Assembly: GCA_945957605.1 (NCBI GenBank)
Contig: CAMFLR010000003.1
Span: 1-64,000 of the forward strand
Length of the DNA: 64,000 bases
Direction of reading: 5' to 3'
Origin: an uncultured Isosphaeraceae bacterium
Lineage (GTDB): Bacteria; Planctomycetota; Planctomycetia; Isosphaerales; Isosphaeraceae
Below are positions 1 to 64,000 of this stretch, in pieces (the stretch's first letter is position 1; every line of letters begins with the position of its first letter). The notes under the pieces were generated by a model. The model ran no database searches. It saw only the letters and a list, made by a program, of their open reading frames with translations, and had not been told where the DNA came from. The translations under genes were made by a program, and so were the position numbers.

Positions 1-110
1 TGGCTTCACCGAAACAGGAATCCCGGACAATATTGGGCGTACCACCAGTGGCACCTGCCCCTTATACTTGTAGATAAAAACGAAGCATCGTGTATTGAAC
101 ACAAGAACAA

Positions 111-204
111 ATTGGGTGGCCGGGACAACTTGTTGTCCCGGTCGCAAAGCGACAAGAGGGGCTCGCAAAAACTTCCGCTTTGCACTTGTGTGGCCCAATC
201 CTAT
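111..204. repeat. Palindromic intergenic repeat, copy A
   Basis: This short element sits just beyond the 3' end of kdpD. It begins ATTGGGTGG and ends GGCCCAATCCTAT. Inside is a 9-bp-arm hairpin, CCGGGACAA (120-128) and TTGTCCCGG (133-141), followed by a small TCGC-AAA-GCGA stem-loop (142-152) and the conserved stretch GACAAGAGG. A clearly related copy lies at 45974-46118 and a shortened one at 25310-25345. No open frame or transposase is associated, so a REP/MITE-like non-autonomous repeat is the best reading. The 110 bases to its left show no convincing gene. Confidence 0.75.
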
Positions 205-237
205 CAGTCGCGTTTTCCCAACTGCGTAACTTCTTAT

Positions 238-1368
238 TCAAACATCAACAACCATAATATCAATGTCAGTCGATTCATAAGTGAGCTGATCAAGAATCGA
301 GCCGCCGAACATTCGCTTGAGCCACGAACGCTGCGAGCGGCCCATCACGATTACACGGATCTCGTATTCTCGCGCAAACGCAAGCATGGTGCTCGCGACA
401 TTCGCTCCCCGAAACGTCATCGGCACGCCGCCAAGCTGCTGCGCCAGTTCGAGGTTCTTGTTGAGAATCCGCTGGGTCGCCGCGTCGGTCTTCGTGAGAT
501 CTTCGGCCGGCGTTTGAATGTAGACGGCGTACCAAGGAGCATTCAGGCGATCTGCTAGTCTAGCCGCTTTGCGAAGTAATGCCGGCGCATTTGGGCTTTT
601 GCTCGATAGACCGACCATCACACGCTCGGTGATCGGCGCTGGCGCACGATCGGCCTCGGCGCGGCGACCGCGGCGATCAATCAGGTGCGCCATCTCGGTG
701 AGGGTCAGCTCGCGCAGCCTCGTGAGATTCGGCGCCGTGAAAAAATTGTCGAGAGCGCGCACGGCCCGCTCGGGCGGATAAACCTTCCCCGCACGCAGCC
801 GCTCGACCAAGTCTTCGGCCGACACGTCGATGTTAACGATCTGATCGGCCTCGCCCAGCACCGAGTCGGGAAGCCGCTCCTTCACCTTGACGCCGGTGAT
901 GCGCTCAACCTCGTCGTACAAACTTTCGAGGTGCTGCACATTCACCGTCGTGATGACATGAACACCCGCGCGAAGCAATTCTTCAACGTCTTGATAACGC
1001 TTCTGGTGCTTGCTTCCTGGCGCGTTTGTGTGGGCGAGCTCGTCAACGAGACACACCGTCGGCCTGCGCGCGAGAATTGCGGCGAGATCCATCTCGCGAA
1101 GCGTGACGCCTCGGTATGAAATCTCGTGCGGCGCGATGATCTCCAAGTTGAGGATCTGATCGGCCGTTTCGACGCGCCCATGCGTTTCGACGAACCCAAC
1201 GACAACATCAACCCCCTGCGACTTGAGGCGATTCCCTTCGCGCAGCATCGCGTACGTTTTGCCCACGCCCGCCGACGACCCGAGATAGACCTTGAGCCGG
1301 CCTCGCTCCTGGCGGCGGATCAGGTTGAGAAACTGCTCGGGGCTAGGGCGGGCGGGCTCGACGCTCAT
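238..1368 (-). CDS. kdpD: Truncated KdpD: sensor-input and Usp domains only
   Basis: The 376-residue protein matches the N-terminal half of KdpD, the sensor kinase that controls the high-affinity K+ pump. It has the KdpD Walker-A site GSSAGVGKT (residues 30-38), the conserved VDELAHTNAPG stretch near residue 110, and a universal-stress-protein fold from about residue 248 to the end (MVGLSS, IVMGRS). Full-length KdpD is about 900 residues with four membrane helices and a histidine kinase; all of that is missing. The end is a clean stop, not a frameshift. It is the last gene of the kdp cluster, 55 bp after kdpC. Stand-alone KdpD-N proteins occur in other bacteria. No KdpE-like regulator follows it in the window, so signalling must go elsewhere. 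Confidence 0.93.
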   Translation of the reverse strand: MSVEPARPSPEQFLNLIRRQERGRLKVYLGSSAGVGKTYAMLREGNRLKSQGVDVVVGFVETHGRVETADQILNLEIIAPHEISYRGVTLREMDLAAILARRPTVCLVDELAHTNAPGSKHQKRYQDVEELLRAGVHVITTVNVQHLESLYDEVERITGVKVKERLPDSVLGEADQIVNIDVSAEDLVERLRAGKVYPPERAVRALDNFFTAPNLTRLRELTLTEMAHLIDRRGRRAEADRAPAPITERVMVGLSSKSPNAPALLRKAARLADRLNAPWYAVYIQTPAEDLTKTDAATQRILNKNLELAQQLGGVPMTFRGANVASTMLAFAREYEIRVIVMGRSQRSWLKRMFGGSILDQLTYESTDIDIMVVDV

Positions 1369-1423
1369 AAATGACTCGATCGGTCGACGGTTGTGACAGA
1401 AATCGACGAAGCCGCAGACGAAC

Positions 1424-2011
1424 CTACTTTACCGGCGCGGGGAAATCACGATCGAGATCGAGATTCAACTGAAGGACATTCACCCGCGCCGGTGCGCCGA
1501 TGATTGCACCGGAAGTATTGATGCGATCATCAATGAACGCCCGAATCTTGTCTTTGGTTACCCCGCGCGCCGCCGCAACGCGTGCGGCCTGATATCGCGC
1601 ACCTTCCACCGAAATATTGGGATCGAGCCCGCTGCCCGAAGTCGTCACCAGATCGGCCGGAACAGGCTCTTTCTCCTGCAGATTCGCCTCCTGAAGCTTC
1701 GCCACGTCACCGCTGATACGCTCGCGAAGCGCGGGATTCTTCGTACCCAGGTTCGAACCACTCGCCGCATCGGCCGCGTAGCCATTCGCACCGGCGGCCG
1801 ACGGACGCGGCTGGAAGTATTTCTCCGAGCTGAACGGCTGAGCGATCAACTCCGAACCGACGACCTTGCCATCTCGCTCGATGAGCGAGCCCGCCGCCTG
1901 GCGAGGGAAGATCGTCCAGCCAATCACCCAGACCGCTAACGGATAGGCCACCGCGCAAATCACAAACGTGATGGCGCAACCGACAATCGCACTGACTGTT
2001 TCGCGTATCAT
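1424..2011 (-). CDS. kdpC: K+-transporting ATPase subunit C
   Basis: KdpC is the small single-span subunit that stabilises the KdpFABC complex and helps ATP binding by KdpB. The 195-residue product starts with one hydrophobic helix (about residues 5-33), then the conserved periplasmic part with the SGSGLDPNIS motif that marks KdpC. I chose the ATG at 2011 over upstream in-frame codons because it lies behind an AAGGAG ribosome-binding site (2023-2028) and gives the normal KdpC N-terminus MIRETVSAI. It follows kdpB by 35 bp and precedes the short kdpD. Confidence 0.95.
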   Translation of the reverse strand: MIRETVSAIVGCAITFVICAVAYPLAVWVIGWTIFPRQAAGSLIERDGKVVGSELIAQPFSSEKYFQPRPSAAGANGYAADAASGSNLGTKNPALRERISGDVAKLQEANLQEKEPVPADLVTTSGSGLDPNISVEGARYQAARVAAARGVTKDKIRAFIDDRINTSGAIIGAPARVNVLQLNLDLDRDFPAPVK

Positions 2012-2046
2012 GATCGGAAAATCTCCTTGAATGCTCGTATGTATTC

Positions 2047-4191
2047 TCAATTGATGCCGACGATCGCCAGCAATGGGTCGATCATCACGTCAATGAGCTT
2101 GATGCCGACGAACGGTGCGATCACGCCGCCGAGTCCGTAAATCAGCAGGTTGCGGCGGAGCAGGGCACCTGCGCCCACTGGCCGGTATTTCACGCCTTTG
2201 AGTGCGATTGGGATCAGCATCGGGATGATGATCGCATTGAAGATCACCGCCGACAGGATCGCCGAATACGCGCCGCCTTTGGTCGCAAGTCCCATCAGGT
2301 CGATCACCGCAAGCTGCGGTAGCGTGCCGATGAACATCGCCGGAATCACCGCGAAGTATTTCGCGAGGTCGTTGGCAATCGAGAAGGTCGTGAGCGCACC
2401 GCGGGTCATGAGCAATTGCTTGCCAATCTCCACGACTTCAATAAGCTTCGTCGGGTCGCTATCGAGATCGACCATGTTGCCCGCTTCTTTAGCGGCCTGC
2501 GTGCCCGAATTCATCGCCACGCCGATATCGGCTTGAGCGAGCGCGGGGGCGTCGTTCGTGCCGTCACCCATCATCGCAACGAGCTTGCCGCCTTCCTGCT
2601 CCTTGCGGATGTAGGCCAACTTCGCTTCGGGCGTGGCCTGTGCGATGAAGTCGTCGACGCCCGCCTCGTCGGCAATCGCCTTCGCCGTCAGCGGATTGTC
2701 GCCAGTCACCATCACCACGCGCAGGCCCATCTGCCGCAGTCGCGCGAAACGGTCGCGAATACCGGGTTTGAGAATATCTTCAAGCTTAATGACACCGACG
2801 ATCCGATCATTCTCGGCGACCGCGAGCGGCGTTGCACCGCCCCCGGCAATGCCGTCGACCGTTGTCTGAAAGCCATCAGGAATCAAGCCACCCTGGTCAT
2901 ACACATACTGCGCAACGGTATTCGGCGCGCCCTTGCGGAGCCGCGTGCCGTCGGGCAGGTCGACACCGCTCATACGCGTCTGCGCTGTGAACTCGATGAA
3001 CGTGCTCCCATCGGGCGCATCGGATTCGAGCGTCGCTTGCTGACGTGCAAGATCGAGAATGCTTTTTCCCTCAGGCGTCAAGTCGGCCATCGACGCCAGC
3101 CCCGCAACTCGCGCGAGCTCACGAGGCGCCGAACCGCCGAGCGGCACAAACTGCGTCGCGCGACGATTGCCAATCGTGATCGTCCCCGTTTTGTCGAGTA
3201 GCAACGTGTCGATATCCCCCGCAACCTCGACCGACTTACCGCTCTTCGCAATGATGTTCGCCGCGAGAGCCCGGTCCATCCCCGCAATACCAATCGCCGC
3301 GAGCAACGCGCCAATCGTGGTGGGAATGAGGCAAACCAGCAGCGCCACTAGCGTCGGGATCTCAAGCGGCTTCGTCGGCTCGAAGTACAACCACATCGGA
3401 TATAGCGTGGCTGTGACGATGAGAAACACCAGCGAAAACGCGGCGAGCACAATCGTCAGCGCGATTTCATTTGGCGTCTTCTGTCGGCTCGCTCCTTCGA
3501 CAAGTGCAATCATCTTGTCGAGGAAGCTCTGTCCCGCCTCGGCCGTGATCTGAATGACGATCCGATCCGAAAGCACGCGCGTGCCGCCGGTCACGCCCGA
3601 ATGGTCGCCGCCGGCTTCACGAATCACCGGCGCACTTTCACCGGTGATCGCCGATTCATCGACCGACGCCACGCCCAGCACGACTTCGCCATCGGATGGG
3701 ATGACCTGTCCCGCCTCGACGAGCACATAATCCCCCGCGCGAAGCTTTGTCGATGACACAACGTCGCCTTCATCGCTGTTCTTGTCACGCAGACGAAACG
3801 CTTGCGTGTCGGAACGCGTGGCACGCAAGCTATCGGCCTGTGCCTTGCCTCGCGCTTCGGCCAGAGCCGACGCGAAGTTCGCGAAGATCACCGTGATGAA
3901 CAGCAAGAATGTCAAGATCGCTTGGTAAACGATCAACCCCAGGCTCGCGCCGTTGACGATCGACTGCACCGTGATGATCGCGGTGAGAACCGTGCCGACT
4001 TCGACCAGGAACATCACCGGATTGCGCGCCATCTCGCGCGGGTCGAGCATTACGAATGACTTCTGGAACGCCATTTTCACGAGCGCGGGCTCGAAAAGGC
4101 GAAGCTTTCGCGTATTCCGGCGCTGAAGCTTCGAAGCCTGAACGCTGGCCTTGTCGCGCTGCGGAATGGTCGGATGAAGGTCGAGACTCAT
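2047..4191 (-). CDS. kdpB: K+-transporting ATPase subunit B (P-type ATPase)
   Basis: KdpB is the ATP-hydrolysing P-type subunit of the Kdp K+ pump in the inner membrane. The 714-residue protein has the phosphorylation site DKTGT (Asp333), the actuator TGES (183-186), the hinge motif [10 protein letters not shown] and [21 protein letters not shown] near the C-terminus, all as in active enzymes. The ATG at 4191 (MSLDLHPT) gives the family-typical N-terminal tail and length (about 680-720); the frame stays open further upstream but that stretch is not KdpB-like. A 164-bp gap separates it from kdpA, unusually long for this operon, and holds an inverted repeat (4250-4338). Confidence 0.97.
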
Positions 4192-4249
4192 GTTCGCTTC
4201 GATCCCAGAGAATTGTATGAACGAATGATTGGTTTGTGATGTTGAGTAA

Positions 4250-4338
4250 AACCCTGGCCGGGTGTTTTCCTTGACCGAGTCGAGAACGCCTCTCTCCACA
4301 GAACGTCCTCGAAGTTCAAGCCAAGGCCGGCCAGGGTT
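4250..4338 (-). other. Long-range inverted repeat between kdpA and kdpB
   Basis: Two perfect 12-bp arms, AACCCTGGCCGG (4250-4261) and CCGGCCAGGGTT (4327-4338), enclose 65 nt in the kdpA-kdpB spacer. In the transcript the first arm lies 17 nt after the kdpA stop, and the second ends about 58 nt before the kdpB ATG. A processing or stability hairpin that sets the ratio of subunits is possible; there is no U-run for a terminator. Confidence 0.6.
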
Positions 4339-4355
4339 GTGTCGTTGCGAGCGAA

Positions 4356-6107
4356 CTACTTCGCCGCCGTTTTCACTTCGGCGAGATGATCGGCCACCGG
4401 GCCGAGCACCACCGCCGGCATGAACGAAAGCGCGCCCACCAGCAGCACAGTGCCGACCAGCATCCCCGCGAATGTCAGGTTGTCGGTCCTCAGCGTGCCG
4501 GTCGTTTCGGGTACGCGCTTTTTCTGTGCCAGACAACCGGCGACGGCGAGCGGCAAGATCAACGCAGGGAAGCGGCCAAGCAGCAGGACGATTCCCGTCG
4601 CGATATTCCACGCGGGGTTGTTATCACCCAGACCTTCAAAGCCCGATCCGTTGTTCGCCGCGGCCGAGGTGAACTCGTAGAGAATCTCACTGAACCCGTG
4701 CGAGCCCGGGTTAGCCACGGTTTTCTGGCCCCACTCGGTCGCCGCGAACAGTCCCGCGCCCACGCAAATCAGCAGCGGATGGAAGAGAACGGCGATCATC
4801 GCCAGCTTCACTTCCTTCGCCTCAACCTTCTTGCCGAGATACTCTGGCGTGCGGCCGACCATCAGCCCGGCAATGAACACGGCGATGATCACATACATCA
4901 GCATGTTCTCGAAACCCGCGCCGATGCCGCTGAACACAACGTTCAGCATCATCAGCGTCATGGGCACCGCGCCGGCGATGGGATTCAGACTATCGTGCAT
5001 GCTGTTGACCGAGCCGTTTGAAGTGGCCGTCGTAATCGACGCCCACGTCGCCGAGGCGACCGGTCCGAAGCGCACCTCTTTCCCTTCCATGTTCGGCGAC
5101 ACCGCCACCGGCAAATCTCTGACTGCCGCACTTGGGGCCATCTCCGCGTTGACGCCTACAATCAACCCCACAACAAGCAGCGCGAGCATCACGCCGTAAA
5201 GCACGAGCGCGTGCTTCAGGTTCCTGAGCATGAAGCCAGCCATGATCATCGAGGCCATCGGCAACATGACGATCGACACGATCGACAGCATATTGCTCCA
5301 CGGGCTAGGATTCTCGAACGGATGCGTCGAGTTCGGCCCGAAGAAGCCGCCACCGTTCGTTCCCGCCTGCTTGATGGCGACCAATGCAGCGACCGGACCG
5401 CGTGCAATCGTTTGAGTTGAAGCACCATCAAGTGTCGTCGCCGTCGCCGCACCCTCGAAAGTCATCGGCACGCCGGTGCCAACAAGCAGCACAGCAACAA
5501 TGAGGCAATAAGGCATGATCACCGACGCAAGCCCGCGGAACAGGTCGGCATAAAAATCACCGAGATCCTTGTCGCCTCGCAATCCGCGAAGCGTCGCGAG
5601 CATCACACACAAGCCCGACGCAGGCGTGACGAACATCAGCCAGACAATCGCCGCAAGCTGCGAAAAGTAGCTTAGATGCTGCTCGCCTGAGTAATGCTGC
5701 AAGTTCGTGTTGGTGACGAACGAGCAAACCGTGTTGAACACGACGCCTGTGTCTGCACCGGGGTGATCGTCATCACCAATCTTGTAGCCCAATTCGCCGA
5801 GAGAACCCTTGTGATCGGGGTTCAGCGCGGGAATTTTGTGCTGTGTGTAAAGCAGCGCGAACGTGATGACGAACAGCGCGAGGTTGAACGTCAGCATCGA
5901 AAATGCATAGCGCTTCCAACTCATTCCCACCGGCGTCTTGCGCCCGAGCAAGCGAAGCAAAAGCATCGGAATCGCGTCGAATCCCTTGCCCGCATTGGCC
6001 GCGCTAATATCAAGCGCGCGGAACATCAGCCATCCCAGCGGAAAAGAAAGCACGATCGGTATGGCGAGCGCCCACGCGGGGTGTAGCCAGGTGAGTGTCG
6101 AATCCAC
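4356..6107 (-). CDS. kdpA: K+-transporting ATPase subunit A (channel)
   Basis: KdpA is the K+-selective channel-like subunit of KdpFABC. The 583-residue product has about ten membrane helices and the family's selectivity-filter regions: [39 protein letters not shown], and near the C-terminus [14 protein letters not shown]. The start is a GTG at 6107 behind GGAGAG with 8-nt spacing. It lies 27 bp after kdpF. Length and motifs are normal, so the pump should be functional. Confidence 0.97.
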
Positions 6108-6134
6108 GGAAATCTCTCCAGTCGTTGTACGACT

Positions 6135-6239
6135 TCAAAAATGCTCGGGGCGAATCATCGCGTACCCGAGATAGATCAATGCGGCGACGGTCAGAGTGCC
6201 TGTAAGAACCAGCATGCGAGTGTCCTTGAAAATGTTCAT
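6135..6239 (-). CDS. kdpF: KdpF, small subunit of the K+ ATPase
   Basis: A 34-residue frame directly upstream of kdpA encodes a single helix ending YLGYAMIRPEHF. The aromatic-Leu-x-Tyr-x-hydrophobic-x-Arg-Pro-Glu-x-Phe C-terminus is the KdpF signature. KdpF is a lipid-like stabiliser of the KdpABC complex. Its ATG overlaps the stop of the preceding tiny gene (ATGA at 6236-6239), which indicates translational coupling. Confidence 0.9.
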   Translation of the reverse strand: MNIFKDTRMLVLTGTLTVAALIYLGYAMIRPEHF

Positions 6240-6316
6240 AGCCGGTCGCAAGCGACGACCAGACAGTAGAACGAGGCGAATATGACGAGTCCGACCGAAA
6301 GAGTGACCCAGGACAT
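6236..6316 (-). CDS. 26-residue membrane microprotein upstream of kdpF
   Basis: This frame encodes a 26-residue peptide beginning MSWVTLSV and ending VVACDRL: one hydrophobic helix with a short polar Cys-Asp-Arg-Leu tail. It has a good ribosome-binding site (GGAGAG about 7 nt upstream) and its stop overlaps the kdpF start by ATGA, so it is very likely translated. From memory, small ORFs ending in CDRL/CERL occur upstream of kdpF in other bacteria but are usually left unnamed. It may be an extra KdpF-like accessory peptide or a leader peptide that couples translation into the operon. Confidence 0.75.
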   Translation of the reverse strand: MSWVTLSVGLVIFASFYCLVVACDRL

Positions 6317-6397
6317 CGAAACGCTCTCCGGATAGTTGTGAAAATGTGCGCGCACGCCGAGCGCATCGCCTGGCGGCGCTTCTCTCAATTGCTATGT

Positions 6398-6415
6398 TGC
6401 GATTGCACTATCGCA
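6398..6415. promoter_or_regulatory. Dyad in the kdp promoter region
   Basis: TGCGAT (6398-6403) and ATCGCA (6410-6415) form a 6-bp dyad with a 6-nt spacer, about 85 bp upstream of the first kdp microprotein gene. It is a candidate operator, but no clear -35/-10 pair was found beside it. Confidence 0.3.
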
Positions 6416-6430
6416 GCCTGGTCTTCAGAT

Positions 6431-6507
6431 CGGGTGCCACTGGCTTTGCCAGTGCTCTTCGTTTTGTGGGTTGAATTCAAGAGCACTGGCATAGCCAGTT
6501 GCACCCG
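6431..6507. repeat. REP-like nested inverted repeat
   Basis: Two 29-bp arms (6431-6459 and 6479-6507) are complementary at 27 of 29 positions around a 19-nt centre. Each arm also contains its own small hairpin, CACTGGC-TTT-GCCAGTG (6438-6454) and CACTGGC-ATA-GCCAGTT (6484-6500). The arrangement resembles a bacterial interspersed palindromic element and could fold as a large cruciform or as a strong hairpin between the two-component genes and the kdp operon. No T-run follows on either strand. Confidence 0.8.
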
Positions 6508-6547
6508 AGTCCTTCACCCTGACAGTGCACTTTCGTGCTGGAATCAC

Positions 6548-6694
6548 TCAGCGCGGATTAAGCTGCGTTGGCTTCTTGGTCTCGTGCTGCGTCCTGGTTT
6601 GCCAGACCGCTGTTAGCGACCCCGCCGTCATCATTGCGAGTGCCAGGGCCAGGAAATACAGTGCAAGTGCCGCGAAACTCACGTGGTTCCTCAT
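6548..6694 (-). CDS. Possible 48-residue single-span membrane protein
   Basis: The frame from the ATG at 6694 encodes a peptide that starts MRNHVSF, has one hydrophobic helix (about residues 5-31) and a charged tail with TQHETKKP. Its third codon positions are GC-rich like those of neighbouring genes, which supports real coding. The ribosome-binding site is weak. It lies just downstream of the TPR response regulator and upstream of the REP-like repeat and kdp genes. No family recognised; it could be a further small component of the adjacent two-component or kdp systems, or chance. Confidence 0.45.
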   Translation of the reverse strand: MRNHVSFAALALYFLALALAMMTAGSLTAVWQTRTQHETKKPTQLNPR

Positions 6695-6732
6695 CCCGCC
6701 ACCGTAAGGGCGGCAGGAGTCCTCTAAAAACT

Positions 6733-7470
6733 TCACGCCGGTTCGATCGACCCAAAGTCGATCGGTACATTGCTCGCGCCGAACGTGAATCGTTCGTAAT
6801 AGCGCATCATGTTGTGTTTGGCCGGTTCGTAGTGAGCATCGACCTTGAGTGCCGCGCGATACGCCTTGTACGAGGCATCATGATCGTTGCGGAGCTCGAG
6901 CAGCACGCCCATCAAATTCTGGGCCTCCGCCGAGTCGGTCTTGAGCGCGAGCGCTTGCTTGAGGTGGATTTCCGCCTCCGCAAAATCGCGGCGATTAATC
7001 GCCCGCTTCGCTCGCATCAGATCGAGGCCAAATTGGCTCTCGGGGGTGATTTGCCCCACTGTTTCATGAATCGGCGCTTCCGGTCCCTTGGCCTGGTGCT
7101 GAGATCGCGCACAAACATCGGCCACCACGCGACGAAGCGTATCGGGCAGCGGCGGCTTCGAGAGAAAGTCGATCGCTCCCAGCTTCATGGCTTCGACCGC
7201 GTGCGGAATCGTGCCGTGCGCCGTGATGATGACGACTGGTGTGTCGTCGCCCCGTTCGCGCAGCCGTTCGAGTGTATCCATCCCATCAATGCCGGGCATC
7301 GACAGGTCGAGCAGCACGAGATCGAACTTCGAGGCCGCCAGCGCATCGAGTGCGCCCTGGCCATCGCTCGCCTCGGCGATTTTCGCGCCGGTGGTTTCGA
7401 TGGCCGTACGGAACATCAGGCGAACATTGGGTTCGTCGTCCACAATCAGGATGTGTGATTCATGATTCAT
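6733..7470 (-). CDS. Response regulator with TPR output domain
   Basis: A receiver domain covers about residues 6-120, with the acidic pair DD near residue 11, phospho-acceptor Asp55 in VLLDLSMPG, and the conserved FLSKPP lysine. The C-terminal half has no DNA-binding domain; it carries at least two tetratricopeptide-like helical pairs (RRDFAEAEIHLKQALAL; HDASYKAYRAALKV). Output is therefore likely by protein-protein contact. I chose the ATG at 7470, which follows GGGAG; a GTG three codons upstream is possible. It overlaps the 3' end of the histidine kinase gene by 11 bp, so the two are partners. Confidence 0.88.
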   Translation of the reverse strand: MNHESHILIVDDEPNVRLMFRTAIETTGAKIAEASDGQGALDALAASKFDLVLLDLSMPGIDGMDTLERLRERGDDTPVVIITAHGTIPHAVEAMKLGAIDFLSKPPLPDTLRRVVADVCARSQHQAKGPEAPIHETVGQITPESQFGLDLMRAKRAINRRDFAEAEIHLKQALALKTDSAEAQNLMGVLLELRNDHDASYKAYRAALKVDAHYEPAKHNMMRYYERFTFGASNVPIDFGSIEPA

Positions 7471-9337
7471 CGGACTCACTCCCTTTCGCAGTGCTCATGG
7501 CAACGGGCAGCGAAAAGCGAAATGTCGCCCCTTCGCCAGGCTCGCTTTCGGCCGTGATCTGGCCGCCATGCGCGACGATAATTTCTCGCGCGATGGCTAA
7601 ACCCAAACCAGCGCTCCCCTTGGCATCGCTGCCGGGCACGCGATAAAACCGCTCGAAAATCTTGGGCAAATGCTCAGCGGGAACTCCGTCGCCCGTGTCC
7701 TTCACCTGAAACCAAACGAAATGCGGCATACCGTTATTCGTCGGTTCCGGCTCAGCCGAAACAACGATCGATCCCCCGCGTGATGTATGAGCAAACGCGT
7801 TGTTGATCAAGTTATCAAACACATGACTGACTCGTTCCTGGTCAATTCGTACATCGAGCAGTCCGGGCGCCACGTCACTTTTCAGTGACACCCCTATGTC
7901 GTTCGCACGTGATTGAAACTGTTCGACAGCCGCTTTCACAAGGTCGGACGTGCTTACGCCATGTAGGTCGAGCTTCACGCGCCCTTGTTCGATCCGCGTC
8001 AGGTCGAGCAGATCATTCACCATGTTCAGCAGCCGATCCGAATCTTGCCGAGCCGCAAGCAAAAGCTCAACCTGCTTCGTGTTTAACGGGCCAACCACCT
8101 CTTCAAGCAGCAGATGCACAGCCATTTGCAGGCCTGTGAGCGGTGTTTTCAGCTCGTGGCTCACGGTCGAAACCATGTCGCTCTTGAGCTGATCCATCAG
8201 ACGGAAGCGGGTAACGTCAGTCAGCACCACAGCCGCGCCTAGCATCACCTCATCATCGCGAATCGCCAGCACGCGAGGCAGGAAGAATCGCTCCTGGCCG
8301 GCGTCGCGGACGCAAAGTGCGTGGTCGAGACTCGTTGGCGATTGGTCGGGTTTGCCAGCCAGCACGTCGTCGAGAATCGCTTTGATTAGAGCAGGGGGCG
8401 TCCAGGGGATCGAACCATCCTCGCTCGGCACCGCTCCCAGCAACCGACGAGCGGCCGGATTGGCACGTTCTACAGATCCCGTTGTGTCGATCACAACGAC
8501 AGGATCGGGAAATGAATCGATCGTCGCCTGTGCGGTTTTCTGGGCACGAAGCAACCGCGCGGTTCCTGCCTGGCGGAAGTCACGAATCGTTCGAGCCATG
8601 ACGTTGAACGCATCGGCGAGCTCTCCCAACTCATCGCGTGTCGTGGCGCCGACAACTTGGTCGAGATCACCCCGAGCCATTGCTCGGGCGCCTCGTGTTA
8701 CGTCGCGAATCGGGATGAGAATTGTCCGGCTCAGGCCGATCGAGATGAAGGTTGCGACAACCGCCGCCGCAACGAGCGCGACGATCATCAAGCGGATCGA
8801 CGAGGCCGCCGCGTCTCGGGCGCGCTGGCTTTCCTCTTCCATATTGCGCTGATTGATGTTCAGAACTTCATCAGCCTTTGCCTTGATCGCATTGAACGTC
8901 GGTAGCAACTGGCTGAAATACAGCTTCGTGCGCTCTTCCTTGTTGGTTGGGCCGAGTGCGAAGAACCTACTCGTTTGCGTTTTGTACCGTTCAAAGAGCG
9001 TCTTGAGCGAAGCCGCCATTTCGTCTTCGTTTGGCAGCGTGATGGTTCGCAACTCGATGGCCAGATTCTCCTCGAACACTGGCTGCGACTGCTGAAATTG
9101 TTCGATGGCTTGTGTCTCTTCGCCGCCAATCGCGAACAGAAGCGCAGAGTCGAGCCGCTCGAGTGCTTCTTTCATCCCTTCGGCCGCGCGAACGCTCGTG
9201 TAGTTTTCGCGGAGGATCAAGTCAATCTTTCCGCCAAGCTGCCAGAACATCGAAACGGCCCACAAGCCAAGCCCAAGCAAGATGGCCAGCAGCGGAACGA
9301 TGCCGACAAGGAATTTCGTACGAAGCGTTTTGAACAC
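7460..9337 (-). CDS. Membrane histidine kinase (HAMP-PAS-HisKA-HATPase)
   Basis: The 625-residue protein starts with a membrane helix (about 7-30), a helical extracytoplasmic sensor segment, a second helix near residue 190, a HAMP linker, a PAS region (DSFPDPVVVIDTTGSVERANPA), the HisKA box with phospho-acceptor His in VSHELKTPLTG, and an HATPase domain with N (NLINNAFAH), G1 (DTGDGVP) and G2 (GLGLAIA) boxes. I prefer the GTG at 9337 because GGAGGA lies 9 nt upstream; the frame begins at a TTG 24 nt earlier. It is followed by the TPR response regulator (overlap) and preceded by the sigma54 activator gene, so phosphotransfer to either or both is possible. Confidence 0.93.
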   Translation of the reverse strand: MFKTLRTKFLVGIVPLLAILLGLGLWAVSMFWQLGGKIDLILRENYTSVRAAEGMKEALERLDSALLFAIGGEETQAIEQFQQSQPVFEENLAIELRTITLPNEDEMAASLKTLFERYKTQTSRFFALGPTNKEERTKLYFSQLLPTFNAIKAKADEVLNINQRNMEEESQRARDAAASSIRLMIVALVAAAVVATFISIGLSRTILIPIRDVTRGARAMARGDLDQVVGATTRDELGELADAFNVMARTIRDFRQAGTARLLRAQKTAQATIDSFPDPVVVIDTTGSVERANPAARRLLGAVPSEDGSIPWTPPALIKAILDDVLAGKPDQSPTSLDHALCVRDAGQERFFLPRVLAIRDDEVMLGAAVVLTDVTRFRLMDQLKSDMVSTVSHELKTPLTGLQMAVHLLLEEVVGPLNTKQVELLLAARQDSDRLLNMVNDLLDLTRIEQGRVKLDLHGVSTSDLVKAAVEQFQSRANDIGVSLKSDVAPGLLDVRIDQERVSHVFDNLINNAFAHTSRGGSIVVSAEPEPTNNGMPHFVWFQVKDTGDGVPAEHLPKIFERFYRVPGSDAKGSAGLGLAIAREIIVAHGGQITAESEPGEGATFRFSLPVAMSTAKGSESDES

Positions 9338-9422
9338 GGGCCAGAGTCCTCCGCACCGCAACTAAAGCAAGCGCAGTGCCATTCGAAAGTGGCGACTCGG
9401 AACACCTTTCATCTTAACGAGT

Positions 9423-9487
9423 TGAGGCAAATGCCTCAGCATGGCGCGCAGAAATGCAAGGCGCATCCATCGTGCAGGTTGCACGAT
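9423..9487. promoter_or_regulatory. Two dyads upstream of the histidine kinase gene
   Basis: The 184-bp spacer between the sigma54 activator gene and the histidine kinase contains TGAGGCA-AA-TGCCTCA (9423-9438) and ATCGTGCA-GGT-TGCACGAT (9469-9487). Both are perfect dyads. The second could also fold as a tight hairpin at the end of the upstream transcript, though no U-run follows. They are candidate binding sites for the neighbouring activator. Confidence 0.45.
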
Positions 9488-9521
9488 GAGGCACAATGCA
9501 ATTTGCGAGATGCACGACGGT

Positions 9522-10862
9522 TTACAGGCCGAACTGCTTCCGCTTGCGGTAAAGTGTGCTGGGATCGATCCCCAGAATCCGTGCGGCGGTATCGAGACTG
9601 GGTGCGGTCGAAAGCACGCGGCGGATGTGCTCTGATTCGAGCATTTCGAGCGTTACCGCGCCGCCAACTTCCATCGCCGACGCGTCGCTTTTCTGCGTCC
9701 GAACTGCGACACGCTCAGGCAGGTCGGCGAGACCAATTTCCGGACCGCTCGCCAGAATTGCCGCACGCTCGATTGCGTTCCGTAGCTCTCGCACATTCCC
9801 GGGCCAGGCGTAGGTTCGAATCGCCTCGCGCGCTTCGGCCGTGAACCCAATGAACTTGCGGCCGGTCTGTCGAGCAAAAAATGCAAGCAAGCGATCGGCC
9901 AGATCGGTGCGGTCGGCGCGGAGACGGAGTGGCGGGAGTGACAGCTCGATGACATTCAAGCGATAGAGCAAGTCCTCGCGAAACGTCCCTGCGGCAATCG
10001 CCGCTTCGAGGTCGCGATTGGTCGCGGCGATCACCCGAACATCGGCCGTCCGCGTTTTCGTATCGCCCACGCGCTCGTATTGCCGCTCTTGCAAGAACCT
10101 TAACAACTTGGGCTGAAGTGCACTCGGGAGATCGCCGATTTCGTCGAGAAAAAGTGTGCCACCCTCAGCAACAGCGACCTTGCCCGAAGAGTCGCGCACC
10201 GCCCCGGTGAAAGCGCCGCGGACGTGGCCGAAAAGGTCGCTTTCAAGAAGATCCGCACTGAGGCTCGGGCAACTCACGGTCACGAACGGGCCGCTCGCTC
10301 GCTTGCTCCAAGCATGAACGGCTCGGGAGAGAACACCCTTGCCGGTGCCGTTTTCGCCGCGAATGAGAATGGCGGCATCCGTTTGTGCGACGCGCTGGGC
10401 GATCTCCGTCGTGCGTGCGACGGCTGGGTCGGTGCTGTCCAGCTCGGCTTCAGGAACTTCGTTGCGGACGTGTTCTTCAAGATCGGCCACGCGATCGCGC
10501 AATCCGCGCATCCGGCCTACGCGTTCCAGCACCGCGCGGATCTGATCGGGCGTGAACGGCTTGGGCAGATAATCGAGCGCACCGCGGCGAACCGCTTCCA
10601 CAGCCGTATCAATACTTGCGTGTGCGGTGATGACGATAATCGCCAGCCGGGGCGCGGCGGCGAGTAGCGGCTCGATAAGGTCAAGGCCCGATTCTGTGCC
10701 GAGCCGCAGGTCGAGCAGCGCGACTTCGGCCGGCTTGCGGTCGATGACGGCGAGGGCTTTCGCAGGCGTGTCGGCCTCGGCGATGGTGTGCCCCATCGCT
10801 TCGAGCGTCATCCTGAGCGTGCGCCTGATGTTCGGCTCGTCGTCGACGATGAGGATTTGCAT
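9522..10862 (-). CDS. NtrC-family sigma54 activator (response regulator)
   Basis: The 446-residue protein is a complete bacterial enhancer-binding protein: receiver domain (about 1-120, phospho-acceptor Asp51 in ALLDLRLG), AAA+ domain with Walker A GENGTGKG (169-176), the sigma54-contact loop GAFTGA (216-221), Walker B GGTLFLDEIGDL, and a C-terminal Fis-type helix-turn-helix (about 405-446, ending LGIDPSTLYRKRKQFGL). The intact GAFTGA loop predicts real sigma54 activation. It starts 9 bp after the hydroxyproline dehydrogenase FAD subunit, so it may be cotranscribed with and regulate that pathway. A sigma54-like promoter elsewhere in the window lies at 28466-28482. Confidence 0.95.
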   Translation of the reverse strand: MQILIVDDEPNIRRTLRMTLEAMGHTIAEADTPAKALAVIDRKPAEVALLDLRLGTESGLDLIEPLLAAAPRLAIIVITAHASIDTAVEAVRRGALDYLPKPFTPDQIRAVLERVGRMRGLRDRVADLEEHVRNEVPEAELDSTDPAVARTTEIAQRVAQTDAAILIRGENGTGKGVLSRAVHAWSKRASGPFVTVSCPSLSADLLESDLFGHVRGAFTGAVRDSSGKVAVAEGGTLFLDEIGDLPSALQPKLLRFLQERQYERVGDTKTRTADVRVIAATNRDLEAAIAAGTFREDLLYRLNVIELSLPPLRLRADRTDLADRLLAFFARQTGRKFIGFTAEAREAIRTYAWPGNVRELRNAIERAAILASGPEIGLADLPERVAVRTQKSDASAMEVGGAVTLEMLESEHIRRVLSTAPSLDTAARILGIDPSTLYRKRKQFGL

Positions 10863-10871
10863 GTGAGATCG

Positions 10872-12140
10872 CTAAGACAATTTTGAGTCTTGATGCGACA
10901 GGTGACCAAGCGGAACCGGCAAGACGGGAGGCCGGTTCGACGTTCGCCCCCAGCCATAAAGCACTTCCGCCGCTGCGCCACAAATTCGTCCCTGGCACGG
11001 ACCCATCCCGCACCTGGTTTGGAGCTTGGCATCGAGCCACGATGCGCGATGAGCTAATGCTTTGTGCGGAACATCTTCACAGCGGCAAACAATTGTATCG
11101 GGGTGGGCCAGCGATCGAAGTTCAGGCCGAAGTTCGAACGCTTTTGCCAGCCGACGCGCGAAGGAAAGCGCCCGTTCCCGATCCGGAAAAAGCTCGCGCG
11201 CCGCGACGATATCTCCGGTTGCAGCGTAACCCGCGATTTGCCCCTCGACAAGGGAAAGCTCGAGCCCGCCAATGCCCGTCAGTTCTCCGCTCGCGTAAAC
11301 GTGTGGCACGGTTGTAAGCTGAGAGCCATCGACCGTCACAAATCCATGCGCCGTCTGGCAGCCAAACGCGAGAGCCAGCTCGACATTGGGAACCAAGCCG
11401 AATCCACACGCGAGATAATCGCATTCAATCGACCAGCGTTTCATTCCATCGGTCATCACAACCGCTTCGAGACGGTCCTTCCCCAAGGCCTCCACTGGCC
11501 AGCAACCGTTCTGCTGGCGAACGCCGCCGAGCGAGTATTTAAGATCAATCGCCTGTACAATTTTCGATGGCGTGCGCCAGAGATTCGCGGCAAACCTAGT
11601 GATACTTGAAGCGCTCGCCTGCTCGGCCAGAAGCTCGATCTTCGCGCCCTTCTTCTTGAGATAGGCCGCAACCGCCAGCAGAAGCGGACCCGAACCAGCA
11701 ACCACCACGCGCTTACCTGTGATTGGCAAGCCGCCCTTGACCATCGCCTGCAAGCCGCCCGCGCCCATGACGTTGGGCAAAGTCCAACCTGGGAATGGTA
11801 GAAAAAGCTCGCGTGCTCCCGTTGCCAGGATAAGGTGCTGATATCTGAGAGTGATCGCGTCGCCTACGCGATCTGCCAGCAACATTCCTTCTGCAGGCGC
11901 GCCGAAAATTTGCGTCGAGCACAGCATCTCGAATCGCACTTGCTTTACGCGTTCGAACCACGCGATTGCTTCGCGTGACGATGGCTTCGTCGCTTCGCCG
12001 CGCCAGATTTGGCCGCCAGCTTCGAGGTTGTCGTCGATCACGCCAACTCGTTTGCCCGAGCGCGAAGCAGTTACCGCGGCGGCCAGGCCGGCTGGTCCAG
12101 CGCCCACGATCAAAATGTCAAACGCGTCGCTCGCCGCCAT
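10872..12140 (-). CDS. FAD/NAD(P) oxidoreductase, HcnB-like dehydrogenase subunit
   Basis: A 422-residue pyridine-nucleotide-disulfide-type oxidoreductase: FAD-binding GAGPAGLAAAV near residue 13, a second Rossmann motif GKRVVVAGSGPLLLAVA, and a C-terminal BFD-like region with Cys-x-Cys-x22-Cys-x4-Cys (CRCEDV near 352, CGMGPC near 377-382). This architecture is known from hydrogen-cyanide synthase HcnB and from the alpha/beta-type subunits of D-hydroxyproline and opine dehydrogenases. The ATG at 12140 lies inside the end of the ferredoxin-like gene (23-bp overlap). With the neighbours it forms a DAO-[2Fe-2S]-FAD trimeric dehydrogenase. Confidence 0.87.
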   Translation of the reverse strand: MAASDAFDILIVGAGPAGLAAAVTASRSGKRVGVIDDNLEAGGQIWRGEATKPSSREAIAWFERVKQVRFEMLCSTQIFGAPAEGMLLADRVGDAITLRYQHLILATGARELFLPFPGWTLPNVMGAGGLQAMVKGGLPITGKRVVVAGSGPLLLAVAAYLKKKGAKIELLAEQASASSITRFAANLWRTPSKIVQAIDLKYSLGGVRQQNGCWPVEALGKDRLEAVVMTDGMKRWSIECDYLACGFGLVPNVELALAFGCQTAHGFVTVDGSQLTTVPHVYASGELTGIGGLELSLVEGQIAGYAATGDIVAARELFPDRERALSFARRLAKAFELRPELRSLAHPDTIVCRCEDVPHKALAHRASWLDAKLQTRCGMGPCQGRICGAAAEVLYGWGRTSNRPPVLPVPLGHLSHQDSKLS

Positions 12141-12381
12141 GCGTGACGACCTCCATTCCGGCGACAACCAAACGCTGGCAGGTCCTCTGCTGGGCCACGC
12201 CATCAATCGTCGCGCGACATTCGTAGCAAATTCCCATGCCGCACAATGGCCCACGCGGCGAACCATTGACGGAGCGTCTAATGCTCTCGTTCCCCGCGAT
12301 CAAAACCGCCGACGCAATTGTCGTCCCGCTGGGAACGGTCACGCTTCGGCCATCAATCGTCAGAGTGACCGTTTCATTCAT
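12118..12381 (-). CDS. [2Fe-2S] subunit of D-hydroxyproline-type dehydrogenase
   Basis: An 87-residue ferredoxin-like protein with a cluster motif Cys47-x4-Cys52-x2-Cys55-x12-Cys68 in the context GPLCGMGICYECR. It matches HcnA-type small subunits that carry electrons between the two FAD subunits. I chose the ATG at 12381, which overlaps the DAO gene stop by 8 bp; an in-frame upstream start at 12399 is possible. Its own end overlaps the next FAD gene by 23 bp, so the three subunits are translationally coupled. Confidence 0.85.
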   Translation of the reverse strand: MNETVTLTIDGRSVTVPSGTTIASAVLIAGNESIRRSVNGSPRGPLCGMGICYECRATIDGVAQQRTCQRLVVAGMEVVTHGGERRV

Positions 12382-13510
12382 GGTGATGAACCGCGACACC
12401 GCCCATCAATCGTGACGGAAGATAGGGCGTTGGATCAATTGCTGCATCTTGGCCTGTTAAATGTGCAGATATTAGCGCAGCGGTTCCCAGCGATGTCGTG
12501 ATTCCCAATCCTTCATGACCGGTGGCAAGAAACAGGCCGTCGATTTCGGGATGTGGGCCAATCACCGGTAGCGAATCAGGAGTTGCCGCGCGAAAACCGG
12601 TCCAGACGCGAATCGCCGACAGTACCGCAATTCCCGGCATGTATTCGACCGCCCGGTCGATCATCCGCTTCAGAATATGATTGTCGACCTTCGGATCCGA
12701 AACATCGAACTGCCGCGATGATCCCACAAGCAACTGTCCCGTGCGCCTTGGTTGCACGTTGAACGCGACTGAGTCGTGATCCGATCCGTGCGCACTTTTT
12801 AAATAGCCAAGTTCGAGCACTTGATGATGTAAATAACCAGGATAACGATCGGTGATGACGAGATGTCCTTTTCGCGGGCGAACGACGAGACCCGGAGTGA
12901 GTGCAACGGCTTGCCAACCTGCGGCGTTCACAACAGCGTCGGCCTCGATTTTCTTGCCGGTCGCCAGCGTGACCGACCGACCGTCAATCGCCTGCACAGG
13001 TGTGCCAATTTTGACCTCAGCTCCACCCGCGACGGCTTCATCCAGCAAAAACTGCGCGGCGCAGGGCGGGTAAATCACCTGATCTCTGGGAATAACCAAA
13101 CCACCGGCCAGTCCGGCGCGGAGATTGGGTTCGGCCTCTGCGACTTGCTTTGAATCAAGCACCCGAGCTTCGAGGCCGCGTTCATCGTAGAACTGCTTCT
13201 TGCGATGGACCTCGGCCATTTCTTCATCATCAGTCGCGACCCAGAGTGTGCCGCAACGGTCAAACTCGACGGATGCGGGCAGGCGATCGGCGAGTTCGTC
13301 CCAGAGTGATTGCGAATAGCGGCAAAGCGCGAATTGGGCTTCGGAGTCGTCCATGACCGGAATATGGCCCATGCCCGCCGCCGTTGCACCGCTGCCGATC
13401 GGACGGGAATCGATCACCGTCACGCGGAACCCGTCGCTGGTAAGAGCTCGAGCAATCGCCGCACCGACGATCCCCGCGCCTACCACCGCCACGCGTCCCG
13501 CGCTCTTCAT
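12374..13510 (-). CDS. DAO-family FAD dehydrogenase, probable D-hydroxyproline dehydrogenase
   Basis: The 378-residue protein has the N-terminal FAD-binding motif VVGAGIVGAAIARAL, the DAO-family NAAGW and a C-terminal ATGHEGLGITTSLGTA flavin motif. This subunit should carry out amine oxidation of a cyclic imino acid. Next to a hydroxyproline epimerase and a pyrroline-hydroxycarboxylate deaminase, the expected substrate is cis-4-hydroxy-D-proline, giving pyrroline-4-hydroxy-2-carboxylate. The start overlaps the epimerase stop by 4 bp (13507-13510). Sarcosine or glycine-oxidase-like substrates are the alternative. Confidence 0.85.
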   Translation of the reverse strand: MKSAGRVAVVGAGIVGAAIARALTSDGFRVTVIDSRPIGSGATAAGMGHIPVMDDSEAQFALCRYSQSLWDELADRLPASVEFDRCGTLWVATDDEEMAEVHRKKQFYDERGLEARVLDSKQVAEAEPNLRAGLAGGLVIPRDQVIYPPCAAQFLLDEAVAGGAEVKIGTPVQAIDGRSVTLATGKKIEADAVVNAAGWQAVALTPGLVVRPRKGHLVITDRYPGYLHHQVLELGYLKSAHGSDHDSVAFNVQPRRTGQLLVGSSRQFDVSDPKVDNHILKRMIDRAVEYMPGIAVLSAIRVWTGFRAATPDSLPVIGPHPEIDGLFLATGHEGLGITTSLGTAALISAHLTGQDAAIDPTPYLPSRLMGGVAVHHHE

Positions 13511-14451
13511 GCGCGAATCCCCAGCGCCAGCGGGTCGTTGGGACTTACTAGCAAAGTCGCTTCGGCATTCACATAAGCAGTGCCGCGAATTTCGGGAATG
13601 ACACGCCCATCGACGATCGTCCCTTTACCCTCGAACAGCGTGCCGATGATGCTTTCCTGCCGCCAGGTTTCGCCTTCGCGTAGCTTGCCGTCGGCAATCA
13701 GGCAGGCAATTTTGGCGCTCGTACCGGTGCCGCAAGGAGAGCGGTCGTAAGCCTTGCCCGGACAGAGCACAAAATTCTTACCATCGCTACTCGCGTTGCC
13801 TGGCGGTCCAAAAAGCTCGACATGATCGATCTCGGCACCATTGGCGCCTGTGATTCCCTGTCGCGGCAACGCCTGGCGAATCTTCCATGTGAAATCGATG
13901 AGCGTATCGAGATTCGAGAGCGTGAGATCGTGCTGATGTTTATTGACAAGAAAGAACCAGTTTCCGCCCCAAGCCACATCGCCGATTACTTCGCCGTAGC
14001 CATCGACGTTAACGCTCACGTCCTTCGCCAGGCGGTAGCTGGGTACGTTGCGAACCATCACCTGATTGGGTGATTCGAGCGTGGCGGAAATGGGACCGAC
14101 TGGCGTTTCGATCTGATGCGTTCCCAGGCCGATTTTGCCCATATGCGCCAGCGTCACAAGCAGGCCAATCGTGCCGTGGCCACACATGCCGAGATAGCCG
14201 ACATTATTGAAAAAAATCACGCCGGCCGCGCTCGCGGAGTCGACCGGTTCGCAGAGCAGGGCACCGACCATTGCGTCGTTACCGCGCGGCTCGTTGACGA
14301 CAGTCGAGCGAAACGTGTCATGCTCGCGCTGAAACTTGGCGAGCCGTTCGTCCATCGTGCCGCCACCAAGGTCGGGGCCGCCGGCGATCACCACGCGCGT
14401 CGGCTCGCCGCCGGTGTGCGAATCAATCACGTTGATTCGGTGCATGCTCAT
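13507..14451 (-). CDS. 4-hydroxyproline 2-epimerase (proline racemase family)
   Basis: The 314-residue product matches the proline racemase/hydroxyproline epimerase family, which interconverts trans-4-hydroxy-L-proline and cis-4-hydroxy-D-proline. Both catalytic cysteines are present: Cys90 in LGMCGHGTIG and Cys240 in RSPCGTGTSA. The first is Cys, as in epimerases and racemases, not the Thr/Ser of the dehydratase branch. The N-terminus INVIDSHTGGEPTRVV is typical. I chose the ATG at 14451 (another ATG at 14445); both follow the deaminase gene directly. The operon context favours hydroxyproline over proline. Confidence 0.92.
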   Translation of the reverse strand: MSMHRINVIDSHTGGEPTRVVIAGGPDLGGGTMDERLAKFQREHDTFRSTVVNEPRGNDAMVGALLCEPVDSASAAGVIFFNNVGYLGMCGHGTIGLLVTLAHMGKIGLGTHQIETPVGPISATLESPNQVMVRNVPSYRLAKDVSVNVDGYGEVIGDVAWGGNWFFLVNKHQHDLTLSNLDTLIDFTWKIRQALPRQGITGANGAEIDHVELFGPPGNASSDGKNFVLCPGKAYDRSPCGTGTSAKIACLIADGKLREGETWRQESIIGTLFEGKGTIVDGRVIPEIRGTAYVNAEATLLVSPNDPLALGIRA

Positions 14452-14458
14452 CTCGACA

Positions 14459-15355
14459 TCAGCCCTTGGGGCGGTTCTTGATCGCGTCGCGAACGATCTT
14501 GAGTACCTGCTCGCGTTCGGCGCCGGTGATCGGCAAACGCGGGGCACGAACGGTCTCGGTGCCGTAGCCGCATTCGCTGGCGGCTAGCTTGATGTATTGC
14601 ACAAGCTTGGGAAGCGTGTCGAGATGCAAGAGCGGCGTGTACCAGCGATAGACCTGGCGGGCGGCCTCGAAATCGCCGTTCATCGCCAGATCCCAGAGCA
14701 GGCGATTCTCGCGTGGGAAGGCATTCACCAGGCCAGAAACCCAGCCTTCGATGCCGAGCATGATGCTCTCGAGCACCAGGTCGTCGACACCGCAGAATAG
14801 AAGGTACCGATTGCCGACGGTGTTCCGCAGGTCGGTGATGCGGCGCGGGTTTTCGGACGATTCTTTGATGGCGACGAGTGTTGGCTCGTCGGCCAGCTCG
14901 GCGAACATTTGGGGAGTGATGTCGACGCCGTACGACACCGGGTTGTTGTAGCACATGATCGGCAGGTCGGTCGCGCGGGCGACCGTACGGAAGTGCGCGA
15001 TCGTCTCGCCAGGGTCCGACTTGTAGACCATGCCGGGAAGGAGCATCAGACCGTCGATGCCGATTTCCTTCGCCGCCTTGGCGAACTTGCAGGCACCGAG
15101 GGTTGTGGTTTCGGCGACTCCCGTGAGGACGGGAATTCGGCCGTTGACATGGTCGACCGTCGCCTTGAGGACGACGTGTTTTTCCTGAGTTTCGAGCGAG
15201 CAGTTTTCGCCCACGGTTCCCAGCATGATCAGGCCGTTAATACCAGCCTCGATCATCGCGTCGACGTGCGCAAGCGTGGCGCGAAGGTCGAGCGATTGAT
15301 CGGCCTGAAACTGCGTGGTGGCCGCGGGAAAAACACCTTGCCAGTTAACGGACAT
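14459..15355 (-). CDS. DapA-family lyase, probable pyrroline-4-hydroxy-2-carboxylate deaminase
   Basis: A 298-residue class I aldolase-fold protein of the dihydrodipicolinate synthase family, with the Schiff-base Lys164 in VAIKESSEN and the catalytic Tyr136 in IMCYNNPV. In hydroxyproline catabolism such a protein deaminates the dehydrogenase product to alpha-ketoglutarate semialdehyde. Its place as first gene of the epimerase-dehydrogenase set supports that over lysine synthesis. The next enzyme, the semialdehyde dehydrogenase, is not in the window. The gene starts only 27 bp after the ThuA/cytochrome gene, so it probably shares its transcript. Confidence 0.85.
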   Translation of the reverse strand: MSVNWQGVFPAATTQFQADQSLDLRATLAHVDAMIEAGINGLIMLGTVGENCSLETQEKHVVLKATVDHVNGRIPVLTGVAETTTLGACKFAKAAKEIGIDGLMLLPGMVYKSDPGETIAHFRTVARATDLPIMCYNNPVSYGVDITPQMFAELADEPTLVAIKESSENPRRITDLRNTVGNRYLLFCGVDDLVLESIMLGIEGWVSGLVNAFPRENRLLWDLAMNGDFEAARQVYRWYTPLLHLDTLPKLVQYIKLAASECGYGTETVRAPRLPITGAEREQVLKIVRDAIKNRPKG

Positions 15356-15382
15356 CGCGGATTTCTCTCTCGAACCCTGGGT

Positions 15383-18300
15383 TTACTCGGGCGCTTCGAC
15401 GGTAACGGCCATGACGATCGGCGCGGTCGCATCGCGTCCTTTGACCAGCTCGATGCTTTCGATCGAGTCGGTCGGTCGCTTCGGGCTGACTGTCAGGTAG
15501 CGCAATTGCTGACCACGGAGCATGAAAGCGAGCTTCGATTCCGGCACATCGATGCGCCTGATGTAGTCGGCGAAGTGAACGCCGTCGCGGAGCGGGTGAT
15601 CTTCAGTCTTACCGTTGGCATAGTGCAGTCGGACGATCATCGACACTCCGCGCGGGCCGTTCGATGTCGCTCCCCAGCCGCTCACGCCGCTCAGGAAGTG
15701 AATCGTTTTCGCGGGACCGTTGCACGCGATCGAGACCGAACGCGGCATCTTGGGCGGCACGGTTCCGTTGTTGCTGTGCAGCAAAATCGCGTTGGGCACG
15801 CGATCGCCCTGCGGGTCGACGAGTTGGAACGGCACGCCTTCAAATGTCTTCGGCGACCAGTCGGGGAAGATCATCCGCTCGATTGGCGAATCGCTGTCGT
15901 AGAACATCCCCTTCGTGCTGACGACGGTTGCACTCTTGCGCAGGTCGAGCGGCAGGAACTTCCCACGCTGGGCGAGGAAGGCGAGCAGGTCGGCAATTTG
16001 CTCGGCGGAGATTTGCTTTTCAAACCCTTCGGGCATAAGTGATTTCTTCGACGCCTTCAACTCGTCGATATCATCGCGCTGAACGCTATGACTCTTGCCT
16101 TCGGCGTCGATCAGTTCGACCGACGTTTTGCTTTCGGACGCGAGAATGCCGTTGAGCACGCGACCATCGGCGGTGGCGAGCGAGTATTGAACGAAGTTAC
16201 CCTCGACGCTCCGGCTCGGGTCGATGATGTTCACGAGCAGTTCGGTCTTGGGATGCGCGGCCATGCCGGTGAGGTCGGGGCCAACCTTGCCCCCTTCGCC
16301 GCTGTGCGTGTGACACTTGGCGCATTGTTCTTTGAACACCACTTTACCTTTTGCCGCGTCGCCTTTGGCCAGAACCTTGGGGGCGAGGCTGTCGATCACC
16401 TTCTGGCGGTCAAGGTCGGGCAAGCCGCCTCCGCGGGCGATCATCGCTTTTGCCTTGGTAGCGATGGTTGAATCAGGGTGAGTCGAGAGGGCCTGTTTCT
16501 GGTCGAGCGAAAGCTCGGTAAGCGATGTAGCGCCTTCGTCGACGCCGGCGAGAAATGCCTTGGTCCAGTCGGATCGGCCAAGCAGCGTTTTAATCGCCAG
16601 TGGTCGAACGCCGGGCGTTAGCGAGCCGAGTGATTTCACGAGCGCAGTTCCGGATTCGGGTGCCTCACTGGCGGCGATTGCGTTGATCAAACCAGTTGCC
16701 AGTGCGGGCGAGGTGCGCGGCGAAATCTGGGCGAGCAATTGAGTGGCAATCGCCGGATCTTTCGCTCGCAATTCGACAAGCTGACGCGCTGCATCGACGC
16801 GGGCCGCGTCGGGCTTGGTGGCGTCAGAAGCCGCAGCGAGCAGGTTCTTGGCGATCTCGGCCGAAAACTTCGCGAACGCTTCCGAACCCCAGCGATTTCC
16901 TAGGCTCGAAAGCTGGCCGCGCGCTTCGGTCGAAATCCGCGTGAGCAGTGAGACCATTCCCTTTTCGGCTTCGGGAGTGAGCTTCACAACCTTGTCGCGC
17001 GCCGCACCTTTGAAGATGCCGGCGATGATTGCCTCGGCGGTTTTGGGCTCGGCGTCGGCCAAGGCGGCGAGCAGGGCGTTGATCGTCTCGGCATTGCCGC
17101 CGCGTGCGCTGTGCTCGGCGACTCGCCCCACAACCACGAGCGTTTGCGCGGTCGGTTTCTTGGCGTTCGCCCGCGTGGCGATCGCTTTCAGGAACGAAAC
17201 ATCGTGCTTCGCGGCGGCTGAGGTTGCTGCGTCACCAATCCAGTTGTCGTTATTCGCTGCACCATCGAGCAGGGCGTCGGCAATCGCTTCGCCCGCTTCG
17301 TTTGATGCATCGGCGTTGGCCAGTGCCATGAACGTGGCGAGCCGCACCTGGGCATCGGGGTCGCTCAGGGACTTGCTTGCGAACAGCGCGGGAACCGCGC
17401 CGGCAGCGGGAATCACAAGTGCGGCATTGCGGCGAACTCCCGCCGAAGGATGTGCGAGTGCACTCTTCACAGCGGCGGCTGCCTCGAAGTTTCTGCCATC
17501 AACCGCGTTCAGGCCGTGCAAGGTCCAAAGCGCGTGAATCGCGCCCACATTAAGGCCAATGTCATCGACCGACTTATCCGCAAGCAACACAATCAGCGCC
17601 GGGACGACATCCTGATTGCCACGCTCAACCAGCAAGCGTTGAGCATGAAGTCGCCAGAACATATTGTCATTTTTTAGAGCCACGACCAAGCCTGCGCCGT
17701 CGGCGGGATCGAGCTTGGGTTGAACGGCTGGCTTGGCGTCGTCGCGTACGATCCGGTAAATCCGGCCGTGCGTCTTATCGCGCAACGGGGTGACGTAGGC
17801 GTTTCCCTTGCCGTTCTGGAAACCTTCGGGCACCGGGTTGTGCTGGACGATGAAGTTGTACCAGTCGATCATCCAGACATTGCCGTCGGGGCCAACGTCG
17901 CCAGCGACGGGCGAGGTCCACTCATCGTCGCTCGCCGCCAGGTTCCAGGCGTTGTGCGAGTGGAAGTCGCTGCCTTTGGGATGCAACGTGAAGGTCGACA
18001 GAAGGTGACCCGTCGGCTCGGCGACGAACGCGGTGCGGTTCCAGTATTGCTGGGGATAGGTGCGAGCGGTGTAAAGCGCATGGCCGGCGCCTGCGGTGAA
18101 ACCGCCGTGCCAGTCGACCTGGCGGACCTTTTCGGTGATCGGCCAGAAGCGGTTCGATGAGGCGATGTTCTTCAGCACTTGCGGCGACCAGCCGCGGACC
18201 GACTCGTAGTAGCGATTGGCGAGCGGCATGTAAACGCTCGGGCAGCCGTTGGCCGTCGAGCCGAAGAGAAGGCCTTCCTCGCTGATGCCTACACCCCACG

Positions 18301-19714
18301 AGTTGTTGTTCGTGTTCCGCAGGAATTCGAGCTTCGACCCATCGGGTTTGAAGCGATAAAAACCCTGGCGGAAGTTGTGCTGCTCGCCGCCGACGGTGCC
18401 GCTGAACGGCGAGTAGCCGACCATGCCATAGAGCCAGTTATCAAGGCCGTAACGCAGGTTGCTGGGGCCGGCGTGGGTGTCGTGCGTATCCCATCCGGAG
18501 AGCAAAACTTCGCGAGTGTCTGCCTTGTCGTCGCCGTTCGTGTCTTTGAGGAACAGCGTCTCGGGCGCCTGATGCACCACCACGCCACCACGGGCAAAGG
18601 TCAAGCTCGTAGGAATGCTCAGGTGATCGGCGAAGACGGTGAACTTGTCGGCCCGGCCGTCGCCATCGGTGTCTTCACAAATCTTGATGCGGTCGTGGCC
18701 TGAACCCTTGGGTTGGATTTCGTTCGGGTAGTCGGTCGTTTCGGCGATCCAGAGTCGGCCGCGATGATCCCACGCCAGGCAAATTGGCTTGGCGATTTCG
18801 GGCTCGGCGGCAAACAGCTTGGCGCTGAAGCCGGCGGGCATGGCGAGATGCTTGGCCGATTCGGCGGGGTCGAGCGGCTTTTGCATTTTGCGAATCGGCT
18901 CGCCCTGCGCTCCCCATTTGCCGCCTGGCGTGTAGAGCGGAATCTTGGCGCTTGGCTCGTACTCAAAGGGTTTGAGGCCGCTCGCAACATGTGGACGGCT
19001 ATCGAACACGTCCCCCTTATTCGCTGCCCAGCGCAGGCCGCGCTCGATCAGATCCTGAAAACCGGGCTGATCCCACGTCCGGTCATCGTGGCCGTAGGCC
19101 GTGTAGAAAATGCGTCCCTTGCCGTGGGTGCGAGTCCAGCTCCAGGGCTCGTCGCCTTCGCGATCGCTACGAACCTGCAGCACTTCGCGATTCTTGGGGT
19201 TGTGCTTCGTGTGCACATACGTTTCGTCCCAGGTGCGGAACGGCTCGATCCCCTTCATGATCGGATGGGTGGGGGCGACGATCTTGGTTTCGAACTCACC
19301 TGTGCCGTGGCGGAGGAACTGGCCACCCATGAGCGCGACGACTTCATCGTTATTGCGGAAGCAAAACGTCGCGCAGTGAATCGGGGCGAAGCCGCCGCCG
19401 TTGTTCACGTAGTCGAGAAGTGCTTTGGCTTGATCGCTCGCGATGTTGTCGATGTTCGCGTAGAGCAGCAGAACATCGTACTTGGCGAGCGTCGATTGGT
19501 TGAGGTCGTCGACCTTTTCGGTGTAGGTGACGTCGATGCCTCGACCGGCCATGACCGGGATGAGTTGCGCCGCTCGATCGCCGGGAACGTGGTGGCCGCG
19601 ATCGCCGAGGAAGAGGACTTTGAGATTCGCCGGTGCCGCGCTCGCCTGCGCGCCGGGCGCAAGCGCCACGATCGCAAGCGCGAGAGCCATCGCGGCAGAA
19701 TACCAACGGTTCAT
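15383..19714 (-). CDS. Secreted ThuA/beta-propeller dehydrogenase/HEAT/cytochrome c protein
   Basis: This 1443-residue exported protein joins four modules. A signal peptide (to about residue 26, AQASAAP) precedes a ThuA-like amidotransferase-fold domain (about 27-260: LFLGDRGHHVP, HCATFCF). A membrane-bound-dehydrogenase beta-propeller follows (about 310-700: KICEDTDGDGRADKFTVF, MIDWYN, HGRIYRIV), then HEAT repeats (about 700-1100) and a cytochrome c domain with CAKCH near residue 1130 and a distal LMPEGFEKQIS methionine. A C-terminal beta-rich domain ends it. The ATG at 19714 has GAGGAA 7 nt upstream. Such proteins are abundant in planctomycetes and are thought to oxidise sugars or polymers; the substrate is unknown. 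Confidence 0.9.
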   Translation of the reverse strand: MNRWYSAAMALALAIVALAPGAQASAAPANLKVLFLGDRGHHVPGDRAAQLIPVMAGRGIDVTYTEKVDDLNQSTLAKYDVLLLYANIDNIASDQAKALLDYVNNGGGFAPIHCATFCFRNNDEVVALMGGQFLRHGTGEFETKIVAPTHPIMKGIEPFRTWDETYVHTKHNPKNREVLQVRSDREGDEPWSWTRTHGKGRIFYTAYGHDDRTWDQPGFQDLIERGLRWAANKGDVFDSRPHVASGLKPFEYEPSAKIPLYTPGGKWGAQGEPIRKMQKPLDPAESAKHLAMPAGFSAKLFAAEPEIAKPICLAWDHRGRLWIAETTDYPNEIQPKGSGHDRIKICEDTDGDGRADKFTVFADHLSIPTSLTFARGGVVVHQAPETLFLKDTNGDDKADTREVLLSGWDTHDTHAGPSNLRYGLDNWLYGMVGYSPFSGTVGGEQHNFRQGFYRFKPDGSKLEFLRNTNNNSWGVGISEEGLLFGSTANGCPSVYMPLANRYYESVRGWSPQVLKNIASSNRFWPITEKVRQVDWHGGFTAGAGHALYTARTYPQQYWNRTAFVAEPTGHLLSTFTLHPKGSDFHSHNAWNLAASDDEWTSPVAGDVGPDGNVWMIDWYNFIVQHNPVPEGFQNGKGNAYVTPLRDKTHGRIYRIVRDDAKPAVQPKLDPADGAGLVVALKNDNMFWRLHAQRLLVERGNQDVVPALIVLLADKSVDDIGLNVGAIHALWTLHGLNAVDGRNFEAAAAVKSALAHPSAGVRRNAALVIPAAGAVPALFASKSLSDPDAQVRLATFMALANADASNEAGEAIADALLDGAANNDNWIGDAATSAAAKHDVSFLKAIATRANAKKPTAQTLVVVGRVAEHSARGGNAETINALLAALADAEPKTAEAIIAGIFKGAARDKVVKLTPEAEKGMVSLLTRISTEARGQLSSLGNRWGSEAFAKFSAEIAKNLLAAASDATKPDAARVDAARQLVELRAKDPAIATQLLAQISPRTSPALATGLINAIAASEAPESGTALVKSLGSLTPGVRPLAIKTLLGRSDWTKAFLAGVDEGATSLTELSLDQKQALSTHPDSTIATKAKAMIARGGGLPDLDRQKVIDSLAPKVLAKGDAAKGKVVFKEQCAKCHTHSGEGGKVGPDLTGMAAHPKTELLVNIIDPSRSVEGNFVQYSLATADGRVLNGILASESKTSVELIDAEGKSHSVQRDDIDELKASKKSLMPEGFEKQISAEQIADLLAFLAQRGKFLPLDLRKSATVVSTKGMFYDSDSPIERMIFPDWSPKTFEGVPFQLVDPQGDRVPNAILLHSNNGTVPPKMPRSVSIACNGPAKTIHFLSGVSGWGATSNGPRGVSMIVRLHYANGKTEDHPLRDGVHFADYIRRIDVPESKLAFMLRGQQLRYLTVSPKRPTDSIESIELVKGRDATAPIVMAVTVEAPE

Positions 19715-19848
19715 GGGTGGATTCCTCGTCTTAAACGCGACGCGCCGACGTTTTGCGAAACAAATGATGAACTGACAGAGACGTGGGGGGCAGAGATGTT
19801 GCGTCAATCGTAGAAAACCGCGCCTGAAGCTGCAAGGGAGCGGCCGAA

Positions 19849-21636
19849 TCAACGTCCGCCCACGACCGTGAATTCAGCCGAAGAACCTTCCGGCTTCGCC
19901 ACTTCGACCTTGAGCGACTTCCGCGCGGTGGTTTCCACACGCAACGTCAGTTTGTGCACGCCCGGCTCGAGTTCGACGGCGAAATTCGCTCCTTCGGGAG
20001 CCGACTTCTCATCGATCCACGCCTTCACGCTCGCCGCATCTCCGAGACGGAATTCAACCTGCCCCGCGGCGGTCACATTCACTTCGCCCTGAATGTAGAC
20101 GATCGAGCTTTCACTCAAGGCCGCGAATTCGCCGAGCGGAACATTACCCGAAACGAGTGCATAACCCGGAAGCCAGTGTGAGGTCTCTGCGCCCAGGACA
20201 TCCTTCTGGAAGATGTCGTCATCGGGAGCGGTTTTCGCGAGATCTTCAGTCACCGGCTTGAGCACGCGCCAACGTTGAATCGTCGGCGTGGTGTGAATCG
20301 CGTAGGCGCCGGGCTTGCCAAGTTCGGAGAGGAACCGCAGCAGATCGACAAACTCAGCGCGGGTGAGGAAATTCACCAGCCCCTTGGGCATCAGCGAACC
20401 GCCGTCCTTGCTGTCGTCGATATCGTCGGTGGGAATCGTTCGCAGCTCGCCGGTCGCCTCGCGGAGGACGATCCGTTTGTCGTCCTTATCGGCGACGATT
20501 CCTTGATAGACGCGGCCGTCGGTGGTTTGAATCACCTTGGTCACGAACTCTTCCTTGATCGCCTGGTCGGGCAGCATGATCGAGTTGATCAAATAATCAA
20601 CGGGCGATGTCGTTCCCACGGCAGTCAGTTCGGGGCCAACTCCGCCGCCTGCGCTAACGAGTGCGTGGCACTTGGTGCAATTGAGATCGGCGCGACGGAA
20701 AACCTGCTCGCCACGCGCGGCATTTCCCTTGGCCGTCACCTCGGCGATGAGCGCGTCCATCGCAGCCTTGTCGAGCGGTTTGATGTCGGTCGTGATCTTC
20801 GCGAGCTTGGAGAGCACGTTGACGAGATTGGCGTCAGACCGGCCCAGAGCGTAGAGCGCGCGAAGTGCGAGACGGGCCGAATCCTGCGGCAGATTCGCGT
20901 GAGTGATCGCGGTCGCCAGGGCTTCGGTGGCATCTTTGCGATCGAGGAACGGCTCGATCATCTTTGTGAAATCCTGTCCGGGTGCGGCGTCCTTGAGCAC
21001 GCCTGCGGCGAGGTCGGCTGCTGCTTTGGGGTCGGATTTCGCCAGCGAAGAAACGGCGATGGCACGCAGGCCAACGGGCTGGCCCGGCTTTGCGAGTGCG
21101 GCGATAGTGGCCTTATTGGTGTCGCCACCGAGTGCGGCAAGCGCATCGAGCGCGGCGGCGCGAAGTGAGTCGGATGTTGTGCGGGAATCGGCGATTTCGC
21201 GGAGCGGCTTGCCCAGGCGCTCGACCTTCCAGAGCGCTGAGAGGCGAATCGCCGCGACGCGTGTCGCCTGGTCGTTCTTGGCGGTCAACAAGCTGCTGAG
21301 CTGAGAGAAATCACCTTCGGGATTGAGCTTCCGCGTGAGCGATGCTTCGGCGAGTGCCTCGAGTGCCTTGCGGGTGTTCGCTGGCGAGAAACCCTTGTCG
21401 GCGACGGCTTGCGCAAAGAGATAAGATAACTCGGCCGGCTTGCCGCCCTTGCCGATCCGTTCGATGATCGCCCCTTTTCGTTCGTCGGGGAGACGTTTCA
21501 GCAGCTTGATCAAGGGGCTTTCAGCGGTTGCGTCTTCATCCTGGGCAAATGCTGCCACGCTCGCGATTGCAAGGCCGAGCCAGGCTGCGAATCCCACGCG
21601 CATTGCCGTCTTCAACATCATCGCACCGGAGCGCAT
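19849..21636 (-). CDS. Secreted HEAT-repeat/cytochrome c protein
   Basis: About 595 residues: a signal peptide ending near SVAAFAQDED, helical HEAT-like repeats (about 50-300), a haem site CTKCH near residue 319 followed by GPELTAVG, LMPKGLVNFLT (probable axial Met), and a C-terminal beta-sandwich (about 450-595). It corresponds to the second half of the fused protein encoded next to it. The frame is open further upstream, but signal-peptide position points to one of the ATGs at 21636 or 21621. It probably serves as electron acceptor for the SGNH/propeller protein encoded just upstream. Confidence 0.85.
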   Translation of the reverse strand: MRSGAMMLKTAMRVGFAAWLGLAIASVAAFAQDEDATAESPLIKLLKRLPDERKGAIIERIGKGGKPAELSYLFAQAVADKGFSPANTRKALEALAEASLTRKLNPEGDFSQLSSLLTAKNDQATRVAAIRLSALWKVERLGKPLREIADSRTTSDSLRAAALDALAALGGDTNKATIAALAKPGQPVGLRAIAVSSLAKSDPKAAADLAAGVLKDAAPGQDFTKMIEPFLDRKDATEALATAITHANLPQDSARLALRALYALGRSDANLVNVLSKLAKITTDIKPLDKAAMDALIAEVTAKGNAARGEQVFRRADLNCTKCHALVSAGGGVGPELTAVGTTSPVDYLINSIMLPDQAIKEEFVTKVIQTTDGRVYQGIVADKDDKRIVLREATGELRTIPTDDIDDSKDGGSLMPKGLVNFLTRAEFVDLLRFLSELGKPGAYAIHTTPTIQRWRVLKPVTEDLAKTAPDDDIFQKDVLGAETSHWLPGYALVSGNVPLGEFAALSESSIVYIQGEVNVTAAGQVEFRLGDAASVKAWIDEKSAPEGANFAVELEPGVHKLTLRVETTARKSLKVEVAKPEGSSAEFTVVGGR

Positions 21637-21760
21637 GACAGTTATGAACCTCAATGGTAGGTCAACCAAAGCGAAAACGTGCACACCCAGCCGCAAGCGG
21701 TCGGGGGCACGCCATGCATTGAGAGAAATGTCTTGTAACAATCTTTCGATGGGCGTGTCA

Positions 21761-21791
21761 AACGGGGGAAACATGAGATGCTTCCCCCGTT
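21761..21791 (-). terminator. Strong hairpin after the SGNH/propeller gene
   Basis: Perfect 10-bp arms AACGGGGGAA (21761-21770) and TTCCCCCGTT (21782-21791) with an 11-nt loop lie 12 bp beyond the stop of the 884-residue gene. The U-run after the stem is only two or three long, so partial termination or mRNA stabilisation between the two genes is more likely than a full stop. Confidence 0.55.
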
Positions 21792-21803
21792 CGACCATGC
21801 CAT

Positions 21804-24458
21804 TTACTTCGCGCGATTCTGACCCTTCGTCTGCGTCTTACCGCCCGACTCGGCCTTGATGCGGCGGTCGAGCGTCTTGTTCGTCTCGTTGAAGGTGTAT
21901 TCCAGGTAATAATCCTGTTCCTCAGCGAGAGCTTCCGTGACGACTTCCTGCGCCTTCGCGGCGTCCTTACCGTTGAAGAAGCTCAGCGCTCGAACTGCTT
22001 CGAGACGAACGCGCGGGTTCTTGTCGTTGACCGCCTTCTGCAACAGTTCGAGCGGCTTGGCCACCCGGTCGCGCCAGTAGCACAGCACGCGAACCGCCGC
22101 CGCCCGCGCCTTGGGCTCGGGGCAGGTGAGCAACGTCTTCAAGAGCGGCTCGTTGATCACGTCGAAGCTCTGGTGAATCCATAGGGCTTCAAGCTGGTCG
22201 TGCCAGAATTCGGGATCCGACTTCGACCGCGACGCAAGCCACGTCTTCGTCGCCGCCATCACCTCGTCCTGCGAGTGTTCGCGCAGCTCGCGACGAGCGC
22301 GATAACGGGTGCGGTCTTCGGGGCTCTTGAGCAATTCGAGCAGTTCGGGAACGCTGGCACCGGCGATCTTGGCAGGCTTGACGAGCGGACGATCCTTGTA
22401 GGTGATCCGCCAGATGCGGCCGTGCTCGACGTCGCGATTCGGGTCGCGGAGCGAGTGCTGCATGTGACCGATCAGCGGGTTGTACCAGTCGACGATGTAG
22501 AACGCGCCATCGGGACCGAACTCGAGGTCAACCGGACGGAAATTGGGATCTTCCGACTTGAGCAAGGGCTCGACTGGAGTCGCGCTGAAGCCTGATCCGT
22601 CTTCCTTCACGCGATAGCGAAGCACGCCTTGGAAGCCGATGCAGTTGTTGAGCAGATAGTCGCCCTGAGTGTCGTCTGGGAAGTGGCGGCTGGAGACCAG
22701 CTCGCAGCCCGCTGTGGGGCGCCACTGCATCTTGAAGAACTGCTTCATGCTGCCGTGCTTGCTCGGGTAATCGACCTGGCCCGAGAACGCGGTGCCGTAA
22801 TAGTTGGCGCCGCCGGAAGCATCGGCGACGAAGTTCTGGCCCCAGCGATCGACATAGTGACCCCAGGGATTCGCGAAGCCGTACGACACGAAGATGTCGA
22901 ACTTCTGCGTCTTGGGCTCGAACCGGAAGAGGCCGGCTTCGTTCAGTCGCTTGGGACCGTACGGCGTTTCGATCTGCGAGTAGTGGAACGTCCCTTCTTG
23001 CCAGTAAAGCGCTCCGCCCGGATCCCACGTGAAAGCGTGCGACGCGTGGTGCGAGTCGGCCGAATCGAAGCCGTGCAGAATCACCTTCCGCTCGTCGGCC
23101 TTATCGTCGCCGTTTGTATCTTTCAGGAACATGATGTTCGGCTGCTGCGAGATATACACGCCGCCGTCGCCCAGCTCGATTCCGGTCGGCACGTGCAGCT
23201 TGTCGGCGAAGACGGTTTCCTTGTCGGCCTTGCCGTCGCCGTTCGTGTCCTCGTAGATGAGGATCATGTCGTTGACCGGCTTGCCAGGGAGGTATTGCGG
23301 GTACGACGGCATGGTCGTCACCCAGAGACGCCCCTTGGCGTCGAACGTCATCTGCACCGGCTTGCGAAGATTCGGGAAGTCAACTTCCGAGGCGAACAGG
23401 TTGATTTCGTAGCCGGCCGGCAGTTTGAACGTCTTCTTTGATTCTTCCGGCGACGTCAGCTTGATTGGCTGCTTGGCGTTTGTTTGCACGCGAACGAGGT
23501 CGCCGGTGCCGGCGTCGTCGATGGTGGCGGGAACGTTTTCACCCTTCGCGACGGCCCAGACGCGGGCTTCGCGATTTTCGATCATTTTGCGAAGCTTGGC
23601 GAATTCGGCGGGGAAGTTGACGATGCCGAACGGCGCCTTGCGACCGCCGTAGATATAGCAGCCGTTGACGGCGCGATAGTCGTAGTAGAACTGCAGGTTC
23701 TTCTCGGCGATTTCGGCTTTCAGCTTCGCGAGATCGGCCTTCACGCTGGCCGGACGGGCGCCGAAGAGATTTTTGTCGATGACTTCGCCGATGCGCTCGT
23801 CGCCCTGGGCGTTGAGGTGAATGCTGTTGAGCGTGAGCGGCTCGCGCGACTCGCGGTAGAGATCCATCGACGGCTTGAAGAGGTCGACGAAGATCACGCC
23901 CTTATCTTTGGCGATCTTGGCCATTTCTTCGGTGTAGAGCGCGATGTTTTCGTTGTTCTTCTTGCCATCGATGACGTGCGGGTTGTGCACGTCTTCCTGG
24001 GCGATCGGCGAGAGCAGCACGAGTTTGGGTGCGGCTTTCCCGTTGTACTTTGCGGTCGTCGTATCCTTGATGAACGATTCGAGGTCCTTGCGGAACTTGT
24101 CGAGACCGGCCGGACCGCCGAACGACTCGTTGAAGCCGAACGCGGCGATGACCACGTCGGGCTTTTCGTCGTTGAGGGTGTGGCCGTGATCCTCGAACCC
24201 CTTCGACCGGGGGCGAAGCTTCAACTCGTCGGCCGACCAGCCGAGGTTGTGGAAAACGAGGTTCAGCTCGGGGAAGCGGCTGTGCAGCAGGGTTTCAAAG
24301 TGGTTGAAGTACTGCATCCGCTCGGCGAGCGTGTTGCCGATCAGAATGATGCGGTCGCCTTTTTTGAGCGATAGGGCATCTTCGGCCCGGGCGCTGAGGG
24401 TTGAACCGATCAGGGCCGCGCCAAGCGCGAGCCAGAGCCACTGCTTCCGTCTCATCAT
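21804..24458 (-). CDS. Secreted SGNH hydrolase fused to beta-propeller dehydrogenase
   Basis: An 884-residue exported protein. After a signal peptide (to about ARAEDA, residue 27), an SGNH/GDSL-hydrolase domain covers about 30-240: IILIGNTLAERM as block I (with Asn/Thr in place of the usual Asp-Ser), block III GFNES, and NSIHLNAQGD with the catalytic-type His. A membrane-bound-dehydrogenase propeller follows (about 340-690: YEDTNGDGKADKETVF, HASHAFTWDPGG, IVDWYNPLIGH, HGRIWRIT), then HEAT repeats to the end. There is no haem motif; the next gene supplies one. The ATG pair at 24458 follows AAGGGA. It is the first gene of a run led by a sigma70-like promoter at 24599-24628. Confidence 0.88.
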   Translation of the reverse strand: MMRRKQWLWLALGAALIGSTLSARAEDALSLKKGDRIILIGNTLAERMQYFNHFETLLHSRFPELNLVFHNLGWSADELKLRPRSKGFEDHGHTLNDEKPDVVIAAFGFNESFGGPAGLDKFRKDLESFIKDTTTAKYNGKAAPKLVLLSPIAQEDVHNPHVIDGKKNNENIALYTEEMAKIAKDKGVIFVDLFKPSMDLYRESREPLTLNSIHLNAQGDERIGEVIDKNLFGARPASVKADLAKLKAEIAEKNLQFYYDYRAVNGCYIYGGRKAPFGIVNFPAEFAKLRKMIENREARVWAVAKGENVPATIDDAGTGDLVRVQTNAKQPIKLTSPEESKKTFKLPAGYEINLFASEVDFPNLRKPVQMTFDAKGRLWVTTMPSYPQYLPGKPVNDMILIYEDTNGDGKADKETVFADKLHVPTGIELGDGGVYISQQPNIMFLKDTNGDDKADERKVILHGFDSADSHHASHAFTWDPGGALYWQEGTFHYSQIETPYGPKRLNEAGLFRFEPKTQKFDIFVSYGFANPWGHYVDRWGQNFVADASGGANYYGTAFSGQVDYPSKHGSMKQFFKMQWRPTAGCELVSSRHFPDDTQGDYLLNNCIGFQGVLRYRVKEDGSGFSATPVEPLLKSEDPNFRPVDLEFGPDGAFYIVDWYNPLIGHMQHSLRDPNRDVEHGRIWRITYKDRPLVKPAKIAGASVPELLELLKSPEDRTRYRARRELREHSQDEVMAATKTWLASRSKSDPEFWHDQLEALWIHQSFDVINEPLLKTLLTCPEPKARAAAVRVLCYWRDRVAKPLELLQKAVNDKNPRVRLEAVRALSFFNGKDAAKAQEVVTEALAEEQDYYLEYTFNETNKTLDRRIKAESGGKTQTKGQNRAK

Positions 24459-24598
24459 CGATGTCCCTTTGCGCAAGTGCTCGAGCGGTCGGTAGGTGCG
24501 GATAATTCTGCGTTCGAGGGTTCGTCGGCGGGCAGGCGGGGACGAGTCAACGAGCGGGCCCTCGCACGAGAGGCCTGGTGCTCGACTCGCAAGCGTTG

Positions 24599-24628
24599 AT
24601 TATCACATAGGCGACATTCGCCCGTCAA
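24599..24628 (-). promoter_or_regulatory. Sigma70-type promoter of the SGNH/cytochrome run
   Basis: On the minus strand TTGACG (complement of 24623-24628) and GATAAT (complement of 24599-24604) are spaced by 18 bp, 5/6 matches to both consensus boxes. Transcription would start near 24592, leaving a leader of about 134 nt before the ATG at 24458. Confidence 0.65.
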
Positions 24629-24641
24629 TTTACGCCTGCTT

Positions 24642-24705
24642 TCAAACAATTCGCAAGAACACGCGCTCTTTCAGAAATCATGACACGCAATCAAACAATT
24701 GTTTG
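24642..24705. promoter_or_regulatory. Repeated TCAAACAATT operator-like sites
   Basis: TCAAACAATT occurs at 24642-24651 and again at 24691-24700, where it forms one side of the perfect 14-bp palindrome CAAACAATTGTTTG (24692-24705). The two sites lie about 14 and 63 bp upstream of the -35 box on the minus strand. The position fits an activator or repressor of the operon. The rest of the 24459-24736 spacer shows nothing else clear. Confidence 0.5.
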
Positions 24706-24736
24706 CGGTCGATTGCAGCAATGCTTGAAAGTGAGT

Positions 24737-25258
24737 TCAGATTCGTTCGCGCCAAGTTCTCGTCATCACGAATATTGTCGAGCCAATTCCAAGGATGCCG
24801 CACAGGACTACGATCGTCCACTTCATTGCGTAGTCGTTAGTCCGGAGCATGAGCTGCCACGTGCCGGCGATCCCCGCGACGAACACGGCCGCGCCAAACG
24901 AGATAGCGATGATCCAGATTGCCAGCGAGACAAGGAAGCAAACGAGGTAATCGGTTGCGTCAATTTCGAGTTCCCTGCGACGCTGTGCGCGCGTAACGCG
25001 TTCAACCCGCACCATCGCCAGTCCCGAAATGAAAGAAAGAAATAGGCCGACGCCGCCGTTCGCGCTGAAAATCGTGATGTACACAGCGACGATCGCAACC
25101 AAGAGCATGAGCGATCCGACGGTGATCCTTGGGAAAATGGGAGACTTCTTCCCAGCGATGAGCGCGACCTCGCGGCATTGAGCACACTCGCGCAGGTACG
25201 CCGGATTCGGCCGTCCGCAACGAGGACACAACAGGTCGTGAACGCGAGATTCGGTCAT
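24737..25258 (-). CDS. Zinc-ribbon membrane protein, paralogue 1
   Basis: The 173-residue protein begins with a zinc ribbon whose cysteines are Cys11, Cys14, Cys25 and Cys28, then four predicted membrane helices: about 48-66, 68-84, 105-130 and 145-165, with a basic stretch (TRAQRRRELE) between helices two and three. A near-identical layout and the same Cys spacing are seen in the protein at 27593-28117; both share RIT-GS-MLLVAI-AVY at the start of helix one. The gene follows Lgt-like and radical SAM genes on the same strand. Function unknown; an envelope scaffold or sensor tied to the lipid genes is a guess. Confidence 0.8.
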   Translation of the reverse strand: MTESRVHDLLCPRCGRPNPAYLRECAQCREVALIAGKKSPIFPRITVGSLMLLVAIVAVYITIFSANGGVGLFLSFISGLAMVRVERVTRAQRRRELEIDATDYLVCFLVSLAIWIIAISFGAAVFVAGIAGTWQLMLRTNDYAMKWTIVVLCGILGIGSTIFVMTRTWRERI

Positions 25259-25309
25259 AAAATAATGATTATATAACTTGTGATTTGGAGGCGATGGAAT
25301 GGATTGGAC

Positions 25310-25345
25310 GGGGTGGTCCGGGCGACAAGTTGTCCCGGCCACCCC
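25310..25345. repeat. Palindromic intergenic repeat, copy B (short)
   Basis: GGGGTGG-T-CCGGG at the left and CCCGGCCACCCC at the right pair around GACAAGTTGTC. This is a compact version of the hairpin found in the copies at 111-204 and 45974-46118. It lies in the spacer between the Lgt-like gene and the zinc-ribbon gene. Confidence 0.65.
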
Positions 25346-25414
25346 ATTCGGCTTAGTGGCCGGTGGAAAGCGTCACTCCTAAATGAGTCTCTCAAATCAT
25401 TTTTCCAAGTGTTT

Positions 25415-26137
25415 TCAACGCATCGACTCACCGGAGCGGCGAATGGCTCGCGCATCCCGCCAGTATAATGCAGTAAAAACGCCGATGAGTACGAGCGACG
25501 CCGCCTGATATCCGGTCAGCCCGTATCCCAAAATCGGCTCCGGGCGAATCCATTCCGTAATGAACCTGTAAATCAAATAGGCGATGAAATACAGCTTGAT
25601 CCTTTGTCCCGGAAAGAGATTCCGCTTTTCCAGGATCAACAACACAACTAAGGCTGTGGCGTGAAACGCTGACTCGTAGAGCTGTGTAGGGTGGCGCAAG
25701 ACTCCGTCGCCAAAATCAATGCCCCACAAACCGCCTGTTGGTTTCCCGTAACAACAACCCGCGACGAAGCACGCCAGCCGGCCGATCGCCACCGCAGCCG
25801 CGACGGGAACTGCAAAGCTATCGCCAGTTTTCGTGCGAATATCGAGTGACCACTTGGCAACTTCAACGCCGAGATATCCGCCCGCCAGGCCGAAGACGAT
25901 CGTCTTACCGTTCGAGAACCACGCGAGTCCCGAACGGACATTCGCCCAATCTTCAGCCAGCACGAACGGCAGTTTGGCGGCAATCATAGCCCCCGCAAAC
26001 GCGCCGAAGCCGACGGCGAAGCGTTCCGTTGGCGAAAGCCCAAGTTTTCTCTGCCTTGGTCGCGCCAGCAGAACCGCCGTGACAATCGCCAGCAACATCA
26101 GCAGCGGGTAAGTGATCGGCAGCGGGGTAGGGTTCAT
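25415..26137 (-). CDS. Lgt-like (prolipoprotein diacylglyceryl transferase family) membrane protein
   Basis: A 240-residue protein with about seven hydrophobic helices. It keeps the Lgt-family HPTQLYES motif (His149 to Ser156) and a GR pair (119-120), but where typical Lgt has a Gly-Asn-Phe-x-Asn signature it reads GRLACFVAGCCYGKPT. That marks a divergent branch. Lgt moves diacylglycerol from phosphatidylglycerol to a lipoprotein cysteine. The start ATG overlaps the stop of the radical SAM gene by 4 bp (26134-26137), so the two are coupled and likely act on one lipid substrate. A genuine second Lgt or a different lipid transferase are both possible. Confidence 0.8.
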   Translation of the reverse strand: MNPTPLPITYPLLMLLAIVTAVLLARPRQRKLGLSPTERFAVGFGAFAGAMIAAKLPFVLAEDWANVRSGLAWFSNGKTIVFGLAGGYLGVEVAKWSLDIRTKTGDSFAVPVAAAVAIGRLACFVAGCCYGKPTGGLWGIDFGDGVLRHPTQLYESAFHATALVVLLILEKRNLFPGQRIKLYFIAYLIYRFITEWIRPEPILGYGLTGYQAASLVLIGVFTALYWRDARAIRRSGESMR

Positions 26138-27573
26138 GAGTTCAGTGCGATCGATTGCGAGCCAGCCATCGCCTGCTGAATCGCCGGCAAGGCGACATGC
26201 CCCTCGCGATAGAGCACGTTATAGGCGCAGAACGGGATGACGTGCCCGCTCGGCAGCACGTGGTGAATGCAGCACTTCATCAAGCGCCTGACGTCGAAGT
26301 TATAGGCGTCGAGGAAGGATGTAATCGTGATCCGGAAGACGTCGGCTGGTGCCAGTTTTTCGTCGAGCGCTTGACGGAAAAACTGGCTCGCCGCTTCGAG
26401 CAATTCGGGCGGAACGTTGCCCGGATTCAGGTCGGTGCCGCAACACCCGACTTGCTGCAAGTAGCGTTCGATCAGCAGCCGCGCACTGTTGCGCGTGAAG
26501 AGAATTCCGTTCGCGAGAATATCGAGATGCTGTCGGGCATCAATGAATCGCGAGAGGGGTACAACCTTGCCCCCTTTGCGAAACGCGTAGGTCAGGCTAT
26601 GGCAGTTGGGGTGAGCGCAGGGAAGCGGTAGGAAATCGTCTTCGCGAAAAATGCCGTCGCTCTCTCGGGCGATTGCCGAGATGACGTCGGGAAATGTGAT
26701 CCGACGCTCGAGGTCCTCCGGCAGAACTGCGCGGCCGGAATAGGTCGCCGGCTGAAAGCTAATTCCCGTGATCCACGGCCGCGCCAGGCCGAACTTGACA
26801 ATCGCGCCGATCTGATCGTCGTTCACACCCGGTTGAAGCGTCGTCACCAGCGTGAGCCGAATCCCTCGCTCACCCAGCAATTCAATCGCTTTCAGCTTGG
26901 TGTCGACCAGCGATTCACCACGCAGCGCAAGGGAACTCTGGTCGCTGAATCCATCGAACTGAAAGTAAATCTCGACGCGATGTTTCCAGCGCTCAATGGC
27001 GTCGAGCATCTTCGTATCGTGCGCCAAACGCAGGCCGTTCGTGTTCACCATCACGATGTCGATCGGCTGCTCGCAGGCGTAGTCGAAAATCGCGATGAAG
27101 TCGGGGTGAATCGTCGGTTCTCCGCCGGAAAGCTGGCAAACTTCCGCACGTCCTTCCACTTGTACCAGGCGGTCGATCGACGCCTTCGCTTCCTCAAAGC
27201 TGAGATGCGCACCGCCAGGGCCGCTGCTGGAAAAACACATCGGACATTTGAGGTTGCACGAAGTTGTTAGCTCGACGAGCCCCACGCACGTATGCTGCTC
27301 GTGCTCGGTGCAGAGGCCGCAGTCGTAGGGGCAACCCTTGTCGGGCTCGACGCCATACTCGGGCGGAACTTTGCCAGGAAGGCTGTATTGCATCTGGTCG
27401 TAAAGCGCGACGTCGGAACAGATGAAATCTTCGCGCACGCCATGTGTTGGGCAACGTTTGCGGAAGTAAACACGTTTGCCTTTTGTGATGATTTTCGCCG
27501 GCACGAGCGCGAGGCATTCGGGGCAAAGGCTTTGCGTTGTGCCCAGAAACGTATGATCGCGGAGCTTGGTCAC
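26134..27573 (-). CDS. Radical SAM enzyme, tetraether-lipid-synthase (Tes/MJ0619)-like
   Basis: The 479-residue protein has an N-terminal cysteine-rich module (CPEC 17-20, Cys41-Pro-Thr-His, CPYDCGLC 81-88, then THE-like EHEQHTC) followed by the radical SAM cluster motif Cys106-x3-Cys110-x2-Cys113 (CNLKCPMC) and a SAM-binding GGEPT. A C-terminal cysteine-rich segment (CCGTD, CCIHH) could hold further Fe-S clusters. This layout is the one I associate with archaeal tetraether synthase, which joins lipid tails through C-C bonds. I chose a GTG at 27573, with GGGAG about 9 nt upstream, 20 bp after the zinc-ribbon gene. Function in membrane-spanning lipid formation is inferred, not proven. Confidence 0.82.
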   Translation of the reverse strand: MTKLRDHTFLGTTQSLCPECLALVPAKIITKGKRVYFRKRCPTHGVREDFICSDVALYDQMQYSLPGKVPPEYGVEPDKGCPYDCGLCTEHEQHTCVGLVELTTSCNLKCPMCFSSSGPGGAHLSFEEAKASIDRLVQVEGRAEVCQLSGGEPTIHPDFIAIFDYACEQPIDIVMVNTNGLRLAHDTKMLDAIERWKHRVEIYFQFDGFSDQSSLALRGESLVDTKLKAIELLGERGIRLTLVTTLQPGVNDDQIGAIVKFGLARPWITGISFQPATYSGRAVLPEDLERRITFPDVISAIARESDGIFREDDFLPLPCAHPNCHSLTYAFRKGGKVVPLSRFIDARQHLDILANGILFTRNSARLLIERYLQQVGCCGTDLNPGNVPPELLEAASQFFRQALDEKLAPADVFRITITSFLDAYNFDVRRLMKCCIHHVLPSGHVIPFCAYNVLYREGHVALPAIQQAMAGSQSIALNS

Positions 27574-27592
27574 GAGATGATCTCCCGCATGA

Positions 27593-28117
27593 TTATTCGA
27601 CTTTTCGCCAGAAGACGATGAGCGTGTAGACCAGCGTGAACAGGCCGACTCCGAAGCAAAGCACGACGAGCACAACGAGCAGCCGATTGGGATCGCCGAA
27701 CTGAGCCACCGGCATCATCAGCATGCACGAAGCGAAAAGCGCGGCCAGCCCGCAAAACAGCGACGCGAACAGAATGGCGAGGGCAATAATGAAGCGAAGG
27801 AGAATCCCCGTGGCGTCGGTGGCGATCTCTTTACGTCTGCGTTTCTCGACGACGTACAGCGTTCGCACGAGCGCGGGGACCGACACGATGACGAGAAACA
27901 TTCCGAAGCTGATATCGGCCGAGAATGCCGCGAAGTAAACCGCCAGAATCGCCACCAACAGCATGATCGAGCCGAGCGTGATGCGTGTTGCCAATTTGGG
28001 GGCGGGGTCGATCCGGAAGATGATCTCGCCGTTGCAATGCGCGCACTCAACTGCGGATAACGGGTTTTCCCCGCCGCAGTGCGGACAGATCACCTTGCGA
28101 GCTTCGGGTTCTGTCAT
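27593..28117 (-). CDS. Zinc-ribbon membrane protein, paralogue 2
   Basis: A 174-residue protein with zinc-ribbon cysteines at 11, 14, 25 and 28 (CPHCG, CAHC) and four predicted membrane helices. It shares cysteine spacing, helix order and a basic loop (VEKRRRKE) with the protein at 24737-25258, so the pair arose by duplication and now brackets the radical SAM and Lgt-like genes. The ATG at 28117 (MTEPEARKVICPHCG) aligns with the start of its paralogue (MTESRVHDLLCPRCG). No known function. Confidence 0.82.
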   Translation of the reverse strand: MTEPEARKVICPHCGGENPLSAVECAHCNGEIIFRIDPAPKLATRITLGSIMLLVAILAVYFAAFSADISFGMFLVIVSVPALVRTLYVVEKRRRKEIATDATGILLRFIIALAILFASLFCGLAALFASCMLMMPVAQFGDPNRLLVVLVVLCFGVGLFTLVYTLIVFWRKVE

Positions 28118-28535
28118 GAGCGTCTGGTTGATTTTGGATCGGTGCATACCAGGCGCACGCCGCAAGCGCACCCGGCACACAATACATTTTGACCTGACGG
28201 CACGACGAAAGCGAGGGTGACGGTAAACCGGTTGAGTCGCGGAGATCGACGATGATGTCAACGTGGCCGCCGATGCGAACTTGCCACGATCATGACTTTC
28301 CAGATCGCTGTGGCCTCTCAGTGTCGCAGTCTGCGCTCATCGACGTCCCACCGGTCGGGCGCCTTCGTCACGTTTTCGAGAGCTAAACAAAGCTGACGAA
28401 TTCTTAAGCCTTGTAATCCACTGCTGCGCGAGAATTGTTAAAACTTCCGCTCAAATCGGTGGCAATTGGCACGGAACGGGCATTATGATGCGTGTCCCGA
28501 GGACTCCCACCTGTTGACTTCCAAGGAACTGCGTC
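28118..28535. other. Divergent spacer between lipid locus and ThuA gene
   Basis: This 418-bp gap separates minus-strand and plus-strand genes and should hold both promoters. On the plus side I see a sigma54-like element (28466-28482). I found no convincing small gene or RNA, and no clear promoter for the minus-strand zinc-ribbon gene. Confidence 0.5.
28466..28482 (+). promoter_or_regulatory. Sigma54-like -24/-12 promoter
   Basis: The sequence TTGGCACGGAACGGGCA keeps the invariant GG (28468-28469) and GC (28480-28481) with exactly 10 nt between them, and the full TGGCACG -24 box. Only the TT before the -12 GC is changed to GG. Transcription would start near 28493, about 43 nt before the ThuA-protein ATG. 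Confidence 0.5.
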
Positions 28536-29564
28536 ATGAATACGCGTCCGCGCCTTCGTCGCCTGGCGCTCGCCGCTACATTGTTCGGCCTCTTCGGCAC
28601 GCTCGCCACCGCTGCCGACCCCTGGGTTTTCTACAAGGGGGGTGAAGGGCCGGGCAAGGGCAAGCATATCGTCCTCATCAGCGGCGATGAAGAATACCGC
28701 TCGGAAGAAGCATTGCCGCAGCTTGGAAAAATCCTCGCCACGCACCACGGCTTCGACTGCACCGTGCTGTTCGCAATCGGCAAGGACGGCTCGATCAACC
28801 CCAACCAGAGTGATAACATTCCCGGCCTTGAAGCGCTCAAAAAGGCCGACCTGATGATCATCTTCACCCGGTTCCGCCACCTGCCGGCCGACCAGATGGA
28901 TCACATCGCCGAGTACATCGAAGCGGGCAAGCCGGTCATCGGCATGCGAACGGCGACCCACGCTTTCAACATCAAGGGAAATCACCCCTACGCCGGCTAT
29001 TCGTGGGATAACAAAGGCAAGGAGTGGCACGACGGCTTCGGCCGCCAGATTCTGGGTGAAACGTGGATCAGCCACCACGGCAACCATGGCAAGGAAAGCA
29101 CACGAGGGATTATTGCCTCAGGCGCAGAGCAAAGCGCGATCTTGAAGGGGATCAAGAATGGAGATATCTGGGGGCCAACCGACGTTTATGGCGTCCGCCT
29201 GCCGCTGCCCGAAGGGAGCGTTCCGCTGGTGATGGGCCAGGTGCTCGAAGGAATGAAGTCGGACGACAAGCCGGTCGAAGGCAAGAAGAACGAACCGATG
29301 ATGCCAGTCGCCTGGATTCGCCGCTACACGCCGAAATCCGGCAAGCAAGGGAAGGCGTTTTGCACAACGATGGGGGCGTCGCAAGACCTGCAGAGCGAAG
29401 GTGTGCGGCGACTACTCGTGAACGCGAGCTACTGGGCCGTGGGCCTGGAAAACAAGATTGATCCCACGTCGTCGGTGGCGATCGTCGGCGATTACAAGCC
29501 ACACCCGTTCGGCTTTGGCACGTACGTGAAGGGCGTAAAGCCCGAAGATCACGCGTCGAAGTAA
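28536..29564 (+). CDS. Secreted ThuA-domain protein
   Basis: The 342-residue protein has a signal peptide (cleaved near TLATAADP, residue 27) and a ThuA-like, class I glutamine-amidotransferase-fold domain: HIVLISGDEEYRSEEALPQL, then FTRFRHLP, GMRTATHAF and HHGNHG. ThuA domains are linked to sugar (trehalose) use and are common next to planctomycete secreted hydrolases. AAGGAA lies 9 nt before the ATG. It sits 48 bp before the glycoside-hydrolase-like gene and both are exported, so joint action on an extracellular carbohydrate is likely. Confidence 0.88.
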   Translation: MNTRPRLRRLALAATLFGLFGTLATAADPWVFYKGGEGPGKGKHIVLISGDEEYRSEEALPQLGKILATHHGFDCTVLFAIGKDGSINPNQSDNIPGLEALKKADLMIIFTRFRHLPADQMDHIAEYIEAGKPVIGMRTATHAFNIKGNHPYAGYSWDNKGKEWHDGFGRQILGETWISHHGNHGKESTRGIIASGAEQSAILKGIKNGDIWGPTDVYGVRLPLPEGSVPLVMGQVLEGMKSDDKPVEGKKNEPMMPVAWIRRYTPKSGKQGKAFCTTMGASQDLQSEGVRRLLVNASYWAVGLENKIDPTSSVAIVGDYKPHPFGFGTYVKGVKPEDHASK

Positions 29565-29612
29565 CAACTGACAAACGAAATCCCCGCGCGACAACGGAAC
29601 GAGACTTCACTC

Positions 29613-32261
29613 ATGAAAACGCGACTTCTTGCAAGCCTGATCGTTCTGTTGTTCGCGCAGGGTGCCCAGGCCACATTGATCTGGGTTGAAGGGGAAAAGC
29701 CGGCGCGCTCCGACGTGCGCCGGCATCCTTACTGGTATGACCTGGTGAAGCGCGACCAGCTTTCGGGCGGCGATTTCATCAGCAACTGGTCTGAAACGGC
29801 TGGTACGGCGAGCTATCGCGTCACGGTTCCTCAAGCCGGCGAATTCGAATTCTGGGTTCGTGCGAATCCGGTTCAGACGAAGCTCTCCTTCATGCTTGGC
29901 GACGGCGCATGGACCGAAATCAAAACCGATCGCGACGCGGTTGATGTGGTGAATATCGCGGCCGACGACAAGCCGGATCTGCGGTTCGTCGCCTGGATCC
30001 GCGTTGGGAAAGTGAAGCTGGAAAAGGGCGTCAATCGCGTCAGCTTTCGTATGAACAGCGGCAACAACAATCACGGATATCTTGACTGTTTTGTCTTTAC
30101 CGATGAATCGTTCCAACCGCGCGGTCCCAACAAGCCAGGCGCAGCGAGCGTTTCCGACGAGGCTGGCTGGTTCGCGTTTGATCCCAAGCCCGACACCTTC
30201 AAGGCCGACAATGCGATCGACCTGCGACGATTGAACGAGAAGTTCGCAGGCGAAAACGGCCGGATTATCGCCAAGGGACCGCAGTTCGTTCACGAACGCT
30301 CGGGTAAGCCGGTGCGGTTCTGGGCCGTGAATGGCCCTTCAAGCCACGATCCCGATGCCCTGAAACGCGAAGCGCGGATTCTGGCCAAACGCGGCGTGAA
30401 CCTCGTGCGAATCCACCATGCCTATTACGATCGCAACGGAGTGCTCGATCTCAAGAAGGTCGCCGAGACGGTTGAAGCCGTCGAGATTCTTAAAAATGAA
30501 GGAATTTACACGCATCTTTCGATTTACTTTCCACTCTGGCTCGACCCGGAACCCGGAAACCGATTTTTGAAGGGTTACGACGGCAAAACGCATCCATTTG
30601 CCGCACTCTATTTCAACGAGGATTTTCAGGCAGTTTACAAGGCCTGGTGGCAAGCGCTTTTGACGACAAAGAATCCCCGAACCGGCAAAACTCTACTTGA
30701 AGAGCCGGCGGTGTTTGGTGTCGAGATCATCAACGAGGACTCGTACTTCTTTTGGACGTTCAACGACAAGAACATTCCCGATCCGCAGCTTCGCCTTCTG
30801 GAAACACAGTTCGGCGCGTGGCTGGGCAAAAAGTACGGCTCGATCAACGCGGCATTTACGAAGTGGAACGGCCCGAAGTTGCCGCGCGACGTTCCGGCGG
30901 AAGGGCGTGTTGGATTTCGACCGCTCTGGAACATCGCCAACGAAAAACAACCGCGCGATAAGGATGCCGCCGCCTTCCTGCTTCAAAGCCAGCGCGGCTT
31001 CTACGAAAAGACATATGCGTACCTGCATTCGCTTGGCTTCAAGGGATTAGTCACGGCATCGAACTGGGCAACTGCGAGCCCCGAGGTTCTGGGACCGCTC
31101 GAAAAATACAGCTACACCGCGACCGACTTCATCGATCGCCACGGCTATTTCGGCGGCAAGGTGCGGGGTGAGGCGTCGGAATGGTCGATTCGCGACGGGC
31201 ATTTCTATACGGACCGCAGCGCCCTGCGATTTGATTCCGAAACGCCAGGCAAGCCGAAAGTGTTTGTGCATCCGGCGATGGATCCGAAGTACGACAACAA
31301 GCCGTCGATGATCTCCGAAACCACTTGGAATCGCCCCAACCGCTATCGCACCGAGGCGCCGCTCTACTTTGCGGTTTATGGAGCGCTGCAAGACAGCGAT
31401 GCGATCGTTCATTTCGCCGACGATGGAGCAAATTGGTCGGTGAAACCGGGCTATTTCATGCAGCCGTGGACCTTGATGGCCCCCTCACAAATGGGCCAGT
31501 TCCCCGCGGCCGCGTTGATCTATCGCCAGGGATTGGTTGATAAAGGTGATGTCCTTGTCGACCTCAATCTCAAGCTCGGCGATTTGCTCGACCTCAAGGG
31601 GACGCCGTTGCCTCAAGATGCTGCGCTCGACGAATTGCGGCTCAAGGACGTGACATCAAGCGGCGGTCGGGCATCGCAAACACCAAGGCTCATCGACCCG
31701 CTCGTGCACTACGTAGGTCAAACGAAGGTGACGTTCAGCGAGCGCGGTGGTCCATCGACGGTGAAACCGCTCGCGCCTTTTGTCGATCGTAAGCGACAAG
31801 TTGTTACAAGCACCAACAAACAACTGCGGCTCGATTACGGCAAGGGAAAACTCGAGATCAACGCGCCGAGCGTGCAGGGCGTTTCGGGGAACATCGCCGG
31901 CACTACGGCTCTCAACGATCTCGTTGTTACATCGAAGCTCGAACTGGCTCATATCGTCGTCGTGAGCCTCGACGGCCAGCCGCTGGCGAAGTCGCAGAAA
32001 ATGTTGCTTCAGGTGATGACCGAGGAAAAGCCGAGTGGATTCAAGACGGAATCCGCCGGCGACGAGAAGCGAATTGTGAGCATCGGTCGCGACCCGTGGC
32101 TGGTGAAGAATGCGGAGGGAACTGTCGCGTTCAAGCGGAGCGATGCGTCGCGTCTCAAGGTGACGGCGCTTGATGGCAACGGCGATCCAATGAAAACGGC
32201 TGGAGACGCGTCAAAGATCACGCTCCAGCCGTCGGTGGTTTATTATTTGATCGCGCTTTAG
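29613..32261 (+). CDS. Large secreted glycoside-hydrolase-like protein
   Basis: An 882-residue exported protein. After a signal peptide (to about AQATL) comes a beta-sandwich like carbohydrate-binding modules (about 22-165: ASYRVTVPQAGEFEFWVRAN), then a (beta/alpha)8-type glycosidase domain (about 190-610). The pattern NE near residue 374 in VEIINEDSYFFW fits the acid/base of clan GH-A, and the Glu in MISETTW near residue 569 fits the nucleophile. The strand RGVNLVRIHHAYYDR also matches. The last 250 residues are beta-rich. The substrate is unknown. Its stop is only 2 bp from the convergent kinase gene's stop. Confidence 0.82.
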   Translation: MKTRLLASLIVLLFAQGAQATLIWVEGEKPARSDVRRHPYWYDLVKRDQLSGGDFISNWSETAGTASYRVTVPQAGEFEFWVRANPVQTKLSFMLGDGAWTEIKTDRDAVDVVNIAADDKPDLRFVAWIRVGKVKLEKGVNRVSFRMNSGNNNHGYLDCFVFTDESFQPRGPNKPGAASVSDEAGWFAFDPKPDTFKADNAIDLRRLNEKFAGENGRIIAKGPQFVHERSGKPVRFWAVNGPSSHDPDALKREARILAKRGVNLVRIHHAYYDRNGVLDLKKVAETVEAVEILKNEGIYTHLSIYFPLWLDPEPGNRFLKGYDGKTHPFAALYFNEDFQAVYKAWWQALLTTKNPRTGKTLLEEPAVFGVEIINEDSYFFWTFNDKNIPDPQLRLLETQFGAWLGKKYGSINAAFTKWNGPKLPRDVPAEGRVGFRPLWNIANEKQPRDKDAAAFLLQSQRGFYEKTYAYLHSLGFKGLVTASNWATASPEVLGPLEKYSYTATDFIDRHGYFGGKVRGEASEWSIRDGHFYTDRSALRFDSETPGKPKVFVHPAMDPKYDNKPSMISETTWNRPNRYRTEAPLYFAVYGALQDSDAIVHFADDGANWSVKPGYFMQPWTLMAPSQMGQFPAAALIYRQGLVDKGDVLVDLNLKLGDLLDLKGTPLPQDAALDELRLKDVTSSGGRASQTPRLIDPLVHYVGQTKVTFSERGGPSTVKPLAPFVDRKRQVVTSTNKQLRLDYGKGKLEINAPSVQGVSGNIAGTTALNDLVVTSKLELAHIVVVSLDGQPLAKSQKMLLQVMTEEKPSGFKTESAGDEKRIVSIGRDPWLVKNAEGTVAFKRSDASRLKVTALDGNGDPMKTAGDASKITLQPSVVYYLIAL

Positions 32262-32263
32262 TT

Positions 32264-35200
32264 TCAGTCGGTGTCGATCGCAAAAACCTGAATGAATCCG
32301 GTTTTCGTGCGATTTCCGCCACCCACCACAACGGCTCGACCATCAGGTGAGAACGCGACGGTTTCAGGGTTGGACCAAATCCCGCCATGGGTCAGGTCGA
32401 AAACTTCCTTGCCTGTCGCAGCGTCGTAGACTTTTATGTTCAAACGCATGCCGCCGCAAGCGGCGAGTCGCTTGCCATCGGTGGAGAACTGAACCGACGT
32501 TGGGTCGACGTGGTTGATTTCGAGCTGCGTGATGCGAGAGGTAATCGCTCCAGTTTGTTCGGAAATCTCGACGCCTTTGTTGCGTCCACCGGCGAGTTTT
32601 TTGCCGTCGGGCGAGAGTGCGAGTGCGCGATAAGAGCTATTCATCGTGGTGGGATCGTCGGGGATGCGGTAGTCGCCGCGTGCTTCGCCAGCGGGCGACC
32701 AGAGACGCACGACCCCTTCCGATCCAGCGGTCCGGAAGGCTGAGCCATCGGCCAGCCAGGTAATCGCGCGAATTGCACAAAGCCCGAAGCTGGTGTCAAC
32801 AGTGACTTCGCGCAGCATGGTCCTCGTGTCGAGATTCCACATGATCACGCTGGGGCCGTATCCGCCGCTGACGAGCGTTTTGCCGTCGGGCGAGACTGCG
32901 AGTGTGAGCACTGCTTGCGTGTGGCCTTTCAGCCGATGCGTCAATCGCGCAGAGGCGACATCCCAGACTTCGAGGTCGACGGGGTGATCGTGATGATTCG
33001 CATCGCTAAAGTTTGACACGAGTGATTTGCCATCGGGCAGGAATTGCAGGCTGCAAGCCCATCCCGAGTCATTCAAAATCTTGCCGACGCGGGGGAGCGT
33101 TGATTTGAGCGAACCATTCGTCAAGTCGTAGATGCGAATATCACCACTTTCGCATCCGGCAGCGACCAATTTGCCATCGGGCGAAACCGCAATTTGCAGC
33201 ACGGCCTCTCCAGCGATTTCGATCGATCGCGCGGGCTCGGGAAACAACGAGGAAATGCGTGATTTCGCGCCTGACGACGCGGATTTGGACCGAATGGTGA
33301 CCATCTCTTCGAGCGGTTGCTGGCCGGGAAGTGCGCGAGATTCGCTGAGCGGAGAGGGTGACGGCGGCTTGATCTCGGTTGGTTTTGGATTTTGAGGAGG
33401 CGCCTGCGATTGAAGTGATTTCAGCTCGGCTTGCAGGCGAGCGATTTCCTTTTGAATATCGTCGATTTTCTTCTCGGTGTCGGGGTTCTTCGACAGCGGG
33501 CCGTAGAGCTTGTGATAGTAATCGAGGAGGTTTTGATGTTTCTTCTGCCGCTCTTCATAGAATGCTTTCCTGTTAATCAGGAATTTATCGTCGCCGCTAC
33601 GGGCTACACTCTTCGCTCTCTTGTAGATCGCAGATGCCGTATCTAATTCAGCTTTCGATTTCTCGAGTTTGCCCTCGATATCTTTGACGCCGGGACAGTC
33701 GAGCAACTTTCCCTTGTCATCTTCCAGTCGCGCGTTGGGAGCTTGATGACAGTCTATGCATGCCGACTTGTTAATTGGCGCGTTCGCAAGTCCCTGATGG
33801 TTTGAAAGTAGAAACTGCAGACCACGAATGGACGCTTCTACCTGGGCGGCGTCGCGTCGGACAAGCGGATCGGCGAGCTGATCTCCGGCCGCTCCTGGCT
33901 GAAGCGCGACGATGAGCTTCACGTCGATTTGAATCAGCGCCGAGATTTTGAGCTCAAGCCCGTCTGGAATCTTGGTTGATTTCTTGAGGCGACCGAGGCT
34001 TGCGGAAAATGCAGTAAGGTCGCGCGGTGGGTTCAGAGCGGTTCCGGATATGGCTTCGACAACCGCGTCGCCGATGGTCATTCCGGGCTTTGCGTCGGCG
34101 GCGTTCGCAGCGAGATCGAAGACGATTTGATACTCGCGATGAACTCTATCAAGCTCGAGCTCCACAGGCTTGATCGCTTGCACGATCGCTGCCTGATCGA
34201 AGACGATTTTTGTTGCGTTTGGATCGTTCCTCCCGTTCGAGGATCCGTCGAACCAAAGCACAAGCGGAGTCTTATCGTTGGGCTTGCGATCGTCGGAGAT
34301 CGCAGTCGTCCATTCGTCGCGGAACCGAAGCCACTGGCGTTCGATTTTGTCGAGTTCGTCAACAATTTGTTCGACGTGAGCGGTCGGGGAGAGCTTGAGC
34401 GAAGCACGAACGGTGGCATCGCGCGAACCAAAGCGCCTGAGATCAGCGCCCAGGCCGCGGAGCCGCACGAGATCCCCTTTCAACGATTCGATGCGGGTGA
34501 TGGCAGACGATTTCGCTCCGCCCTGTTGCGCCGATTTTGCCGCAAGCTGGCTGATTACCTGGTTGGCCTGTTCATGCTCCACGATGTAAAGCTGCTGAAG
34601 TGCGATATCGAGCGTGCTCATCGATTTGGTCGTATTCGTCCGGAGACGGACGATGGTGTCGGCCATTGACTCGAACGCTGGAAGTTGACCGCCTTTGATT
34701 TCCCGCCCCGCGGCGATGAAGGCGTCGACCGTTGAAATCTTCGGCTGCTTTTCCGCCAGGGCGGCCATGTGTCGAAACACAACTTGCAGTTCTTGATGTA
34801 GACGGACGAATTGCATTTCGAGCGTTTCAAACTCGCGAATTGCAACGTCGAGCGTGGGGTCTGTCGCACTTGCTTTTCGCAGCCGCGACCCGATATTGAT
34901 GACGAGTCGTTCGGAATCGCATGTCAAAAAGAACACCTCGGCCAATTTGTCGGCAATTGTTTTGCGATCGGCCGCGGGTACCTGAACCAATTGCGAGAGT
35001 TGCGAACCGCGCTCCGTGATTTGACCGAGCTTGTCTTTGAGGCCGTTAACGATTCGATTGAGCGCGTCGAGGTTGAATGGGTCGGAACCTGGCGGTGATT
35101 TCGCTATCGGCTCTGACTTCGCAGGGCTGGCAAAAGGATCGCGCTTGGCGGCGTCGAGCTCGACCTTGTTCTTCAAAAAGCTCTGGAAATCAGCCTCGAA

Positions 35201-36859
35201 TTGCTTCTGGCTGACATATCCCTTGAGGAACATATTGCGGCTCCACTCAAGGCGGTCTGCCGCGCGATTAAGATCGGCCTGCGCCAGCGCGAGTTGTCCC
35301 GCCGCCACGTCGTCGATGGGCTTGTTGGTCGCAGGACGAGCTTCAGCCTTCTCAATTACGGGCGCTGTATCGGCCGGTTCGAAACTCACCTCGACCGTTT
35401 CCACACCACCACGGCTGATAGTGACGGGCTTCTCGATTTGCTTGCCGTTTCGCGTTCCCACCACCTTGTGCAGGCCAGGGCTCACGCGAATTTCCTCGGG
35501 CCCTGCACCGGTGATTACGAGATCCTTGTCATCGACGCGCACCTTGATGTTGGGATCATTCACTGTCACCTTGAGCGTGCCTTCCGCCGTGGTGAAGCGA
35601 ATCACCGTGCTGAGCACTTTTGTGACACCCGTCGCTTCCGCAGCGCCCAGTCCGCAAATTGCCAGCAGGGCGATTGCGGCGGCGAGCATTACCTTGTGTC
35701 GCGCTGGACGTTTTTTGGGCGGATCGGCAATTTCCGGCGGTAAGGGGACAACCGTTGGCTCGTGTACATAGGCCAGGCAGCGCGAAAGGAGATCGGCTAC
35801 TTCGGTTGCTGACTGGTAGCGGTCGGCCGGATTTTTGGCGTGCAGCTTCGTCACGATGCGTTCGAGCCAGGTGGGAACCGTGGGGTTGAGCTCGCGAATC
35901 GATCGTGGCGTGTCTTCGCTGACGCGTCGTAACACGGCCGGCGTTGAATCGGCGCGGAAGGGGGCGCGGCCGGTGCAAAGTGCGTAGAGCACGCTGCCCA
36001 GGCTGAAGAGATCGGCGCGATGATCGGCGGGCTCGCCGCGTGCCTGCTCGGGCGACATATATTGCGGAGTTCCGGCCACCACTCCGCTCTGCGTGAGACT
36101 GGCGTCATCGACGGCGCGGGCGAGGCCGAAGTCGGTGATTTTCACGCGCTCGACGCAGTTTTCGAGCAAGATATTTGATGGTTTGATATCACGATGGATC
36201 AATCCAACCGCATGCGCGGCTGCGAGCCCTGACGCAGTTTGAATGCCGATTCGGAGAATTTCTTCGAGTTCGAGTGCGCCGGTCTGGTCGATACGATCTT
36301 GCAGCGAGCGTCCCGACACCAATTGCATCACGAGGTAGGGGAGGCCGCCCGAAGCATCGACGCTGTGAATGGCGACGATATGATCATGGCTGATTGCAGC
36401 TGCTGCTTGGGCTTCTCGCGCAAATCGGCGTCTAGCGGTCGCGCTCGTCGCGAGTTGAGGGGCAAGTATCTTGATCGCCACATGGCGGTTCAGGGCCGAG
36501 TCGATTCCACGCACGACCAGTCCCATACCGCCGCGACCTAGGACGGAGACAACCTCGTAGGGACCAAGGCGGCCGAGGTGTTCGGGGTTGTCGGACGTGG
36601 CGAGGAAGTCGAGTGTGGCGGCGTCGGGCTCGGGTTTGCGCGGGTCGGTGTTGGTTCGGGTGTGGTCGGCTTCGTCGCCCAGAAAACGGCGAGCCTCGCG
36701 CCACCAGACGCTTCGGGCCGCCATGGCATCGAGCGTGCCTCGGCAACTCGCGCAGTCGTCGAGATGCATCGCGAGTTCGGCCTGGTCATCTTCGTCGAGC
36801 CGGTCGTCGAGCAGGTGCCGCAGCCGGTTCGGGTCGCACGGATCGGACGGAATGCGCAT
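32264..36859 (-). CDS. Giant Ser/Thr kinase with zinc finger, CxxCH motif and WD40 repeats
   Basis: This 1531-residue protein has: an anti-sigma-type zinc finger (His32-x3-Cys36-x2-Cys39); a kinase domain (about 100-365) with GRGGMG (108-113), Lys130, HRDIKPSN (222-229) and DFG (243-245); one membrane helix (about 390-407); a PEGA-like beta domain; a long helical region; a single CIDCH motif (1034-1038) that could bind c-type haem; a coiled coil (about 1120-1160); and a WD40-like propeller (about 1200-1531). All parts after the helix should be outside the cytoplasm, where haem attachment takes place. It starts 34 bp after an ECF sigma factor, so the zinc finger may hold that sigma factor. Confidence 0.93.
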   Translation of the reverse strand: MRIPSDPCDPNRLRHLLDDRLDEDDQAELAMHLDDCASCRGTLDAMAARSVWWREARRFLGDEADHTRTNTDPRKPEPDAATLDFLATSDNPEHLGRLGPYEVVSVLGRGGMGLVVRGIDSALNRHVAIKILAPQLATSATARRRFAREAQAAAAISHDHIVAIHSVDASGGLPYLVMQLVSGRSLQDRIDQTGALELEEILRIGIQTASGLAAAHAVGLIHRDIKPSNILLENCVERVKITDFGLARAVDDASLTQSGVVAGTPQYMSPEQARGEPADHRADLFSLGSVLYALCTGRAPFRADSTPAVLRRVSEDTPRSIRELNPTVPTWLERIVTKLHAKNPADRYQSATEVADLLSRCLAYVHEPTVVPLPPEIADPPKKRPARHKVMLAAAIALLAICGLGAAEATGVTKVLSTVIRFTTAEGTLKVTVNDPNIKVRVDDKDLVITGAGPEEIRVSPGLHKVVGTRNGKQIEKPVTISRGGVETVEVSFEPADTAPVIEKAEARPATNKPIDDVAAGQLALAQADLNRAADRLEWSRNMFLKGYVSQKQFEADFQSFLKNKVELDAAKRDPFASPAKSEPIAKSPPGSDPFNLDALNRIVNGLKDKLGQITERGSQLSQLVQVPAADRKTIADKLAEVFFLTCDSERLVINIGSRLRKASATDPTLDVAIREFETLEMQFVRLHQELQVVFRHMAALAEKQPKISTVDAFIAAGREIKGGQLPAFESMADTIVRLRTNTTKSMSTLDIALQQLYIVEHEQANQVISQLAAKSAQQGGAKSSAITRIESLKGDLVRLRGLGADLRRFGSRDATVRASLKLSPTAHVEQIVDELDKIERQWLRFRDEWTTAISDDRKPNDKTPLVLWFDGSSNGRNDPNATKIVFDQAAIVQAIKPVELELDRVHREYQIVFDLAANAADAKPGMTIGDAVVEAISGTALNPPRDLTAFSASLGRLKKSTKIPDGLELKISALIQIDVKLIVALQPGAAGDQLADPLVRRDAAQVEASIRGLQFLLSNHQGLANAPINKSACIDCHQAPNARLEDDKGKLLDCPGVKDIEGKLEKSKAELDTASAIYKRAKSVARSGDDKFLINRKAFYEERQKKHQNLLDYYHKLYGPLSKNPDTEKKIDDIQKEIARLQAELKSLQSQAPPQNPKPTEIKPPSPSPLSESRALPGQQPLEEMVTIRSKSASSGAKSRISSLFPEPARSIEIAGEAVLQIAVSPDGKLVAAGCESGDIRIYDLTNGSLKSTLPRVGKILNDSGWACSLQFLPDGKSLVSNFSDANHHDHPVDLEVWDVASARLTHRLKGHTQAVLTLAVSPDGKTLVSGGYGPSVIMWNLDTRTMLREVTVDTSFGLCAIRAITWLADGSAFRTAGSEGVVRLWSPAGEARGDYRIPDDPTTMNSSYRALALSPDGKKLAGGRNKGVEISEQTGAITSRITQLEINHVDPTSVQFSTDGKRLAACGGMRLNIKVYDAATGKEVFDLTHGGIWSNPETVAFSPDGRAVVVGGGNRTKTGFIQVFAIDTD

Positions 36860-36893
36860 TGGCGGTGTCTCCGTGAATCGGCGAGTGCCTAGG

Positions 36894-37490
36894 TCACTTT
36901 CCCTCGACGTGTTCGATGGTCGCCTTCAGCCGCGCGAGCACGCGGCTACGAGCGATGTACACCGAACCGACCGTTTGGCCGAGGGTTTCGGCCACTTGCT
37001 TGGCGGGCAGGCCATCGACGGCGGTGAGCCAGAACGCGCGCCAGGTTGGCTCGCGAAACTCGTCGCGCACGTGGTCGGCGGCCCAGCGGAAAATCCGGCG
37101 GCGATACTCCTCATCGAACAGCAGCGACTCCGCGCCATCTGGTGCGGGAATCGCTTCGAGGAGGAGTTTCATGTCGGAGTCTCCGCTGCCTCGGGGGTGA
37201 CGTTTCTGGTTGACGAGCAGGTTGACCATCAGGTTGCGGGCGATCCGAAATAGCCAGGCACGAAACGACCCCCGCGCAGGGTCGGGATCCCACTGGTCGA
37301 TCGCCGAAGCCACCGTCCGAAACACTTCTTGTGTCAGGTCGGCAGCGTCGGCTTCCTGAAAACCCTTGAGCCGCGCGAGGCGATGCACGAGCGGGCCATA
37401 GATTTCCAGGAATTCGCTCCATGCGCGTTCGTCACGCGGGTCGCGAATGCGCACTAGCAAACTCGGCCGCGTGATCGGCGTTTCGTCCAT
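36894..37490 (-). CDS. ECF RNA polymerase sigma factor
   Basis: A 198-residue sigma factor with region 2 (DAADLTQEVFRTVASAI, then FRAWLFRIARNLMVNLL) and region 4 (LPAKQVAETLGQTVGSVYIARSRVLARLK, a helix-turn-helix). It belongs to the group of ECF factors that sit beside kinases in planctomycetes. I chose the ATG at 37490, after a GGAGGG box. The kinase gene follows immediately, and its N-terminal zinc finger is a candidate anti-sigma domain. Confidence 0.93.
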   Translation of the reverse strand: MDETPITRPSLLVRIRDPRDERAWSEFLEIYGPLVHRLARLKGFQEADAADLTQEVFRTVASAIDQWDPDPARGSFRAWLFRIARNLMVNLLVNQKRHPRGSGDSDMKLLLEAIPAPDGAESLLFDEEYRRRIFRWAADHVRDEFREPTWRAFWLTAVDGLPAKQVAETLGQTVGSVYIARSRVLARLKATIEHVEGK

Positions 37491-37808
37491 AAACGAATCG
37501 TCCCTCCACAGAGAGACACAACGCACCCACCGAAATCTTTCAGAGATTGTGCCAGAATTTTGGTTTGGTTGGCCAGTTTTGTGAGTTTTTGAGTGCGTGT
37601 ATGCGATCTAACAGGTGCAAATGTTACTTGACTGCATGATAGAACGACGGCAGCGACGACATGGTCTTAAGTGATTTGTCAGCCCCAAGTTTTCGGAGCT
37701 GGTGGCCGAAGAATGGACTGAAAAAAGCGAAGGGTGCCCTGGGGTTTCAGGCTTAGCCCTCCAACCCCAGGCACCCGTAGATTGAACTTCGAAAAAGAGC
37801 TTGGCAGG
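37491..37808. other. Spacer upstream of the sigma factor gene
   Basis: The 318-bp gap contains the promoter of the sigma-kinase pair (not resolved) and the terminator of the YXWGXW gene at its right end. CTGGCAC near 37550 (complement) resembles a sigma54 -24 box but the -12 GC is absent at the right distance. Nothing else seen. Confidence 0.4.
37721..37776 (-). terminator. Rho-independent terminator of the YXWGXW gene
   Basis: On the minus strand a GC-rich stem (arms 37763-37776 and 37732-37746, one bulged base, 16-nt loop) is followed by TTCGC and then six T (37721-37726). It lies 33 bp beyond the stop at 37809. Confidence 0.75.
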
Positions 37809-39527
37809 TTACTTTCTCTCGGCTCGTTTCGCTTCATTGCGTGCGGCGGACTTGGGCTGCTGTGCTCCGGGATGAGGCTGAGCGCCGGGGCGCGGTTGCG
37901 GCTGCCCACCGGGACGGGCCTGGCCACCACCGGGTTGCGTGGGGGCGTCGAAACGAGGTTCAGGCCGCGGGTTGGGATTACCCTCACGCAGTCGCGCGGC
38001 GTTTGCTTCGACCTTGGGATGCGCAGGATGCGCGGGTGGTTCGTGAGGTGCGGCGGCCTCGGCTGCACGTGGCTTGCCGTTCTCGCGGGCGTTGGGGCCG
38101 GCGCCTGGACGCGGTTGGTTTGCATTCATGAGATGTTCGGCCTGAGCGGCGCGTTGACGAGGCGGCGCGGCGACGGGCGATTTGGGCAGATCCATCGCGT
38201 GCGGTTTAAATGCTTCACCTTTGCGAGCATCGCGCATGGCGACGGCCTCGCTCCGCGCACGTTGTTGCTGGAATTGCTGAACCTGTCGCGCTTGCTGCAT
38301 TTGCTGGCGTTGCTCGGCCGCTTCGATCCGCTGGAATCTCATCCCGCCGTTTGCACCACCGTTCGCGGCGATTTTGTTGATTGGCGCGGCGAATGACGTC
38401 TGATGGATGTTGTTCACGCGGACGTTGTTCACGGTCTTGTTGATCGTGATGTTGTTCACAGTCACGTTGTTGCGCGTGATCACTTCCATCTCGCGGTACG
38501 TGTGCGGCGGCCGGGCGGCGATGTTGTTCTGGCGATAGACGTACTCTTCGCGAATCGACACGGCCCAGCGAGGGTTCGTTTGAGCGTATGTCACCGAGTA
38601 GTACGAGTAGAGCGGGTCGTAGCCGAAGCGGCTCTGATGATAGGAATACCAGGGATAAATGCCGATACCCACATAATTGCTTGCGTAATAATCGCCGAAG
38701 TAATAGGCGCGGCAGCTTGGCCGGACGAACAGGCTGACCATCAGGCCGTCGCTAACGATGCCGATCGTCGGTTGATAGACATACGCAGGCTGCAGGTAGA
38801 CCGGTTGGGTGTAATAGACTGGCGCGAACATCTGGCCGCGGGTGGCGATGGGGCGATCCCAATAACCTTCGGTGAAGATATAGCCGCTGGGGGTCCAGAC
38901 GTACTGAGCCGGCACCCAGACCCAGTTGGGCTGAGGGTTCACCCAGAAGCCCGGTCGCCAGAAGTATTGATTGTCTTGCCAAACCCAGTTGCCGGGAGCC
39001 CAGATGGCACCGGCGACCGGCGAGGGGGAATTCGGGCCGTTTTCGAGGCTGGCCGGTGGCGCGGCGAGGTATTGGGCCTGGTTGGATTGTTCGGCCATCC
39101 AGGTTCCGGGCGCCCACTGCACGCCGCCGGCGACCTGATGCCAGTAGCCGGGTACCCACTGCCGGCCGGGAGGAATATTGCGCCAGACACCGCTGATCCA
39201 GAGGTAGTCGTTACGCGTGTCGTCCCAGGCCCAGTAGCCCGGAATCCAGGCGATGTTCGCCCCTTCGGGCTTCTGGTCGGGTGGGAGTTCTTGAATGGGT
39301 TGAGGCGGCGGTTGCGAGATGACGGGGCCGGGCTTGGGGTCGTAAACCACGGGACCGGCGAAGGCTTCGTGAACGGGGCCGCGTGTGAGGACCTGGGCAG
39401 CCTCGGGGGCTCCCGCTGGTCCAGGAGGAGGCGGTGGAGCGTTGGGATCTTGCGCGACCGACGGCCGGCTAACGAGGCAGAGGGAAAGCAAAATCGCACT
39501 GAGAGCGAATGGCCGTCGGTGACTCAT
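37809..39527 (-). CDS. Secreted YXWGXW-repeat protein with basic, Pro-rich tail
   Basis: The 572-residue protein has a signal peptide (to about SRPSVAQDP, residue 26), then at least six aromatic repeats of the W-x-PG-x-W type (WIPGYWAW, WVPGYWHQ, WAPGTW, WAPGNWVW, WRPGFWVN, YIFTEGYWDRP) over about 85-270. A Tyr-rich segment follows (YYFGDYYASNYVGIGIYPWYSYH), then Asn/Val-rich short repeats (NNVTVNNITINKTVNNVRVNN), and a long Ala/Pro/Arg/Lys tail. Proteins with these repeats are common in planctomycetes and are thought to be cell-envelope components. The start follows from the signal peptide. Two TGCTTAC/GTAAGCA inverted repeats lie just upstream. Confidence 0.85.
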   Translation of the reverse strand: MSHRRPFALSAILLSLCLVSRPSVAQDPNAPPPPPGPAGAPEAAQVLTRGPVHEAFAGPVVYDPKPGPVISQPPPQPIQELPPDQKPEGANIAWIPGYWAWDDTRNDYLWISGVWRNIPPGRQWVPGYWHQVAGGVQWAPGTWMAEQSNQAQYLAAPPASLENGPNSPSPVAGAIWAPGNWVWQDNQYFWRPGFWVNPQPNWVWVPAQYVWTPSGYIFTEGYWDRPIATRGQMFAPVYYTQPVYLQPAYVYQPTIGIVSDGLMVSLFVRPSCRAYYFGDYYASNYVGIGIYPWYSYHQSRFGYDPLYSYYSVTYAQTNPRWAVSIREEYVYRQNNIAARPPHTYREMEVITRNNVTVNNITINKTVNNVRVNNIHQTSFAAPINKIAANGGANGGMRFQRIEAAEQRQQMQQARQVQQFQQQRARSEAVAMRDARKGEAFKPHAMDLPKSPVAAPPRQRAAQAEHLMNANQPRPGAGPNARENGKPRAAEAAAPHEPPAHPAHPKVEANAARLREGNPNPRPEPRFDAPTQPGGGQARPGGQPQPRPGAQPHPGAQQPKSAARNEAKRAERK

Positions 39528-39574
39528 GGGTGAGGAATCCTTGAGCGTTGAATGATGCGGGGGGACGGACGCAG

Positions 39575-39670
39575 TGCTTACACGAAACGCGTAAGCATGC
39601 GAATGATTGTAAAATTGCAAAATCGAGCATAATTTGGGAAGTACATGCTTACTCTGGTTTGGCGTAAGCA
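39575..39670. promoter_or_regulatory. Pair of TGCTTAC-N9/11-GTAAGCA inverted repeats
   Basis: Two copies of the same dyad occur upstream of the YXWGXW gene: TGCTTAC (39575-39581) with GTAAGCA (39591-39597), and TGCTTAC (39646-39652) with GTAAGCA (39664-39670). All four half-sites are exact and the dyad centres are 72 bp apart, close to seven helical turns. A dimeric regulator binding two operators, perhaps by looping, is the simplest reading. Confidence 0.7.
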
Positions 39671-39728
39671 GGGCCCCGGTTAAATCGCTCGTTTCTTGTC
39701 GTCTGCCACCAAAAATCACTACGTGTGA

Positions 39729-40529
39729 CTAGCGGTTTTCGTTTGCGACATTCGAGACGCGGACAACCGAGGTGTCGCCGGAAGCAATCGCTTCGCCGTT
39801 CACCTTGTGCCAGGCGTGCCATGCGCGATCGAGCTCGCGGACGTTGTCGAACGCGTAGTGCGACTTCGCGGCGCTATCCCAGCCCGACTTCATGCCGTCG
39901 CGCACGAATTCGAGGAAGCGGGGGCGTCCGCCCATTTCGATGAGGAAGCGCGAGACCGAGTATCCCTGGCCGTAAAAGCCCATCAGGTCGCGCGGATAGT
40001 CTTCCATCGTGAACAATCGGCCGAGCGGGAAATTGCCGCGGCGATTGAGCAGGTTGATGACGATGCGATCATGCCGCTGATGTTCGAGGCTGTCTTCGCT
40101 CAGCAGCGACGCCCCTTCATCGGCCCAGCGCGGCATGGGGCAACCGAAGAATCCGGCGAAAATGGTGTGCGTGACCTCGTGCGGCAGGGCCGACGCGAGG
40201 ATGCGATCGAGCCGACCTTCGACGGACATTTCCTGGTCGGAAACTTTGCCGCCCGCGAAGCCGAACGAAGTGATGCCGCCCGCCTCTCCGGCGGTGAGCT
40301 TCACCTTGATGGGGCAGGGGGCAGACCAGGGGGGTAGCGTTTCACCCAGCCACGCTTTTGCGAGCGCGGCACGGCAGGCCTCGGCGTGTTCGCCCACTTG
40401 TCGGGCGATCTCCGCCGATGGGGCTTCGATTGTGAAATTTGTTGAGCGATAGACGGCACTGCCGCCTGCGCCCATGCTGAGGGGGAGCAGCAAGACCAAA
40501 AGGAACACGGGTTTGCGGCAAGAATCCAT
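39729..40529 (-). CDS. Secreted HExxH metallopeptidase-like protein
   Basis: A 266-residue exported protein with a signal peptide (residues 1-23) and a zincin motif HEVTH (117-121), followed by RWADEG with Glu138 about 17 residues later, as expected for the third zinc ligand of gluzincins. This matches the planctomycete peptidase-MA-like/DUF1570-type families. The ATG at 40529 has GGGAGG 9 nt upstream. Substrate unknown. It is followed on the same strand by the YXWGXW gene after about 200 bp and may not share a promoter with it. Confidence 0.75.
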   Translation of the reverse strand: MDSCRKPVFLLVLLLPLSMGAGGSAVYRSTNFTIEAPSAEIARQVGEHAEACRAALAKAWLGETLPPWSAPCPIKVKLTAGEAGGITSFGFAGGKVSDQEMSVEGRLDRILASALPHEVTHTIFAGFFGCPMPRWADEGASLLSEDSLEHQRHDRIVINLLNRRGNFPLGRLFTMEDYPRDLMGFYGQGYSVSRFLIEMGGRPRFLEFVRDGMKSGWDSAAKSHYAFDNVRELDRAWHAWHKVNGEAIASGDTSVVRVSNVANENR

Positions 40530-40679
40530 TTGCCACGATCCTCCCTGATGTCGCGGCGGCGCGAGTGCGGCGGCCGCTCTCCATCCCTGCGAGTGGGGCG
40601 CAAATCCCTGCACCCCGGCTCAATCGTCCCCAAACTTTAATCAATCTCGGACCGTCTGTCGCCCCCAAAGAGCGGGTGC

Positions 40680-41711
40680 TTAGCGCGACATCAGTCGCCA
40701 TCCGTTCACGTCAACCTCGAGATAATCGCTGCCGGCGTGGGCGTCGTAGACTTCGTGCATCTCGGCGATCGAGTCAAAAAAGCCGACGATGAACGCTGCC
40801 GAGAACTGCTGCTTCGCCTTGATTGGCCGCCCGCCGAATTCCTCGATCATGCAGACATATCCGCGTTGATGACACCACGCTTCGCTGACAGCGGAGCTTC
40901 GAAGCGTCATTCCGGCGAGCCAGGGACCCGATGCGCCAGTTTTCGGGTCGCGAATGTGATAGGCGCGAATGAGGCGGCGGGGGATGTTCGCGGGATCGGC
41001 GGGACGAACGTAACGAAACTTGTCGTCGGGTGCGAAATTGTTGATGAACTCAGATGACGGGATTGGTTTTTCGCCGAGATAGCTCAGGTAGACTTCACTA
41101 AATGTATCGCCGTGATTGTGCTTGATATGCCCTGGCATGTCGATTCGCAAGAATAACGAATCGCTGTCGTTCGCCGAAGTGATGCGATCGGACGAGATGA
41201 AGTAGCGCTTGCCGGCGGGGAAGACGAGAATTTGATCCCACTTCGAGCCGGTGTTCTTGCCTGGCGCGGCGATCTTGTAGGTGAAATCCTGGGTGATCGC
41301 GATGAAGTCGGAGCCTGTGATGGTGCGAGCGGTCAGCGATTTTGCCTTCGTGCAGATTTGCGGACCTTCGATGCTTCGCTTGGCGATTTTGCCATGATGG
41401 GGATTATTGAACTCGTAGACAAGTTCGCGATCAAGCTTGTCGCGATACGATTCGTCGCTGCCGGGTTCCATCAACCAGTCGACGATATCGAGCCCGAAGC
41501 CGAGGTCGTGTGCGCCGGTCTTACGATCGACGAGCGATCCGGCCGAGACGCCACTGACGTAGCCAGTCGTCTTGATCGTGGCGGTGAGGGCGTCGGTTTC
41601 GATGAAGAGTGCACCTGGAGCTTCTCGGACCTGAAGCCGGTCCGCGCCGTGCGCGGCTGAGTAACCCAGGCCGAGCATGACGCTAATGATTCCGAGTTGT
41701 TTCCAGCGCAT
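40680..41711 (-). CDS. Secreted protein of unknown function
   Basis: A 343-residue protein with a signal peptide (to about AAHGADR, residue 24). The mature part is rich in beta strands (ALFIETDALTATIKTTGYVSG; KRYFISSDRITSANDSDSLFLRIDMPGH) with conserved-looking Asp/His residues, and resembles planctomycete secreted proteins that have no assigned function. No catalytic motif recognised. A galactose-mutarotase-like or polysaccharide-binding fold is possible. The start ATG is the first in frame and gives a good signal peptide. Confidence 0.7.
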   Translation of the reverse strand: MRWKQLGIISVMLGLGYSAAHGADRLQVREAPGALFIETDALTATIKTTGYVSGVSAGSLVDRKTGAHDLGFGLDIVDWLMEPGSDESYRDKLDRELVYEFNNPHHGKIAKRSIEGPQICTKAKSLTARTITGSDFIAITQDFTYKIAAPGKNTGSKWDQILVFPAGKRYFISSDRITSANDSDSLFLRIDMPGHIKHNHGDTFSEVYLSYLGEKPIPSSEFINNFAPDDKFRYVRPADPANIPRRLIRAYHIRDPKTGASGPWLAGMTLRSSAVSEAWCHQRGYVCMIEEFGGRPIKAKQQFSAAFIVGFFDSIAEMHEVYDAHAGSDYLEVDVNGWRLMSR

Positions 41712-41795
41712 TAGTTGCCCCCTCGCAGGCTAATAGTTCAATCGCACCGATTATGTGAGGCAGGCGGCTGTTAAACAATCGTGCTCTTTTTGGTC

Positions 41796-42707
41796 TCAAA
41801 AACGAATTCCAAATCCTACATTGATGAGAGTGCCACTTGTTTGATTGTTGATTCCGAAAGCCACTACGGTGCCGACCTCGATGTCGGGCGTGATGAAGTA
41901 GTGCAGTCCGGTGTCGATGAATTGCTTGGAAAAGTCGTGTTCCTTCGCCTGAGTCATGAGGCCGAAGTACTCGACGTGCGTGAACCAGCGCTTCTCGCGG
42001 CCAAACGGAATGCGCAGTACGGCCGACGGTGCCCAGAGGGTGTAACCGTCTTCTCGCTCGCGGTCGGTACCGAACCGGATGCCCTGGTCGAACGTCCAGC
42101 CGTTGGGTAGTTCCCAGCCCCAGGCGTAGCCCATGCGAATCTGGGTATGCCCCTCGATCGAGCCGACGGGCGTGTGGCCCTGCGCGAGAAACGCGCTATG
42201 GGGCATGAAGCGGAAACGCTGCTTTTGACGGCTCACAGCGTATTTGAACCCGTAAAAAACTTGCTGTTCGGCGTTGATCCCAAAATTGCCGCCGAGGTCG
42301 CCTTCCGCCGCGGCAGAAGCCCGGCCAATTTCGTAGTTGTAACCGAAGCGAAGTTCGAGGCGATCGGCGACTCCATAACGAAACACGGTCTCAGGAAAAC
42401 TATGCTTGGCCCCTTCCTGGCCGATGCTGATGTAGGAATATGCCGACTCGATGATGAACCGGTCGCGACCCGGGGTGAATGGTGAGAACGTAAACGAATT
42501 GCGGTCGGTCTCGATGTTATCTTCCCGGTGCTTCTCGTCGGATTCGGCATCGCCCTCGGCCTGTTGCATCGCCTCCGGCCAATTGAGAAGTCTGAGTGCG
42601 AACGGCTGCGAATCCTGCGCCCGGGAGGTCGAGCAAAGCAGCACAACGAGGCAAAACGGGGCGAGAAGTTGAAATGATCGCAGTCGTGCCGATTGGGGGC
42701 AAACCAT
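41796..42707 (-). CDS. Outer-membrane beta-barrel, transporter-like
   Basis: A 303-residue exported protein (signal peptide to about STSRAQD, residue 30) with alternating hydrophobic strands and a C-terminal phenylalanine (NVGFGIRF), the usual outer-membrane barrel signature. Patterns such as RFGYNYEIGRA, GYAWGWELPNGWTF and YFITPDIEVGTVVAFGIN fit the MetA-pathway-of-phenol-degradation (PF13557-like) transporter family. An acidic stretch (EGDAESDEKHRED) follows the signal peptide. The ligand is unknown. Confidence 0.75.
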   Translation of the reverse strand: MVCPQSARLRSFQLLAPFCLVVLLCSTSRAQDSQPFALRLLNWPEAMQQAEGDAESDEKHREDNIETDRNSFTFSPFTPGRDRFIIESAYSYISIGQEGAKHSFPETVFRYGVADRLELRFGYNYEIGRASAAAEGDLGGNFGINAEQQVFYGFKYAVSRQKQRFRFMPHSAFLAQGHTPVGSIEGHTQIRMGYAWGWELPNGWTFDQGIRFGTDREREDGYTLWAPSAVLRIPFGREKRWFTHVEYFGLMTQAKEHDFSKQFIDTGLHYFITPDIEVGTVVAFGINNQTSGTLINVGFGIRF

Positions 42708-42895
42708 AAAAGTATCCTTTCCGGAAGGCTCGGAAGCCGACCGGCAAGGTCGGAAACGATTGCAAAACTCGGATCACAATGCACTATTCAAGCGCGAGAC
42801 TGCTGGCCCGCCTTAATTCGGTATCGGCCGCGATGGCTTGCGGCTGCATGAAAATCGGAATGATTGGCAAAATCGATTCAATGCGTCGGGCACAA

Positions 42896-43891
42896 TCACT
42901 TCGCGGCTGGGAAGACAACGCGCCAATCGCGCTTCATGTCTGCAACTGTCCAGCCACGGGTAGGGGCCTCGTCGAGCGCACGAACCAGGCGGCCGACGGG
43001 CGATTCGCGGTCGTAGGCATATTCGCGTTCGGAATCGGTGTGATGGACGATGAGACCGAATCGAGCTCCTTTTCCCGACGTGACGTAGCGAAGCATTTCA
43101 TAATCACCGTCGGAGTTGCCGAATGCGGCGATCGGCCGTTTGCCCAGGAACTTGCCGATGCCGACGGGCTTACCGGCCTTGTCGTCGACGAAATCGACCT
43201 CGGGCAGTCGCATGAGCACGGGAGTATCGCCACGGAGCTCGTAACGTGTCTTTACCGAGCTGCCGCACACCTGTTCCGGAGGGATGCCGTAGACCGGCTC
43301 CGTCCAGACGCGCATGAATTCGGCACCGCCCCCGGAGACGATGTACGTTTTGAATCCGTTGGCGCGAAGATATGTCAGGAGCTCGACCATCGGCTGGTAG
43401 ATACAGGCGGTGTAGAGCCGGTCGAATCGGGGGTGTTTTGCTGTTGAAATCCAGTTGCGCACAAGTAAAGAGAAGTCTTCGGTCGTCATTCCGGAATGAG
43501 TCGTCGTCACAATTTCAACCAAACCTTTTTCACCAATATCGGCGAGTGCAATGCGATCGTTATCCAGCAGAGCTTTGAACGGTTGCTGATTTTTCCATTC
43601 AGGGTGATCGGCCGCCATGGCTCGAATGCGATCGCGCACGAAGACCGCCTGAACATACATTGGCTGCTCGCACCAAAGTGTGCCGTCGTTGTCGAAGACG
43701 GCGATGCGGTCGGGAACCGGCACGAAGTCAGGAGAATCCTTGTCGGTGACCTTGGCGACGAACGCGACGATCGCCTTCTTGGACACTCCGTCATTCCAAG
43801 AGGGGAGCGGGTCTTCCGCCGCATCTGCAGAGCAGATCAGCGCGACGATCAGGACAAATGCCCTTGGAACGATCGAGAAGTTTGATCGCAT
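42896..43891 (-). CDS. Secreted HAD-family phosphatase
   Basis: A 331-residue exported protein with signal peptide (to about CSADAAED, residue 26) and HAD motifs: I, FDNDGTLW with nucleophile Asp67 and Asp69; II, IVSGGG; III/IV, Lys near VDDKAG and AFGNSDGDYEML. It resembles phosphoserine-phosphatase-like HAD proteins but acts outside the cytoplasm. I chose the second ATG (43891), which places the signal peptide at the N-terminus. Likely a non-specific acid phosphatase for phosphate gathering. Confidence 0.85.
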   Translation of the reverse strand: MRSNFSIVPRAFVLIVALICSADAAEDPLPSWNDGVSKKAIVAFVAKVTDKDSPDFVPVPDRIAVFDNDGTLWCEQPMYVQAVFVRDRIRAMAADHPEWKNQQPFKALLDNDRIALADIGEKGLVEIVTTTHSGMTTEDFSLLVRNWISTAKHPRFDRLYTACIYQPMVELLTYLRANGFKTYIVSGGGAEFMRVWTEPVYGIPPEQVCGSSVKTRYELRGDTPVLMRLPEVDFVDDKAGKPVGIGKFLGKRPIAAFGNSDGDYEMLRYVTSGKGARFGLIVHHTDSEREYAYDRESPVGRLVRALDEAPTRGWTVADMKRDWRVVFPAAK

Positions 43892-43912
43892 CGGTAAGAC
43901 CCGCTCGCTCAA

Positions 43913-43948
43913 GAGAAAAGCGGCGATCGAAGTGAATCGACCGCCGCT
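43913..43948 (-). terminator. Terminator of the sulfatase gene
   Basis: On the minus strand AGCGGCG (complement of 43942-43948) pairs with CGCCGCT (complement of 43919-43925), with inner TCGA/TCGA pairing, and is followed by TTTTCTCTT. It lies 24 bp past the sulfatase stop and inside the leader region of the phosphatase gene. Confidence 0.7.
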
Positions 43949-43972
43949 CTAAAAAAAAATCAGTCGTGTACC

Positions 43973-45730
<1,758 letters not shown>

Positions 45731-45908
45731 GATGTGATGTTCCAAAGATGTGATGAGTCACGACGTGGGGAGTTTCCATGGCTCGCGACGACTAACTTAC
45801 GGCAGTGCGCGTCTCGGCGATAGACTTGTGGTCACTTTCTGGAGAAAGCGGTTGCCGCATCGATTCGAGAATCGTCCAAAACTCGACAGTTTGCGTGTCG
45901 ACGATTCA

Positions 45909-45940
45909 ACAAAAAACGCCGGCCTTTGGGGACCGGCGTT
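45909..45940 (-). terminator. Rho-independent terminator
   Basis: AACGCCGG (45915-45922) and CCGGCGTT (45933-45940) form a perfect 8-bp stem with a 10-nt loop; on the minus strand it runs into TTTTTTG. It would end transcripts from the aldolase gene at 46166-47056, after passing the palindromic repeat. Confidence 0.8.
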
Positions 45941-45973
45941 GCGACAATTTGCATTAAAATCTACGCGCTTGTT

Positions 45974-46118
45974 ATTGGGTGCGACAAGGAGCAGGGTAGC
46001 CGGGACAACTTGCTTGTCCCGGTCGCGAAGCGACAAGAGGAGATCGCAAACTGTACCGCGTTACCCTCTTGTGGCTGCGCCACCCGGACAACGAGTTGTC
46101 CAGGCCACCCAATCCTAT
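45974..46118. repeat. Palindromic intergenic repeat, copy C
   Basis: Outer ends ATTGGGTG (45974-45981) and CACCCAAT (46106-46113) are perfect inverted repeats. Inside are CCGGGACAA/TTGTCCCGG (46000-46008, 46014-46022), the loop TCGC-GAA-GCGA (46023-46033), and a second hairpin GGACAA/TTGTCC (46086-46101). The left part matches copy A nearly base for base through GTCGC-AAGCGACAAGAGG, and both end CCCAATCCTAT. No coding content. Confidence 0.8.
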
Positions 46119-46165
46119 TGTTTCCGTTGTCCTAAAGGGCGACAACTCTTACATTCTGCGCGATC

Positions 46166-47056
46166 TCAAGGAAGCAAACCCGCCTTCTCGGCTTCTTCGA
46201 TCACGCGCTCGGCAGTCGCCGAATCGAGCGAGCGGAGCGGGGCGGGGAGCATGCGGCGCAATAATCCGCGGTGGCGGCAGAGGACTTCGAGGCACGCGAG
46301 CATCGGGCCGAAGCCGGTTGTGCGGGCGACCTTGTTGAACTGCGATTGGAGACGGAAAGCGGCGGTGTCGTCGTTGGCGCGGGCGGCGTTCCAGATCGCG
46401 ACGGCCAGTTCGGGAAGCGGATTCGAGAGGCTCGTCACGAAGCCGTCGGCGCCAAGGTTGGTAGCCGGGCCGACGAGGTCGGTTCCTTGCAGGTAGCTGA
46501 AGTTCTGGGCTCGCCGCTCGGCGGGCGACCAGTCGAGCGTGCGCGTCAGCGTCGAGATCACGTCTTTGCAGCCGACGATTCGCGGGTGATCGGCAAGTTG
46601 GCGAAGGTGGGCGAAGCTCAACTGGTTTGAGACCCATGGGGCATTATAGATGACGAGCGGTTTGGCGAGCTGGTCGGCGAGGGTTGTGAAGTAGTCGACG
46701 ACTTCGGCCGAGGTCATCGGCTGATACCACGGGGGCAGGGCGGCGTAGTAGTCGTAGGGGAGGTCGTCGAAAGCCTTGGCACGGGCGAGGGTTCGGGTGG
46801 TACCCTGGTCCGAGATGTTGAGCACGAGGGGGACGCGGCCGTCGGCGGTCTTGGCGGCGATTTCGGCGATGGTGCGCCAGCGGTTGTCGGGGATCAGGTC
46901 GAAGCGGGCGGTGGTGCCCAGGACCCAGAGGCCGTGTACGCCCGCCTTGATCTGGGAGTCGACCAGTTTTTCGAAGGCGGCGACGTCGATCGACTCGTCT
47001 GCGAGCAGAGGAGTGGGGAGCGGAGGGACGATACCGTGCAGACGAGGCAGTTCCAT
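46166..47056 (-). CDS. Dihydrodipicolinate-synthase-family lyase/aldolase
   Basis: A 296-residue DapA-family protein starting MELPRLHGIVPPLPTPL. The Schiff-base lysine is in IVGCKDVIS and the catalytic tyrosine in LVIYNAP; the glyoxylate-binding GTTARFDL replaces the usual GTTGE, so the substrate differs from DapA. The ATG at 47056 is behind GGG-rich sequence; upstream in-frame sequence does not look coding. Isolated from other pathway genes. Candidates are sugar-acid aldolases or N-acetylneuraminate lyase-like enzymes. It is not closely similar to the hydroxyproline-pathway family member at 14459-15355. Confidence 0.82.
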   Translation of the reverse strand: MELPRLHGIVPPLPTPLLADESIDVAAFEKLVDSQIKAGVHGLWVLGTTARFDLIPDNRWRTIAEIAAKTADGRVPLVLNISDQGTTRTLARAKAFDDLPYDYYAALPPWYQPMTSAEVVDYFTTLADQLAKPLVIYNAPWVSNQLSFAHLRQLADHPRIVGCKDVISTLTRTLDWSPAERRAQNFSYLQGTDLVGPATNLGADGFVTSLSNPLPELAVAIWNAARANDDTAAFRLQSQFNKVARTTGFGPMLACLEVLCRHRGLLRRMLPAPLRSLDSATAERVIEEAEKAGLLP

Positions 47057-47412
47057 CGGGGGCGGGCTCCGGCGGGCGGAACAAAGGTGTGAGGCGAAGG
47101 CGAGACCGGCCTGCGCAATAGATCCACCAGTATGACGCACTCGTGCCGCGGACGCCAACGCTGCCGCGACTTGCGGCGATCGATTCCGGGTCGAACGGAT
47201 CGCGACGCCTGGCGCTAGGAAACGAAATCGCGCAATTGTTCCGGCTTTGTCTCATGAAAGGGCGAGCGGCTGGCCGATAGTATCGAAGCTGGACGGGAGG
47301 TTTGCGATCGGCGCCTTAACGCCGATCACCCGTTGCATGTCTTTTGAGCCCGTGGCGGAGGGCAATTCCCCCCTCTCGACCGAGCGCGGGCTTCCACGGA
47401 GGAGGAGATCCC
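47057..47412. other. Divergent spacer before the 75-residue gene
   Basis: The 356-bp gap lies between divergent genes. It contains one clean hairpin, GATCGGCG-CCTTAA-CGCCGATC (47306-47327), about 85 nt upstream of the plus-strand gene. No other structure or short gene was convincing. Confidence 0.45.
47306..47327 (+). promoter_or_regulatory. Hairpin/operator upstream of the 75-residue gene
   Basis: Perfect 8-bp arms with a 6-nt centre (GATCGGCG and CGCCGATC). It could be a DNA operator or a leader RNA hairpin. No T-run follows. Confidence 0.4.
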
Positions 47413-47640
47413 ATGGCCACCGCACGACTTCGCGTGTACCCCTACCCCGAAGATCAGGCTCCGGCCCAAGACGATACTCCGGCGATTCCGGTTCGCCTGG
47501 CGGATCTCTACCCGCTTCTGGCGCACGCGTATCGCGATAACTACGTTTGGCTGCGCGACTTCGAGAACGACGAGTTGCTCGTCGGCAACGACCTGTTCCA
47601 GGTGATCAAGGCGTTCTCGGACTGTCGTCCTTCCGCCTGA
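47413..47640 (+). CDS. 75-residue protein of unknown function
   Basis: The small acidic protein starts MATARLRVYPYPEDQ, is Pro/Asp-rich in its first third, and then has LADLYPLLAHAYRDNYVWLRDFENDELLV, which predicts helices. A strong GGAGGAGGAG ribosome-binding site precedes the ATG at 47413, so expression is likely; an upstream in-frame ATG lacks such a site. It is 120 bp before the STAS gene on the same strand. No family recognised. Confidence 0.8.
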   Translation: MATARLRVYPYPEDQAPAQDDTPAIPVRLADLYPLLAHAYRDNYVWLRDFENDELLVGNDLFQVIKAFSDCRPSA

Positions 47641-47760
47641 TTCACGTCGTTATGAGGGATGGGTGAAGGGAAGACCCCTTGCCGAACGCGCGTCGTTTGT
47701 CCTACTGTTGATTTGCGAATCGGACACGACGCCCTGGCAGCCCATCCCGGAAGATCAGCG

Positions 47761-48135
47761 ATGAGCGAAATCGAGACAACCGACGCCTTCACGATCGAAC
47801 GGCGGGGCGAACTGACGATCGTCTCCGCCAACCCTGCGCTCGAGACGGTCGGTTCCGACATCGAGTCGATCGCCGCTGAGCTCATTGTCAAACCGCTCAA
47901 GGAAGAGGTCGAGCCCGTTGTGCTTTTCGACCTCTCGCAAGTTACCTATTTTGGCTCCGTCTTTTTGGCGATCATGATTCGCTGCTGGAAGATCGTTCTG
48001 GCGAAGAGCGGCACCATGGCGCTCGCCGGCGTTTCGGCCCAGGCACGCGAGCTGCTGCATTTGACCTCGCTCGACCAATCGTGGCCAATGTACGACACCC
48101 GTCGCGAGGCGATTAACGCCCTGCTCGCGGACTGA
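47761..48135 (+). CDS. STAS-domain protein (anti-sigma antagonist-like)
   Basis: A 124-residue STAS domain: strand FTIERRGELTIVSA, VVLFDLSQVTYFGSVFLAIMIRCW (the region of the regulatory serine) and MALAGVSAQARELLHLTSLDQSWPMYDTRREAIN. In SpoIIAA-type proteins the phosphorylated serine is in an Asp-Ser-Ser-Gly context; here it is Gly-Ser-Val-Phe, so regulation by phosphorylation is uncertain. GGAAG lies 7 nt before the ATG at 47761. No partner kinase or phosphatase is adjacent. Confidence 0.85.
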   Translation: MSEIETTDAFTIERRGELTIVSANPALETVGSDIESIAAELIVKPLKEEVEPVVLFDLSQVTYFGSVFLAIMIRCWKIVLAKSGTMALAGVSAQARELLHLTSLDQSWPMYDTRREAINALLAD

Positions 48136-48162
48136 CGAATCCCCGCGCAACGAGGCCGATTT

Positions 48163-48230
48163 CGCGACCCGTTGAACCCGCGCGCGACCCGTTGACAGAT
48201 CGGCCAGACGTGCCGATGATTATCGTATAT
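48163..48230 (+). promoter_or_regulatory. Tandem 13-bp repeat and promoter of the rhomboid gene
   Basis: CGCGACCCGTTGA occurs twice, at 48163-48175 and 48183-48195, with a 20-bp period (two helical turns). The second copy runs into a perfect -35 box TTGACA (48192-48197). GATGAT at 48215-48220 (17-bp spacer) or the TTATCGTAT stretch just after it is the likely -10. A regulator binding the direct repeat would overlap RNA polymerase, as for a repressor or a class II activator. Confidence 0.55.
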
Positions 48231-48242
48231 GGCTCTCCCAAA

Positions 48243-48273
48243 GACGGCCGGCCTGCTCAAGGCCGGGGCCGTC
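48243..48273 (+). other. GC-rich leader hairpin of the rhomboid mRNA
   Basis: GACGGCCGGCC (48243-48253) pairs with the segment 48261-48273 through 11 bp with a two-G bulge and a 7-nt loop TGCTCAA. It lies inside the predicted 5' leader, 25 nt before the ATG. No U-run follows, so translation or stability control is likelier than termination. Confidence 0.5.
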
Positions 48274-48298
48274 GGAGCGCCATTCGCTCGGAGCCGCC

Positions 48299-49288
48299 AT
48301 GGGTATCTACGACCGCGAATACTACCGCGACGACAAAGGCGGGTCCGGGTGGCTCTACGGCGCGGCGCCGGCGTGCAAAATGATCATCCTGATCAACGTC
48401 GGCATGTTCCTTTTGCCGCGCCTGTTCGACGTCCAGGAACTCGTCCACGAATGGCTCGCAAACAATAGCGCCGCAGTCCTGAACGGCCAGGTCTGGCGGC
48501 TCATAACGTGCGCGTTCCTGCACAACCCCTACGACATTTGGCATATTCTTATCAATATGCTGATTCTTTGGTGGGTTGGCCGTGATATGGAAGCGTTTTA
48601 CGGCACGCGCGAGTTCTGGTGGTTTTACCTGTCGGCAGCGGCAGTGAGTTCATTGTGCTGGGTCGCCATGGATCATGCGCGGCATCCGGCCGACGGTCAC
48701 ACGGCGGTCGGCGCTTCAGGCGCAGTGCTCGCGGTGATGGCGGTTTATACGTTCTATAACCCACGCAGAGAGGTCATTCTCTATTTCATCCCGATGGAGA
48801 TGTGGGTTCTGCTCACAATCCTCGTGGTGAGCGACGGCTATAGCCTGTGGATTCACTCGAACCAGCCGATCGGATTTGCGGCCCACCTCGGCGGCGTGGC
48901 TTACGCGTTTGCGTTCAAGCAGCTCGATCTCCGGTTGAAGAGCTTTGGCGGATTCAAGCTCAAGTCGCTCAAGCGGTTGATCCCTGGCGCATCGCCCAAG
49001 TTGCGTCTGGTGTATCCGCCCGACCCGCCGCCGCGTGAACGCGAAACGCCGCGCCCGGCCAATAATCCGCCCACGCCTGGTTCGTGGTCGTCGCCCGAGA
49101 AACCTAACCCGATGCCGCGCCCGAGTTCGGTGTCGGTCGTTTCGGAAGAGTCGCTCGATGCCCGGTTCGACGAGATTCTGGCGAAGATCGCCAGCCAGGG
49201 CCGTGGCAGTCTGACCGACGAAGAAAAGCGCATCTGCGAAGAAGCCAGCCGGCGTGCACGCAGCAAGCGAAGTGAGCGAATTCCGTGA
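48299..49288 (+). CDS. Rhomboid-family intramembrane serine protease
   Basis: The 329-residue protein has about six membrane helices (residues 28-215). The catalytic dyad is visible: Ser140 in GASGAVLAV and His196 in GFAAHLGGVAYAF, plus the rhomboid HILINMLILWWVG with oxyanion-side residues. The C-terminal third is a soluble Pro-rich linker and a helical tail (ESLDARFDEILAKIASQGRGSLTDEEKRICEEAS) seen in planctomycete and Bacteroidetes rhomboids. The 5' leader has a promoter and hairpin. The acetyltransferase gene overlaps the stop by 4 bp. Confidence 0.92.
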   Translation: MGIYDREYYRDDKGGSGWLYGAAPACKMIILINVGMFLLPRLFDVQELVHEWLANNSAAVLNGQVWRLITCAFLHNPYDIWHILINMLILWWVGRDMEAFYGTREFWWFYLSAAAVSSLCWVAMDHARHPADGHTAVGASGAVLAVMAVYTFYNPRREVILYFIPMEMWVLLTILVVSDGYSLWIHSNQPIGFAAHLGGVAYAFAFKQLDLRLKSFGGFKLKSLKRLIPGASPKLRLVYPPDPPPRERETPRPANNPPTPGSWSSPEKPNPMPRPSSVSVVSEESLDARFDEILAKIASQGRGSLTDEEKRICEEASRRARSKRSERIP

Positions 49289-49755
49289 GCATTCAGGTTC
49301 GCCCCGCCCAGGCCGACGACATCGGCACCCTCATCGAATACAACATTCGACTCGCCGCCGAAACCGAGAATAAAACGCTCGATCGCGCGATTCTCACAGC
49401 GGGAGTGACTCGCGCACTCGAAGATCCCGGACGCATTCGCTACTGGGTGGCCGAGGACGCGGCGACCCGCGAAGTGGTCGGTCAAGTTGGTGCGACCCGC
49501 GAGTGGAGCGACTGGCGTAACGGTTGGGTCTGGTGGCTGCAGTCGGTCTACGTGCATGCTGAATATCGCGGCCAGGGCGTCTTCAAGACGTTACTTCAGT
49601 TCGTGAAGTCCGAGGCGATGGCCACGCCCGATGTGATCGGCCTGCGATTGTATGTCGAAGTGAATAATCATCGCGCACGAAAGACTTACGAATCGCTGGG
49701 TTTTCACCTTGGCGAATACGAAGTCGGCGAAGACTTGTGGCTCAATCGGGTTTGA
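49285..49755 (+). CDS. GNAT-family N-acetyltransferase
   Basis: A 156-residue GNAT domain: IRPA-type first strand, WWLQSVYVHAEYRGQGVFKTLLQFV with the acetyl-CoA-binding R-G-Q-G-V/x motif, and VNNHRARKTYESLGF near the end. The start is GTG at 49285, overlapping the rhomboid stop (GTGA). Its 3' end overlaps the convergent trpD gene by 14 bp. Substrate unknown. Confidence 0.9.
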   Translation: MSIQVRPAQADDIGTLIEYNIRLAAETENKTLDRAILTAGVTRALEDPGRIRYWVAEDAATREVVGQVGATREWSDWRNGWVWWLQSVYVHAEYRGQGVFKTLLQFVKSEAMATPDVIGLRLYVEVNNHRARKTYESLGFHLGEYEVGEDLWLNRV

Positions 49756-50779
49756 CGCCGCGATAGGTCTTCCAGCGTTCCAGCAAGTCGGCTGCGCGAC
49801 CAGAGTCGATAGCGTCGCTTGCGAGCGCAACGCCTTCTTTGAGTTCGCTCGCTTTTTCGGCCACCAAGAGCGCCGCCGCGGCGTTGGCGAGCACCGACGA
49901 TCGTACTGGACCAGATTCGCCAGCGAGGAGCGCTTTCAAACGCGATGCGCTATCAGTCGGACCAGTCACGCGCAGCTCGTCAACCGTAACTCGGGGCAGG
50001 CCGAAGTCTTCCGGTTCCCACGTAAGCGGTTTGATCTCGCCGTTTTCAACCCACAAGACGTGCGTGCTACCGCCGAGCGTTACTTCATCGACGCCATCGG
50101 CCCCGCGTACGACTGCGGCTCTTCGAGAGCCCAGACGATTGAGCGCCTCGGCAACCAAAACGTGCTGACGTTCGCCCGACACGCCGACGATTTGCAGTGT
50201 GGGGCGCGCAGGATTCGCGAGTGGTCCCACCAGATTGAACAGCGTGCGAAACGGCAATTGACGTCGAACGGCTCCCGCATGCCGAAGCGCCGGATGAAAC
50301 CGCGGTGCGAACAGGAAAGTCAGCCCCAGCTCGGCGAGACTTCGCGCCAGAACTTCGTTTGGCGCTTCGATATCAATACCCATCTCGACGAGCACTTCCG
50401 CGCTGCCGGAATTGCCCGATGCCGAGCGATTGCCGTGTTTTGCGACCGGCACTCCGCAAGCCGCCACAACAATCGCTGTTGCGGTCGAGATATTGACGGT
50501 ATTAGCACCATCGCCGCCGGTGCCGCAGGTGTCGAGCAGTTCACGGTCGCCGAGCGGGTTAGTCCAGGGATTCGCGTGTTCGCGTGCGGCTCGGACTGCG
50601 CCGGCGAGTTCCTCGGGCGTTTCGCCTTTGATGCGCAACCCTGTCAGGAACGCGGCGAGCGCGGCTTCGGTCGCCTCGCCCGCCATGATCGAGCTGATTG
50701 CGGCGTGGGCCTGCGTTTCGGAGAGATCAACCCGATCGGCGAGGAGTTTTACGGCGTCGAGCAGGGGCGTTGTGGTCAA
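49742..50779 (-). CDS. trpD: Anthranilate phosphoribosyltransferase
   Basis: TrpD transfers phosphoribose to anthranilate in tryptophan synthesis. The 345-residue protein has the PRPP-binding CGTGGDGANTVNIST (about residue 85), KHGNRSASGNSGSAEVL, and the FAPRFHPALRHAG and NLVGPLANPA motifs. It starts at a TTG that overlaps the stop of the protease gene (50776-50779), giving TTGA. No other trp gene lies nearby. The 3' end overlaps the acetyltransferase gene on the other strand. Confidence 0.96.
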   Translation of the reverse strand: MTTTPLLDAVKLLADRVDLSETQAHAAISSIMAGEATEAALAAFLTGLRIKGETPEELAGAVRAAREHANPWTNPLGDRELLDTCGTGGDGANTVNISTATAIVVAACGVPVAKHGNRSASGNSGSAEVLVEMGIDIEAPNEVLARSLAELGLTFLFAPRFHPALRHAGAVRRQLPFRTLFNLVGPLANPARPTLQIVGVSGERQHVLVAEALNRLGSRRAAVVRGADGVDEVTLGGSTHVLWVENGEIKPLTWEPEDFGLPRVTVDELRVTGPTDSASRLKALLAGESGPVRSSVLANAAAALLVAEKASELKEGVALASDAIDSGRAADLLERWKTYRGVKPD

Positions 50780-52350
50780 GGGAGGCGAACCTTGAAGCTT
50801 TCGATCGACCCTTCAACCTGGCGCTGGATGCCGACTTCGAGGTGATCGCGCTGACTGCGAGTATTCAGGGCCTGAACCGCTTCGTCGGCGTTGCGAACAC
50901 CTGCACCGCCCACGCTTTGAATCACGTCGAGCGTGCGGAAATAGGTGCTCAGCGGGCTATCGGGCTCGACCTTGGTGATAACCGCTCCCTTCAGGCCCGC
51001 AGGCAGGCCGAGGCGCGGACCGAGGTTTTTGTCGAGCGTCATCAATTCGAGCCCAAACACCGTCGCTGCCTCGCTCTTGGTTGCCGATGGCCGGCGAACG
51101 AGGTCGTTCTCCGCGCCTGGCAACCGGCGCGAGGGAGGCGTGGGCGCACTGCCGAGTGCAAGATCCTTGTCGGCCACCTGGATCCGCAGCTTATGCTCTT
51201 TGCGGTCGCGCCAGATGATGACATCCGCAGGCCGGCCGATCGACGCCATCGACACCAGGTTGATCAGGTGATTGAGGTCGATCACATCCACGCCATTGAA
51301 GCGAAGGATCACATCGCCCACGCGCACGCCGCCAAGCGCGGCGGGTGAGGCGCTATCGACCGAATCAACCCACGCGCCACGAGGCCGGTCGAGCCCGAGG
51401 GCAACCGCGTTTTCGGCGAGGAAGTCGGGGCGAAGCTTGACGCCCAGTGCGCCTCGGGTGACCCGGCCATTGCTGATCAGCGACGACATGATCCATTTGG
51501 CGAGATTGATGGGAATGCTGAACCCCACCCCTTCGCTGCCACCACCATTGGAAAGGATGGCGATGTTCAGACCGATCACTTCGCCCTTCATGTTGACGAG
51601 CGGTCCGCCCGAGTTGCCGGGGTTGATCGCAGCATCGGTTTGGAGGAAGTCTTGATTCTCGACGCCTGCTTTTTCGAGGTCTGCCTCGTGCCGGCCGCGA
51701 CCGCTGATGATCCCCTGGCTCACCGAATGCGTGAGACCGAACGGGGAACCGATCGCCAACACCCACGAGCCAATAGGGAGGCGGTCGCTATCGCCCAGGC
51801 GGGCGGCGGGAAGGTCTTCACGGCCGATCTTGAGGACCGCGATATCGGCGCGGGAGTCAGTCCACAACCGCTCCGGACGCAGTGCCCGGCCGTCGTTGAG
51901 GTAAATCTGAATGTCGTCGGTTGTCGCGTTAGCGACGACGTGATTATTCGTCAAAACGAAGAGACCACGGCCGCCGTCGTCGCGAACGATCACGCCTGAA
52001 CCGGTTTCCTCGAAGTCGTGCGAGCGCTTATCGTCTTCCTTGCGGCCGACCTTGCGGGCAACGATATGAACGACTGATGGTGATACCGCGCGGGCGACCA
52101 ATTCGAACGTGCGGTTCACATGTTCAAATTTGGTGTATTCACGATCGATTTCCGCGTAAAGCGATGCCTCGGTTCGCGCAGGGGCGATATCATCGGGGTT
52201 ATCGATGGGGGGCGTGACTGTTTGTCTTGGCTTGGGATTGTCGGCGGCCTGCGCAGCGAGAGGAACGTCGCGACGGGCCAGGTTCAGCCCGAGCAATACG
52301 CCAACCGCAAGGACGGCTGCCAGCATCAGGGGCGAGTTCGTCCGCGACAT
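50776..52350 (-). CDS. HtrA/DegP-like periplasmic serine protease with two PDZ domains
   Basis: A 524-residue envelope protease. A membrane helix (residues 8-24) anchors or exports it; the trypsin-like domain (about 85-295) has His137 (NNHVV), Asp169 (RADIAVL) and Ser247 (NPGNSGGP). Two PDZ domains follow (about 305-400 and 425-520). The ATG at 52350 follows GGAGA; upstream in-frame sequence lacks protein-like features. It should degrade or chaperone misfolded envelope proteins. The link with trpD by overlapping stop/start is probably a matter of shared transcription only. Confidence 0.92.
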   Translation of the reverse strand: MSRTNSPLMLAAVLAVGVLLGLNLARRDVPLAAQAADNPKPRQTVTPPIDNPDDIAPARTEASLYAEIDREYTKFEHVNRTFELVARAVSPSVVHIVARKVGRKEDDKRSHDFEETGSGVIVRDDGGRGLFVLTNNHVVANATTDDIQIYLNDGRALRPERLWTDSRADIAVLKIGREDLPAARLGDSDRLPIGSWVLAIGSPFGLTHSVSQGIISGRGRHEADLEKAGVENQDFLQTDAAINPGNSGGPLVNMKGEVIGLNIAILSNGGGSEGVGFSIPINLAKWIMSSLISNGRVTRGALGVKLRPDFLAENAVALGLDRPRGAWVDSVDSASPAALGGVRVGDVILRFNGVDVIDLNHLINLVSMASIGRPADVIIWRDRKEHKLRIQVADKDLALGSAPTPPSRRLPGAENDLVRRPSATKSEAATVFGLELMTLDKNLGPRLGLPAGLKGAVITKVEPDSPLSTYFRTLDVIQSVGGAGVRNADEAVQALNTRSQRDHLEVGIQRQVEGSIESFKVRLP

Positions 52351-52544
52351 GATCGGCCGGTCTCCACTCACGCCACTGCACGCGGCAAGCAGCGATCCGC
52401 TTGCGCGCAAAACACCAACGCCAGTATATCTCTACAATTCCAGGGAAGTCAAAGAAACCAGAATCGTGGTGTGAGAGTTGACCAGGTTGCAGCAGACGTG
52501 CCCAGAAGCGGAGCAATGGTGGGAGTTCGGCAGGCGCAAGCGAA

Positions 52545-52569
52545 GGCCGGGAGCATTCCGCCCCCGGCC
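52545..52569. terminator. Terminator-like hairpin after the DksA-type gene
   Basis: GGCCGGG (52545-52551) pairs with CCCGGCC (52563-52569). On the minus strand it lies 14 bp after the gene's stop but is followed by TTCGCTT only; on the plus strand GAGTTTTT follows. It may end the minus-strand transcript weakly, and it would also stop plus-strand transcripts arriving from upstream. Confidence 0.5.
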
Positions 52570-52583
52570 CGAGTTTTTGCGAA

Positions 52584-53066
52584 TTAACGACCCGTTTCGC
52601 TCAGGTCCATCTCGAAGTCCGAAAGCTTGACATGGGCGTCGCCGTCCGAGTCGGCCATCGGCTTGTCGTAAATCTTCGCCCAGCGATTGTCTTCGACGGT
52701 GCGGGCAAGTCGGCCGCCAGACCGTTCGTTCTCACGCTGGCAATCGATACAGGTATTCGTGTAAGGGAGGGCGTTGAGACGAGCTTCGGCGATTTTTTCG
52801 CCGCAATACTCGCAACGGCCATAAACTCCTTCCACGATTCGTTCCAACGCGTGCTCGATCTGGCCGAGCTCACGGCTCTCGATCTCGACGATTTGAGAGC
52901 TAATTTCATCATTGGCCGTGTCGACAGCAGCGTCCACCGAGTCGCCTACGACGTTTGCGGCGTATTCGCGATAGGCGTCCATGTCGCCGGCCAGGGCTTT
53001 ACGAAGCGCATCGCGGCGGGCAACCAGCCGCGCGTGAAGTCGAAGTAAGGACTCTTTTTTGGCCAT
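52584..53066 (-). CDS. DksA/TraR-family zinc-finger protein
   Basis: The 160-residue protein has a coiled-coil N-terminal part (about 5-75) and the DksA/TraR C4 zinc finger, Cys85-x2-Cys88-x17-Cys106-x2-Cys109, in YGRCEYCGEKI...TNTCIDCQ. DksA proteins bind the RNA polymerase secondary channel and mediate the stringent response. The coiled-coil tip acidic residues are not of the standard Asp-x-x-Asp-Ala form, so function as a true DksA is uncertain. AGAGGTG precedes the ATG. A 6-bp dyad (53090-53103) lies 23 bp upstream of the ATG. Confidence 0.88.
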   Translation of the reverse strand: MAKKESLLRLHARLVARRDALRKALAGDMDAYREYAANVVGDSVDAAVDTANDEISSQIVEIESRELGQIEHALERIVEGVYGRCEYCGEKIAEARLNALPYTNTCIDCQRENERSGGRLARTVEDNRWAKIYDKPMADSDGDAHVKLSDFEMDLSETGR

Positions 53067-53512
53067 TGTGCACCTCTTTGATGTCCATCCTGTCGAACGA
53101 CAGAGGATGCCGTATGTGAACGCGATGGACGTTTCTGACTATCTGCCGAGCGTCTGTCCCGATCTTATAAACACCTGCGGATCGCTTGCGATAATGGTTG
53201 ACCGGGTGGAAACCATCGCTCGACAGAGTCGGGTCGCAAAACTCACCCCGCTAATCTTCGTGGCTGGGATGAAGTTATTGCGCTAACCAAGCACATTATG
53301 CGCCAGTGACAAGGTTGTGCCGTACTTTTTCCCAATCCACACTGGTAATACGTAGCACCTTGCTAAAGGTTTGCAAAAAAGAGCCAAGTTTTCCTTTGGC
53401 AACACTTGCGCGCCTTTGGCCGGTCTCGCGACCCGTGCATTTTAGACGCTTTTCAACGCCAACGGGTTCCACTCTGGCCGAATTCCATAGGGGAGAGTTT
53501 AGCTAACTCGTT
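53067..53512. other. 446-bp intergenic region
   Basis: It contains the presumed promoter of the DksA-type gene and the 3' end region of the tetratricopeptide-like secreted protein gene. CTGTCG-AA-CGACAG (53090-53103) is a possible operator in the leader. A plus-strand frame of 75 codons here looks like chance. The right half is A/T-rich with T-tracts but no clear hairpin. Confidence 0.45.
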
Positions 53513-55060
53513 TTAGGGCAAGGAGTAATTTGAAACGACTTCAGCCATGCCTCGGCCCTTGGGCAACCGAAAGTTAACAATTGTTCGTCCGCGGGTCCCT
53601 GCGTAAATCCATTGTTCAATCGTTTCGTCCTGTGTCGAAACCCTGACAATCCGGTCGGGCTTCGCGCCGAGCCGCGCCTGCACCTGAGCGGGCGAGAGCC
53701 CTCGAAGCGAACCCTCATTTCGGTTCGTCTCGCGTGGCGCGGGTTTCGTTTCAGTTGGTTCGGATGGTGTCTTGATGGTGGTCGGATCGTACCAATCGTT
53801 CGTGTCGGCCGACTTGCGGAATCCCAGGCGCCGGAAGGCGTCCGTCACTCCCTTGGCCTGGGGGTCAGCCTTGAGCGCAGCGGAGAGAAGCGATCCGGCC
53901 GAGCCACGGTCGCCAATCAGCCGGTTGTACTGATCTGCCAGGAGGATATGGCCTTCTGCGTCGCTGCGATGCAGCTTCTGACGCTCCTGATCGAGCCACT
54001 CCTTGAGCACCTTCTTCGCGCGATCGGGCTGGCCGTCGTCCTTGAAAGTCTTCGCCAGATCTTCGACATCCGAAAGTCGCATCGAGGTGACTTTCGACTC
54101 CGTCATGTTCAGACCACGGTCGCGAAGGCTGCGCGCGATCTCGGGATGATCGGGCAGCTTGGCGGTTGCCTCGTCTGCCAGCGCAAGTGCTTTGTCGGGT
54201 GAGGCTTCCAGCTTGGTCTCAAACTGTTTTTGCACGACGTCGACATAGAGCGCACGATCAAGCGCCGCACGCGTTTCGGGCGACGCATTGCGATAAACCG
54301 TGATCGGGTTTGTCCGCATCCGGGTTCGCCAATCGTCGAGGCCAGAAGCCGGCTTCGGGCTTAACGCATTTGGTAGCAATGACTCAACATCGCGGGAGAG
54401 TTTTGCAAGATCCGCCGGAGACTTGGACGTTCTCAGCCGGTTCTGAAACGCACGATGGCCGAGTGCGGCCACCAGATCATCGCCGAGCTGACGCTCGCGG
54501 GCGCGATTCGCCAGAGCCAGGTCATCGGGGTTCGTCCGCTCGGCGTCGATCAGGATGCTTTCCGTTTCGAGAGCCCGAGCCCGCGCTGCTAACTCGTTAT
54601 CCTTGAAATCCTTTGCACGACGCTCCGCCCAGTTCACCCACGCCATGCGGCCCGCGGTGTCAGTTGGCCCCAGCCGCTTGATCTCGCGATCGAATCGCTC
54701 GGTATCGCTGGGCATCAGCTCGTAGGAGATGACGTCCACAAAGTATTGGCCGTTCTCCTTTTGCAGCACGCCAATGGCACGAACGGCGGGTTGTTTCGGC
54801 GGATACTGAGGACGAAGACCGGGCGGAAGACGAAAGACGACATCCGATCGTTTCAGCAGAAACTCTTCCAGAATCTGAGTTTTGCTTCCGCGCTTGGGCT
54901 GGAAGTAGCGGATACGGTCGTCAACCGTCACATCGCGGCCGATGAGGTTGGGATCTTTGGTAAGGTCCGCCGGTTCGACGACGTGATCACCCTGATCGGG
55001 CCGCTGCGCGAACACGAGACTTAACACGAGTGCTGCCAGGAGGTTAAGCGAAGCGATCAT
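53513..55060 (-). CDS. Secreted helical repeat protein of unknown function
   Basis: A 515-residue exported protein: signal peptide (MIASLNLLAALVLSLVFAQRP), a small beta domain (about 25-110, VVFRLPPGLRPQYPPKQPAVRAIGVLQ), then long helical, TPR-like repeats (about 120-420), and a C-terminal strand-rich domain with SPAQVQARLGAKPDRIVR and QWIYAGTRGRTIVNFRLPKG, which resembles SmpA/OmlA-like modules. The ATG overlaps the upstream gene's stop by 4 bp, so the two proteins are coupled and may interact. Confidence 0.78.
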   Translation of the reverse strand: MIASLNLLAALVLSLVFAQRPDQGDHVVEPADLTKDPNLIGRDVTVDDRIRYFQPKRGSKTQILEEFLLKRSDVVFRLPPGLRPQYPPKQPAVRAIGVLQKENGQYFVDVISYELMPSDTERFDREIKRLGPTDTAGRMAWVNWAERRAKDFKDNELAARARALETESILIDAERTNPDDLALANRARERQLGDDLVAALGHRAFQNRLRTSKSPADLAKLSRDVESLLPNALSPKPASGLDDWRTRMRTNPITVYRNASPETRAALDRALYVDVVQKQFETKLEASPDKALALADEATAKLPDHPEIARSLRDRGLNMTESKVTSMRLSDVEDLAKTFKDDGQPDRAKKVLKEWLDQERQKLHRSDAEGHILLADQYNRLIGDRGSAGSLLSAALKADPQAKGVTDAFRRLGFRKSADTNDWYDPTTIKTPSEPTETKPAPRETNRNEGSLRGLSPAQVQARLGAKPDRIVRVSTQDETIEQWIYAGTRGRTIVNFRLPKGRGMAEVVSNYSLP

Positions 55061-56364
55061 TGGCTTTCCTCCGGCTCTTGATCCTGGCTCGGCCAGCCGA
55101 TCGACTCGAGTGCCTTGGCGTGTGTGATGAAGCAACCACTACTCGGGGCGAAACGAATCAGCCAGGCTCCCGACGATTTGTCAAAGCTCATGCTCTCAAG
55201 CCGAGCCCCAAAGGTTTTGACTTCACCAACTTTGGGCTTTTCCAGATCGAACAATTTGAACCCGGTAAGGTCGATTCGCCCACGGCCCGCCGGCTTGAGC
55301 GACCCGCCGTAAAGGATTTCGTAGTCAATCTCATACTTCGAGTCAGGCTTATTCGGATCGGGTACAGCTGTGATGGTCGACTCAATGATCACTGACTGTC
55401 CGCGGTAAATCCCAAATCGCGACGTCCAATCTGACTCCGACTCCGCCTTCGACGCCCCCTCAACCAGGACTTCAAGCCGCTCGCTCACCCGGTCGGCGAA
55501 GATCGCCGCTTCTTTCGCACCCTGGCGAATCTCGTCTGCACCGTCGACGCGTCCACCGAGCGCTTCAACCGCCGCGGCCGCTTCCTTCAAGATCTGCTTG
55601 GCGACATGGAAATCACCCAGATCGAGCTTACCCAGCCCTTCGGTGCGACCCAGTTCAACAACGGCTGGAAGCGTTTCGAGATGTCCCTTGCGCCAGCGAA
55701 TGGCGACCGTTGCGACGACCAGAAGCGCGACGCCACCGAAGATGAGCAGGTTCTTTTTCCGCGTGATTCGTTCCGCAAAGGTCGGCGCGTCTGGGATTTC
55801 GATCATCCCAGCGGGAACTGTTCGCGCGGGGGCGGGCGCAGGCTTGGCCGCGGGCGCTGGCTTTGAGGCGGGTGGTGCGGGTTTCGGCTTTGCGGGCCTG
55901 GGCGGAGCTTCGGGAGCAGGCTCCGAGGTCGGCGCCTCGGGCTCGTAGTCGTATGGGATCAGCTTCGCCGTGACAACCTGCGGCTGAGCGGGCTCGGGAG
56001 TTTCCTCAACATCGTCGACCCATTCAATTTGCGCTTCGTCCGCCGGCTGAGGCGCTGAGCGAGCGGAAGGTGCTGGCGGGACGTGGCTGTACCCCGCCAT
56101 TTCATCTTCGAAGCCTTCCTGCGAGCGCTGGGGTCGTTGGCGGCCATCGGCCGGCGCGGGCGGTTCGGGCAGGGGGCTACGAGGAAGGATAAAAACCGCC
56201 TCGCCGCAGGTGTCGCACCGGAGTGCTTGATAGCCGTCGGTGCGAGTGCCGCGGAGGATGTGCCCCTCGGGACACGCGACCCGGTAGTCCTGCGACGACC
56301 AGCCCGACTGGCCGGACGACCCACCCCAGAGCGACTTTGCGCGGCCCAGAAAACCCAATGTCAC
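55057..56364 (-). CDS. Zinc-ribbon membrane-anchored protein, Pro-rich
   Basis: A 435-residue protein with an N-terminal zinc ribbon (Cys31 in VACPEGH, Cys49 and Cys52 in RCDTCGEAVF; His35 may be the fourth ligand), a long Pro/Ala/Lys-rich low-complexity linker (about 65-195), one membrane helix (LLIFGGVALLVVATVAIRW) and an extracytoplasmic helical plus beta domain. The start is GTG at 56364. Coupled by a 4-bp overlap to the secreted helical-repeat gene. Zinc ribbons at the cytoplasmic end suggest a sensory or assembly role; no known family. Confidence 0.75.
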   Translation of the reverse strand: MTLGFLGRAKSLWGGSSGQSGWSSQDYRVACPEGHILRGTRTDGYQALRCDTCGEAVFILPRSPLPEPPAPADGRQRPQRSQEGFEDEMAGYSHVPPAPSARSAPQPADEAQIEWVDDVEETPEPAQPQVVTAKLIPYDYEPEAPTSEPAPEAPPRPAKPKPAPPASKPAPAAKPAPAPARTVPAGMIEIPDAPTFAERITRKKNLLIFGGVALLVVATVAIRWRKGHLETLPAVVELGRTEGLGKLDLGDFHVAKQILKEAAAAVEALGGRVDGADEIRQGAKEAAIFADRVSERLEVLVEGASKAESESDWTSRFGIYRGQSVIIESTITAVPDPNKPDSKYEIDYEILYGGSLKPAGRGRIDLTGFKLFDLEKPKVGEVKTFGARLESMSFDKSSGAWLIRFAPSSGCFITHAKALESIGWPSQDQEPEESQ

Positions 56365-56426
56365 GCCCCTTCACGGATGCCGACGACTCTTGTCACAGAC
56401 CATTATGCGGTGACGTACCGAATCGT

Positions 56427-57845
56427 TCAACCAGATGTTCGCGATGGAGACTTCAACACGCCCGTAATCAATCGCCCGCCGACATCCGTGAGCCGCTTGT
56501 TGCGACCCTCGTGCGGATACGTCAGTGCCAGGTGGTCGATCCCCAGCAGGTGCAGAATCGTCGCGTGCCAATCATTGATATGGTACGGGTCAACCGTGGC
56601 GCGATAGCCGAAATCGTCGGTCGCACCAACGGATACGCCGCCTTTTATGCCACCGCCGGCCATCCAGACCGTAAACCCATGCGGATTATGATCGCGACCG
56701 ATCTTGGCCTGAGAGATTGGCAGTCGCCCGAACTCTCCGCCCCAGAGAACGAGCGTCTGGTCGAGCAATCCTCGACGCTTGAGATCGACCATTAGGGCTG
56801 CGACCGGTTTATCTGTCGCGGCGGCGTGGCGGCGATGGTTTTTGATCAAGTCGTTGTGTGCGTCCCAGTTGCGGTTGTCGAAATTGCCGCCGCTTCCGCT
56901 GTAAACCTGGATGAACCGCACCCCACGCTCGGCCAGACGGCGAGCCATAAGCAAGCGTCGTCCGAAGCTCGCCGTCACCGGATTGTCGAGACCATAAAGG
57001 CTGCGCGTTTCTGCCGACTCGCGGCTGATATCGACCGCCTCGGGCGCCTCGGATTGCATGCGAAACGCCAGCTCATAGGATTTTATGCGCGTTTCTAGCT
57101 CGGGCTCGCCCGCATGGTTTGCAAGATGATCGTGGTTGATCGCCTCGAGCAGCGTGCGATCGGCCTGAACTCGCTCGGGGGATTGCGGAGCGTGGCGTGA
57201 CAGATTCAAAATCGGCTCGCCGTGTGATCGCATCACCATGCCGGCATTCGACCCCGGGAGATAACCCGCACTCCAGTTCGCAGCGCCGCCGATTGGCCCG
57301 CCTTCGTCATCACACATCACGACGAATCCAGGCAAGTTCTGGTTCGACGTTCCCAGCCCGTATTGAACCCACGTCCCCAAACAGGGCGAGCCGGGACGGA
57401 TTTGCCCGGTGTTCATCTCGAAGAGGGCGGGTGCATGATTGTTGCTATCGGCATGCATCGACTTGATGAACGCAACGTCGTCGACAACCTTTGCCAGTTC
57501 GGGAAACAACTCCGAAACCCAAGCTCCACTTTGACCATGTTGGGCAAACGAGAAAGGACTCGCGAGCAACGGTCCGGGAGCACCAAAAAACGGCCGGATT
57601 CGCTCGCTTGAAGGAAATGCCTCGCCGTTTCTCGCTTGAAGTTCCGGCTTGGGATCAAACGTATCAACCTGACTCGGCCCGCCATACATGAAAAGCTGAA
57701 TGACCGATTTCGCCGGCCCGTTTCCAGCGACTCCCGCTCCTGCATCAGCCGCGAGCAAATCGAGCAGAGCGAGCGCACCAAAGCCGGCGCCCGTCTGGGT
57801 CAACCAACTTCGCCGATTCATGAGCGGATTCAAGGGTGATTTCAT
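56427..57845 (-). CDS. DUF1501-family secreted protein (Tat-type signal)
   Basis: A 472-residue protein of the DUF1501 family, which has an alkaline-phosphatase/sulfatase-like fold and is greatly expanded in planctomycetes. The N-terminus MNRRSWLTQTGAGFGALALLDLL looks like a twin-arginine-type signal (RR-x-W-L). Family motifs seen: FMYGGPSQVDTFDPKP, HADSNNHAP, NWDAHNDL, WGGEFGR and GRDHNPHGFT. Function unknown; usually encoded beside DUF1549/DUF1553 cytochrome-like proteins and thought to take part in polymer breakdown. Here the partner gene lies 507 bp upstream, separated by a small unrelated gene. Confidence 0.92.
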   Translation of the reverse strand: MKSPLNPLMNRRSWLTQTGAGFGALALLDLLAADAGAGVAGNGPAKSVIQLFMYGGPSQVDTFDPKPELQARNGEAFPSSERIRPFFGAPGPLLASPFSFAQHGQSGAWVSELFPELAKVVDDVAFIKSMHADSNNHAPALFEMNTGQIRPGSPCLGTWVQYGLGTSNQNLPGFVVMCDDEGGPIGGAANWSAGYLPGSNAGMVMRSHGEPILNLSRHAPQSPERVQADRTLLEAINHDHLANHAGEPELETRIKSYELAFRMQSEAPEAVDISRESAETRSLYGLDNPVTASFGRRLLMARRLAERGVRFIQVYSGSGGNFDNRNWDAHNDLIKNHRRHAAATDKPVAALMVDLKRRGLLDQTLVLWGGEFGRLPISQAKIGRDHNPHGFTVWMAGGGIKGGVSVGATDDFGYRATVDPYHINDWHATILHLLGIDHLALTYPHEGRNKRLTDVGGRLITGVLKSPSRTSG

Positions 57846-57888
57846 GATCGATTCAATACTTTTGAGGTTGCAAGTTAATCAGCACATT

Positions 57889-58224
57889 TTAGGTATCGAT
57901 ACTCGTCTGTTCGCTTTCTTCATCAACCTTCACAGACAGCCATTTGAGTCGTAGTTCCGGATCTGTAGGATAAGCAATAAATTGAACAAGCCAGTATGGC
58001 TGCATGCCTCTAAACCTGTCGGGGTCAACGAACTTCTTAATCAATGTCTCGCTAAACTCAATTCCATACTTTTGCTTATAAACCTCTGGATTCGAAAACT
58101 CTTCTCTAAAAAACTCGCTCAAAGACTTCGCCGTGACTCGATCATGTGATACGAGCTCCAAAGTACCGTGCCAGTGTGCTCGCGCAGCCGTTGTCGCGAG
58201 ATCGATTGCTTCCTTTTCGGTCAC
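57889..58224 (-). CDS. Small hypothetical protein inserted between DUF partners
   Basis: A 111-residue charged, helical protein (MTEKEAIDLATTAARAHWHG..., SLSEFFREEFSNPEVYKQKYG, PYWLVQFIAYPTDPELRLKW). It starts at GTG with AGGAG 8 nt upstream. Codon use is visibly richer in A and T than its neighbours, and the flanking spacers are AT-richer too. It splits a DUF1501 and DUF1549/1553 pair that usually is adjacent. No family known; possibly acquired by transfer or a toxin/immunity-like small protein, but nothing supports a specific role. Confidence 0.75.
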   Translation of the reverse strand: MTEKEAIDLATTAARAHWHGTLELVSHDRVTAKSLSEFFREEFSNPEVYKQKYGIEFSETLIKKFVDPDRFRGMQPYWLVQFIAYPTDPELRLKWLSVKVDEESEQTSIDT

Positions 58225-58352
58225 GCGATCGCTCCTGATAACAACGGCCTACGGCATTTTCGATTATATCGGCACACCTTGCCACTTATCATTTTAGACC
58301 ATTCGGCAAGCTATCCTTCGGGAAGCTAATCGAAGGCAAGTCATGGTACGGA

Positions 58353-60326
58353 CTAGTCCAGAAATAAGAACGCGTTGCTGTTCCAGATAATACCGCAAAG
58401 GCCGTCGAGATCGGCGCCTGATTCTAGATAACGCCTCGCAGCGAGCCGTTGAGTTTCCGTCGGCGCCCGACCGGTAGCGATCCGAAAAGCCAGCGTGATT
58501 TGAGCGTCACGATCGCTCAGAACTTCAGCCCGAATCCGCTCACTGAACTTCCGCGACTGAGCCAGAATCGCCGGATCGTTCCAGAGCGCGAGACTTTGAT
58601 TGGGCGTGATCGTCGGAGTTCGCGCAGGGCAGGGGAGGGCCCGATCGGGAGCATCAAACGCCTGGAAGAAGGGAAAGGGAATCGACCGCATTCGGAAGAC
58701 GTAAATCGATCGCCGCCAAACGTCCGGTCCGTCACGCGCGTTGAGCGGCCATCGCGGCAGGTTTCCTGTGCGAATCAGGCTCGTGTCGATCGGCGGAAAC
58801 ACTGGCTCGCCGCCGCGCGACCCATTCAGCGTGTCCGAATTACTCAGAATCGCATCACGAATCATCTCGGCTTCCAGTCGTCGCGCCGGATAGCGCCAAA
58901 GCAGGCGATTTGACGGGTCGAGCCGAAATTCATTTACCCGGATTTGGCTCGTCTGGCGATACGCTTCGGACGTGACAATCAGCCGATGAATTGCCTTCTG
59001 GCTCCAACCCCGCGCGATGAATTCAGACGCCAACCATTCGAGCAAATCCGCGTTTGCAGGTGATTCGCCTGTAGCGCCGAAGTCGGACGCTGTCGGCACG
59101 ATTCCCGTCCCGAAATGCGCCTGCCAGATGCGGTTCACCTGGACACGCGCCAGGAGATGCCGCGCGTCGTTCGTGAGCCACTCCGCAAGCGCGCGACGAT
59201 AGCCACTCCACTTCGCAATTGCCGGAGGATCGGTAAACGTGATCGTTTTGCCCGACACGATTCCGGGCGGACCAGCCGCCACGCGTTGTCGTTTGCGATT
59301 CACATCGCCGCGTTCGAGCACGTAGACATCGGGAATTTTCCCCGATTCCACAACGCCGCGTCCTTCCGGAGGCAATGCCGGCATCTGTGTCGCTAGCTGA
59401 TCACTCCGCGCTCGGTATTCGTCTCGAGCCGCGTGCAACAGCGCCAATTCTGAGGCGCTAGAATCCAATTCACGCGAAATTCTTTCGAGCGCCAAGCGTT
59501 CGTTATGCACAAAGTCGAGTTGGGCTTCGATGGCCGCGGTTTGCTGGCGATTCCATTCGATCTCAGCCACGGAGACGAGCGAAACGTCGCCTGGCCGTGA
59601 GGGCGCAAACACGGCGACGAGCCGATAGTAATCCTCGGTGGGAATTGCGTCGGTCTTGTGATCGTGGCACCGCGCACAACCGACCGTCAGCGCGAGAAAC
59701 GTCTCAGTCGTTGTGCGAACGATGTCATCCAGCTCATCCATACGGACCGCTTCCGTCCGCTCATTCGCAACGCTCGGCCCTGCGCGAAGGAACCCGAGAG
59801 CAGCGCGTTGCGACGGTTCTTCACCAAGTTCATCGGCCGCAAGTTGTAACCTGACGAAGCGGTCGAACGGCATGTCGGAATTGAGCGCGTCGATCACCCA
59901 GTCGCGATAGCGCCATGCCGTTTTGCGCTTGCCGTCGAGTTCGAATCCGTCGCTGTCGGCGTGATGAACGAGGTCGAGCCACGGCGTGGCAAAGCGTTCG
60001 CCGAAATCGGGCGAAGCCAGAAAGCGATCGACCAGCTTCTCATAAGCCAGCGGCGACTGATCCGCAACAAACGCATCAATCTCCGCGATGCTCGGCGGCA
60101 ATCCACGGAGGCTGAAACTCAGCCTACGAATCTGCGTGATTCGATCTGCGGGCGAGGATGGAGCCAAACCTGCGCGGCTCAGGCGCATCCGGACAAACGC
60201 GTCGATTGGATGGACGTCATTTCCACCGGGCACCGCAGGGCGCGCAAGCGGACGCAACGCCCAGTGCGTTTCTCCACTGGCTTGCGCAGCGACGATCAGG
60301 CTGAGCCAAAACGCAAGGCGTCCCAT
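58353..60326 (-). CDS. DUF1549/DUF1553 secreted protein
   Basis: The 657-residue exported protein (signal peptide about 1-18) has the DUF1549 domain (about 35-250: HPIDAFVRMRL, FGERFATPWLDLVHHADSDGFE, CARCHDHKTDAI) and DUF1553 domain (about 370-640: ALAEWLTNDARHLLARVQVNRIWQAHFGTGIV, PSNRLLWRYPARRLEAEMIRDAIL). Most planctomycete relatives are longer and carry an N-terminal cytochrome c module; here only the CARCH motif remains. It works with DUF1501 proteins. Function unknown. Confidence 0.9.
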   Translation of the reverse strand: MGRLAFWLSLIVAAQASGETHWALRPLARPAVPGGNDVHPIDAFVRMRLSRAGLAPSSPADRITQIRRLSFSLRGLPPSIAEIDAFVADQSPLAYEKLVDRFLASPDFGERFATPWLDLVHHADSDGFELDGKRKTAWRYRDWVIDALNSDMPFDRFVRLQLAADELGEEPSQRAALGFLRAGPSVANERTEAVRMDELDDIVRTTTETFLALTVGCARCHDHKTDAIPTEDYYRLVAVFAPSRPGDVSLVSVAEIEWNRQQTAAIEAQLDFVHNERLALERISRELDSSASELALLHAARDEYRARSDQLATQMPALPPEGRGVVESGKIPDVYVLERGDVNRKRQRVAAGPPGIVSGKTITFTDPPAIAKWSGYRRALAEWLTNDARHLLARVQVNRIWQAHFGTGIVPTASDFGATGESPANADLLEWLASEFIARGWSQKAIHRLIVTSEAYRQTSQIRVNEFRLDPSNRLLWRYPARRLEAEMIRDAILSNSDTLNGSRGGEPVFPPIDTSLIRTGNLPRWPLNARDGPDVWRRSIYVFRMRSIPFPFFQAFDAPDRALPCPARTPTITPNQSLALWNDPAILAQSRKFSERIRAEVLSDRDAQITLAFRIATGRAPTETQRLAARRYLESGADLDGLCGIIWNSNAFLFLD

Positions 60327-60365
60327 TCAATCGAGCCTCATCCCGCTTCTTCTACGATGGCTCAA

Positions 60366-61613
60366 TTATTCGATGGAATCGGCCATTTGGCTACCGTAGG
60401 GTTCCCTTCCCGTACGACTCCGCTGATAATGTCGAAGATCTTCCCTACCAGCCGCATCGGGATCGAGCGATCTTGGCGCTTTGATCGCGGGGCGTCCCTG
60501 GCTTGCCGGCTTCATGGTGTAGATCGCCACGCCAAATTGTCCCTTCGCGGTGAATCCGGTCGGACGCGGACCACCTTCATCCGCAAGAAATAATCGGAGA
60601 ACGTTATCGTTCACACTGTAGAGACCGCGCATGGTAGTTTCGCGGCCGTCGATTTTGCGTTTGATATCGATGCGAATCCGCCGATCGGTTTCATCGGGCT
60701 CGACAACGTAAGTCGCGAAGGGATCGGACTCACCAACGCGCACGAGCGTCAACTTCCCGCCGTGAAACTGCATGACCAACGTTTGTCGCGGCGCATTGGG
60801 ATCTTCAGGTTTTGAAGTTTCCTTATCGACGACGAGCCAATCCCCTTCAAGGCTCGCCAAGGCAGCACGGACGGCGGGTGTATTCTGATTTGCGCTCACA
60901 GGTCGATTGCTCGAGTCGCGCTCGCTCGCTTCCACCTCTTCGAGCGAGGCAAAAATCGGTCGTTCCGTCAGCTTGAGAGCTCGGGCCTCGTCGAGATAGC
61001 GACCGTGAAAGTCGCGGAGAAATGTTCGAAGAAATGCCCGCTTCTCATAGAGCTCTGGAGCCAACGGCCGAATTTCGATGGCACGCGTGATCAATTTCTC
61101 CGCAGCCGCGAAATCACTGTCATCGCGCGCGAGGTCCGAGAGGAGGATCAAGGCGTCGCCCGGGTCGGCGAGTTGGGGAATCGCGCGTTCCAATGCTTCG
61201 CGTGCTTCGGTACGTCTTCGCAGCGAGGCGAGTGTACACCCGCGCTGGTAAAGTGCCTCACCCCAGTCAGGCTTGATCGCCAGGCACTGATCGAGATCGC
61301 GAAGGGCGTCTTGCCGGTTGCGACGGCCTCCAAGATCGACGCCTTCGTCCAGCGCACTGTTGATTGCTGTGCTTCGGAGCAAGTTCGCCTCGGCGGAAGC
61401 ATAGGGATCGGCGCGCAGCACGACATCGAGCGACTCAATCGCCGCAAGCCACTCGCGCCGGTTAGCCTCTCCTTTGGCGACGGAAAACCGCAGCGCCGCA
61501 TAAACGTACCCGATCTCCGCCATTACGAAGGCGATTCCGAACGCGACGAGTGCGACGATAATCTGCAGCTTGAAACGACCGTTCTTTGCAGACGCGGGTG
61601 CAACGTGCTTCAT
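60366..61613 (-). CDS. Membrane-anchored TPR protein with TIGR03067 domain
   Basis: The 415-residue protein has an N-terminal membrane helix (about 15-42), tetratricopeptide repeats (about 50-225: LVKGEANRREW-like, LDQCLAIKPDWGEALYQRGC, EARLALERAI, AIEIRPLAPELYEKRA), and a C-terminal TIGR03067-type lipocalin-like domain (about 265-385: ALASLEGDWLVV, TLVMQFHGGKLTLVRVGE, GLYSVNDNVLRLFLADEGGPRPTGF). TIGR03067 is a planctomycete-enriched domain of unknown function. It precedes the DUF1549 gene by 39 bp. Confidence 0.85.
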   Translation of the reverse strand: MKHVAPASAKNGRFKLQIIVALVAFGIAFVMAEIGYVYAALRFSVAKGEANRREWLAAIESLDVVLRADPYASAEANLLRSTAINSALDEGVDLGGRRNRQDALRDLDQCLAIKPDWGEALYQRGCTLASLRRRTEAREALERAIPQLADPGDALILLSDLARDDSDFAAAEKLITRAIEIRPLAPELYEKRAFLRTFLRDFHGRYLDEARALKLTERPIFASLEEVEASERDSSNRPVSANQNTPAVRAALASLEGDWLVVDKETSKPEDPNAPRQTLVMQFHGGKLTLVRVGESDPFATYVVEPDETDRRIRIDIKRKIDGRETTMRGLYSVNDNVLRLFLADEGGPRPTGFTAKGQFGVAIYTMKPASQGRPAIKAPRSLDPDAAGREDLRHYQRSRTGREPYGSQMADSIE

Positions 61614-61684
61614 GCGACCACCGGTCCCTCGATTGCGACACTCCTCAATTCAACGCACTGCGGCTGAAACTTGCACGCATCAGG

Positions 61685-62371
61685 CTACCCCAGGAAGATG
61701 ACCATCAGTAACAGCGCGACGACACTCAAGATCGCGATGATTCTCACGGCGAAGTGAGTGGACCCAAGTGATTCCGCGCGTTGCACCGCGACGAGAGAAA
61801 ACTCCGGGTCGAAGAGGCGATCGGTCGCCGAAGATGTCAGGATCCAGGCCGCGACGGCAGGCATAAGCGCGAGCAAAAACATGAACGCCGCCATCGAGCC
61901 GGTTTGTCCCCAAATCGCCTGAATACAGCGAGCCATCGGCGGAATCGAAACCGCGGTGAGGAGCGCTGCGCTCAACCAGCGGGCCCAGACCGCGCGTCGC
62001 TTTAGACTTCTTCCCAGCCCGAACCAGAACCACCCCATGAGCACGCCGATTAGCACGGGAACTGCGACATCAGTGAACAGGTTCGCGAACTCATTGTTCG
62101 CCGGCGGCAAGACTCTCCCGCGCCACGCACCGCCGAACGGCGAATCACCGCGACCTCGCAGGATTTCGACGACGCCCATCAATCCGATCGCCGCGGATAA
62201 GATCGCCAGCCCCTGAAAAAGCGTTCCAACCAATTGGATCAACGTATGACGAAGCGCCAGCGAGCGATCACTTCGGCCATCCGAGATGATAAACAACTCG
62301 CCGTCGCCCGGCTTCGATCCCTCAACGGGCTTGGCTGTGAACTCTGGATCGTCGGCCCCAGACACCCACAT
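61685..62371 (-). CDS. Membrane protein of unknown function
   Basis: A 228-residue protein with about six hydrophobic helices: LIQLVGTLFQGLAILSAAIGLMGVVEIL, FTDVAVPVLIGVLMGWFWFGLG, WLSAALLTAVSIPPMARCIQAIW, SMAAFMFLLALMPAVAAWIL and a C-terminal AVRIIAILSVVALLLMVIFLG. The N-terminal 40 residues are soluble. No signature motif. It starts upstream of the TPR/TIGR03067 gene on the same strand, 71 bp before it. Confidence 0.75.
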   Translation of the reverse strand: MWVSGADDPEFTAKPVEGSKPGDGELFIISDGRSDRSLALRHTLIQLVGTLFQGLAILSAAIGLMGVVEILRGRGDSPFGGAWRGRVLPPANNEFANLFTDVAVPVLIGVLMGWFWFGLGRSLKRRAVWARWLSAALLTAVSIPPMARCIQAIWGQTGSMAAFMFLLALMPAVAAWILTSSATDRLFDPEFSLVAVQRAESLGSTHFAVRIIAILSVVALLLMVIFLG

Positions 62372-62558
62372 GGTGCCTCCTGTTTATCCAGGACCTTAAA
62401 CATCGAATTGCATTGATGCTACCACTGGTGACGATTACCCGCAACCTTGGCTCATCTACCGACTTGCCTTCGCCAACACACGACTTCGTCAGAATTCCCA
62501 ACATAAGAGTCGATTGAGAGGGCAAAATACGTGACTGAGATCAATCTGCAAAGCAATT

Positions 62559-63302
62559 TTGATCGCCCCGGCGCAGAGGAAAGCGAAGACGTGCCGCACA
62601 TCGTCGAAACATGCGATTGTCTTGACGTCTGCGCTTGTTTCGGCGGTGTGGTGTTTTGCAACCTCGACCGCGGGACAACCAGGCAAGCCGATCGACCAGG
62701 AAACGATCGAGCGAGAGACAATCATCATGCCTGGCGATGCCCAGCTACGTGGGGCTGTGGAATTCTTTAAATTCGAAGCCAGGTCGCATCATGAACAGTA
62801 CGACGCGGCTGTGCGCCTCGGGTACGTTCACATTGCCGAGTTGCTCAAATACTCGTATGAAACGACGCTCTGCTACGCCGGTTGGTGGTACTACCGGAAT
62901 TCAGATTCACACCGTGCAGAATCGTTTTGGGATGATGCGGTTGCAAATGGAACGGTCGTTGCCGATCGATGCGAATTAATCGCGCGAGATATACGATGGT
63001 TAAGATTCATCGCAGGGCAAGCGCGCCTTGCCGAACATTTGGTCAGCCATTACAGCGCGCTCGACGAGCAGCGAATCAAGAGCTGGCCGCTCATTCTTCC
63101 GGCCGATCTTGAATGCGAGTGGCGGTTCCTGGACTGGGCCAAGGACGAATTCTACGAAAAGGCATACATCTACATTTGGCCCATCCATTTGGGGGCAAAG
63201 AAGATGCAGCGATTTCGCGACCTGCGAACGCAACTACTCACGGAAAAGCACAGACGTTGCTCTACTTCGAGAATTAGGGAGAACGCCGCCGGCTTGACGT
63301 AA
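62559..63302 (+). CDS. Exported protein of unknown function
   Basis: A 247-residue protein with a basic N-terminus and a hydrophobic segment (AIVLTSALVSAVWCFATSTAG) that looks like a signal peptide. The rest is helical and rich in aromatic residues (LLKYSYETTLCYAGWWYYRN, FLDWAKDEFYEKAYIYIWP). The start is uncertain: the frame opens at TTG 62559, with no strong ribosome-binding site, which suggests an unusual start or a decaying gene. No homologous family recognised. Confidence 0.6.
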   Translation: MIAPAQRKAKTCRTSSKHAIVLTSALVSAVWCFATSTAGQPGKPIDQETIERETIIMPGDAQLRGAVEFFKFEARSHHEQYDAAVRLGYVHIAELLKYSYETTLCYAGWWYYRNSDSHRAESFWDDAVANGTVVADRCELIARDIRWLRFIAGQARLAEHLVSHYSALDEQRIKSWPLILPADLECEWRFLDWAKDEFYEKAYIYIWPIHLGAKKMQRFRDLRTQLLTEKHRRCSTSRIRENAAGLT

Positions 63303-63446
63303 TCGCGATAATCGCCACAATTCGCTCGCTTTGCCGGCCTAAACCCAAAAACATGGCATCATGATGCGTTTTTATGACTCAGAATAGTTCTCGACCGCAC
63401 GGTCTGATCGCTTCGCCGCGCTCGAAATCATCCCTTGAGCCATAAA

Positions 63447-64000
63447 ATGAGCCGAACATCGCGGAGCTACGCGAGCCGTCGATTGCGCGCATTTGTGCCT
63501 GACGAGGTCGAGTCGCTCGACCAACGGCAGCTACCATCATCTGGCCTGGCTAATCCTGTTCCCGCTGATTCCCGAGTCATCGAGCAACTCTCGCCCGACC
63601 GCGCCAATCTGGGCGAGCGCGTGATCAAGAACATCACCTACACGCACCACGGCAGACGGGTGGAAAAGCTCGACCTCTACTTGCCGGTCGGACAGGCTCC
63701 AGAGGGGGGCTGGCCGATCATCCTTGCGTTTCCCGGTGGCGGTTGGCGCTGGGCGAGCCGGGCTGATTACGGTGGACGCGTCTCGGTCTTCACGCATCTG
63801 GGCTACGCAGTTGCTGGCGTCGATTACACTTACGCGTCGAGTTCGGGCGGCCACACCTGGCCCGCCAACCTTCAAGATGCGCGTGCGGCCGTCGGCTGGG
63901 TTCACCGCAACGCCGACAAGTTCAATCTCGACACGAGCAAGATCGTGGCGATGGGAGAATCGGCAGGCGCCCACATCGCGCTACTTTTAGGTACTTATCC
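63447..64000 (+). CDS. Alpha/beta-hydrolase (esterase), truncated by the window edge
   Basis: The frame is open from the ATG at 63447 to the edge (184 codons). The N-terminus (RRLRAFVPDEVESLDQRQLPSSG) resembles the LExRxL-type export region common in large planctomycete extracellular proteins. The hydrolase part has the oxyanion region FPGGGWRW and the nucleophile elbow GESAGAH, typical of the carboxylesterase/BD-FAE-type family. The catalytic His and Asp should lie beyond the edge. Partial. Confidence 0.85.
   Translation, partial: MSRTSRSYASRRLRAFVPDEVESLDQRQLPSSGLANPVPADSRVIEQLSPDRANLGERVIKNITYTHHGRRVEKLDLYLPVGQAPEGGWPIILAFPGGGWRWASRADYGGRVSVFTHLGYAVAGVDYTYASSSGGHTWPANLQDARAAVGWVHRNADKFNLDTSKIVAMGESAGAHIALLLGTY

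Follow-up and report, generated by a model that had tools for sequence, protein, structure and literature searches.

A transmembrane Ser/Thr kinase with an anti-sigma-type zinc finger, its adjacent ECF sigma factor and a solitary CxxCH motif in an Isosphaeraceae bacterium

The window, a 64,000-nucleotide stretch of DNA from an uncultured Isosphaeraceae bacterium, encodes a large Ser/Thr kinase (STK) receptor with a single CxxCH motif beside an ECF sigma factor gene. This raises two questions: (i) how might the kinase control the sigma factor, and (ii) does the motif make it a haem-based sensor? Planctomycetes are very rich in Ser/Thr kinases and ECF sigma factors for which no signal is known. 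The kinase frame and its parts are as follows.

32264-36859, (-): Ser/Thr kinase receptor, 1531 aa from ATG
36743-36838, (-): zf-HC2/ZAS-like finger, residues 8-39 (C8, H32, C36, C39; PF13490, 22.8 bits)
35807-36559, (-): protein kinase domain, residues 101-351 (PF00069, E 2.9e-47)
35636-35692, (-): single membrane helix, residues 390-408 (hydropathy and positive-inside rule)
35375-35617, (-): small beta-like domain after the helix, residues ~415-495 (relatives' alignments extend to residue ~495)
33260-35347, (-): helical insert of ~700 aa, residues ~505-1200, found in no relative
34433-35083, (-): helical repeat 1, ~217 aa, without CxxCH
33731-34432, (-): helical repeat 2, ~234 aa, with CIDCH at its end
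33746-33760, (-): CIDCH, residues 1034-1038
32300-33232, (-): WD40 propeller, residues ~1210-1520 (PF00400, E 7.7e-22, and related models)

The first-pass annotation had described a zinc finger, a kinase domain, one membrane helix, a helical region with CIDCH, a coiled coil and a WD40 part, and this architecture was confirmed by Pfam searches and hydropathy. The catalytic motifs AIK, HRDIKPSN and DFG are all intact, which identifies a Hanks-type Ser/Thr kinase. A basic stretch, PPKKRPARHK, precedes the hydrophobic helix at about residues 390-408; therefore, the kinase is predicted to lie inside and the C-terminal part outside. The proposed extracytoplasmic position of CIDCH likewise agrees with this prediction (one helix, positive-inside rule). 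A second hydrophobic peak (residues 968-986), which as a membrane helix would place CIDCH inside, was not read as such because it contains E, K, D and K and its counterpart in the alignment with repeat 1 is amphipathic. The published pattern for Planctomycetota Ser/Thr kinases with a periplasmic WD40 part, with the kinase in the cytoplasm, one membrane helix and WD40 outside (PMC11032199), is the same as in the window protein, although the latter adds the ~700-aa helical repeat insert with CIDCH.

A gap of 34 bp separates the kinase from the sigma factor gene, which is upstream on the same strand.

36894-37526, (-): ECF sigma factor gene, longest frame (Sigma70_r2, 4.8e-15)

A start at MDETP (~37490) is more likely than the start of the longest frame. 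Upstream of the sigma gene, a 636-aa frame (37809-39719, (-)) probably encodes a signal peptide and has numerous WxPGYW-like repeats.

In 45 family genomes, the best kinase matches and the best sigma matches adjoin each other. Thirty regions were read and 29 sigma-kinase pairs were scored by script; the remaining one (L136) did not satisfy the frame-distance rule and was left unscored, and its kinase frame is also without CxxCH. Public genomes gave 78 relatives that could be scored once frames with a truncated N-terminus or no upstream sequence had been set aside; in these, an adjacent, same-strand, related sigma gene accompanied 48 of the 50 kinases with a finger and none of the 28 without one (Fisher P 3.6e-19, related sequences being counted as independent). 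The sigma gene noted beside the kinase at first sight is present, and the link is conserved in the 29 family pairs as well as in these 48 finger-bearing public relatives. Several finger-less planctomycete kinases, at ~59-63% to the window kinase over the matched stretch, are nearer to it than most finger-bearing ones, so that the finger-sigma link is not explained by simple distance. This co-occurrence provides a testable wiring rule, in which the presence of a finger predicts the presence of a sigma partner. The pair of the window itself is not conserved even in the genus as sampled: G001, the only congeneric genome, gave no strong match to the sigma factor (E 1e-20) or the kinase (E 1e-100).

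The finger itself is well kept. Its zf-HC2 match is narrowly above the curated Pfam cut-off (22.8 versus 22.2 bits), and HxxxCxxC occurs in 29/29 family kinases adjoining a related sigma gene, which bears out the originally suggested ligands His32, Cys36 and Cys39; these three are invariant in an alignment of the window kinase with its 29 sigma-linked relatives (30/30). We add Cys8, a probable fourth zinc ligand that is Cys in 28 of the same 30 sequences, giving C8-x23-H32-x3-C36-x2-C39. An upstream ligand followed by an H-x3-C-x2-C finger, with an ECF sigma gene adjacent, is also the arrangement of ZAS anti-sigma factors of the RsrA/ChrR/RseA type, and the window kinase has both the finger and the upstream Cys. 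In contrast to those factors, the window finger is fused to a kinase, and its sigma binding and redox response are putative.

Judged by sequence, the cytoplasmic half of the window kinase belongs to a conserved planctomycete system. The reading that we favour, with a probability of roughly 0.7, is that the protein would be a transmembrane Ser/Thr kinase dedicated to regulating the upstream-encoded ECF sigma factor, which the finger would capture and signalling would release. The N-terminal finger would probably keep the sigma factor membrane-bound, as an anti-sigma domain. A signal may arrive at the outer part, made up of the small beta domain, the helical insert and the WD40 propeller, and alter how active the kinase is; the sigma factor could then be released once the finger, the linker or the sigma factor itself has been phosphorylated. 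Three points count against capture: (i) the zf-HC2 match is only narrowly above its cut-off, (ii) several planctomycete STK-linked ECF groups are predicted to be regulated by phosphorylation, without an anti-sigma factor (PMC8999054), and (iii) the finger-sigma statistic treats related sequences as independent.

The second point leads to an alternative, in which the kinase activates the sigma factor directly by phosphorylating it, as in the EcfP/PknT or EcfK/PknS pairs, and the finger has another role. In these ECF43 systems a membrane Ser/Thr kinase controls the adjacent ECF sigma factor, as is proposed for the window pair, and the mechanism has been demonstrated (PMC13147305, PMC8999054). 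The conserved STK-ECF pairing would suit this alternative as well, and the planctomycete groups ECF59, ECF61, ECF62 and ECF217 resemble the window in gene arrangement, with the ECF sigma gene adjoining the kinase gene. However, those groups are catalogued as phosphorylation-regulated, with no anti-sigma factor, whereas the window kinase carries an anti-sigma-type finger fused to it; the word zinc is absent from the PknS/EcfK paper. The sigma factors also differ. Phospho-activated EcfP has an uncharged STTA motif in place of the acidic sigma2.2 motif (PMC8999054), and ECF43 sigma factors lack the DAED motif, whereas the window sigma factor retains an acidic motif, DAADLTQE. Within this motif D60, A61, D63 and Q66 are invariant in 31/31 family sigma factors and position 67 is E or D; in the 31 sequences D60 and D63 have therefore not given way to uncharged, phosphorylatable residues. 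In a wider set (n=49), 47 sequences have D at position 60, and 47 have D or E at position 63. STK-linked groups that retain a DAED-like motif may work differently (PMC8999054). Because the acidic motif is kept, the sequences favour capture by the finger over phospho-activation of the EcfP type, and the finger, moreover, tracks the presence of the sigma gene. Direct phosphorylation is thus unlikely, and the conserved motif together with the finger would be consistent with ZAS-like capture of the sigma factor.

Under the capture model, the outer part would be the rapidly changing sensor module in a conserved system. Beyond the small beta domain, the outer parts of the family relatives differ strongly in length and sequence, ranging from WD40 arrays to almost nothing, and the window protein has ~700 aa of insert between this domain and the WD40 part. 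The insert consists of two tandem copies of a helical unit with 24% identity (best 35-residue window score of 59 versus at most 45 in 30 shuffles), and CIDCH stands at the end of copy 2 with no counterpart in copy 1. The coiled stretches that flank the repeats (residues 520-574 and 1062-1118) resemble each other by eye, as though a single coiled-coil module had received the repeats.

Searches for the origin of the insert were largely empty. A 501-aa piece matched only itself in 40 genomes, the one congeneric genome included, and with a 200-aa query around CIDCH all matches in 392 phylum genomes were weak (best 8e-5, G122). The G122 match was rejected as a homologue of the insert since it covers only the coiled stretch after CIDCH (residues 1058-1119); the matched protein also has an HTH match. 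A profile of the helical repeat found itself and one borderline match only, and scanning viral sequences with the repeat alignment turned up no relative. The window kinase and its sigma gene form an STK-ECF pair whose outer insert is private. It would appear that the outer part acquired, in this lineage, a helical insert containing a tandem repeat, and that CIDCH is private to that insert.

This bears directly on the proposal in the first-pass annotation that the kinase, if it binds haem, senses redox state or gases through CIDCH. Lack of CxxCH conservation in orthologues had been named beforehand as a refutation, and the motif was found in 0/29 sigma-linked relatives, while the insert that carries it has no detectable homologue in the family or the phylum sample; the proposal is not sustained for this protein. 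CIDCH (residues 1034-1038) is the only CxxCH in the 1531 aa. When the extracytoplasmic part was shuffled with its observed Cys and His counts, CxxCH appeared in 0.08% of cases (P ~0.0008), and 0.098 motifs would be expected over the post-kinase parts of 96 sampled kinase frames of the same genome; therefore, a chance origin of CIDCH is unlikely, though conceivable.

The somewhat better-placed account of CIDCH, and in our view a probable one, is that of a chance or structural Cys pair in an insert that evolves fast; such a pair could form a disulfide or a metal site or have no role. This account agrees with the lack of conservation in relatives and with the roughly 0.1 motifs expected over the sampled kinases, and the CPECH of another kinase frame, L064, which precedes its kinase domain and is predicted to be cytoplasmic, indicates that CxxCH in a Ser/Thr kinase need not be haem. 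It accords less well with a motif far rarer by chance than one per protein and with the cytochrome-like context SACIDCHQ.

The same context, with its canonical motif, is what would recommend covalent haem c. The kinase would then sense redox state or gases, and its helical sensor insert would have acquired the c-haem site by new recruitment. There is a precedent in the short cytochrome-derived CXXCH fragment recruited into Tll0287/DUF3365 Cache sensor domains (PMC12889525), where a single extracytoplasmic CxxCH sits in a signalling protein, as is predicted here, and another sigma-linked Ser/Thr kinase of the same genome has a Tll0287-like domain. In contrast to those sCache_heme sensors, the window protein has no PF11845 match in its insert and its motif is not conserved. 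The CIDCH segment gave no haem or cytochrome family even at E 10 (Pfam, NCBIfam) and no match in a PDB sequence search, and the 47-aa stretch around it has no significant match elsewhere in its own genome; repeat 1 lacks the motif, and the insert has no homologue. Structure models of residues 585-1165 (pLDDT 41.9) and of repeat 2 with repeat 1 (pLDDT 41.5) were both of too low confidence to speak for or against a haem pocket with an axial ligand. Since the motif is predicted outside and is rare by chance, and since a ResB-type candidate for cytochrome c maturation is encoded in the genome, haem binding by CIDCH keeps a tentative place, but both the binding and the sensing role built on it seem doubtful to us. 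That a sigma-controlling Ser/Thr kinase newly gained c-haem in a lineage-specific insert, as a second, independent origin of haem sensing beside the Tll0287-type kinases, is less likely still.

A haem-sensing Ser/Thr kinase coupled to an ECF sigma factor, as had been envisaged for the window protein, does have a candidate in the same genome, as a different gene. In this 8.8-Mb draft (33 contigs), 96 distinct kinase frames were sampled region by region, and only one other, L235, has a CxxCH motif.

L235:3551-5545, = G000:C20 ~127050-129044, (-): zinc-finger Ser/Thr kinase (PF11845, E 8e-20)
L235:5613-6251, same strand: ECF sigma frame directly upstream of the L235 kinase

Besides its kinase domain and finger (HVEGCAVC), L235 carries a Tll0287-like domain, within which CVQCH lies, and two hydrophobic segments, the first a membrane helix; its contig, C20, holds the only PF11845 match of the genome. 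From these sequence features, L235 is a haem-sensing kinase candidate with a much stronger case than the window protein. PF11845 searches yielded eight further such kinases from seven family-level and class-level genomes (L336, L337, L338, L339, L340, L341, L342 and L344). The combination of kinase and PF11845 was confirmed by Pfam in 6/6 tested relatives, and CxxCH is present in all nine proteins, L235 included. Over residues 109-660, L336 and L235 share 81% identity, but their N-termini differ.

The finger-sigma rule recurs in this different, more distant kinase group: a finger and a nearby sigma gene (upstream, downstream or divergent) are both present in seven of the nine and both absent in two, L336 and L339, which have no finger and no sigma frame in the fetched stretch. 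By a limited literature check, the combination of a Ser/Thr kinase with a Tll0287-like haem Cache domain may be undescribed, since serine, threonine and Planctomycetes are absent from the main text of the preprint defining the haem Cache family (PMC12889525). Kinases that join a zinc finger to a Tll0287-like c-haem Cache domain and are linked to a sigma gene would be candidates with a guessable signal. As for L064, it is a 717-aa frame starting at 5767 (+) with CPECH at residue 29, ahead of its Ser/Thr kinase domain, where a metal site is more likely than haem.
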